Below are positions 1 to 39,079 of a stretch of 39,079 bases of DNA, piece after piece. The notes beneath the pieces were generated by a model. The model did not search any database and was not told the DNA's origin. It saw nothing but the letters and a program-made list of their open reading frames with translations. The DNA lies in NCBI GenBank assembly GCA_003142795.1, contig PLNN01000020.1, forward strand, positions 33,383 to 72,461, read 5' to 3'. This stretch comes from Candidatus Omnitrophota bacterium. Lineage in GTDB: Bacteria; Omnitrophota; Gorgyraeia; 2-01-FULL-45-10. Positions within the stretch are counted from its first letter, which is position 1; each line of letters opens with the position of its first letter. A program made the translations under genes and the position numbers.

Positions 1-536
1 TGAAAACCGTATTTTCTTATGCCGTATTTTTTGTAATATTCCAGCGGAAGGCCGTATAAAAAAGCCTCAGGTTTCATCGTCTGATGGAACGAGGTATCAA
101 AGACCGCAACCTGAGGAATATTTTTAAGGACTCTCAGGCAGGCTTTTATGCCTAAAAGAGAAGGCGGATTGTGCAGTGGCGCGAGCTCGCTGAATTTCTC
201 TATAGACCTTATGACTTTTTCGGTTATAAGCGTCGATTCCTTGAACTCTTCGCCGCCGTGCACAACACGATGACCTATTCCGATTATATCGCTCTTTGAG
301 CCTATGACGCCATGGCGCTTATCGGACAATATATCGATGATGATCTCTATCGCGATGTAGTGGTCTCTGCACGGAATTTTTTTATGCAGGACCTTGCCGT
401 TTAACTGGTGCCTCAGGCTTGAGCCGGACTGGCCTATACGTTCGACGACACCTCTGGCCAGGGACCGATTCTCGCCCATATCGAATAACTGATATTTAGC
501 GGAAGAGCTTCCGCAATTTATAACTAAAATAAACAT
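1..536 (-). CDS. ackA: Acetate kinase, N-terminal part (runs off the left edge)
   Basis: Minus-strand translation from ATG at 536: MFILVINCGSSSAKYQLFDMGENRSLARGVVERIG...IGHRVVHGGEEF...APLHNPPSLLGI...VAVFDTSFHQTM, the acetate kinase signature; start overlaps the pta stop (TAATG). Confidence 0.95.
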   Translation of the reverse strand, partial: MFILVINCGSSSAKYQLFDMGENRSLARGVVERIGQSGSSLRHQLNGKVLHKKIPCRDHYIAIEIIIDILSDKRHGVIGSKSDIIGIGHRVVHGGEEFKESTLITEKVIRSIEKFSELAPLHNPPSLLGIKACLRVLKNIPQVAVFDTSFHQTMKPEAFLYGLPLEYYKKYGIRKYGF

Positions 537-1519
537 TAAGACCTTATTGCCGTTATTGCCACAGCGTCTATTATGTCATCGACATCACAACCGCGAGAGA
601 GATCGCTGGCGGGTTTCGTAAAACCCATAAGGAGCGGGCCGACTGCCCTGGCCTTAGCAAGCCTCTGTGTCAATTTGTAAGAAATATTTCCCGAATTCAG
701 GTCGGGAAATATTAAAACGTTCGCCTTTCCCGCGACATCGCTGGCCGGGCATTTTATTTTGGCTACCTCCGGCACTATGGCGCTGTCGACCTGGAATTCA
801 CCGTCTATAAGTATATCGGGAGAGATGTTTTTTGCCCTGCTGACCGCCTCTTTGACCTTCTCTACCAGCGGGCCCTCTGCGCTGCCCTTGCTCGAATAGC
901 TTAAGAATGCGACCTTTGGCGTAGTCCCCGACAGTTGCTGAAAAAGGTTGGCGGACAGCACGGCTATCCCGGCAAGCTGCCTTGCGTTCGGTTCAGGATT
1001 GACCCCGCAATCAGCAAATAGGAAGACGCCTTTTTCTCCGTAAGGCGAATCCGGCACCTCCATCAGAAAAGATCCCGCGACAACGCCTATTTTCTTATCT
1101 ATGCTCAAGCATCTGAGCGCGGCCCTGACCGTATCCGCGGTCGTGTGGTTCGCACCGGCCACAAATCCGTCGGCGGCGCCCTGCCTTGTCAGCATCGCGC
1201 CAAAAATAAGATAATCCTTCCTTAAAGCGTCCTTGGCATCTTCGGGCGTCATGCCCTTGGCCTTTCTGAGCTCATAATATGACGCGGCAAATAAATCCGT
1301 ATCTTTATAATTTTCCGGATCGATCAGCTCGAGGTCTTTTATGTTCTTACTCTTTATTTCTTTCTTTAGCTTCTCCTTGCCTATCAGGACTATCCTGGCC
1401 ATTTTGTGGTCCAGTATGTACTCTACGGCTTGAAGAGTTCTTTTATCGTCGCTTTCCGGAAGCACTATTTTCCTGCCGCTCTTTGCGGACCTTTCCCTTA
1501 TTTTCTCGAGAAGACTCAC
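536..1519 (-). CDS. pta: Phosphate acetyltransferase
   Basis: 327-aa ORF (KIVLPESDDKRTLQAVEYIL..., VAGANHTTADTVRAAL, NVLIFPDLNSGNISYKLTQRL); coupled to ackA. Confidence 0.95.
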   Translation of the reverse strand: MSLLEKIRERSAKSGRKIVLPESDDKRTLQAVEYILDHKMARIVLIGKEKLKKEIKSKNIKDLELIDPENYKDTDLFAASYYELRKAKGMTPEDAKDALRKDYLIFGAMLTRQGAADGFVAGANHTTADTVRAALRCLSIDKKIGVVAGSFLMEVPDSPYGEKGVFLFADCGVNPEPNARQLAGIAVLSANLFQQLSGTTPKVAFLSYSSKGSAEGPLVEKVKEAVSRAKNISPDILIDGEFQVDSAIVPEVAKIKCPASDVAGKANVLIFPDLNSGNISYKLTQRLAKARAVGPLLMGFTKPASDLSRGCDVDDIIDAVAITAIRS

Positions 1520-1521
1520 CC

Positions 1522-2019
1522 CTATCTCCTTTTCTTAGATAATTTCTTTTTCAAAGCGGCCTCAGCTTTCTTAGGGATGAAATTACCGACATCCGCGCCG
1601 AGAGTTGCCGCCTCCTTTATAAGTTTACTGGATACGTATGAATAATCCTCGTGAGGCATCATAAATATAGTCTCTATGTCGCCCGCGAGTTTACGGTTCG
1701 TCAATGCCATCTGGAACTCGTATTCGAAATCCGATATCATCCTCAAGCCCCTTATCATCACGTTAGTGCCCATCTTCTTGGCATAATTGACCACGAGGCC
1801 GTCAAAATCATCTATTACCACATTATCCATGCCCTTCACCGCGTCTTCCAGCATTTCAACGCGCTCTTTAACGCTGAACAGGACGCCTTTCGACTTGTTA
1901 TGCGCCACGGCAACGACTACCTTGTCAAATATATTAGCGGCGCGCTTTATAAGGTCGATGTGGCCGTAAGTGACGGGATCGAACGTTCCGGGGTATATTG
2001 CGGTTTTAGTGTGTTTCAT
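1522..2019 (-). CDS. coaD: Pantetheine-phosphate adenylyltransferase
   Basis: AIYPGTFDPVTYGHIDLIKRA and MIRGLRMISDFEYEFQMALTNRKL motifs. Confidence 0.96.
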   Translation of the reverse strand: MKHTKTAIYPGTFDPVTYGHIDLIKRAANIFDKVVVAVAHNKSKGVLFSVKERVEMLEDAVKGMDNVVIDDFDGLVVNYAKKMGTNVMIRGLRMISDFEYEFQMALTNRKLAGDIETIFMMPHEDYSYVSSKLIKEAATLGADVGNFIPKKAEAALKKKLSKKRR

Positions 2020-2570
2020 GCGCCTTTTTTGAATATCGTTATTGCCGTATCGCCGTACATTTTTTCTTTTTCAAGTTTGAGGACTTCGAGGTCTGTTTCG
2101 AGAGAGTCTTTCTTAAAATGTTCAACGATAATTAAAGCATTGGGGGATAATATATCATAATAGTCTAAACATATCAAGCATTTTCTGGCAAGATCCTTGT
2201 AATAAGGCGGGTCGACAAAGACCATATCGAAAACTTCGGCCTCTTTTTCAAGCCTCATAAGCACGGCAAAGACGTTGCCCCTGATTATATCATACTGATA
2301 TTCCTGGATATTAAGAGATTCGATATTCGTCTTTATGGTCCCGGTGCACCTGGAATTAACATCTACGAAGGTAGAGTGGGCCGCTCCCCTCGATATCGCT
2401 TCTAAGCCGGAAGCGCCGCTTCCTGCGAAAAGATCGAGAACTTTCTTTTCGCTTACATCACCGATAATATTGAAGACGGCCTCCCGGACCCTGTCCTGGG
2501 TAGGGCGTATCTCGACTCCTTTGGGCATCTCTATCAGCCTTGACCTATACTCTCCGCCTATTATCCGCAT
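2016..2570 (-). CDS. rsmD: 16S rRNA (guanine(966)-N(2))-methyltransferase RsmD
   Basis: MRIIGGEYRSR...RPTQDRVREAVFNII...VLDLFAGSGASGLEAISRGA...VFVDPPYY; 4-bp overlap with coaD. Confidence 0.94.
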   Translation of the reverse strand: MRIIGGEYRSRLIEMPKGVEIRPTQDRVREAVFNIIGDVSEKKVLDLFAGSGASGLEAISRGAAHSTFVDVNSRCTGTIKTNIESLNIQEYQYDIIRGNVFAVLMRLEKEAEVFDMVFVDPPYYKDLARKCLICLDYYDILSPNALIIVEHFKKDSLETDLEVLKLEKEKMYGDTAITIFKKGA

Positions 2571-2575
2571 AAGTT

Positions 2576-4681
2576 TTAACCCACCCTTATAAGCTCTAAT
2601 TTTCCCTTAAAACGCGAAACCAGCCTTTTCTTCAACGCTCGATGATGCTCTTCGTCAAGGCCTGGGTCTTTTGCCACAAGTTCAAACGCTTCTTTCCTTG
2701 CTATCTCCATTATATCAAAATCTTTCAATATATTCCCGAATCTTATTTCAGGGAGGCCGTGCTGCCGCGTGCCGAAGAACTCACCCGGCCCGCGTATGTC
2801 AAGATCGGCCTCGGCTATCTGAAAACCGTCAAGCGTGCCTTCAACGGCCTTCAGCCTGCGTTCGGCCTCTTCTGTCTTTGGATCTGCCAGTAATATGCAA
2901 TATGATTCGTGTTCGCCTCTTCCGATGCGGCCGCGTAACTGGTGCAGCTGAGCCAACCCGAACCTATCGGCATTCTCCACCAGCATCACCGAAGCATTCG
3001 GAACATCGATACCGACCTCTATGACTACTGTCGACACCAGAACATCGATCTTCCCTTTTTTAAAATCTTTCATCACCTTATCTTTTTTCTGTGAATTCAT
3101 CCTACCGTGCAACAATCCAACTGTATAATTTGAAAATATCTCATCCTTGAATTTTTTGAATGTCCCAACAGCGTCTTGCCTTCCATCTTCCATCATCCCT
3201 CTTCCATCGTCCTTCATCTCTCTTCTCTCTATCAACGGACACACCACATACGCCTGCCTGCCCTTCTCTAATTCTTCCTTTATAAAATCATAGATTTCTT
3301 TGCGCTTCTCTTCTTCAACCCAATAAGTGACTATGGGCTTTCTTCCTTTGGGCATCTCTTTGATAACAGATACGTCAAGATCGCCATAAACCGTAAGCGC
3401 CAAAGTCCTGGGAATAGGCGTCGCGGTCATGACAAGTATGTGCGGATTATAGCCTTTTTGTTTCAGGATCGCCCTCTGTGTCACGCCAAATTTATGCTGT
3501 TCGTCAACTACGGCAAGGCCGAGTTTTTTGAATTCGACCGATTCCTGTATTATGGCATGTGTGCCCACCACGATATTTATCTTTCCCGATTTAATATCAC
3601 CGTAAATGACCAATCGCCGCTTCTCGTCTATTCCGCCGATAAGCAATTCTACATTAATGCCGAGCGGCATCAGCAATTCGCTCAATACTATAAAATGCTG
3701 CCTGGCCAATACCTCGGTCGGCGCCATTATCACGCCCTGAAATCCGTTCTGGACAGTCAGCGCCAGAGCGTAGGCCGCGACAACGGTCTTGCCGCTCCCT
3801 ACATCCCCTTCTAAAAGCCTGTTCATCGGCCTGGAAGACGACATGTCACGCTCGATATCTGAAATCGCTTTCTTCTGGCCCTCGGTCAGCTCGAAGGTCA
3901 ACGCCGCTTTGAACGAGGCCGCAAAACCTGCTTCGATCTTATGGTTCAAGCCTTCTTCAGCTTTCAATCCTCTCTTCTTGATCGCGAGCGCAAGCTGCAA
4001 AGTAAAAAATTCCTCAAAAACTATTCTCCTGTAGGCCTTTTCCAGGTTCGGAAAGCTTACGGGAAAATGTATATTTTTTATCGCGAACTTTATGTCGACG
4101 AGCTTTTCACGCGCCTTAAGATACGTCGGAAGCGTTTCATCTAAAGCGCCCTGGCATTTCGATATCGCGGCGTCCGTCAGGGTTCTTAAATATCTTTGCG
4201 TGATCCCGCCCGTAAGAGGATATACGGGCACTATCCTCCCCATATTGAGCGAGTCAACCTCGCCAACTTTAAATATTTCGTATTCCGGCTGTATCATCTG
4301 CAACTTATCGTAAAGCTCGACTTTACCGTATAAAACTATTTTGTCGCCTTTTTTAAAATAATCTTTCAGATACGGCTGGTTGAACCACGCCGCATGTATA
4401 ATGCCCGTGCGGTCGTTGATAGCCATTTGAAAGACCCTGTGCCGCGCCTTGGTCAGTCTGGAAGTCAATGTGATTATTTCGCCCTGGATAGTTTGATGCT
4501 CGCCGATCTTCAGGTCTCTTACGGCGGTAAAATTCGACCTGTCTTCGTATCTGGCAGGAAGGTAATACAAAATATCCTCGGCAGTCTGAAGACCGAGCTT
4601 GGATAGAAGCTCTCCCCTTTTGGGGCCTACGCCTTTAAAATATCTGACGGGCGTCTTTAATAAATTATTTTTCTCTTGCAT
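2576..4681 (-). CDS. recG: ATP-dependent DNA helicase RecG
   Basis: 701 aa; LEGDVGSGKTVVAAYAL, VVDEQHKFGVTQRAIL, ATPIPRTLALTVYGDLD, QLRGRIGRGEHESYCIL. Contains a heptamer-repeat tract (3180-3228). Confidence 0.96.
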   Translation of the reverse strand: MQEKNNLLKTPVRYFKGVGPKRGELLSKLGLQTAEDILYYLPARYEDRSNFTAVRDLKIGEHQTIQGEIITLTSRLTKARHRVFQMAINDRTGIIHAAWFNQPYLKDYFKKGDKIVLYGKVELYDKLQMIQPEYEIFKVGEVDSLNMGRIVPVYPLTGGITQRYLRTLTDAAISKCQGALDETLPTYLKAREKLVDIKFAIKNIHFPVSFPNLEKAYRRIVFEEFFTLQLALAIKKRGLKAEEGLNHKIEAGFAASFKAALTFELTEGQKKAISDIERDMSSSRPMNRLLEGDVGSGKTVVAAYALALTVQNGFQGVIMAPTEVLARQHFIVLSELLMPLGINVELLIGGIDEKRRLVIYGDIKSGKINIVVGTHAIIQESVEFKKLGLAVVDEQHKFGVTQRAILKQKGYNPHILVMTATPIPRTLALTVYGDLDVSVIKEMPKGRKPIVTYWVEEEKRKEIYDFIKEELEKGRQAYVVCPLIERREMKDDGRGMMEDGRQDAVGTFKKFKDEIFSNYTVGLLHGRMNSQKKDKVMKDFKKGKIDVLVSTVVIEVGIDVPNASVMLVENADRFGLAQLHQLRGRIGRGEHESYCILLADPKTEEAERRLKAVEGTLDGFQIAEADLDIRGPGEFFGTRQHGLPEIRFGNILKDFDIMEIARKEAFELVAKDPGLDEEHHRALKKRLVSRFKGKLELIRVG
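3180..3228. repeat. Seven degenerate 7-bp units inside recG (plus-strand consensus CTTCCAT)
   Basis: Contiguous CTTCCAT CTTCCAT CATCCCT CTTCCAT CGTCCTT CATCTCT CTTCTCT; encodes part of ERREMKDDGRGMMEDGRQ in the segment between ...YVVCPLIE and VGLLHGRM. Confidence 0.8.
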
Positions 4682-4729
4682 CTATCTTCTGCCTATGTTA
4701 GTATAACTGCCTAAAACGGAGTAACTAAA

Positions 4730-4960
4730 ATGTCAAAAATTTGCAAGATCTGCGGTAAAAAACCTGTTGCCGGAAGGACCATCGTCCGCCGGGGATTGGC
4801 AAAGAAAAAAGGCGGCGTAGGACAAAAGATAACAGGCATCACTCCGCGTCGTTTCTTACCTAACCTGAAGAACGTCCGCGCGCTGGTAAACGGCGTCCCG
4901 ATGAGGATACGCGTTTGCGTCAAGTGTCTTAAGGCCGGCAAGGTCATAAAAGCAGTTTAA
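4730..4960 (+). CDS. rpmB: 50S ribosomal protein L28
   Basis: 76 aa; MSKICKICGKKPVAGRTIVRRGLAKKKGGVGQKITGITPRRFLPNLKNVRA..., L28 family; upstream GGAG. Confidence 0.93.
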   Translation: MSKICKICGKKPVAGRTIVRRGLAKKKGGVGQKITGITPRRFLPNLKNVRALVNGVPMRIRVCVKCLKAGKVIKAV

Positions 4961-4973
4961 TTCTAACATAAAA

Positions 4974-5014
4974 AATTAGGGACAGCTACTATTTTTGGAG
5001 CAGCTGTCCCAATT
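4974..5014. terminator. Hairpin between convergent rpmB and the beta-helix gene; possible bidirectional terminator or REP-like element
   Basis: GGGACAGCT (4979-4987) and AGCTGTCCC (5002-5010) perfect 9-bp stem, 14-nt loop, flanking AATT/AATT extension with one bulged A. Confidence 0.6.
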
Positions 5015-5036
5015 GTTTTGTCTGGTCGTTTTGCCG

Positions 5037-7052
5037 TTACTTTTTCTTCGTTGTCTCTAGTGTAGTGGATAGCTTCTTCGTGAAGTCCTGCAACATGCTC
5101 TTCATGCTCTCTTCGAGTTTCTTCTTATTGGGCTCAACGTATTGCTCTCTATATTTGGCTTCCTGCTGGAGGATGTATTCTTCCTCGAACGTCCTTTTCT
5201 CTTTTGCCTTTAGCTTTTCTATGATCCTGTCTATCTGGCTTGGAGGAAGCTTTTCAAGCTCTTTCTGCAATGGGTTCTTCTGCAATACGTTACTCGTATA
5301 CAGGGCCTCGGAGTTCTTCTCTATTATCTTCTTCACTTCATCATAATAGGGCTTTGTAGCTTCATTATATTCGAGCATTATCTTACTCTTTGCAGTGTCA
5401 AGGTTGGAAAAGATATTTTTTATATTGGCCAGGTCGCCTTCCTTTAATAGGTCGGGTATGGCCTGGGCTAAAAGGATATTGGCTACTGCCTGTAAGAGCT
5501 CATCAGTTGCCTTTTTAAGCTCAGGGTTAGCGTTGGCATCTTTTCCGATCACTTCATCCATATCTTTCACGAGGCTGGCTGCTATATCTATTACAGCCTT
5601 CTGGTCGTCTGTGGGGTTGGCAAGGCTGGACATAAGGGCCGTGGTGGATCCCGGCTCACGGCTACTGATGTCACCTAAAGAAACCGGCAATGCGGATTGA
5701 TCAAGGGATTTTTCGACAACATTAACAGGCGCGCCATACGATAGACCTCCGCTCATATCCAGCAAATTTTTCTTTTCAATAGCTGCTTTTAATGCCTCGC
5801 CTAGCCCTTTTTTAGTATTGTCGGAATTTTCTTTTCCGTAAGTGCTCCGCCCTGCAAAGTCTATGTATTCATTATTGTAATATGGCGAATTAGATAAAGA
5901 TCCGATAATATTTGTCAAAGTGCTTTCGTTGTTAAAGGCTGCTGTGTTTTCCGGGATAGGCGTCTCGGCGCGGCTTGTAATTATTGACGCAGTAGGGTAA
6001 CTCTGTGTGAAATAATCGCCATCGGAAGTTATCGTAACTGCGCCGGAGGCCGCTGAAAAGCCAGGTGCATAATAGTTATTATTCGTGGAAGTGACGACTG
6101 TGAGAGGTCCGTTCGGACGTGAAACAAGCGTTGGCGCACCGTTAACGATCTCCATGCCGTAGACATAGCGTGGTCCTTGGGCGCGGAACGCTGTCGGTGC
6201 GTTGAACGTATTATGGTCGAATTCCACATTGGAAAAAGCCATGTTCACCGCTCCCAAAGAATTGTTATTTATAATATTGTTTCTAAGTGTTAGGCTGGAT
6301 GAGTCTGTGATATTCACAGTATAGTCACCCGATGAAGTTATGGTAAAACCGTCGATTTCTGTGGGATCGCTAATATTGGATACCGTTAAACCTTCTATTG
6401 TAGTACGGTTGCCGATCAGATTCCTTTGCCCGCTCTCGTCGTACCCGCCGTAGAGACTGACCCCATCAATAGCGGATATCTGTTCATTGTACTCACCACC
6501 TCTTACAATGATCTTATCGCCGCTCTTAGCTACACCAAGTGCATCTTCTATGGTGGCTGTCCCTACATTATTAAATCCGGCGTAGAAATTCCTCACGCCT
6601 TCAAATACTTCCGAGCCCAGACGCGCACCTTCGTGCCATTCATTCCCGCTAGTATCGAGTTTATTATCTCCTGTTCCTATAGCTACATTATGTGCCGAAT
6701 CGACAAACTGGAACGTATTGCCTGCCGCTAAGACCTGCGGGCGGTTGGTGGCGCCTGTCTTTTGCTGCAAAACAGGGTTAGCGATCTGCTGCGCCGGCGC
6801 CTGCTCTTCCGTCTTGCGGCCTAGCTTATCTTTAAGAAAGTCTAGTGTGGATTCAAAAAACCCTTTTTCTTTATAGTTCGGCAGGTTTACCTTTAAGAAA
6901 CTATCCGCCTGATATTTCGCCGCATTTATATAGCCGGGGCTGAAGGTATAGGAGCTTTCTTGCGAGAGCCTGTCGGCCTTGTCCTCGGCAATAGAAAGAC
7001 ATGGTATTGCAAATGCCAGCGCAAAAATTAGTATTATTATTAGCTTTTTCAT
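5037..7052 (-). CDS. Secreted beta-helix-like repeat protein (paralog of 7063-9135)
   Basis: 671 aa; signal peptide MKKLIIILIFALAFAIPCLSIA; central IEGLTVSNISDPTEIDGFTITSSGDYTVNITDSSSLTLRNNIINNN resembles right-handed parallel beta-helix coils; helical Lys/Glu-rich C terminus. Confidence 0.8.
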   Translation of the reverse strand: MKKLIIILIFALAFAIPCLSIAEDKADRLSQESSYTFSPGYINAAKYQADSFLKVNLPNYKEKGFFESTLDFLKDKLGRKTEEQAPAQQIANPVLQQKTGATNRPQVLAAGNTFQFVDSAHNVAIGTGDNKLDTSGNEWHEGARLGSEVFEGVRNFYAGFNNVGTATIEDALGVAKSGDKIIVRGGEYNEQISAIDGVSLYGGYDESGQRNLIGNRTTIEGLTVSNISDPTEIDGFTITSSGDYTVNITDSSSLTLRNNIINNNSLGAVNMAFSNVEFDHNTFNAPTAFRAQGPRYVYGMEIVNGAPTLVSRPNGPLTVVTSTNNNYYAPGFSAASGAVTITSDGDYFTQSYPTASIITSRAETPIPENTAAFNNESTLTNIIGSLSNSPYYNNEYIDFAGRSTYGKENSDNTKKGLGEALKAAIEKKNLLDMSGGLSYGAPVNVVEKSLDQSALPVSLGDISSREPGSTTALMSSLANPTDDQKAVIDIAASLVKDMDEVIGKDANANPELKKATDELLQAVANILLAQAIPDLLKEGDLANIKNIFSNLDTAKSKIMLEYNEATKPYYDEVKKIIEKNSEALYTSNVLQKNPLQKELEKLPPSQIDRIIEKLKAKEKRTFEEEYILQQEAKYREQYVEPNKKKLEESMKSMLQDFTKKLSTTLETTKKK

Positions 7053-7062
7053 AACATTCTTC

Positions 7063-9135
7063 TTACTTTTTTTTCGTTGTCTCCAGTGTTGTGGATAGCT
7101 TCTTCGTGAAGTCCTGCAGCATGCTCTTCATACTTTCTTCGAGCTTCTTCTTATTGGGTTCAATGTATCGCTGTCTGTATTTGGCTTCCTGCTGGAGGAT
7201 GTACTCTTCCTCTGCGGTCCTCTTCTCTTTTGCTTTGAGCTTCTCTATGATCCTGTCTATCTGGCTCGGAGGAAGCATCTCAAGCTCTTTCTGTAACGGG
7301 TTCTTCTGTAACACGTTACTCGCATAGAGAGCCTCTGAGTTCTTCTCTATTATCTTCTTTACTTCATCATAATAGGGCTTTGTAGCATCGTTATACTCGA
7401 GTATTATCTTACTCTTTGCCGTATCGAGGTTAGAGAAGATGTTCTTTATATTGTACAGGTCGCCTTCCTTTAACAGGTCTGGTATGGCCTGGGCTAAAAG
7501 GATATTGGCTACTGCCTGTAAGAGCTCATCGGTTGCCTTTTTAAGCTCAGGGTTGGCGTTGGCATCTTTTTCTAGGTTATCCATATCCGTCAAGAGCTTT
7601 GTCGTTTCATCTATCACGGTCTTCTGGTCGTCGGTGGGGTTAGAGATGATCTTGGATAATGTCTTGGCCGCATCCATGGCCTGCTGTTCCGCGGTCGTCC
7701 CCTTGAGGCCGTTATCCTGTATCGCCTTATTCACTATTTTACTTAATAGCGCCGGATCCAATTCGCCTCCGCCTTTGGAGGATAGACTGTCTCCTTTGAG
7801 CAGATCTTTAAACATAGAACCCACGGCGCCTGGATCAGTGCTGGCAATGCTTGCAGCGTTGTAGGCATTCGTATACAGGCTCTGGTCATTATATTTATTG
7901 TACACATATTGGGAAGTCAAGATTGTCGGAGCTGAAGAACCTGTATAAGGCGAACTGGAATATGTAGTTATAGCAGGTCCGTTCATATCGCCATTCAATA
8001 CATTTGGTCCACCTGCAAAACCGTTAAATATAAAATTCTGCGATGGATTTGTCCCTCCATTAAAATAATCATTCGTTGAATAAAAAGCGTAGGGTGATCT
8101 GGGAATATAAGTTTCTATTGCTGCGCTTCCATAAAAGTTATTATCTGACGAATGTATGTCTGCGTTTTCTATTACCGGCCCATGCACGGTGTCCGTAAAA
8201 TTATTGCCGTTAAGCGTGAGACTGCATCCATGGCTCTCGAAAAGTGAATTAAAGATATTATTTTCAAAAGTTATATTTCCTCCGCCTTCTGCGTCAAACC
8301 AGTCGTTAAAAGTGTTATTGCTGAAATCTAAACCGGTCTGGGACCAAATAGCTACCGGATCCTGGAAAATAAACCCGTTTATTTTTGCATCGGACGTGCT
8401 TATGGTAACTCCCTCCAGATATGTCGAATTATTGCTAATATCCCTTTCCCCCGTGTCATTATAACCGCCATATAGATTGACGGCCTTATCTATTAACACC
8501 CCATTTGGATAGCCATACATGTCTCCTTTTACTATTATAGTGTCGCCAGCATTCGCGATGTTGAGCGCATCACCAATATTACCCATCCCGGTCCCTACAG
8601 TATCCCCTTCAAAGGAGCCGGCATATATGAATCTTACGTCGTTATCACCTATACGCAATATCTCGGACACCATTCTGCCGTCATATCCTGCATCTGTGCT
8701 AAGGACACCATTGATGTCACGCTTATCATTTCCCTTGCCTATCGGCACATTAAACTGAGTAGACTGGGTCACAATTGTCGCGTTGATTACCTTAGCCGGT
8801 GTTTGAGTGGTATTGACGCTGCCTGTCTTCATTTGCAGGACGGGATTAGCGACCTGCTGCGCCGGCGCCTGTTCCTCTGTCTTACGGCCTAATTTATTTT
8901 TCACAAAGTCCATGGCAGATTCAAAAAATCCCTTCTCTTTATAATCCGGCATATTTACCTTTAAATAGCTATCAGCCTGATATTTGGCCGCATTGATATA
9001 GCCCGGGCTAAAGGTATAAGAACTATCCTGGGAAAGCTTGTCCGATTTGTCCTCACCATATGCAAAGCATAAAGAAGTCCCTGCCACCAAGAATAGGATT
9101 GTTCCTGTGATCAGCATAGCCTTTAAGGTTTTCAT
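7063..9135 (-). CDS. Secreted beta-helix-like repeat protein, riboswitch-proximal paralog
   Basis: 690 aa; signal peptide; central INGFIFQDPVAIWSQTGLDFSNNTFNDWFDAEGGGNITFENNIFNS; N and C termini nearly identical to the 5037-7052 product; SD AAGGAG upstream of the ATG. Confidence 0.82.
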   Translation of the reverse strand: MKTLKAMLITGTILFLVAGTSLCFAYGEDKSDKLSQDSSYTFSPGYINAAKYQADSYLKVNMPDYKEKGFFESAMDFVKNKLGRKTEEQAPAQQVANPVLQMKTGSVNTTQTPAKVINATIVTQSTQFNVPIGKGNDKRDINGVLSTDAGYDGRMVSEILRIGDNDVRFIYAGSFEGDTVGTGMGNIGDALNIANAGDTIIVKGDMYGYPNGVLIDKAVNLYGGYNDTGERDISNNSTYLEGVTISTSDAKINGFIFQDPVAIWSQTGLDFSNNTFNDWFDAEGGGNITFENNIFNSLFESHGCSLTLNGNNFTDTVHGPVIENADIHSSDNNFYGSAAIETYIPRSPYAFYSTNDYFNGGTNPSQNFIFNGFAGGPNVLNGDMNGPAITTYSSSPYTGSSAPTILTSQYVYNKYNDQSLYTNAYNAASIASTDPGAVGSMFKDLLKGDSLSSKGGGELDPALLSKIVNKAIQDNGLKGTTAEQQAMDAAKTLSKIISNPTDDQKTVIDETTKLLTDMDNLEKDANANPELKKATDELLQAVANILLAQAIPDLLKEGDLYNIKNIFSNLDTAKSKIILEYNDATKPYYDEVKKIIEKNSEALYASNVLQKNPLQKELEMLPPSQIDRIIEKLKAKEKRTAEEEYILQQEAKYRQRYIEPNKKKLEESMKSMLQDFTKKLSTTLETTKKK

Positions 9136-9166
9136 TTCAGTTTCTCCTTAAGTTGCGACCTAACAC

Positions 9167-9199
9167 AAAAAACCTATTCACGCCATTATATGAATAGGT
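9167..9199 (-). terminator. Intrinsic terminator (riboswitch expression platform)
   Basis: Minus strand ACCTATTCA-tataatggcg-TGAATAGGTTTTTT: 9-bp stem followed by T6, just upstream of the SD of the 7063-9135 gene. Confidence 0.88.
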
Positions 9200-9204
9200 C
9201 CGCT

Positions 9205-9300
9205 TAAGCTTCGGCAACTGACTGCCATGTCCTCTTCTTTAGGGGGAGTTAGGCTCATAGCTTTGCGACCCATTCTTTCGAATGGTGTGCCTTTATCGTT
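9205..9300 (-). ncRNA. Cyclic di-GMP-I (GEMM-I) riboswitch aptamer
   Basis: Minus strand AAAGGCACACCATTCGAAAGAATGGGTCGCAAAGCTATGAGCCTAACTCCCCCTAAAGAAGAGGACATGGCAGTCAGTTGCCGAAGC. Matches GEMM-I hallmarks: CCATTCGAAAGAATGG GAAA-tetraloop hairpin, CGCAAAGC core with the intercalating A, GTTGCCGAAGC 3' half. Confidence 0.92.
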
Positions 9301-9310
9301 CTCTATCACA

Positions 9311-9354
9311 AGTATACACTATTTTAGTATAATGAGAAGTGTGTGAATTGTAAC
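9311..9354 (-). promoter_or_regulatory. Putative promoter of the riboswitch transcript
   Basis: Two TATACT -10-like hexamers on the minus strand (9311-9316 and 9326-9331); -35 boxes are weak (GTTACA at 9349-9354 for the distal one). Confidence 0.4.
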
Positions 9355-9364
9355 TTTTTCATAG

Positions 9365-10681
9365 TTAACGCGGCCCATGTCTTCTATCTACGAAGAAGAC
9401 GCTTTTACCTTCAAGCTTTGCGCGAGTCTTGACCTCAACGGCAATATTGGTCAACTCTCCGTAACTCGTTATGGGCCGGAACTGGTTAGTTACTCCGGAC
9501 AATGATATGCTCATTATCGGGAATTTTACAAATTCGCCTTTTCGATTTTTGGCGGTTATATACCCTGCTTGCAGGTCTCCCTCGGAATAGAAACTTTTTA
9601 TACCGGCGTCGAAATCCGATATTATTTGCGAGGCGACAGCCTCACCCCTTTCAGGAGTCGTCAAGACAAAGAAGTCGTCTCCGCCTTCATGTCCTATGAA
9701 ATCACCGCTCTCGCCTTTATCTTTTACGGCCTTTTGCAATATCTTGCTCGTGAACTTGATGATCTCGTCACCTTTGCCTACGCCGTATTTATCGTTATAT
9801 GCCTTAAAATCATTCAGGTCTATGTGTAGAGCGATGAATTTCTCATTGCGCCTTATCCTGGCTTCTATCTCCTCGCGTATGGTGGTATTACCGGGCAGTT
9901 TCGTCAACGGGTTCGCGTTCTCCGCCTTTTCCTTTATCTTCTTCAGCGCAACCGTCATTTCGTTGAACGTCTCACCCAGCTCCTGTATCTCATCATTCGT
10001 TTTTATATTTACATTCATATCGAGGTTACCGGACGCTATGTCTTTGGTAGCTATATTTAAAAGCCTGATAGGCCAAACGATTGTCCTCAATAAGATCAAC
10101 CCGAGGAACACGTTGCCTATGATAACGGCTATTATGGTCAGGATTATAGGGACAAATATGCTTACGATGGCCTGCTGGATGTTGCCTACGGAGAACGACA
10201 GCTTGACGATGTATTTGGTCGACGTTTCAAGCGACAGCGGGATATATATCTCTATCAGTTGCGTATTTTTATTTAACCTGGAATAGAACCACGTGCTTTC
10301 GCTTGATGTCCTGGACAGGTCCTTGTACGTCTCGATATCCTTACCGGATTCGCCGAACTCCCGCATCATGGGATCATTGGTAGCGACCGTCTCGCCGGTC
10401 ATGGAGAGTATCGATATCTTCTCTACGATCTCTTCGTCGGAAAATGATTTTATGGCGGCTTCGAATATACTTGGGGCTGTTTCTTCGGAATGGATATCTT
10501 TGAGGAGAAGCTCCAGCGTCGTTTTTACTATTATCGTCCCGACGCGGGCCCTGTATTTATTGTAGGAGTTGAGCCTGTCTATCTGGTCGCGGAGCTGTAT
10601 GGTGGTAAAGACGGCTATAAATAATAAAGACATGCCAACGATCAATAGGCCGACTCTTACCTGTAGGGGCACTTTCTTCAT
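9365..10681 (-). CDS. Membrane-anchored HAMP-GGDEF protein (predicted diguanylate cyclase)
   Basis: Two TM helices around an extracytoplasmic region, HAMP (WPIRLLNIATKDIASGNLDMNVNIKTNDEIQELGETFNEM), GGDEF domain (LHIDLNDFKAYNDKYGVGKGDEIIKF...GHEGGDDFFVL). Start revised from track TTG 10720 to ATG 10681 (MKKVPLQVRVGLLIVG) because the TTG lies in a -35 box. Confidence 0.88.
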   Translation of the reverse strand: MKKVPLQVRVGLLIVGMSLLFIAVFTTIQLRDQIDRLNSYNKYRARVGTIIVKTTLELLLKDIHSEETAPSIFEAAIKSFSDEEIVEKISILSMTGETVATNDPMMREFGESGKDIETYKDLSRTSSESTWFYSRLNKNTQLIEIYIPLSLETSTKYIVKLSFSVGNIQQAIVSIFVPIILTIIAVIIGNVFLGLILLRTIVWPIRLLNIATKDIASGNLDMNVNIKTNDEIQELGETFNEMTVALKKIKEKAENANPLTKLPGNTTIREEIEARIRRNEKFIALHIDLNDFKAYNDKYGVGKGDEIIKFTSKILQKAVKDKGESGDFIGHEGGDDFFVLTTPERGEAVASQIISDFDAGIKSFYSEGDLQAGYITAKNRKGEFVKFPIMSISLSGVTNQFRPITSYGELTNIAVEVKTRAKLEGKSVFFVDRRHGPR

Positions 10682-10691
10682 ATTAAAATAT

Positions 10692-10720
10692 AATATACCA
10701 TCATTATCACATTCTGTCAA
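10692..10720 (-). promoter_or_regulatory. Sigma70-type promoter of the GGDEF gene
   Basis: Minus strand TTGACA (10720-10715), 17-bp spacer, TATATT (10697-10692). Confidence 0.75.
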
Positions 10721-10740
10721 AGAAATGAACGCGCGAATTC

Positions 10741-10752
10741 AATAGTACTATT
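10741..10752. promoter_or_regulatory. 12-bp perfect palindrome AATAGTACTATT between divergent promoters; candidate operator
   Basis: Self-complementary sequence between the GGDEF promoter (10692-10720) and the XRE-cupin promoter (10773-10801). Confidence 0.4.
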
Positions 10753-10772
10753 TTGCGAAATATCAACTACTA

Positions 10773-10801
10773 TTGACAAATATAAAAATGCCGGGTATAC
10801 T
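10773..10801 (+). promoter_or_regulatory. Sigma70-type promoter of the XRE-cupin gene
   Basis: TTGACA (10773-10778), 17-bp spacer, TATACT (10796-10801). Confidence 0.82.
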
Positions 10802-10826
10802 TACGGATAAATCGAAGGAGTGATAT

Positions 10827-11372
10827 ATGCACGTAGGCCAGATAATACGAAAATTCAGGAAAGAAAAGAATATGACGCTCCTGGAATTGTCCCAGAAGTC
10901 CGGCGTAGCCCTCGCCACCTTAAGCCGCGTAGAGAACGGCAAAATGACCGGCACTCTCGAATCTCATATAAAGATCTGCGAAGCCCTCGATGTAAGTCTG
11001 CCGGAGTTTTACAAAGACCTGTCGGCAAAAAGAACCGTCGAGGTCACGAATAAAGAGATAAAGCCCTCCGTATTCATTCATAACAAAAAAATGTCGTCCG
11101 AGATGCTCGCGGCGAACGCTATTAATAAAAAGATGATGCCTATGCTTGTAAAGATCAGCGACGGCGGCTCTACCAGTATCGAAGAAACAAGGTCGGGCGT
11201 TGAAAAATTCGTATATGTTCTTGACGGAAAGATCGCGGCATTTATCGGCGAGGAAACGTTTAATCTTACCAAGGGCGATACTTTATACTTTACCGTCTCC
11301 GGCCCCCACTACTTTAAGAATATCGGCGCCGGCGAAGGCCGCATCATCATCGTAACCAGTCCACCTGCGTAA
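10827..11372 (+). CDS. XRE-family HTH regulator with C-terminal cupin domain
   Basis: 181 aa; MHVGQIIRKFRKEKNMTLLELSQKSGVALATLSRVENGKM (HTH_3) and FVYVLDGKIAAFIGEETFNLTKGDTLYFTVSGPHYFKNIG (cupin); GAAGGAG SD. Confidence 0.92.
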   Translation: MHVGQIIRKFRKEKNMTLLELSQKSGVALATLSRVENGKMTGTLESHIKICEALDVSLPEFYKDLSAKRTVEVTNKEIKPSVFIHNKKMSSEMLAANAINKKMMPMLVKISDGGSTSIEETRSGVEKFVYVLDGKIAAFIGEETFNLTKGDTLYFTVSGPHYFKNIGAGEGRIIIVTSPPA

Positions 11373-12162
11373 AGATAACTTTTTTAAATACCCCTAAGGC
11401 CTGGTCGCCGCAGCCTAGCCTGTCGGCGATCCGCGCGACCGTTGCTATAGTATTTTTCCTCAGCGACTTCGAATATGAGTAGCCCATGGTGTTCTGTTTT
11501 ATCCCTTTGGCTTCGAATCCACCCTCCATCATCACTGCTTTAAATGTCGCCGGCTCAAAATGCCATACATGGTCAGGCATCCCCCAACCGTACCAGTTTT
11601 GTTTCAGCCACTTTTGCATGAGGCTGTTGTAATTCGGCATTCCCGCGTAAACTACACCGTCGTCTTTCAATATTCGTCCCGTCTGGGCAAGAAATGGTTT
11701 AAAATAAAGTATGTGCTCGAGGACATGATTGAAAGAGACCGCGTCGAACATCTTTTCTTCCAATTTCAGCTCCTCTAAAGGTTTAGTGTAAACAACGTGG
11801 CCTTTTTTGCGGGCAGCTTCTGCCGCATCCAGGTTTAGCTCCACGCCAAAAGTTTCCTTAAAACCGGCATCTCTGGCTTCGTCCAGAAGATAGCCTACCG
11901 AGCACCCTATATCCAGGAACCTGCCGCCCGTCTTATACTTTTTTACTTCAGCCATTATGGCGCGGGCGAACGTGCGGAACGAGGATCCATTATCCAGATA
12001 AAATTTACAATATTTTTCCTGGGATCCATAATTAAAATCGGGGTAAGGATAGGTGCGGGCAAGGCCGCATTTCCGGCATTTAACTATTGAGACGGCCTTG
12101 TCGATCGCCAGCATGCGGTCGAACCGGCTATCATTGCAGCGGTAACAGACCTCATTTTTCAT
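11347..12162 (-). CDS. Class I SAM-dependent methyltransferase with N-terminal zinc-ribbon-like segment
   Basis: CYRCNDSRF...IVKCRKCGLARTYPYP, then GGRFLDIGCSVGYLLDEARDAGF...FDAVSFNHVLEHI. Confidence 0.85.
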   Translation of the reverse strand: MKNEVCYRCNDSRFDRMLAIDKAVSIVKCRKCGLARTYPYPDFNYGSQEKYCKFYLDNGSSFRTFARAIMAEVKKYKTGGRFLDIGCSVGYLLDEARDAGFKETFGVELNLDAAEAARKKGHVVYTKPLEELKLEEKMFDAVSFNHVLEHILYFKPFLAQTGRILKDDGVVYAGMPNYNSLMQKWLKQNWYGWGMPDHVWHFEPATFKAVMMEGGFEAKGIKQNTMGYSYSKSLRKNTIATVARIADRLGCGDQALGVFKKVIFTQVDWLR

Positions 12163-12166
12163 ATAG

Positions 12167-13546
12167 TTACATCGTCGGGAATTTGTGATTTCCGGTGGTG
12201 ATTATGTTTCCTTTTTCAAAAGCAAGAAGGAACGCGCCGACAACGACCGGATCGAACTGCGTCCCGGAGCAGCGTTTTATCTCCTGTATCGCGTCTTCAA
12301 CGCTCTTCTTCTTTTTATAGGGCCGATTACTCGTGATCGCGTCGAACGCGTCCGCGACAGATATTATCCGCGCTACCAGGGGAATGTCCCTGCCCTTTAA
12401 TCCGTCAGGATATCCTGAACCGTCATAGCATTCCTGGTGATAACGCACTTCCCTGGCGACATCGCTCAGTTCTTTGATAGGATGAAGGATCGTCGCGCCG
12501 ATTATCGAATGCTTCTTTATTTCTTCGAACTCTTCGGGCAGGAGGCTGCCGTGTTTATTCAACACGTGGTCCGGGACCCCGATCTTGCCGATGTCATGCA
12601 AGAGCGCCGATATCTGCAGGGTCTCCCTGAAATTCTTGTATGATGCGACCTCCGGCATGCCTTCGAGCTCTCTTGCTATGGAAAGGCAATAGGTCGTAAC
12701 TCGCTCCGTATGGCCGTGAGTGTACGGGTCCCGCGCGTCTATGGCTGCCGCAAGCGCGATGGCCGTGTGGATGAATATCCTGTGCTCCCGGATGTAAAGC
12801 TCCTTTATCTCCTCTATCTTACCCTGGAGGTTCTCGATAAGCTGGGCATTGGCGAGTGCCATTGCCGCATCATTGGCCAGCGTAACGAAAAATCCCATCT
12901 CTTCCCTGCTAAAACCCTCGCCCGATATTTTGTCGCCCAGCACGAGGATGCCGAGAAGGTCTTTCTTGAAGTAGCAGGGAACGCAGAGGTTCGCCTTTAT
13001 GAGGTCCATCTGTTTTTTAATTAAGAGCAGCCTGTCATAAAGGTCCGGCTGTTTTTCGAGGACTTCCCTGTTGCGAAGAGAATTTATCAGGTCCTCGTAA
13101 GCAAGAATGCCTGTTTCGGATACGAGATAATTCTCCTTCTCATCGAACGCGGCTATAAGGGGATTTTCGGGGCTCATTTTTATGAAGCCGATAGGGATCT
13201 TGATGCCCTCGCTGCCCTTGGAATCTATCAGTATAAATGAGTGCTTTTGTTCTTTATATAACAGCACTGCCGTATGAGTCACGCCCAGCTGCTCGTCGAT
13301 CGTGCGGACTATCATTTTGATAAGGTGCTCGGGCTTGCGGAACCTTATCATGGTCCTCGACGCCTTCTCCATGAATGATTGATAGTCGGACCGCGTCGCG
13401 GAGCCTTGCGCCCCGTCGGCCCCCCTCGGGATCCTTTTATTCTCAGGCGCGGGCGGGCCGTCCGGATTCGCTATCTTATCCAGAAAAGAATTTTGCAGCT
13501 TATCCCAGCTGGGAGCCTTCTTCGGCTTATCCATGTTTTTATCCAT
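12167..13546 (-). CDS. GAF / HD-GYP domain protein (predicted c-di-GMP phosphodiesterase)
   Basis: HGHTERVTTYCLSIA, SALLHDIGKIGVPDHVL, RYHQECYDGSGYPDGLKGRDIPLVARIISVADAFDAITSNRPYKK. Confidence 0.9.
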   Translation of the reverse strand: MDKNMDKPKKAPSWDKLQNSFLDKIANPDGPPAPENKRIPRGADGAQGSATRSDYQSFMEKASRTMIRFRKPEHLIKMIVRTIDEQLGVTHTAVLLYKEQKHSFILIDSKGSEGIKIPIGFIKMSPENPLIAAFDEKENYLVSETGILAYEDLINSLRNREVLEKQPDLYDRLLLIKKQMDLIKANLCVPCYFKKDLLGILVLGDKISGEGFSREEMGFFVTLANDAAMALANAQLIENLQGKIEEIKELYIREHRIFIHTAIALAAAIDARDPYTHGHTERVTTYCLSIARELEGMPEVASYKNFRETLQISALLHDIGKIGVPDHVLNKHGSLLPEEFEEIKKHSIIGATILHPIKELSDVAREVRYHQECYDGSGYPDGLKGRDIPLVARIISVADAFDAITSNRPYKKKKSVEDAIQEIKRCSGTQFDPVVVGAFLLAFEKGNIITTGNHKFPTM

Positions 13547-13578
13547 TTCGTTATCCTTCGGTTAATAATTATTTATAA

Positions 13579-13938
13579 TTACACTTTAAACATTTTCTCG
13601 ACCGCATGTTCCAGATTATCGAGGGCGAGCGGCTTCGTAATATAATTGCACGCGCCCAGTCTGCATGCCTCGTCCATCTTTTCCTGGTCTTCAAGCGCGC
13701 TGACCATGATGACCTTGATATTCTTATCAAAAGTCTTAATATGTTTCAGGACCGCGATGCCGTCCATCCCCTTCATCTTGATGTCGAGCAGTATCAGGTC
13801 GGGCCTGTTTTCCTTTACGATAGACAGCGCCTCGTCGCCGCTTCCCGCGGTCTGCACGGTATAGCCGCGTTCGTTGAAAAAATTTCTCACGAAATCACAA
13901 ATGTCATGCTCGTCATCGACCACCAATAGCTTCGGCAT
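13579..13938 (-). CDS. CheY-like response regulator (single receiver domain)
   Basis: MPKLLVVDDEHDICDFVRNFF...DLILLDIKMKGMDGIAVL...VIMVSALE...YITKPL. Confidence 0.93.
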   Translation of the reverse strand: MPKLLVVDDEHDICDFVRNFFNERGYTVQTAGSGDEALSIVKENRPDLILLDIKMKGMDGIAVLKHIKTFDKNIKVIMVSALEDQEKMDEACRLGACNYITKPLALDNLEHAVEKMFKV

Positions 13939-13955
13939 CTAATCCTCGCTTTCGG

Positions 13956-14327
13956 TTATTGACCGGCTGCTTTGTTTATCGTCTCTTCTAACTCCTTTAA
14001 TGATGATATCGGTTTATCAAAATAGGCGTAGGCGCCCATCTTCAAAAGCCTCGCCTTTGTTTTTCCTCCGTCATCATACGCCGTTATGAATATTATCTGC
14101 GGCGACGGATTTAATGATTTTATCAGTTTCAGGACTTCGTCACCGTCTATGCCCGGCATCTTCAGGTCCATCAGGACGACGTCCGGCTTCTTCTCCTTGA
14201 CGAGCTCAATACCTTTTGCGCCGCGCACTGCCACGTCGATGTTATATCCTCTCAGCTCAAAGTAATCCTTGAGCATACTGATGAATTCGGCTTCGTCGTC
14301 TATCGCAACTATGTTTGGTTTTTTCAT
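13956..14327 (-). CDS. CheY-like response regulator (single receiver domain)
   Basis: NIVAIDDEAEFISMLKDYF...DVVLMDLKMPGIDGDEVLKLI...IIFITAYDD...YFDKPIS; 4-bp overlap with the upstream kinase gene. Confidence 0.93.
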   Translation of the reverse strand: MKKPNIVAIDDEAEFISMLKDYFELRGYNIDVAVRGAKGIELVKEKKPDVVLMDLKMPGIDGDEVLKLIKSLNPSPQIIFITAYDDGGKTKARLLKMGAYAYFDKPISSLKELEETINKAAGQ

Positions 14328-16486
14328 TCTTTTGCCTTCGCTTCCTGATTTACGGCTGCAGGGAATTCGATCCTGAACGTCGTTCCCGCGCCTACGTGCG
14401 TCTCTTTAAGATATATGCGGCCGCCGTTCTTTTCTATTACCTGGCGGACTATGAATAATCCAAGCCCTGTCCCTTTGCCCGGATCTTTCGTCGTGAAAAA
14501 CGGGTTGAAGAGCTGCTTTATCTTATCTTGAGGTATCCCCGAGCCCGTATCCTGAACGTCGATAAAGACCTTTCCATTCTCCTGATGCGCCGCAATGGTT
14601 ATCTTACCCTTATCCCCTATTGCCTGCCCGGCGTTACGGACGAGGTTAAAGAGCACCTCCTGTAGCTGCTTCCTATCGACAAATATATTGGGCAGATTTT
14701 CCTCGATGTTCTTCTCAAATTCTATCTTCTCCAGCTTCAATTCATAGCCGACCAGGCCGAAGACTTCATCAAGCTCTTTTGCTATGCTAACCAGCTCCGC
14801 CTCACCCTTTGAAGGCTTGGCAAATCCCGAAAGCTTCTTCGTGATTGCCGTTGCCCTGTCAGTCTCTTTTATAACTTTCGCCATGATATCTTGCGCCTTA
14901 GTGAGCAGCTCCTCTGTGGTCTTGGCTTTGTATAAGCCATCCCTTAGGTTCAATAAGAACGCCTCGCATTGTCCGCGCGCTATGCCGAGAGGATTGCATA
15001 TTTCGTGATTTATCCCGGCTGAGAGAGTGCCTATGACCGCCATCTTCTCTCTCTGCGCGGCTTCAGCCTGTGTTTTTCCAAGTTCTACGAATAGTTTCGC
15101 GTTCGAGATGGCAATGGCAAGCGTCCTGGCAAGCGGCAGCAATATGTCTAGGTCATCCTGCGTATAATCTTCATCGGACTTTTTCTTACCAAGCGACAGG
15201 ATACCGATTATCTTCTCATGCACGATCATGGGTATTATTAATTCCGCGTTCAGTTTATCGATTATCTCCTGCACGGCGTCCGGTATGTATATCTTCTTCT
15301 GCCTCAGTTCTTTCGCCAATATATACCCGTGCGTTTCTTCCATGAATGTAACAATGCTGTCTGGCTTTACCAAGGTGATCGATTTATCTTTAATATTTTG
15401 CGATGCCTCAACAGTGAACCGCTGGTTCTCATCATCGAACATAAGGACAGCGCACGAGTCGAGCTTAACGATATCCATCAGCTTATCGACTGTTAGGTCA
15501 ACAAGTTTATCCAACTCCAAGACTGTCAGCACTTCACTTGTAAACGTCTTTAGGAGTTCTTTGTAATCGTATTTCTTCTGGAAGAGGTATTTGTCGGTAA
15601 TATTTGTAAGAAAGGCCTCTATTCTGCGCATAGTTAGAATAATGATAACGCCGCTTATGACAAGACCCATCATTCTTCCGCCAAAACTGGCAGTCCTGAG
15701 AATATATTCCTGAATAAGCAATGTCGGCAAGACCAGCATAGCAAAGACAGATGCAAGAAGTCCCGTAAAAACAAGGGTCTTCTTGATTATTACTTCGATA
15801 TCCATCAGATGATGACGAACAATAGCATAGGCAATACTGCCCACGAATACCGTAGCCAGAATGTTTCCGATGGGTAAAATCGGAATATTATAATATAGAA
15901 AATAGTTTGTAGCTCCGCCCACCATTCCTATGAAAGTTCCCCACAAGATGTACTTTATTTGATTTTTTGATGTTCCCGACTCGGCCTTATAATGCTTGAA
16001 CAAAATATAGTCAGGATACAAAATTCCGAAAATGAAAAAAAGCAAAAATGGATAAAAGCCTACGCCTGCATCGGGCCAAAACGTAAAACAATATTTTTCC
16101 GAAACACCTGAAATAACAAATCTCGAAAACGAGATAAAAATAAACAGTGCGCTTACAGCATAGGATGAATATATTATCTTTTTCTTTTTTTGTTCTTCTC
16201 CTAAAAATACCATCGTGAAATGCAAAAATGTAGTGGGTATAAACATAGCTCCTATTAACAAAAGCCTAGCGAAAAAAAGGCCCTGGGTCTTGTTTGCTGC
16301 GAAATGCCAGGCAAAATAACTCAATGCCCAAAAAGCAACGCTCAATCCAAAAAAAGCAAACCTAATATTTATATTTTTTTTTGGATTGGTTTTATAAACA
16401 AAGATGGCTAATGCCAGGCTTGTTATGCCATTAATTAAACAACTGATCATGTTCCAAACAAAATAACTATGATTCATCTCTATCAC
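14324..16486 (-). CDS. Multi-TM GAF-HisKA-HATPase histidine kinase (intact)
   Basis: N-terminal TM array, GAF, H-box GINHEICNPLG, N-box LFNLVRNAGQA, G1 DTGSGIPQDKI, GTGLGLFIVRQ. Confidence 0.92.
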   Translation of the reverse strand: MIEMNHSYFVWNMISCLINGITSLALAIFVYKTNPKKNINIRFAFFGLSVAFWALSYFAWHFAANKTQGLFFARLLLIGAMFIPTTFLHFTMVFLGEEQKKKKIIYSSYAVSALFIFISFSRFVISGVSEKYCFTFWPDAGVGFYPFLLFFIFGILYPDYILFKHYKAESGTSKNQIKYILWGTFIGMVGGATNYFLYYNIPILPIGNILATVFVGSIAYAIVRHHLMDIEVIIKKTLVFTGLLASVFAMLVLPTLLIQEYILRTASFGGRMMGLVISGVIIILTMRRIEAFLTNITDKYLFQKKYDYKELLKTFTSEVLTVLELDKLVDLTVDKLMDIVKLDSCAVLMFDDENQRFTVEASQNIKDKSITLVKPDSIVTFMEETHGYILAKELRQKKIYIPDAVQEIIDKLNAELIIPMIVHEKIIGILSLGKKKSDEDYTQDDLDILLPLARTLAIAISNAKLFVELGKTQAEAAQREKMAVIGTLSAGINHEICNPLGIARGQCEAFLLNLRDGLYKAKTTEELLTKAQDIMAKVIKETDRATAITKKLSGFAKPSKGEAELVSIAKELDEVFGLVGYELKLEKIEFEKNIEENLPNIFVDRKQLQEVLFNLVRNAGQAIGDKGKITIAAHQENGKVFIDVQDTGSGIPQDKIKQLFNPFFTTKDPGKGTGLGLFIVRQVIEKNGGRIYLKETHVGAGTTFRIEFPAAVNQEAKAKE

Positions 16487-17616
16487 TCCAGTAAGGCTCG
16501 CATAATATTTTCAATTTCAGGAGGGCATCCTGGAACAAATACACTGCCTTTCTTAGCCCCAGCGAAATCTTTTGTACAATTTCCAATAAAGATTGCTTCG
16601 TCAGAATATTTGCTAGCATAGCGCTCCGCGTCTTTTCCCAAAACAATATCAATTCTATTGGCTTTTATTAATTTTTTAATAAATTTTAATAACTTAATTG
16701 GATTACGTTTAATTTTTTTATGCGAGTCACTTAATGAAAAAATACAGCCTGAACAAGCGCTATTCGGCCACACTGTTAAAAAACGATATTTTTCAAACGC
16801 AACCGATGGCTGTTCAAATTTCGTAGAAAACTTCTTAAAAATGTTATCGAAATCTTCATTTTTTACTGGCGATCCAACCTTTTCTTCGATAGCATTTTTT
16901 ATGTGCGTAGCGGAATTGTAATCAATTCCTATCAATAGACATGCCAACGAATCTATTTCGACCATATTATTACCAGCCATAACGATATCTGCTCTTTTTG
17001 GCTTTCCGTGATGTGGACCGTTTCCTTCCATGCCTATTCGCCCATCTATAATATTCACAAAAGGCTTTGCCGCCATTCCCAAATATGCTAAGTACCTGCT
17101 TAAATCAGTCCTGTGCATTAACATTCTATCCTTAGCTAGGAGAAGACCCATCTGATTTTTTATTGCTAACGAAACAGTTGTTTCCATGTGCGTTTTTAAA
17201 CAACATAGATTAACATAGGCATGACTTGTCAATATTTCAGGCAAACTCATTTCAAAACCTTTTATATTAATTTTTACCCTGTTAGAATTATCCAAATCCA
17301 GAAATTTAACTTTTTTGTATTTCTCAAGTTTAATCATTTGAGAATGCTTGAGCAGAGTTTTGAAATCATATCTATTGTTTCCAAAATTTAAAAGCGCTCC
17401 GTGCCCAAGCACTATTTCCTCACATCCGCCTTCAATACATATTTCACAAAGAGCTCCCACTATATCACTGGCTGTATTTTCTCCTTCAATAATGGGATAT
17501 CGTCCTCCCAGATTAGGTTTTATAAATATATTTTTTTGTTTTCTTATAGCAAAATCTTCGTAGATATTTTCTATAATAAACTTTATGCTACTATTATTCT
17601 TGTAAACTCTGATCAT
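16483..17616 (-). CDS. DUF362 domain-containing protein
   Basis: 377 aa; IFIKPNLGGRYP...GHGALLNFG...YVNLCCLKTHMETTVSLAIKNQMGL...IIDGRIGMEGNGPHHG. Confidence 0.8.
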   Translation of the reverse strand: MIRVYKNNSSIKFIIENIYEDFAIRKQKNIFIKPNLGGRYPIIEGENTASDIVGALCEICIEGGCEEIVLGHGALLNFGNNRYDFKTLLKHSQMIKLEKYKKVKFLDLDNSNRVKINIKGFEMSLPEILTSHAYVNLCCLKTHMETTVSLAIKNQMGLLLAKDRMLMHRTDLSRYLAYLGMAAKPFVNIIDGRIGMEGNGPHHGKPKRADIVMAGNNMVEIDSLACLLIGIDYNSATHIKNAIEEKVGSPVKNEDFDNIFKKFSTKFEQPSVAFEKYRFLTVWPNSACSGCIFSLSDSHKKIKRNPIKLLKFIKKLIKANRIDIVLGKDAERYASKYSDEAIFIGNCTKDFAGAKKGSVFVPGCPPEIENIMRALLE

Positions 17617-17618
17617 AT

Positions 17619-18518
17619 TTATACCAGGAGTCCTATTTTCCCCGTTTCGTCCTTAATATTTCTTAGACCGCTTTCTTTTTCAAATTTCTTAATGTCATTA
17701 ATCGCTGAGGCATCCCATTCTTCACCTGCTGTTATCCGGATAGTGTTCATAATTTGCAAGGCTATTTTCTGTAAATCATTCTTCGTCAATTGGTCAACAT
17801 TTATATTTTTACGTCTCTCTGATGCATAAATATTTTTTAATAGGTGATGATTTGAAGATATAAGAATTTTTTTACCAATAATGACTGTACACTTTTTCAG
17901 CCGCGGAATGCGACTATCTGGAGGCAATATTTCATAAGTACCCTTCATCGTAATCGGGATGATTGGAACATCTGCTAGTATGGCTAATTTTACAAAACCG
18001 TATTTCGGCATCAGCATTTTACCGGATCTGGAGCGCGTAGCTTCTGGATAAATTATGATGGCTTTTCCAGCTTTGAGATGCCTCATTATGTCTCTAAAAA
18101 ATGAGTACCCCGGATAGTCCTGATCAATATAAACCACATTATGAAGCTTCGTAAACCATTTTATAAAAAACGTTTGCTTTATTTTTTTTGACGCAACAAA
18201 TGTAACATAATTTTTTAACATAGCCCCTAGTATAAGAAAATCAAAATAACTCATATGATTTGATATAAATATTGCCGGTTTTTTTATGGGGATATTTTCG
18301 ATACCGCGAATTTCTTTAATCCAAAGCCTAAAGAAGGCAAATACTGTAAGGCGCACGATTTTAAACCGAATTCGTCTAATTAGTCGATAACGTAATTTCA
18401 CAATGCGAGTAATTGTTAATCTATATAAATTAACCATTTTCCGCACTAGTCGATACCGAGCCGATATTTTATTTTTTTTCTTCATTGTATTCGATTTAAT
18501 ATTTTTAAAATTTGGCAA
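17619..18518 (-). CDS. PlsC-type lysophospholipid acyltransferase family protein
   Basis: SNHMSYFDFLILG (NHX4D), VVYIDQDYPGYSFFRDIMRHLKAGKAIIIYPEATRSRSGKM (EGTRS-like), VPIIPITMKGT. Confidence 0.88.
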   Translation of the reverse strand: MPNFKNIKSNTMKKKNKISARYRLVRKMVNLYRLTITRIVKLRYRLIRRIRFKIVRLTVFAFFRLWIKEIRGIENIPIKKPAIFISNHMSYFDFLILGAMLKNYVTFVASKKIKQTFFIKWFTKLHNVVYIDQDYPGYSFFRDIMRHLKAGKAIIIYPEATRSRSGKMLMPKYGFVKLAILADVPIIPITMKGTYEILPPDSRIPRLKKCTVIIGKKILISSNHHLLKNIYASERRKNINVDQLTKNDLQKIALQIMNTIRITAGEEWDASAINDIKKFEKESGLRNIKDETGKIGLLV

Positions 18519-18586
18519 GTAAATAACTTATAACTATTATATAACGTTTATCAGGCATCAGTTTAACTTATGGCTCGTCCATAAAC

Positions 18587-18621
18587 AAAAATACCCGACT
18601 TCATTAAAGAAATCGGGTATT
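18587..18621 (-). terminator. Intrinsic terminator of the 64-aa HTH gene
   Basis: Minus strand AATACCCGATTTC-tttaat-GAAGTCGGGTATTTTTG: ~13-bp stem with one G-T wobble, then a T-tract. Confidence 0.85.
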
Positions 18622-18814
18622 AGCCTGAATGTCCGTTATTCTCTTTTTCCTGATCAGCAATCCAGCGGTCTATAGTGGACTTCTTGAACCGCCAGTTGGC
18701 CCCTACCTTGAAACAAGGAAGCTTCCCGCACTTCGCGTGCTTGTAAATAGTGACGGGCTGCATCCGCAGGTACTTGGCCACTTCCTGAACAGTGAAAACA
18801 CTGTCTTCTTCCAT
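18620..18814 (-). CDS. Excisionase-family (HTH_17/MerR-like) DNA-binding protein
   Basis: 64 aa; VFTVQEVAKYLRMQPVTIYKHAKCGKLPCFKVGANWRFKKSTIDRWI; consensus promoter upstream, terminator downstream. Confidence 0.9.
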   Translation of the reverse strand: MEEDSVFTVQEVAKYLRMQPVTIYKHAKCGKLPCFKVGANWRFKKSTIDRWIADQEKENNGHSG

Positions 18815-18864
18815 ACTGCCACCATCCCTTGATATTAGTTATACTATTTTGGTATAGACTAATA

Positions 18865-18892
18865 TGCCTTTATACATCTTCGTATAAAGGCA
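18865..18892 (-). promoter_or_regulatory. Perfect 11-bp inverted repeat in the leader of the HTH gene
   Basis: TGCCTTTATAC-atcttc-GTATAAAGGCA; a further dyad TTAGTTATACtattttgGTATAgACTAA lies just downstream. Confidence 0.6.
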
Positions 18893-18918
18893 AATCAATT
18901 GGACTACGGTATGATGGA

Positions 18919-18946
18919 AGTATACCTTATTATTGAGAATTGTCAA
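18919..18946 (-). promoter_or_regulatory. Sigma70-type promoter of the HTH gene
   Basis: Minus strand TTGACA (18946-18941), 16-bp spacer, TATACT (18924-18919). Confidence 0.78.
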
Positions 18947-18972
18947 TAGTTAGGAACTAAATTTTGATACAA

Positions 18973-20994
18973 TTATTTCGTAGCAGAAAATATTATAATA
19001 AATTTTGCGTCTTCGCTCTCCCCGCTGGTTACTCGCATATTACCGCGATTACGCCATACGAGCTGCCGCACGATTGACAGGTCAAACCATACTGTGCAGC
19101 CATTACAGACTATCTCGATAATAATATTGGTATCTTTTTCATTGTAAGCCTTTATCACAATAGTGCCGCTTTCTTTAGTGGCTTGGCCGGCACTCCGCAG
19201 TATAGTGAAAAATATCTGCTGTATTTGTCTTTTGTCGGCCATTATCTGGGGCAGATTTTTGTCTATATCCATTGCTATACTTATATGCTCCATCTCAAGC
19301 TCATGACCGATAACGCTAATAGTCTCTTCGACCTGCTCTCTAATATCTACAGGCTCCGTTTTCAGGTCCTTTGAAGGCCTGGCAAAATTTGATAGCTTCT
19401 TTGTAATATCATTTATCCTCGCTGTCTGTTCCAGGCAAATATTCATTACGTTTTTGGCTTCATTTATTGCATAATCTAGGTTCTTGTCACTATATGATCC
19501 TTTCTCAAGGCTTATCATGTAATCCTGGATATTGGTGTTTATCATGTTGAGCGGGTCACCTATCTCATGGTTTATGCCGGCGGCCAGCGTACCCACAGCA
19601 GCTCTCCGCTCATTTTGCGCGGCCTCAGCAAAGAGCTGGGCATTTGCTATGGCGATTGCCTCTGTTCTTGCCAGATCAATTAATATGTCTAGGTCGTCTT
19701 GGGTGTAGTTTTCGTCGGACCTCTTTTTGCCAAGCATCATAATTCCGATAAGGTCATTGTGAAGCATTAGAGGAATGGCAAGATGTGCGCCGGTTTCGAG
19801 AAGCCCATTTTTCAATTCGTCAACTTTAGAATTTTTCTCATCTTCTATCGAGATGATACCTTTTACTGCCTTCAAAGCTTTCGTAATCTTTGAAGAACTG
19901 TCAAAAATTATCTCTTCATCATATCCCATAGTTTTATAAGAAACGTATTTGTCTTCATATCGATTAAACAGCAATACCGCCGCTCTCTCGGGATGCAGCG
20001 TTTTATCCAATAACTCAAGTGTCCTTTGTATTGCATCGTCAAGACTCAATATGGTCAAAACTTCGTCAATGAAAGACTTCAAAACTTGTTTGTAATCATA
20101 CTTCTTCTGGAAAAGGTATTTATCGGTTATATTTATAAGAAAGGTTTTAATTCGACGCATTGTAAGGATAATAATAATACCACTAATAATCAGCCCTACC
20201 ATCCTACCGCCTGTTCCTGCTCCTCTAAACAATAATTCCTGAATAAGTAATGTCGGCACAACCAGCATAGTAAAGATAGCCGCAAGAAGCCCCGTAAAAA
20301 CAAGGGTCTTCTTTATAACAACTTCTATATCCATCAGGTGGTGACGAACAATAGCGTAAGATGTAACAATAGGGTATATGCATATCAAAACGCTTGCAAA
20401 TGGAGGCACTTTTATATTTAAAATTAAAAAGAAAAGCGAAATCCCTCCGGCAAAACCAAGTGCGGTTCCCGCAAAAAAATATCGTAACTGGTTTCTTCTT
20501 TCCCCGGATGATTTTCTTAATGCTACATACAACAATCCATTGCCATAACCGGCGAATACACAATACATTAACGCATAAATCGGATATAAAACTCCCCATT
20601 CCGGGTAATATTTAATATTAAGCTTTAACACCACATCTTTAACAACTAATGGAGTAAAGCAAAACAGAAACATGGCACTTGAAAATATATAAGAAGTTAA
20701 AATAATTTTTTTAAATTTTTCTCTCGAGTCTAATAGGACTACCACGAAATCAAAAAATAGAATAGGGACATACGCCCCAAATGCGTGAGAAATGCGACTA
20801 AAGGTTAATGAAAGACGATGATCAAAATATCCTGTCAAGGTCAGAAAATATCCAAAACACCATAAGGATATACTCAGACTCAACAAAAACCATTTCCCGC
20901 TAAGCACTCTTTGCCTGTTATTAAAATAGACAAACATGCCTAGTGAAAAACTAAGAATGGCTGTTATGCCTGTAGTCAGAGCATAAAAATTCAT
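18973..20994 (-). CDS. Multi-TM GAF histidine kinase paralog with degenerate ATPase domain
   Basis: H-box GINHEIGDPLN present; N-box FFTILRSAGQA lacks both Asn; G1/F/G2 region shortened to CNGCTVWFDLSIVRQ. Start revised from 21042 to ATG 20994 (MNFYALTTG). Confidence 0.88.
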   Translation of the reverse strand: MNFYALTTGITAILSFSLGMFVYFNNRQRVLSGKWFLLSLSISLWCFGYFLTLTGYFDHRLSLTFSRISHAFGAYVPILFFDFVVVLLDSREKFKKIILTSYIFSSAMFLFCFTPLVVKDVVLKLNIKYYPEWGVLYPIYALMYCVFAGYGNGLLYVALRKSSGERRNQLRYFFAGTALGFAGGISLFFLILNIKVPPFASVLICIYPIVTSYAIVRHHLMDIEVVIKKTLVFTGLLAAIFTMLVVPTLLIQELLFRGAGTGGRMVGLIISGIIIILTMRRIKTFLINITDKYLFQKKYDYKQVLKSFIDEVLTILSLDDAIQRTLELLDKTLHPERAAVLLFNRYEDKYVSYKTMGYDEEIIFDSSSKITKALKAVKGIISIEDEKNSKVDELKNGLLETGAHLAIPLMLHNDLIGIMMLGKKRSDENYTQDDLDILIDLARTEAIAIANAQLFAEAAQNERRAAVGTLAAGINHEIGDPLNMINTNIQDYMISLEKGSYSDKNLDYAINEAKNVMNICLEQTARINDITKKLSNFARPSKDLKTEPVDIREQVEETISVIGHELEMEHISIAMDIDKNLPQIMADKRQIQQIFFTILRSAGQATKESGTIVIKAYNEKDTNIIIEIVCNGCTVWFDLSIVRQLVWRNRGNMRVTSGESEDAKFIIIFSATK

Positions 20995-21001
20995 GACATC
21001 T

Positions 21002-23104
21002 TTATCCTGTTGTAAATATTGCCGTAAACGTTGTCCCCTCACCCACTTTACTCTTTACTTTTATATCACCCTTATTACGCCAGACAAGCTGACGCACTAT
21101 TGATAAACCAAGGCCTGTGCCGGAATCTTCATCTTTGGTGGTATAAAAAGGCTCGTAGATCTTATCTATCTTATCTTCAGGGATGCCGCAACCGTTATCT
21201 GTGATCTCAATGTGGACACTTCCGTTTTTTTTATCATAAGCCTTTATCTCTATAACACCGTTTTCTTTAATTGCCTGACCGGCATTTCGCAGGATATTGA
21301 ATAATATCTGCTGAATATGTCGTTTGTCGGCCATTATCTCAGGAAGGCCTTTGTCGATATTTTTTATGACATTTATACGCTCCGTTTCAAGCTCATGCCC
21401 TATAACCCTAAGGGTTTCCTCTATCTGTTCTGCTACGTCGACCGGCTCAGGCGTAAAGTCTTTCGCAGGCTTAGCGAAGTTTGAGAGTTTCCTTGCAATA
21501 TCCGATATCCTAGCCGTTTGCTGAAGACACAAGTTCATAACATCTTTGGCTTCACCTATAACCTCCTTCGGATCTTTATCGCGATACAAACCTTTTCCAA
21601 GAGCCATAAGATATACCTGGATATTGGTGTTTATTATATTTAGGGGATTACCTATCTCATGATTTATACCAGCGGAGAGCGTACCCATGGCGGCTCTTCG
21701 CTCATTTTGCGCGGCATCGGCAAAGAGCTGGGCATTTCCTATGGCGATCGCTTCTGTTCTAGCCAAGCCAGTCAATATATCGAGATCATCCTGGGTATAG
21801 TTTTCGTCGGACTTCTTTTTGCCAAGTAGCATGATACCAATAAGGTCATCGTGAAGCATTAATGGAATGGCGAGATGAACACCGATCCTGCCAAACTCAT
21901 CCTTTAATTCGTCCGCTCCGGCGCCTTCCTTGCCTTCTATCAAAACGATATCTTTTGCCTGCTTCAGGGCTTTTGTAATTCTTGAAGAACTCTTCAAAAT
22001 TATATCTTTATCGTATCCTAAAGCTCGATATGAAGCATACTCGTCGTTATATCTATTTATCAATAGTACATCCACCTTCTCAGGATGGAGCGTTTTAACA
22101 AGTAGCTCAACTGTTTTTTGTATTACGTCATCAAGATTCAAGATCGTAAGGACTTCATCAATGAAAGATTTTAATACTTGCTTATAGTCGTATTTCTTCT
22201 GGAAAAGATATTTATCAGTGATATTCATAAGAAAAGTCTCTATGCGACGCATAGTGAGTATGATAATTATACCGCTTATCGCAAGACCAAGAACCCTCGT
22301 ACTAAAACTCGCACTTCTTAATATGTAATCTTGGATAAGCAGTGTGGGCAGTATCAATATAGCAAAAACCGACGCTAGAAGACCCGCAAAAATAAGGGCT
22401 TTCTTCATTACTACTTCGATGTCAAGCAGCTGATGGCGAATGATAGCAAAAGCCACAATGGAAATAAAAATTGCTATGTTGTAACAACCGAATGGATAAA
22501 ATTGCAATCCATAGCTTGGAAGAAAATCGACAGAACCAATGTTGCCCAAGAGATAAGCCCAAAAAACATATCGAATTCTATTTTTTTCTATATCACTATG
22601 CTGTTTCGATAGCGAACCATAACCAAATCTGTATAGTTGAGTTAGGCAATATGCGAACATGCTTAATGCATAAAACCAAAACATAGGATTTAATAACCCC
22701 GCCTTAGGGTACGGACCCCAAAAATATATGAAAAATCCATTAATGATACTATCTGACCACATTGTCGCTACAATAAACATAAGTCCCAGAGTATATGTTA
22801 AAACTAGGAATATTCTATTTTTTATATCTAGAAATTTTGAAGTAAAATGCACATAAAAAATAGCTATAAGAGTTACACCAAGATATGCAAATTTAGACAA
22901 AAGTAATATTGTGGTAATATAAGCAGGTAGCGTGTATAGCAAAAAGCAGGAATACAGCCATACGACTCCGCCAAAACATACAAGTGATAGCAACCAATTA
23001 AGTAACCGCCTTGGATTAGACTTAATAATGAATATGGCAAGGCAAAATAAAAATGTACCTACGATGAATGGTGAGCCTCTATAAAAATAATCCATAGGAT
23101 TCAT
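21002..23104 (-). CDS. Multi-TM GAF-HisKA-HATPase histidine kinase (intact)
   Basis: H-box GINHEIGNPLN, N-box LFNILRNAGQA, G1 DNGCGIPEDKI, FYTTKDEDSGTGLGLSIVRQ. Confidence 0.92.
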   Translation of the reverse strand: MNPMDYFYRGSPFIVGTFLFCLAIFIIKSNPRRLLNWLLSLVCFGGVVWLYSCFLLYTLPAYITTILLLSKFAYLGVTLIAIFYVHFTSKFLDIKNRIFLVLTYTLGLMFIVATMWSDSIINGFFIYFWGPYPKAGLLNPMFWFYALSMFAYCLTQLYRFGYGSLSKQHSDIEKNRIRYVFWAYLLGNIGSVDFLPSYGLQFYPFGCYNIAIFISIVAFAIIRHQLLDIEVVMKKALIFAGLLASVFAILILPTLLIQDYILRSASFSTRVLGLAISGIIIILTMRRIETFLMNITDKYLFQKKYDYKQVLKSFIDEVLTILNLDDVIQKTVELLVKTLHPEKVDVLLINRYNDEYASYRALGYDKDIILKSSSRITKALKQAKDIVLIEGKEGAGADELKDEFGRIGVHLAIPLMLHDDLIGIMLLGKKKSDENYTQDDLDILTGLARTEAIAIGNAQLFADAAQNERRAAMGTLSAGINHEIGNPLNIINTNIQVYLMALGKGLYRDKDPKEVIGEAKDVMNLCLQQTARISDIARKLSNFAKPAKDFTPEPVDVAEQIEETLRVIGHELETERINVIKNIDKGLPEIMADKRHIQQILFNILRNAGQAIKENGVIEIKAYDKKNGSVHIEITDNGCGIPEDKIDKIYEPFYTTKDEDSGTGLGLSIVRQLVWRNKGDIKVKSKVGEGTTFTAIFTTG

Positions 23105-23136
23105 ATAACTCTATTTTATTTATAGTATCATTTGAA

Positions 23137-23182
23137 ATAATAGGGACAGTTCCAACTATCATCCCAGAACTGTCCCTATTAT
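23137..23182. terminator. Long perfect hairpin, second copy of the GGGACAG-type element
   Basis: ATAATAGGGACAGTT (23137-23151) / AACTGTCCCTATTAT (23168-23182): 15-bp perfect stem, 16-nt loop, intergenic. Confidence 0.65.
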
Positions 23183-23223
23183 ATCTTTGAAGTGTCTCAG
23201 TGGCAATGTTAAATGAGGGTGCG

Positions 23224-23460
23224 TCAGCACAGATCCCAGCGCGCGTTATACTCGGAAAGAATTAAGTCGGCCTTTACTCTGCTAATTTCCTCATCAGGCA
23301 CTATCTTTTCGACAGAGCCTTTGGAAAGCGCGACCATGATCGCGTCTGAATGACGATCCTTGTTTATCAGGCCTGTTATTTCTTTGATGAGACTTTTGCT
23401 GAGAAGATTGATCAGGTAGCGATGTGTGGGATACCTGGCGCAGCAGATCAGAACTTTCAT
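23224..23460 (-). CDS. Small hypothetical protein (78 aa)
   Basis: Upstream SD AAGGTGAG and promoter TTGCCA-N17-TATACT; no family recognised. Confidence 0.6.
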   Translation of the reverse strand: MKVLICCARYPTHRYLINLLSKSLIKEITGLINKDRHSDAIMVALSKGSVEKIVPDEEISRVKADLILSEYNARWDLC

Positions 23461-23464
23461 AATA

Positions 23465-23545
23465 AGTTCTCACCTTCTTTCGGGATTGCTTCGCTCCGAA
23501 TATCCGGAGCCGGCAATAACTGCATTTCGCCAAGCATTACGATAA
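23465..23545 (-). promoter_or_regulatory. Structured 5' leader of the 78-aa ORF
   Basis: Minus strand ATTGCcgGCTCCGgatattCGGAGCgaaGCAAT forms a two-part helix just upstream of the SD. Confidence 0.45.
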
Positions 23546-23697
23546 ATCAACAGTGACAAAAAGTATACCACCACTTTTTGAAGTTGGCAAGTTTGCTTTT
23601 ATAGAAACTAACAAATCGAAGTTGTAACATATTACAGCAGAAGTAATTGCATATTTTTGTAAGATTATAAAAAAGGTAGAAACAGCAAGATGCGTTA

Positions 23698-24279
23698 TTA
23701 TACCTTATACTTGTCCATCTCTTTTAATAGCTCTATGATCTCGGATTCGAGCCGCTCCCATCCGAGAGGGCCTTGCGGTTTGTCGCGAAGCGCTATCGCA
23801 TCATCCAGTATCTTGGTCAGGCGCTCCCTCTGGTCAGTCACCGAGAGCTTTATGCTTTCACATACGCTATTTACGCCGTCCGCAAGGCTCATAAGTTCGT
23901 CGCCTTTTCTCAGGACGATGCGCGCGCTAAAATCGCCTGACGCCATATCGCTCATAAATTTCTCCATCCTGGCAATAGGGCCTGCTATCTTATGCGACAG
24001 GTATATGCCGAGAGCGATAACGAGCGGACACAGCAGGAGGATGCTCATCAATAATCTTAAGTTTACGGTTTTAACTATATGCACAAGCTGGCCCTGAGGG
24101 TAGACGTTGGCGAGTTTCTCACCCATAAGCAGCATGCTTGTATAATAAACGATATAAGATGACAGCGCGGCCGTTGCGAGCATTAATACCAGGATAACGC
24201 CGGCATATTTTAACTGGAACCGCCTCGAGACAAGATATTTCTGTCTCCTGTACTTTAAATTACTCGTTCCTATGGGCAT
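23698..24279 (-). CDS. Membrane protein with HAMP domain and no output domain
   Basis: Two TM helices then LSHKIAGPIARMEKFMSDMASGDFSARIVLRKGDELMSLADGVNSV. Confidence 0.82.
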   Translation of the reverse strand: MPIGTSNLKYRRQKYLVSRRFQLKYAGVILVLMLATAALSSYIVYYTSMLLMGEKLANVYPQGQLVHIVKTVNLRLLMSILLLCPLVIALGIYLSHKIAGPIARMEKFMSDMASGDFSARIVLRKGDELMSLADGVNSVCESIKLSVTDQRERLTKILDDAIALRDKPQGPLGWERLESEIIELLKEMDKYKV

Positions 24280-24280
24280 A

Positions 24281-25231
24281 TCATTCTCCTCTCCAGATTA
24301 ATGCGTCTCTTCTTATGACAAATTTAACAGTCCCCTTCGATCCTTTTATCAATTCAAGCGCCTTTTTAAGAGGCATGTAGCGTGTAGGCTGGCCATTTAT
24401 AGATACTATGATATCGTCGTTTTTGAGAACCTGCCTTTCAGGCGCGGCCGTTCCTCTCGCGCCCGATACTGTCAAGCCTTTCAATTCCACAGAAAAGGAC
24501 AGGCCTTCGGGAGACGTCTCCACAGTCCTCTCTATTATGCACTTTATCTCTAAAGACGGTTTGTCCAGCATAGCTTCCAATATTTCATTTAATGACATGT
24601 AGCCGGTCAATTTCGACCACAGGGCGGCTATGATATCGCCATCTCTTATGCCGGCTGAATATGCCGGCGACTTCGACCGCACGTCGGCAACCCTCGGAAA
24701 TCCCTTTTCGATCTCGAGCTTCAGGCCGATCACATCCCATAGCCTTCTTATCATATCTTTAAAGACCTCTTCCGCGGTTTGGGTCTTTTCCATCGGCACG
24801 ACAGTCCCGTAGCGCTCTATATTCTCTCTTCTCTTTATATCGTCCAGCTTTTCCGATTCCTCTTTCCGGAAAAGATATCCCTGCAAAAAGACCAACCCGT
24901 CGTTCGCATCCTTGAAGTCCGGATTTATCTTCAAGGCCATATTGTAATAGGTGAACGCGCGCGCGAAATCGTGGCGGTCTTTGGCCTGGTCCGCGAGCTT
25001 TACAAGGTTCTCTTCCTCGTTATCGAAATAAAGCTCTTTTATATCGTCTTTTTTCAAAGTGGTTTCGCCGGTGAAGGAAGACAGGACGATCCTGTCCTTA
25101 TAATCTTCTACGACTATTCCTTTAAGTTCTTTCCCGTCTTTCATCTGGACCGTGTCGGCGGATGAACAAGCAACAAGTAACAGGTTACAAGTCACAAGTA
25201 AAAGAATAAAACAAAAGATTTTCAATCTCAT
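24281..25231 (-). CDS. PDZ-domain lipoprotein
   Basis: Signal peptide with lipobox LVAC|SS; RVADVRSKSPAYSAGIRDGDIIAALW and APERQVLKNDDIIVSINGQPTRYMPLKKALELIKGSKGTVKFVIRR. Confidence 0.82.
   Translation of the reverse strand: MRLKIFCFILLLVTCNLLLVACSSADTVQMKDGKELKGIVVEDYKDRIVLSSFTGETTLKKDDIKELYFDNEEENLVKLADQAKDRHDFARAFTYYNMALKINPDFKDANDGLVFLQGYLFRKEESEKLDDIKRRENIERYGTVVPMEKTQTAEEVFKDMIRRLWDVIGLKLEIEKGFPRVADVRSKSPAYSAGIRDGDIIAALWSKLTGYMSLNEILEAMLDKPSLEIKCIIERTVETSPEGLSFSVELKGLTVSGARGTAAPERQVLKNDDIIVSINGQPTRYMPLKKALELIKGSKGTVKFVIRRDALIWRGE
25165..25199. repeat. Five 7-bp units encoding the lipoprotein signal-peptide core
   Basis: Minus strand ACTTGTG ACTTGTA ACCTGTT ACTTGTT GCTTGTT. Confidence 0.82.
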
Positions 25232-26406
25232 TTCATGCTCCCTATTGCGGCGATCTTCGCTTCATCATAAATCTGTTTCAAATGAACTTTTTTACGCCTT
25301 GCCAATTTCACGCATTCGTCGTATTCCGGCGAGGCGGTGAACGATCCATCCGGGGCGCTGGATATTTTTACTTTAAGGCTGCCGTATCTGGTCCTGACCT
25401 CCACGATCTTTCGTTCCATCTTGAATCTGTTCGTCTCATAAAACCGGACGCCGATCGTTGTAGTTTCGCTGAAAATTACCGATGAAATACGTTCGAGGAG
25501 CGCCGATGGTGCTAACGCGCTGAGCTTGAAGCCGGGGCGCGACTTCTTCATGATGATCGGTTCGAGATAAACGTCAAGCGCGCCTTCCTTGAACAATCTT
25601 TCGAATACGTATTCGAATATCTGCGGGTTCATGTCATCGATATTTGCCTCGATGACAAATATCTTATCGGCGCTAAAAGCATCTTTCGTCCGGCCTATTA
25701 CCACGCGCAGCATATTCGGCCTGTCTTCCAGGTCTCTTGTCCCGGCGCCGTAGCCTATTTTTGATATCTTGATCTCAGGCATCCTGCCAAAACCTTTACA
25801 AAGAGTTTTCAGTATCCCGGCCCCTGTCGGCGTAACGAGCTCGGCCCTCGTCTCTGATACTGACGTCGGAATACCCTTCAAAAGCTCAAGCGTTGCCGGC
25901 GCAGGAATAGGCAGCATCCCGTGTCCTGACCGGACAAAAGTCCGGCCGAGAGTGATATTGGATGAATAAACTTCGTCAATACCAAACGCGTCTATTGCTA
26001 TTGCCGTCCCTACAATGTCTACAATAGAGTCGATGTCACCTATCTCGTGAAGGCGGACATAGCCGGCGGCCTTTATGCCATGGACCTTTGCCTCGGCGCT
26101 CCCGATCGTCGTAAATATATTCTTTGCGACCGCCTTGACCTTATTATTGAGCGAACTTTTATCTATAAGCGCAATTATATCTTTTAAAGAGCGATGAGTA
26201 TGGCTTTTTTCTTGGACAATGCATTCAAATCTTGTCCCGGCCAATTCCTTGCGGCGCACCTTAGACTTTTTTATAACGTAGCCTTTTAATTTCAGCTTCG
26301 CAAGCCCCTTGGTCAGGATGTCCATCCCAAGGCCCGCATCAAGGAATGCGGCTATCGTCATGTCGCCCGATATGCCGCTGAAACAATCTAAGTAAGCTAT
26401 GCGCAT
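25228..26406 (-). CDS. larC: Nickel pincer cofactor biosynthesis protein LarC
   Basis: MRIAYLDCFSGISGDMTIAAFLDAGL...LHEIGDIDSIVDIVGTAIAIDAFGIDEVYSSNITLG...IEANIDDMNPQIFEYVFERLF; uninterrupted ORF. Confidence 0.93.
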   Translation of the reverse strand: MRIAYLDCFSGISGDMTIAAFLDAGLGMDILTKGLAKLKLKGYVIKKSKVRRKELAGTRFECIVQEKSHTHRSLKDIIALIDKSSLNNKVKAVAKNIFTTIGSAEAKVHGIKAAGYVRLHEIGDIDSIVDIVGTAIAIDAFGIDEVYSSNITLGRTFVRSGHGMLPIPAPATLELLKGIPTSVSETRAELVTPTGAGILKTLCKGFGRMPEIKISKIGYGAGTRDLEDRPNMLRVVIGRTKDAFSADKIFVIEANIDDMNPQIFEYVFERLFKEGALDVYLEPIIMKKSRPGFKLSALAPSALLERISSVIFSETTTIGVRFYETNRFKMERKIVEVRTRYGSLKVKISSAPDGSFTASPEYDECVKLARRKKVHLKQIYDEAKIAAIGSMK

Positions 26407-26412
26407 AGATCC

Positions 26413-27153
26413 TTATGAATTTATCATGCTCGCGAAATACGCGGCACCGAAACCGTTATCGATGTTGACCACCGCCACGCCGGGCGAGCAGCAGTTCATC
26501 ATCGTGAGAAGAGGCGCTATTCCCTTGAAAGACGCGCCGTATCCGACACTGGTCGGGACAGCAATGACCGGCTTCGACACGAGACCGCTCACAACGCTCG
26601 CCAGGGCTCCCTCCATCCCCGCTATCACTATAATGACCGCGGCTTTTTCGAGCAACGCTTTTTTATCCAGGACCCTGTGAAGGCCTGCCACGCCTACGTC
26701 ATACAGCATCTCAGTCCTGTTGCCCATAAGCTCAAGCGTCGCCTTTGCCTCTTCGGCAACAGGCATATCCGCTGTGCCGGCCGTTATGACCAGGACCAGG
26801 CCTTTTTTCCGGGCCGGGGCATCCTTACGGTAACTTATTATCCCGGAATGCTTCTCGAATTTTATTTCCGGATATATTTTTTTTAGTTTTCTGAATATCT
26901 TTTCATCGGTGCGCGTTATCAATAACAAACCGTCGTGATCGATTATTCTTTTGGCTATTTTCAGTATCTGTTCCGGGGTCTTCCCTTCGCCGAAGATGAC
27001 CTCCGGGAATCCTCTCCTCAGGCTCCTGTGATTATCGACTTTGGCAAAACCCAGATCCTTGTACGGCAGGTCTTTTAGAAGGTGGAACGCCCTGTCCATA
27101 GAAACGCGTCCCGCCCTGAAATCCATTAATACCTTTTTTAATCTTTCAGCCAT
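26413..27153 (-). CDS. larB: Nickel pincer cofactor biosynthesis protein LarB
   Basis: VDNHRSLRRGFPEVIFGEGKTPEQI...VLVITAGTADMPVAEEAKATLELMGN...GMEGALASVVSGLVSKPVIAVPTSVGYGASF. Confidence 0.93.
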   Translation of the reverse strand: MAERLKKVLMDFRAGRVSMDRAFHLLKDLPYKDLGFAKVDNHRSLRRGFPEVIFGEGKTPEQILKIAKRIIDHDGLLLITRTDEKIFRKLKKIYPEIKFEKHSGIISYRKDAPARKKGLVLVITAGTADMPVAEEAKATLELMGNRTEMLYDVGVAGLHRVLDKKALLEKAAVIIVIAGMEGALASVVSGLVSKPVIAVPTSVGYGASFKGIAPLLTMMNCCSPGVAVVNIDNGFGAAYFASMINS

Positions 27154-27161
27154 TTTTTTCT

Positions 27162-27560
27162 TTATACCCTGAAGATCAGATACATCAGGCCAGCTATCAC
27201 AACAAAACAGATGATGTAGAAGTCGTTAAAATAAAAGAAATCCCTGATCTTCTCGCCGGCCGTATAGTCGAACTGACGCACGACCGGTTCCCTCTTTTTT
27301 ATTTCGTGCTCAAGTTCGGTGTAGGTATGCGTGGGACGACCCTTCGTGTCGAGGACGGGTTTCGCGCGCTCGGGCTCATGGGATTCCAACTCGGATATTT
27401 CGCTTCTTATGGCGTCGATCTGGTCTTTCCGGAATCTCAGGAAGGTGTCGCCTATCTTATATGCCGGTATCTCGCCGATATCGACCAGTCTCTTGACTTC
27501 CTCTTCCGACACCTTCAGGTACTCCGCCACCTCTTTTATCGTTATGAGTTTTTCCGGCAT
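27162..27560 (-). CDS. Excisionase-type HTH protein with C-terminal transmembrane anchor
   Basis: N-term LITIKEVAEYLKVSEEEVKRLVDIGEIPAYKIGDTFLRFRKDQID; C-term FYIICFVVIAGLMYLIFRV. Confidence 0.85.
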   Translation of the reverse strand: MPEKLITIKEVAEYLKVSEEEVKRLVDIGEIPAYKIGDTFLRFRKDQIDAIRSEISELESHEPERAKPVLDTKGRPTHTYTELEHEIKKREPVVRQFDYTAGEKIRDFFYFNDFYIICFVVIAGLMYLIFRV

Positions 27561-27570
27561 ATTTATGCCC

Positions 27571-28110
27571 CTATTTTATCTTTCCTGAAGCGACCCATTC
27601 ATCTACCCGCGCGCGATCGAACTTCCACGCGTCGCCTTCTTTCATCGCAGGAAGCTTTCCCGCGTTGACCCATTCATTGATCATACCCATATCCACTTCC
27701 AGGTATTTAGCGAGCTCTTCTGTCGACATCATATTGTATCTGGATGCGGCTTCGTCTTTCGACTTCGCGAGCATGTGGCAAGTCCCCTCGAGCACGGCGC
27801 CTTCCGCGACGCTCAATAGCGGCGTCCTCACATCGCCGACAACGCAGGCAGGCGATATCAGTTTGATATCTTTAATAGCATGCACGTTGCCGTTCACCTT
27901 TCCGGCAATGACGATCGAGTCACCGATGATATCGGCGTTAACTATCGCGTGTTCGCCGATCATAAGGTTGCCTTTGGTATTGAGCGTGCCTTCGAAACGG
28001 CCGTTTATCCTTAAATTCACGGGATCTTTGAATACGAGGGATCCCTGCATAGCCGCGTCAACGTCCAACACTTTCACATCTTCATGTTTCTTATCTTTTT
28101 TCCCCAGCAT
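27571..28110 (-). CDS. Bactofilin (polymer-forming cytoskeletal) domain fused to excisionase-type HTH
   Basis: VFKDPVNLRINGRFEGTLNTKGNLMIGEHAIVNADIIGDSIVIAGKVNGNVHAIKDIKLISPACVVGDVRTPLLSVAEGAVLEGTC, then MSTEELAKYLEVDMGMINEWVNAGKLPAMKEGDAWKFDRARVDEWV. Confidence 0.88.
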   Translation of the reverse strand: MLGKKDKKHEDVKVLDVDAAMQGSLVFKDPVNLRINGRFEGTLNTKGNLMIGEHAIVNADIIGDSIVIAGKVNGNVHAIKDIKLISPACVVGDVRTPLLSVAEGAVLEGTCHMLAKSKDEAASRYNMMSTEELAKYLEVDMGMINEWVNAGKLPAMKEGDAWKFDRARVDEWVASGKIK

Positions 28111-28126
28111 TCGCCGCCTCCTTGAC

Positions 28127-28798
28127 CTATTCGGTCTCCCACTTCACATTCTTGATGCCGCCCAGACGGCTGAGTTGCTCGACTATCTGGCCGGCGCTTT
28201 TCGTTTCGTATAATTTCACTCCCAGTTTCAGGACCATGCTGGCCCCGTCGCTTGATCGCTCCACTTCAAAATCGGTAATGTCGGTCCTGTACTCCCCTAA
28301 TACTTCTCTTATGCTCTTCATCTGGTCTATGCCGTCTTTCGTCTCAATTATCACCGTCCTATACCAGTCTTTTCTTATCATAGCGTGTTCGAGACGCGAA
28401 AATATCATAAGAGTTATGATCGTTAAGAACGTCGTCAATATCGCGCCGTAATACAGCCCGCAGCCGACAGCAAGCCCTATGCCCGCCACTACCCAGAGAC
28501 TGGCAGCCGTTGTCAGGCCCCGCACCGAGGACTTCGCGTGCATTATCGTGCCCGCCCCGAGAAAGCCTATGCCTGTAATGACACCGGCAGCTATTCTCGA
28601 CGGATCAACCGTCATCTTGCCGTAATAGAGGTCGAACATGTGCATCGATGTGAGCATGACGAGCGTTGAGCCGATGCACAAAAGTATGTGAGTCCTGAAT
28701 CCCGCGGCCCTGCCGTGGAATTCGCGCTCAAAACCGATCATCCCGCTTAAGCACGCTGCCAATATCAGGCGGAATGTAATGGCCCATTCATTTAACAT
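28127..28798 (-). CDS. MgtC/SapB family membrane protein
   Basis: ILAACLSGMIGFEREFHGRAAGFRTHILLCIGSTLVML...GVITGIGFLGAGTIMHAKSSVRGLTTAASLWVVAGIGLAVG. Confidence 0.92.
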   Translation of the reverse strand: MLNEWAITFRLILAACLSGMIGFEREFHGRAAGFRTHILLCIGSTLVMLTSMHMFDLYYGKMTVDPSRIAAGVITGIGFLGAGTIMHAKSSVRGLTTAASLWVVAGIGLAVGCGLYYGAILTTFLTIITLMIFSRLEHAMIRKDWYRTVIIETKDGIDQMKSIREVLGEYRTDITDFEVERSSDGASMVLKLGVKLYETKSAGQIVEQLSRLGGIKNVKWETE

Positions 28799-28811
28799 GA
28801 AACCTCCAGTT

Positions 28812-29831
28812 TTACTTTACCGACAAATTCGGTTCTACCGTTAAATATAAGTCCGACCTGTGCCCTTTTTTATAAAGCTTCTCGCCGAGCAATCCTATCA
28901 TGGCTGCGTTATCGAGAGAATATTCGAATTCCGGGAAATATACTTTTATGCCGAAAAACGCGGCGCGCTCCGATAATTTTTCCCTTAATCTTGAGTTTGC
29001 CGTAACGCCTCCGCCTACAACTATCGTCTTCAGGTTGCTCTTTTGCGCGGCAAGGCACGCCTTATCGGCCACCACATCCAGCACCGCCTCCTGAAACGCG
29101 TAGCAAATATCCGCCACCGATCCTCTATTCAATTCCTGGCCCCTTGCCCCTGGCCCCTTGCCCCTTACGTAATATAATACCGCAGTTTTAATCCCACTGA
29201 AACTAAAATCTAACGAATCTTTCCCCATGTAACTCCTGGGAAAAGATATAGTGTTTTTGCCTTTTGACCGCCTCGCGCACTTCTCTATCTCCGGGCCGCC
29301 CGGATAACCAAGGCCGAGTATCTTCGCGACCTTGTCGTACGCTTCACCGACAGCATCATCCTGGGTTTGGCCCAGGAATTTCTGTTTATCAAAATCATCG
29401 CAGCGAAACAAGCTCGTATGCCCACCCGATACCACAAGGCCTATAAAGGGAAAGCGCGGCTTATCCCGGCTTAAGAATGAGCTGTAAAGATGCGCCAGTA
29501 TGTGATTGACCCCTATGATCGGCGTCCCCATGCTGTAGCTTATCGACTTTGCCAGCGACAGGCCAATCAAAAGCGCGCCCACAAGCCCCGGCCCGTTAGT
29601 GACGGCAACAAGATCTATACTTTCAAGCCCCTTACCCGACTCTTCAAGCGCCTCTTCGAGAACTTCGAGAATATATTCGACATGATATCGCGAGGCTATC
29701 TCCGGCACAACGCCGCCGTAACGTTTGTGCAGCTCAACGCTCGACGACACTACATTCGAAAGAACCCTTCCCTTATCTATGACCGCGACACTCGTCTCAT
29801 CGCAAGATGTCTCTATCCCGAGGGTTCGCAT
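28812..29831 (-). CDS. tsaD: tRNA N6-adenosine threonylcarbamoyltransferase
   Basis: MRTLGIETSCDETSVAVI...LVGALLIGLSLAKSISY...GVNHILAHLYSSF...VVSGGHTSL...LDFSFSGIKTAVLYY. Confidence 0.97.
   Translation of the reverse strand: MRTLGIETSCDETSVAVIDKGRVLSNVVSSSVELHKRYGGVVPEIASRYHVEYILEVLEEALEESGKGLESIDLVAVTNGPGLVGALLIGLSLAKSISYSMGTPIIGVNHILAHLYSSFLSRDKPRFPFIGLVVSGGHTSLFRCDDFDKQKFLGQTQDDAVGEAYDKVAKILGLGYPGGPEIEKCARRSKGKNTISFPRSYMGKDSLDFSFSGIKTAVLYYVRGKGPGARGQELNRGSVADICYAFQEAVLDVVADKACLAAQKSNLKTIVVGGGVTANSRLREKLSERAAFFGIKVYFPEFEYSLDNAAMIGLLGEKLYKKGHRSDLYLTVEPNLSVK
29137..29164. repeat. Four 7-bp units inside tsaD
   Basis: Plus strand TGGCCCC TTGCCCC TGGCCCC TTGCCCC; encodes GKGPGARGQ. Confidence 0.85.
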
Positions 29832-29834
29832 ATA

Positions 29835-30692
29835 TTATTTCTCAAGTTCGGAAAGCGAAACGAATTTTACGCCTTCCCGAGCCATCTCCGGCATCATTTT
29901 AGCCAGGGCGATTATAGTATTTTTTTTATCATGGCCGACAGCTATGGCCCTGCCCTTCCTGAACGCAAGCCTGCGCAGAAGCATTATCTGCTTTTCGATC
30001 GAAGCGATGTCTTCGCTGTTATCCAGGAACACGTCTCTTCTGGCGTAGGGTATGCCGACTATGGATGAGACTTCGCGGCAGACGGATCTTTGAGAAGTAA
30101 GGCTGTCAAAAAAGTATAGCTTTTCGGATTTCAGATGTGTAAGCACGACGGTCATCAGGGCTTTATCTTCCGTTGCCTTGGATCCCATGTGATTTGACAT
30201 GCCGCGCAGGCCCGGGATGTTCTTTATGCCCTTATCAAGCCTCTCGATAACTTCCCGGTCTGTCATGCCGCCCCGTATGGTATCGACCTCTTCCTGGACG
30301 TCATTCCTGTGCGGCTCCATAGGCATATGAAGTATCGTTTCATAGCCATGAGAAGCGGCCAAGGCCGCGATCTGGCCGGAATATTTAAGATCTGGCAGGA
30401 TGGAAAGCGTTACAGGCTCATGAATACTGAACAAATTATCGATGTTATTTTTATTGTAACCGAAATCATCAAGCACTATCACGATCTTCGGGCTTGCAAA
30501 TTTCTTTTGCACAACTGGCAATAAGGCCGGTGCCGGCTCTTTTGCCTTTGCGGGCTGTGGGACGACATGTTTTTTTGCGATCCGGTATTTCGGTGCAGCC
30601 CTGTGGGCGCTGCGCCAATAAAAAATCCCCATTACTACCAAAAACATTATAACTGCAGCTATCAAAACATTTTTTTGTTTAATGGGATTCAT
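29835..30692 (-). CDS. Divergent polysaccharide deacetylase family protein (YibQ/DUF610-like)
   Basis: KIVIVLDDFGYNKNNIDNLFSIHEPVTLSILPDLKYSGQIAALAASHGYETILHMPMEP...LRGMSNHMGSKATEDKALM. Confidence 0.87.
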   Translation of the reverse strand: MNPIKQKNVLIAAVIMFLVVMGIFYWRSAHRAAPKYRIAKKHVVPQPAKAKEPAPALLPVVQKKFASPKIVIVLDDFGYNKNNIDNLFSIHEPVTLSILPDLKYSGQIAALAASHGYETILHMPMEPHRNDVQEEVDTIRGGMTDREVIERLDKGIKNIPGLRGMSNHMGSKATEDKALMTVVLTHLKSEKLYFFDSLTSQRSVCREVSSIVGIPYARRDVFLDNSEDIASIEKQIMLLRRLAFRKGRAIAVGHDKKNTIIALAKMMPEMAREGVKFVSLSELEK

Positions 30693-32020
30693 ATTTTTGC
30701 CGTTCTATAGACCCTTATCGCCTTTATCAGATTAACGGCCTCCTGAAGCTGGTTATCCTTCTTCAGTTCATCCGCCGGTAAAGCTTCTTTTTTAGCTGTC
30801 TTCACATCTGCGTCCAGCTTTTCAAATACATTTTCGGGCGTTACGTCCTTATCCTTCTCTTTGTATTCCTGCCGTTCGACTATCACGTCCGGAACAATGC
30901 CTTCTCCTTTGATCAATTTACCACTCGGCGTATAATAATATGCAGTTGTAAATCTGAGGGCAGTGCCGTCTTTCATAGGTATCACCGTCTGCACCGACGC
31001 TTTCCCGAAAGATTTCGTCCCGAGCACAATGCCGCGCTTATTATCCTGCACCGCGCCGGCGACTATTTCGGAAGCGCTCGCCGATCCTTCATTTACCATG
31101 ACGAGAAGCGGATAGTCCGGATGCGTGTTCTTGCCCTTCGATCTAAACTCCATATTCTGGGCGACGGACCTACTCTTTATCGAAACTATTAATTTATCTT
31201 TCGGCAAAAACTTTTCGCATACATCGACTGCGCCATCAAGAAGGCCGCCGGGATTATTACGCAGATCCAGCACGAGGGAATCCATCCCTTGAGATTCCAG
31301 TTTTTTCAGCGCCTCTTCCAGGTCGCGCGCCGTATTCTCCTGGAATTCCACAAGTTTTATATAGCCGATCTTGCCGTCTATCAGCTTCGCCTTTTTTATG
31401 CTCTGCATCTTTATAATGGCGCGTTTTATCTTTATCTCCGATATTTTATCGTCCTTCTCTCTCCATATAGTCAGGGTGATATCGGTGCCCGGTTTACCGC
31501 GCATCTTCTTCACGGCCTGGTCCAACGTCATGCTCTTTGTCGTTTTACCGTCGATCCGGACAATCTTGTCGCCTGCCTTGACTCCGGCCATTTCTGCCGG
31601 CGAATCGACCATAGGCGTGATGATAGTGAGTATGGCATCCCTTAAACCGACCTCCACTCCTATGCCTCCGAATTCGCCCTTTGTCTCGACCTTCATCTCA
31701 TTGAACTCATCCGGATCCATGAACTGGCTGTAATCGTCCAGGGACGACAGCATGCCCTTCATCGCCCCGTAGATCAGTTTCTTTGAGTCGACCTCATCCA
31801 CGTAATCGTTACGTAATATGCTTATGGCATCCGCGAACAGTTCGACCTGGCCATACATATCTTCCTTAGCCTTGGCCTTGGATTTATTTTCTTTGTCGTA
31901 ACCGCCGATCGCAATGGAAGCCGCAAAGACAAGCACTGCCAGTAAAATTACGATCCTGATTTTCTTCACCCCGCTCTTCCTCCTCATCTCCCGCCATTCT
32001 TTAGGAAGGGCGGGGTTCAC
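30689..32020 (-). CDS. S41 family C-terminal processing peptidase (CtpA-like)
   Basis: PDZ MVDSPAEMAGVKAGDKIVRIDGK; GYIKLVEFQENTARDLEEALKKLESQGMDSLVLDLRNNPGGLLDGAVDV; NEGSASASEIVAGAVQDNKRGIVLGTKSFGKASVQTV. Confidence 0.94.
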   Translation of the reverse strand: MNPALPKEWREMRRKSGVKKIRIVILLAVLVFAASIAIGGYDKENKSKAKAKEDMYGQVELFADAISILRNDYVDEVDSKKLIYGAMKGMLSSLDDYSQFMDPDEFNEMKVETKGEFGGIGVEVGLRDAILTIITPMVDSPAEMAGVKAGDKIVRIDGKTTKSMTLDQAVKKMRGKPGTDITLTIWREKDDKISEIKIKRAIIKMQSIKKAKLIDGKIGYIKLVEFQENTARDLEEALKKLESQGMDSLVLDLRNNPGGLLDGAVDVCEKFLPKDKLIVSIKSRSVAQNMEFRSKGKNTHPDYPLLVMVNEGSASASEIVAGAVQDNKRGIVLGTKSFGKASVQTVIPMKDGTALRFTTAYYYTPSGKLIKGEGIVPDVIVERQEYKEKDKDVTPENVFEKLDADVKTAKKEALPADELKKDNQLQEAVNLIKAIRVYRTAKI

Positions 32021-32021
32021 A

Positions 32022-33452
32022 TCATTCTCCCAGTTTCTTTTTCAATATCTCGTTAACAAGGCCCGGGTTTGCCTTACCCCTGGTCTCTTTCATTATCTGC
32101 CCGATCAAAAATGTAATGGCTGCCTTCTTGCCGTTCTTATAATCCGCGACCGTCTTGGCCTCGCGGGAGATGACGACGCTAACCACTTCTTCGATCTTAG
32201 AGCTGTCGCTGATCTGCGACAGGCCTTTTTCTTTTACCACAATAGCGGGGTCCTTTTTAGTTTCGATCGCTTCCAAGAGGACCTCTTTTGCCATCTTGCC
32301 GCTTATCGCCTGGCTATCGATCATCTTCAGCAAGGCCACAAGGCCGTCTGCGGTCAGGCCCAGCTCTTTTATGCCGGCGTTGCGCGTATTCATCTGAGCC
32401 ATTATGTCGCCCATTAGCCAGTTTGCGATCGTCTTCGCGTTCTTATACGAACGCGCGCACGTTTCGAAATATCCGGCAAAGTCAACATCGCTGGTCAAAA
32501 CATTGGCATCGTATTCCGAAAGGCCGAATTCTTTGACGAAACGGTCCGTTTTTGCCTCTGGAAGCTCCGGCAGGTCTTTTCGCACTTTCTCTATTGTTAT
32601 TTTGTCAACCACAAACGGAACAAGGTCCGGTTCGGGGAAATATCTATAGTCCTGGGCTTCTTCTTTTGAGCGCATGGAAACGGTAATGTTCTTCTCGACG
32701 TCCCAGAGCCGTGTCTCCTGGACGAGCTTTTCATTGTCCCCGATAGCCGCAACCTGTCTTTTGGATTCGTACTCCAGGCCAAGCTTCACGCCCTTGAACG
32801 AATTCATATTCTTTAACTCGACCTTTGTGCCGAGCTTTGTTTCGCCGCGGGGCCTGACGGATATGTTGGCGTCGCACCTGAGCGAACCTTTTTCCATATC
32901 GCAGTCCGAAACTTTTAGATACCCCAGGATCGATTTCAGCTTCGTCAGGTAATCGTACGCCTCTTCGGGCGAGCTTAAGTCCGGCTCTGTCACTATCTCG
33001 AGTAACGGCATGCCCCCTCTGTTATAATCGACGAGGCTATAATTTTCTCCGGCTGGATGCATGAGCTTGCCGGCGTCCTCTTCGAGATGGACGCGTTTTA
33101 TCCTGATCCTTTTGCGCTTAGCGCCTGAAGATATGTCCACAAAGCCATCGTATGAAAGAGGCATGTCGTATTGGGATATCTGGAAATTTTTAGGAAGGTC
33201 CGGATAGTAATAATTCTTCCTGTCGAATTTTATCAGGTCCTGGATCTTGCAATTCAGGGCAAGGGCCACCTTGATCGCGTAATTGAACGCTTCCTCATTC
33301 AGGACCGGAAGGCTTCCCGGGAATCCGAGGCATACCGGGCAGGTCTGGCTGTTAGGGGGCTGCCCGAATTTAGTGGAGCAGCCGCAGAACGCCTTCGTAT
33401 TCGTCGAAAGCTGCAGATGCACTTCCAGGCCTATGACCGTCTCGTAGTTCAT
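32022..33452 (-). CDS. gatB: Asp-tRNA(Asn)/Glu-tRNA(Gln) amidotransferase subunit GatB
   Basis: [50 protein letters not shown]... Confidence 0.97.
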
Positions 33453-34888
33453 AATTTCGGTTTTTGTTTATGGAATTCCGTATTCTGTTCGAATGTATAA
33501 GCGGCCCTGAATATCGTCTCTTCATCAAAAGGTTTCGCCAGTATCTGCATCCCGATCGGAAGAGAATTTTTTGAAAATCCGCAGGGGATAGACATCGCGG
33601 GCAGTCCCGCAAGATTCGCAGGTATTGTATATATGTCCGAAAGGTACATGCTCAAAGGATCGTCCATCTTTTCGCCGATCTTGAATGCGGCAGTCGGTGA
33701 TGTCGGCGTAACCACAAGATCGCACGCGCCAAACGCTTTATCGAAGTCTTCCCTTATCCTGGTCCGCACCTTTTGGGCTTTTAAATAATAGGCGTCATAA
33801 TATCCGGACGACAAACAATATGTTCCCAAAAGGATCCTTCTCTTTGCCTCGTTGCCAAAACCTTCCGAGCGCGTCTTGATATACATGTCGATCATGTCTT
33901 TGGAAGTTTTTGCCCTGTGGCCGTACTGGACGCCGTCGAATCTTGCGAGATTCGAGCTCGCCTCAGCCGGCGCGATTATGTAATATGTGCTGACGGCGTA
34001 TTCGGTATGCGGAAGAGAGATATCAACGATCTTCGCACCCAGATCTTTTAAAACATTGATGGCGCCCCTGACACTATCCTCGACCTCTTTATCCAGGCCT
34101 TTTATGAAATATTCTTTCGGGACGCCTATCCTTAATCCCCTTACATCTTTTACCAATGATCTTTTATAATCCGGTACCGGAACGTCGACTGAGGTCGAAT
34201 CCATTTCATCGTGGCCCGCAATGACACCCAAAAGAAGCGCGGCATCCTCGACGTCTTTCGTGATCGGGCCTATCTGGTCGAGCGAGGAGGCGAACGCTAT
34301 CAGGCCGTATCGCGAAACTCTGCCATAAGTGGGCTTCAGTCCTACGACGCCGCAGAGAGATGCCGGCTGCCTTATTGATCCGCCGGTATCAGAGCCGAGC
34401 GCTAAGATCGTTTCGTCTGCGGCTACTGCCGCGGCAGAGCCGCCGCTCGAGCCTCCGGGGATCCGTTCAAGATCCCACGGGTTTTTCGTAGGGCCGTAGC
34501 ATGAAGTCTCGCAGGAAGAGCCGAACGCGAATTCATCCATGTTCGACTTCCCCATCAGTATCGCGCCCTCCGCCCTCAATTTTTTTATGACGGTGGCGTC
34601 GTAAGGCGGTTTAAAGTCCGCCAATATCTTCGACGCGCAGGTCGTCTCTTCGTCCTTGACGCAGATATTATCTTTTATTGTTATCGGGATGCCGGCCAGC
34701 TTACCGGCTTTATTGACCCTGTCGGCTTCAGCCGCATCAGGTTTGTTTACACGGACAAAAGCCTTCACTTTGCCGTCCAGGGCCTTGATCCTGTCGAAAA
34801 GATCGCTCAATATATTCGAAGGCCTGACATCGCCCTTCTCTATTAACTCTTTGAGCCTATGCGCTGTCAGTGATTGCAGTTTTTCCAT
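33449..34888 (-). CDS. gatA: Asp-tRNA(Asn)/Glu-tRNA(Gln) amidotransferase subunit GatA
   Basis: [24 protein letters not shown]...[53 protein letters not shown]. Confidence 0.97.
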
Positions 34889-35191
34889 CTATTTACCTTC
34901 AATGATCTGGGGAACTTTAAAGAAATCGCCTTCCGTTGCGGGCGCGTTCTTTAGAGACTCTTTTGCGCCTATGGATGGCTTGAGGACGTCTTTCCTGAAT
35001 ACGTTCTTGAGGCTTGCTATGGCATGGCTGGTAGGCGCAACGTCTTTAGTATCTATTTCATTTAATTTGTCTATATATGATAATATAGCAGCTAATTGGC
35101 CGGAATAGGTCTCGAGCTCTTTGTCATTCAACTCGAGCCTCGAGAGATGCGCGACGTGTTTTACGGTGGTTTTATCTATAGTTTTTGACAT
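34889..35191 (-). CDS. gatC: Asp-tRNA(Asn)/Glu-tRNA(Gln) amidotransferase subunit GatC
   Basis: TVKHVAHLSRLELNDKELETYSGQLAAILSYIDKLNEIDT; MSK start preferred over track start 35203. Confidence 0.92.
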   Translation of the reverse strand: MSKTIDKTTVKHVAHLSRLELNDKELETYSGQLAAILSYIDKLNEIDTKDVAPTSHAIASLKNVFRKDVLKPSIGAKESLKNAPATEGDFFKVPQIIEGK

Positions 35192-35255
35192 AAAAAATCC
35201 CACATTTTGATATATTATATCATAACTATATAAATAGACAAGACGATTAATAGAA

Positions 35256-35328
35256 CTTCTCGACTCGTCGGCGCTTTTATTCTTCGAGCTTGTCGAGAAG
35301 ATAAAAGCGCCTCCTCGCTCGAAGAATA
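35256..35328. repeat. Interlocked inverted-repeat element A-B-C-A'-B'-C' between gatC and rsmA
   Basis: A CTTCTCGAC 35256-35264 / A' 35292-35300; B GGCGCTTTTAT 35270-35280 / B' 35301-35311; C TATTCTTCGAGC 35278-35289 / C' 35317-35328; all perfect complements. Confidence 0.8.
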
Positions 35329-35329
35329 T

Positions 35330-36181
35330 CTAGAGTCGATTTGCTATTGCGGCGAATTCTGACAGGCTTAAAGATTCCGGCCGGCTGGCAGGATTGATGC
35401 CGGCACGTTTCAGGATATTAGTCAGCTCTTCCTTCTGGATGTCCAGGACTTCTTCCCGGGATAATGAATTTATTAAAGTCTTTCGTTTCTGGTTGAATGC
35501 TCCCCTCACTATTTTGAATAATACTTGCTCATCTTTAACTATAACCGAAGGTTTCGCAAGGATATCAAGTCTTATTAGACTCGAATCAACATCCGGCGTC
35601 GGATAGAAAGAGGTCCGCTTTACGGTATAGATATAGGTGGGCTTGGTATAATATTGGACAAAACAGCTCAGAGAACTATAGTCGTCATCGCCCGGCCCTG
35701 CCAGGAGGCGCCTGGCCACTTCTTTCTGCACCACAACGAGAACAGATCTTATAACCGTCCTATTCTCGATAAGATATTCTATTATCGGCGTCGTAATATA
35801 ATATGGCAGGTTCCCGATGACCTTGATCTTTTCCCCAGGCGCCAGATCGCTGAGACCGGATCTCAGGATATCCTTATTTATCAGTTCCAGGTTGGAAAAC
35901 TCTCCGCCGGCCAGGTCGTTCAATATTTCGAACGCCTTTTTATCTTTTTCTACGGCAAAGACGCGCGCGCCCGACTTCGCAAGGTCTATCGTAAGCGCGC
36001 CGAGGCCGGGCCCTATCTCCAGCACTACGTCGCTTTTTTCGATACAGGCTTCGCGAATTATCTTGTCTTTGATATTGCCATCTATAAGATAATTCTCACC
36101 GAACCGTTTTAGCGGCCTGAAACCATATTCCTTAAATATTTTTAGGAGTTCGCTCTTGGTCAGCATTTTGAGAGGCGGCAC
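35330..36181 (-). CDS. rsmA: 16S rRNA (adenine(1518)-N(6)/adenine(1519)-N(6))-dimethyltransferase
   Basis: RFGENYLIDGNIKDKII...VVLEIGPGLGALTIDLAKSGARVFAVEKDK...VIGNLPYYITTPII. Confidence 0.96.
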   Translation of the reverse strand: MPPLKMLTKSELLKIFKEYGFRPLKRFGENYLIDGNIKDKIIREACIEKSDVVLEIGPGLGALTIDLAKSGARVFAVEKDKKAFEILNDLAGGEFSNLELINKDILRSGLSDLAPGEKIKVIGNLPYYITTPIIEYLIENRTVIRSVLVVVQKEVARRLLAGPGDDDYSSLSCFVQYYTKPTYIYTVKRTSFYPTPDVDSSLIRLDILAKPSVIVKDEQVLFKIVRGAFNQKRKTLINSLSREEVLDIQKEELTNILKRAGINPASRPESLSLSEFAAIANRL

Positions 36182-37122
36182 GCGAGCCTGATAGCCTCGA
36201 TCATGGAACCCGGATCAGCAATGCCTTTCCCCGCTATGTTGAAGGCGGTCCCGTGATCGGGCGAGGTCCTTATGAACGGCAGGCCAAGTGTTAGATTGAC
36301 GCCGTCCTTAAAATATAGCATCTTGAAGGCAGGCAGGGCCTGGTCATGGTACATGGCCACAGCTGCGTCGAATTTTCCATTCAAGGCGTCGTAGAACAGG
36401 ACGTCGGCCGGCAATGGGCCTGTGATATTTTTAAAATTGCGCAGAGCCTTTTTTATGGCAGGCGCAATGACCTTGATCTCTTCATCCCCGAAAGCGCCGA
36501 GCTCTCCGGCATGCGGATTCAATCCGGCAACCCCGATCCTAGGATGACGCACCTTGAAAAATTCTTTCAGGTATTTGTGCGTAAGGAAAATGGCTTTATA
36601 AACAGCGTCGACCGTTATGCTTTCCGGGACGCGTTTTAAAGCCACGTGCCTGGTGACAAGCGTCACTTTCAACTTCGGGCCCACAAACATCATCGCGTAA
36701 TCTTTAACGCCGGTCCGAACGGCAAGGTATTCCGTATGGCCCTGAAAATCTTTAAGTCCCGAGGCTTTGACGGCCGATTTATTTACAGGTGCGGTGACGA
36801 GGCCGTTCGCTTTCCCCATTTTTAAAATATCGAGCGCCTTATCCAGATATTCGATAGACGCGCGGCCATTTGCAGGAGTTGGATCCCCATAAGAGAAAAA
36901 GAGATCTGACACATTGGCTACATCCAGTACAGGGGCATTCAGCCTGAGCCTCATTTCCCGCCTGGCCTTGTCGATAACGAACAAATCCCCTATAAGCAAA
37001 AAATCGGCAAGCCCTTTTACTTTCGGGCTTGCCAGCGCTTTCAGGGCAACTTCCGGTCCTACGCCGGAGGGATCACCCATAGTTATGATTATTCTTGGTT
37101 TATTTGAACGCAATGTAGGCAT
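36160..37122 (-). CDS. pdxA: 4-hydroxythreonine-4-phosphate dehydrogenase
   Basis: RIIITMGDPSGVGPEVALKAL...FQGHTEYLAVRTG...VAGLNPHAGELGAFGDEE...YHDQALPAFKM...RTSPDHGTAFNIAGKGIAD. Confidence 0.96.
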   Translation of the reverse strand: MPTLRSNKPRIIITMGDPSGVGPEVALKALASPKVKGLADFLLIGDLFVIDKARREMRLRLNAPVLDVANVSDLFFSYGDPTPANGRASIEYLDKALDILKMGKANGLVTAPVNKSAVKASGLKDFQGHTEYLAVRTGVKDYAMMFVGPKLKVTLVTRHVALKRVPESITVDAVYKAIFLTHKYLKEFFKVRHPRIGVAGLNPHAGELGAFGDEEIKVIAPAIKKALRNFKNITGPLPADVLFYDALNGKFDAAVAMYHDQALPAFKMLYFKDGVNLTLGLPFIRTSPDHGTAFNIAGKGIADPGSMIEAIRLACRLSKC

Positions 37123-38056
37123 TCTTCTTCAGACCATCTACCCACTCTTTGACTTTGGCCTGCATCTTATCACTAAAGACGGCTTCTTCCGCCTGGCGGC
37201 GGGCTTCCGCAAAAGAGAGCGTCCTGGCCTCTCTCTTTTCCTCGACCTTAAAAATGTGATAACCGAGGCCCGTCTGCAATATATCCGATACCTCGCCCTC
37301 CTTCAGGCTGAATACGACCTTCTCTATCTCGGGCATCAGGTCTCCCTTTTTTACATAACCCATCAGTCCGCCCTCGGATGCGTTCGGACCTTCGGAATAC
37401 ACTTTCGCCAGTCCCGCAAAATCGCCGCCCTCGCGAAGCCGCCGTATTATTTCTTTAGCGAGTTCGAAGCTTTTCTTCGGGTTCACGGGATCCAGCTTGA
37501 TCAGGATGTTCCATAATTTAACTTCGGCCGGTATCGCGAACTCCGCAGGATGGCTGTTGTAATAATTGTTCACGTCTATAGGCGACATCATGATCCTGGA
37601 CCCGGCTTTTTTTTCAATGGCTTTTCTCACCATGGACTGTTCCCAATAACGGGTCCTTACATCTTTAAGGGTAATATGCTGCTGGGCCAGCACCTCCTCA
37701 AAATTTCTCTTTGTCTCAAAGTGCTTCGTAGCCTCATCTATTTTTTGATCCACTTCTTTATTGTCCACGGTAATGTTCATCTTCTTCGCTTCGCTCAGCA
37801 TGAGCTTATCTTCTATAAGCTGCTCTATCACTCTCTGGCGCGCTTCTCCCAACTTTTTCATCAGCTCATTGCCTTTATAGATACCGCGAAACTTTTCGTA
37901 GGCAGGGGTCATGAGCCTGTCTATTTCCCCTTCGGTGATAACTTCATCGTTCACCACTATGGCTATCTTATCTATAACTTCGCAACGCGCCGTGCCCGCG
38001 CCCTGCGCGATCATAAAAATCAATGCCGCGATCAGTAAAAACCTGACCTTCATCAT
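37100..38056 (-). CDS. SurA-like peptidylprolyl isomerase (SurA_N + rotamase)
   Basis: IDKIAIVVNDEVITEGEIDRLM...VKLWNILIKLDPVNPKKSFELAKEIIRRLREGGDFAGLAKVYSEGPNASEGGLMGYVKKGDLMPEIEKVVFSLKEGEVSDILQTGLGYHIFKV. Confidence 0.92.
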   Translation of the reverse strand: MMKVRFLLIAALIFMIAQGAGTARCEVIDKIAIVVNDEVITEGEIDRLMTPAYEKFRGIYKGNELMKKLGEARQRVIEQLIEDKLMLSEAKKMNITVDNKEVDQKIDEATKHFETKRNFEEVLAQQHITLKDVRTRYWEQSMVRKAIEKKAGSRIMMSPIDVNNYYNSHPAEFAIPAEVKLWNILIKLDPVNPKKSFELAKEIIRRLREGGDFAGLAKVYSEGPNASEGGLMGYVKKGDLMPEIEKVVFSLKEGEVSDILQTGLGYHIFKVEEKREARTLSFAEARRQAEEAVFSDKMQAKVKEWVDGLKKNAYIAFK

Positions 38057-38922
38057 TTTGCCGCCTTTTCTTTTGCAGCGTCCATGGCTTCGAACACATC
38101 CTCTTTTATTTTAACGCTGTATTTACCCTTTAAATTCGATACAAGTTCGTTGAATAGCTCGCTTCTTTTGCGGCGCTTCAGCTCCGACTCGATGTCGCGC
38201 CTGGCGTCCTGGAAACTCTTCACAGCGGCTTCTTTTTTATCCGTCATCTTGATTATATGATAACCGAATTGAGTGTGCACCACGTCGCTCACCTGCCCCA
38301 CTTCCAATTTCAGGCACTCTTTCTCGAAATCGGGGATAAGCTGTCCCGACCGGAAATACCCGACGTCCCCGCCGCGGCTTGCCGTTGCGTCTATCGAATG
38401 CGTCTTAGCAAGCTCCGCGAAATCGGCGCCTTTCGCCAGTTCGGCCTGGATATCGCGCGCCTCTCTTTCGTTGGCGACCAGTATGTGGGATGCCCGCCAC
38501 ATCGGCTGGGTCCTGAATTCGTTCTTGTTGGATTCGTAGAAATTCTTCATCTCTTCTTCCGTGATCCGGACCTTGTCATCCACCATATTCTTGACGAATT
38601 TGGCCGTCACTACCTTCTTCTTCGCCTCTATAAGTACTTCTTTGACGTCCTTATCTTTATCGACACCCTTGCGTATAGCCTCCTCGTAAAGCAGCATTTC
38701 AAGGATCATCTCGTCCAGATAACGCTTCCTGTCCTTATCCACGACCTTTTGATAATATGCAGGCATCTGGGATATTTTGGATTTAAACTCTCCGGCAGTG
38801 ATATCCTTGCTGCTTACGGTGGCGATGATCTTGTCATCGGGAGATGATTTCTTTGCGCAGGCTGAAAACGTCATGGCAAGCATAACGGCGATCAATATAG
38901 ATAGGGTTGATCTATTTGTCAT
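38053..38922 (-). CDS. Parvulin-type peptidylprolyl isomerase, lipoprotein
   Basis: Lipobox MAMTFSAC-like (LAMTFSAC) with start revised to ATG 38922; WRASHILVANEREARDIQAELAKGADFAELAKTHSIDATASRGGDVGYFRSGQLIPDFEKECLKLEVGQVSDVVHTQFGYHIIKM. Confidence 0.92.
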   Translation of the reverse strand: MTNRSTLSILIAVMLAMTFSACAKKSSPDDKIIATVSSKDITAGEFKSKISQMPAYYQKVVDKDRKRYLDEMILEMLLYEEAIRKGVDKDKDVKEVLIEAKKKVVTAKFVKNMVDDKVRITEEEMKNFYESNKNEFRTQPMWRASHILVANEREARDIQAELAKGADFAELAKTHSIDATASRGGDVGYFRSGQLIPDFEKECLKLEVGQVSDVVHTQFGYHIIKMTDKKEAAVKSFQDARRDIESELKRRKRSELFNELVSNLKGKYSVKIKEDVFEAMDAAKEKAAK

Positions 38923-38974
38923 AATTGTAGTGATTATATCATATAAATAGTCAATGTAGCAAGCGGCAACAACT

Positions 38975-39079
38975 CTAATAAATTTTTCGGCTTCTGCCTC
39001 TCCCTTTCGCAATTGGATGGGTCCTGTCCTCGGTCGCCTTTCGGCGCTTTTTCGGCCGAAGCGGGTTTACAATATCGTG
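38975..39079 (-). CDS. Possible C-terminal tail of an upstream CDS (basic tail, identity unknown)
   Basis: Open minus frame to the edge reading ...NPLRPKKRRKATEDRTHPIAKGRGRSRKIY*; short and truncated. Confidence 0.3.
   Translation of the reverse strand, partial: HDIVNPLRPKKRRKATEDRTHPIAKGRGRSRKIY

Follow-up and report, generated by a model that had tools for sequence, protein, structure and literature searches.

The window analysed here, a 39,079-nucleotide stretch of a Candidatus Omnitrophota MAG (1.94 Mb, 92% complete), carries on its minus strand a HAMP-GGDEF gene, a riboswitch leader and two genes for paralogous secreted proteins. The first gene downstream of the leader (7063-9135) encodes a 690-aa protein comprising a signal peptide, an FSPGYINAA motif, a β-rich middle and a helical C-terminal domain. 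The second (5037-7052) encodes a 671-aa paralogue, 54% identical to the first, with a right-handed β-helix match (PF13229, 3.7e-9). Both proteins have a signal-peptide-like start and share the architecture of their family, in which the FSPGYINAA N-terminus and the helical C-terminal domain are conserved and the middle is variable and partly β-helical. No Pfam or NCBIfam model matched the 690-aa protein. Its AlphaFold model is of low quality as a whole (pLDDT 53.6); it shows a β-rich middle (about residues 137-335, pLDDT mostly 60-90) and a helical C-terminal region, and no significant fold match to it was found in the PDB. The protein as a lone query had no match in a database of genome contigs; an alignment-based search with its family returned relatives whose named records are all Candidatus Omnitrophota.

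The HAMP-GGDEF gene (9365-10720, minus strand, with a likelier start at the ATG at 10681) lies directly upstream of the riboswitch. Its product has a GGDDF motif, keeps the canonical KAYND...GDE positions and is a probable diguanylate cyclase. A homologue of this gene also immediately precedes the leader in G002:C111, G005:C60, G021:C127, G003:C146 and G010:C43 (genome and contig), and genes of the secreted-protein family often lie downstream of it. Farther upstream are genes for a GAF-histidine kinase and for a GAF-HD-GYP protein (12167-13546, minus strand; PF13487, 7e-40), a possible c-di-GMP phosphodiesterase that matched a NosR-family phosphodiesterase model below its cut-off. Two adjoining 7TM-GAF histidine kinase-like proteins are encoded at 18973-23104, and the one at 18973-21042, which has no HATPase match, may be degenerate. 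The source genome has a second copy of the riboswitch and the paralogue pair on its contig C7. Three other leaders of the same secreted-protein family, L095 3560-3640 (G010:C43), L120 at about 4830-4910 (G011:C64) and L118 1714-1797 (G003:C146), keep the terminator while the aptamer is undetectable or has its 5' half replaced by a repeat (33 bits), an apparent loss of the riboswitch judging from these sequences.

Aptamer and likely ligand

We searched the whole window with Rfam cmscan, and the single above-threshold match was RF01051, c-di-GMP-I (GEMM-I), at 9301-9210 on the minus strand. The match is full length (model positions 1-87) and scores 71.6 bits (E=2.7e-12) against a curated cut-off of 35. 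The aptamer is an ordinary RF01051 member. The original prediction had placed a c-di-GMP-I aptamer with a terminator platform at 9167-9300 and had proposed this covariance-model search as a check; the match bears out the assignment, and the coordinates were correct to within one base. Helix P2 is a CCAUUC-GAAA-GAAUGG hairpin at 9270-9285, placed by the covariance-model alignment, and across eight homologous leaders 100% of its cells are paired, with covariation.

Ligand specificity was read from two pocket positions, using the Vc2 numbering that we take to place G20 and C92 in this aptamer. The covariance-model alignment puts a G at position 20, within AAAGGCA, and keeps the 3' CC of the C92 region intact, within UUGCCGAA, in agreement with the bases assigned earlier by eye. 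GEMM-I also contains cGAMP-selective variants, and both A20 and C20 forms occur in this family of genomes, so recognition of cGAMP or another dinucleotide has to be weighed; it would be compatible with the switching mechanism proposed below. The A20 of the GEMM-Ib (cGAMP) type is found in 6 of 64 same-family aptamers, and the G20 aptamer of the window is not among them. The adjoining GGDEF protein retains the Asp of its GDE motif (KAYNDKYGVGKGDEII), the position at which cGAMP-making Hypr enzymes have a Ser (GSx), and nine GGDEF proteins are encoded in the source genome. Sensing of a dinucleotide other than c-di-GMP is thus improbable. Because of G20 and the adjoining GGDEF with its canonical GDE motif, c-di-GMP is favoured over cGAMP and is most likely the ligand, as the original prediction preferred.

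Eight of the 64 same-family aptamers carry a C at position 20 (L044, L050, L061, L066, L067, L068 and L074; genomes G015, G017 and G019). All eight end at the 3' side in CCGTT, CCGAT or CTGTT instead of CCGAA, and their binding pocket is possibly altered.

Terminator and competing strand

An intrinsic terminator, ACCTATTCA...TGAATAGGT followed by six T, occupies 9201-9167 on the minus strand, between the aptamer and the start codon, with 12 pairs and its 3' strand UGAAUAGGU at 9180-9172. Two terminator-like sites were found in the region against 0.3 expected. The Shine-Dalgarno sequence AAGGAG lies at 9149-9144, 8 nt ahead of the ATG at 9135, and the order of terminator, Shine-Dalgarno sequence and ATG is the one first described. 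Upstream of the aptamer, we infer a riboswitch-local promoter from a candidate -10 box, TATACT, at 9316-9311; the same GTATACTT precedes the aptamer in G000:C7 and in the G021 homologues.

The original prediction had pointed to a CTTAAG repeat through which the aptamer tail might pair with the Shine-Dalgarno region. Both copies of the motif do exist, in the linker and at the Shine-Dalgarno sequence, which is what translational control through this pairing would need. The pairing itself was rejected, since its predicted probability is about 0.002 and the pair of motifs is missing from the homologous leaders; the Shine-Dalgarno sequence is predicted to pair with CCUUAA of the first codons instead. 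Translational control by this route is very improbable. Within 9150-9115, the pairing of UUAAGG with CCUUAA (codons 3-5 of the downstream gene) has a predicted probability of about 0.98, so initiation of the first gene may be weak or regulated.

A different element emerged that the original prediction did not contain, namely the complementarity of the terminator 5' strand to the P2 3' strand and core. The switching strand GCGGACCUAUUC (9203-9192, the T strand) is formed by the linker and the terminator 5' strand. It is complementary to GAAUGGGUCGC (9275-9265), which is made up of the P2 3' strand and the conserved CGC core, and a pairing of 11 bp is possible between them, in which a single G (9200 or 9201) is bulged out. 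The duplex of core and T strand comes to -15.0 kcal/mol; a comparison with 500 dinucleotide-shuffled sequences gave p=0.004. We modelled the nascent transcript by equilibrium folding at successive transcript lengths. P2 has a probability of 1.0 until the switching strand emerges. The antiterminator then reaches 0.79-0.85 at 120-122 nt, with P2 at 0.17 or less, stands at about 0.55, or about even, at 124-128 nt, and rises to 0.92-0.93 at 130-138 nt with P2 near 0. At 142 nt the terminator has a probability of 0.97 and P2 is restored. The folding thus predicts that the antiterminator pairing prevails before the terminator is complete. Once the terminator is complete, the antiterminator and terminator folds are close in energy in the window, and in the homologue G003:C78 the antiterminator fold wins at equilibrium; equilibrium alone therefore does not decide the outcome.

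The terminator 5' strand starts 9 nt past the end of the aptamer, and the two have no base in common, whereas the antiterminator does share bases with the aptamer. Ligand should therefore favour termination, which would make this an OFF switch. The opposite direction, in which binding somehow blocks the terminator as in Geobacter pilM, finds support in the frequency of overlap-type platforms, presumably ON switches, in this lineage and in the source genome itself, which has three such sites, on contigs C38, C4 and C56 (C56 by inspection). An overlap of this type between terminator and aptamer was looked for in the window and is absent, which removes direct overlap as a way to an ON switch here, and folding revealed no antiterminator that the bound aptamer would stabilise. 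A ligand-ON switch is accordingly unlikely. Should the OFF logic be correct, c-di-GMP would repress the pair of secreted proteins and permit the large proteins of C38, C56 and C4. The C38 riboswitch precedes an Ig/β-helix protein of more than 2300 aa, and that of C4 a protein of more than 939 aa. The overlap-type GEMM-I riboswitch on C56 precedes a 2448-aa protein (L036:581-7927, minus strand) with a signal-peptide-like start, an SNF2 helicase domain and a methyltransferase domain, which is an uncommon kind of target for c-di-GMP.

Conservation and recurrence in Omnitrophota

Eight leaders have this architecture in common: the window, G000:C7, G021:C192, G021:C127, G003:C78, G005:C60, G002:C111 and G011:C2. 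Of the 64 antiterminator cells, 61 are paired (permutation P=0.025). A MAFFT alignment of the full leaders had put the T strand of G003:C78 in the wrong place, so pairs were counted on trimmed, gap-free strands that had been aligned by hand to fit the proposed pairing. Slid registers gave only 28-59% paired, and the covariation score and percentage paired were equalled by 8 of 500 shuffles, a control that ignores phylogeny among eight sequences that are few and related. The clearest change is in G003:C78, where the P2 3' strand AGAUAGGC fits the T strand GCCUGUCU; the window has GAAUGGGU and ACCUAUUC in these places. Read with these limits, covariation of the antiterminator across the eight leaders is moderate evidence for the pairing.

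Folding points the same way for most of the set, and six of the eight leaders are predicted to form the antiterminator ahead of the terminator. In G021:C192 and G005:C60 folding does not give the exact 8-bp antiterminator as the dominant structure, although G005 still loses P2. When linker and T strand were shuffled, P2 fell below 0.2 in none of 120 shuffles for the window, none of 120 for G000:C7 and 8% for G003:C78; for G011:C2 the shuffles often disrupt P2 (p=0.165).

We then considered the pairing over larger sets of GEMM-I sites. Among same-family riboswitches it is enriched in the 37 with an aptamer-independent terminator, the eight homologues included (Fisher 6e-7), and no enrichment was seen in the 15 whose terminator overlaps the aptamer. 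In 84 sites selected with covariance model R1, a sample biased because the model itself selects window-type terminators, swapped partners beat the native ones in 0 of 20000 permutations. A class-wide sample selected with RF01051 only was therefore added, and its 42 independent-terminator sites gave Fisher 7e-4 and a swap-test P of 0.017, with pairing individually at p<0.05 in 7 of the 42; its 17 overlap-type control sites had no overall pairing signal. As judged by these pairing statistics, the P2-invading design recurs in Omnitrophota at a minority of sites and is not universal.

These results bear on a further reading, in which the resemblance of P2 and terminator is a coincidence or a side effect of hairpins that are alike in composition, and the terminator is constitutive or controlled by another antiterminator. 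It is in keeping with the two weak homologues and with the many independent terminators that lack significant pairing. The shuffle, slide and swap tests argue against it, as does the pairing at the same position in eight homologues with bases changed on both sides, and we consider it a poor explanation of the data. On balance the chances somewhat favour a broader view, that of a GEMM-I OFF platform which recurs in Omnitrophota and is common to many riboswitches of the class. In this platform the 5' strand of the terminator would imitate that of P2 and invade both P2 and the ligand-binding core, so that switching would act on the part of the aptamer presumed to be a fixed scaffold.

RF01051 sites are abundant in this lineage, with five in the source genome and matches in 23 of 26 same-family genomes and in 53 of the 59 genomes sampled from the class. 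Given the last count, c-di-GMP-I riboswitches are probably a major regulator in this class. The phylum has no cultured member according to its main survey paper, and the open literature that we searched held nothing on c-di-GMP or riboswitches in Omnitrophota.

Several unusual aptamers were observed in the lineage. GEMM-I-like aptamers at L037:7560-7683 (G000:C4), L088, L090, L092 and L046 have a two-hairpin insert of 40-55 nt that interrupts the conserved core, with GACG before it and CAAAGCC after it, and their Rfam match is weak or leaves the insert as a gap. The insert consists of UCCC..GGGA followed by CUGCCACC..GGUGGUAG, and both sides of its second stem vary from genome to genome (CCACC/GGTGG, CGGCC/GGCCG, CCGCC/GGCGG). 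Pairs of c-di-GMP-I aptamers in tandem, spaced by about 100 nt, occur at L046:4827-4943 and 5048-5128 (G018:C36) and at two sites of L242 (G035:C45). In viral contigs an exact GEMM pattern had no match and a looser one had eight; viral contig L327 bears a c-di-GMP-I-GGC aptamer (RF03167 best) with a T strand that is similar by eye.

Proposed switch and known GEMM-I systems

We propose, with a probability of about 0.7, that the leader is a transcriptional OFF-type c-di-GMP-I riboswitch with a P2-invading antiterminator. The course of events, kinetics included, is what we infer from the computed aptamer, terminator, complementarity, covariation and gene context. Polymerase would transcribe the aptamer first. 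With c-di-GMP bound, the aptamer would keep P2 and its core, leaving the linker and terminator strand free, so that the terminator forms and the two downstream genes, whose products are presumed to act as secreted proteins of a surface type, stay untranscribed. Without ligand, the emerging GCGGACCUAUUC would invade P2 and form 11 bp with GAAUGGGUCGC, which would destroy the binding pocket, sequester the 5' half of the terminator and allow read-through. Together, the HAMP-GGDEF gene, the riboswitch and the secreted-protein family would make up a testable local signalling circuit.

The aptamer is a new member of a known family. It has the GEMM-I fold, the G20 and the 3' CC pocket bases of Vibrio cholerae Vc2, which is described as a translational OFF switch acting via P1 stability, unlike the transcriptional platform of the window. 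RF03167, c-di-GMP-I-GGC, belongs to the same clan as RF01051, and the window scores best with RF01051. The Geobacter metallireducens pilM riboswitch has the A20 type and responds to cGAMP. It shares with the window the GEMM-I fold and transcriptional control; as described in PMC9262584, this GEMM-Ib RNA is an ON switch whose terminator uses the aptamer strand and is mutually exclusive with the aptamer, whereas the terminator of the window does not overlap its aptamer.

The closest parallel is Cd1 of Clostridioides difficile, a c-di-GMP-I transcriptional OFF switch (PMC9262584). In that account, Cd1 has, like the window, a GEMM-I aptamer, OFF logic, an independent terminator compatible with the bound aptamer and an antiterminator that competes with the aptamer. 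Its antiterminator is described there as the T strand with the aptamer-stabilising A strand (+H), and at nt 148 the P3 signals are gone and P2 is seen in the unbound form; its authors regard P2 and P3 as a conserved scaffold and P1 as the variable, tuning element (PMC9262584). Compared with this text description, the window differs in having no A-strand antiterminator that leaves P2 standing; its T strand is predicted to open P2 and the CGC core, with P2 falling to about 0. A GEMM-I platform that opens P2 was not found in the open literature searched, a search beyond whose reach most subscription papers lie, so priority cannot be firmly claimed. The platform is probably a new variant of the OFF type, by a route that is not the one described for characterised c-di-GMP-I switches. 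If this holds, a P2-invading antiterminator would be a second way to build an OFF switch on the GEMM-I aptamer.
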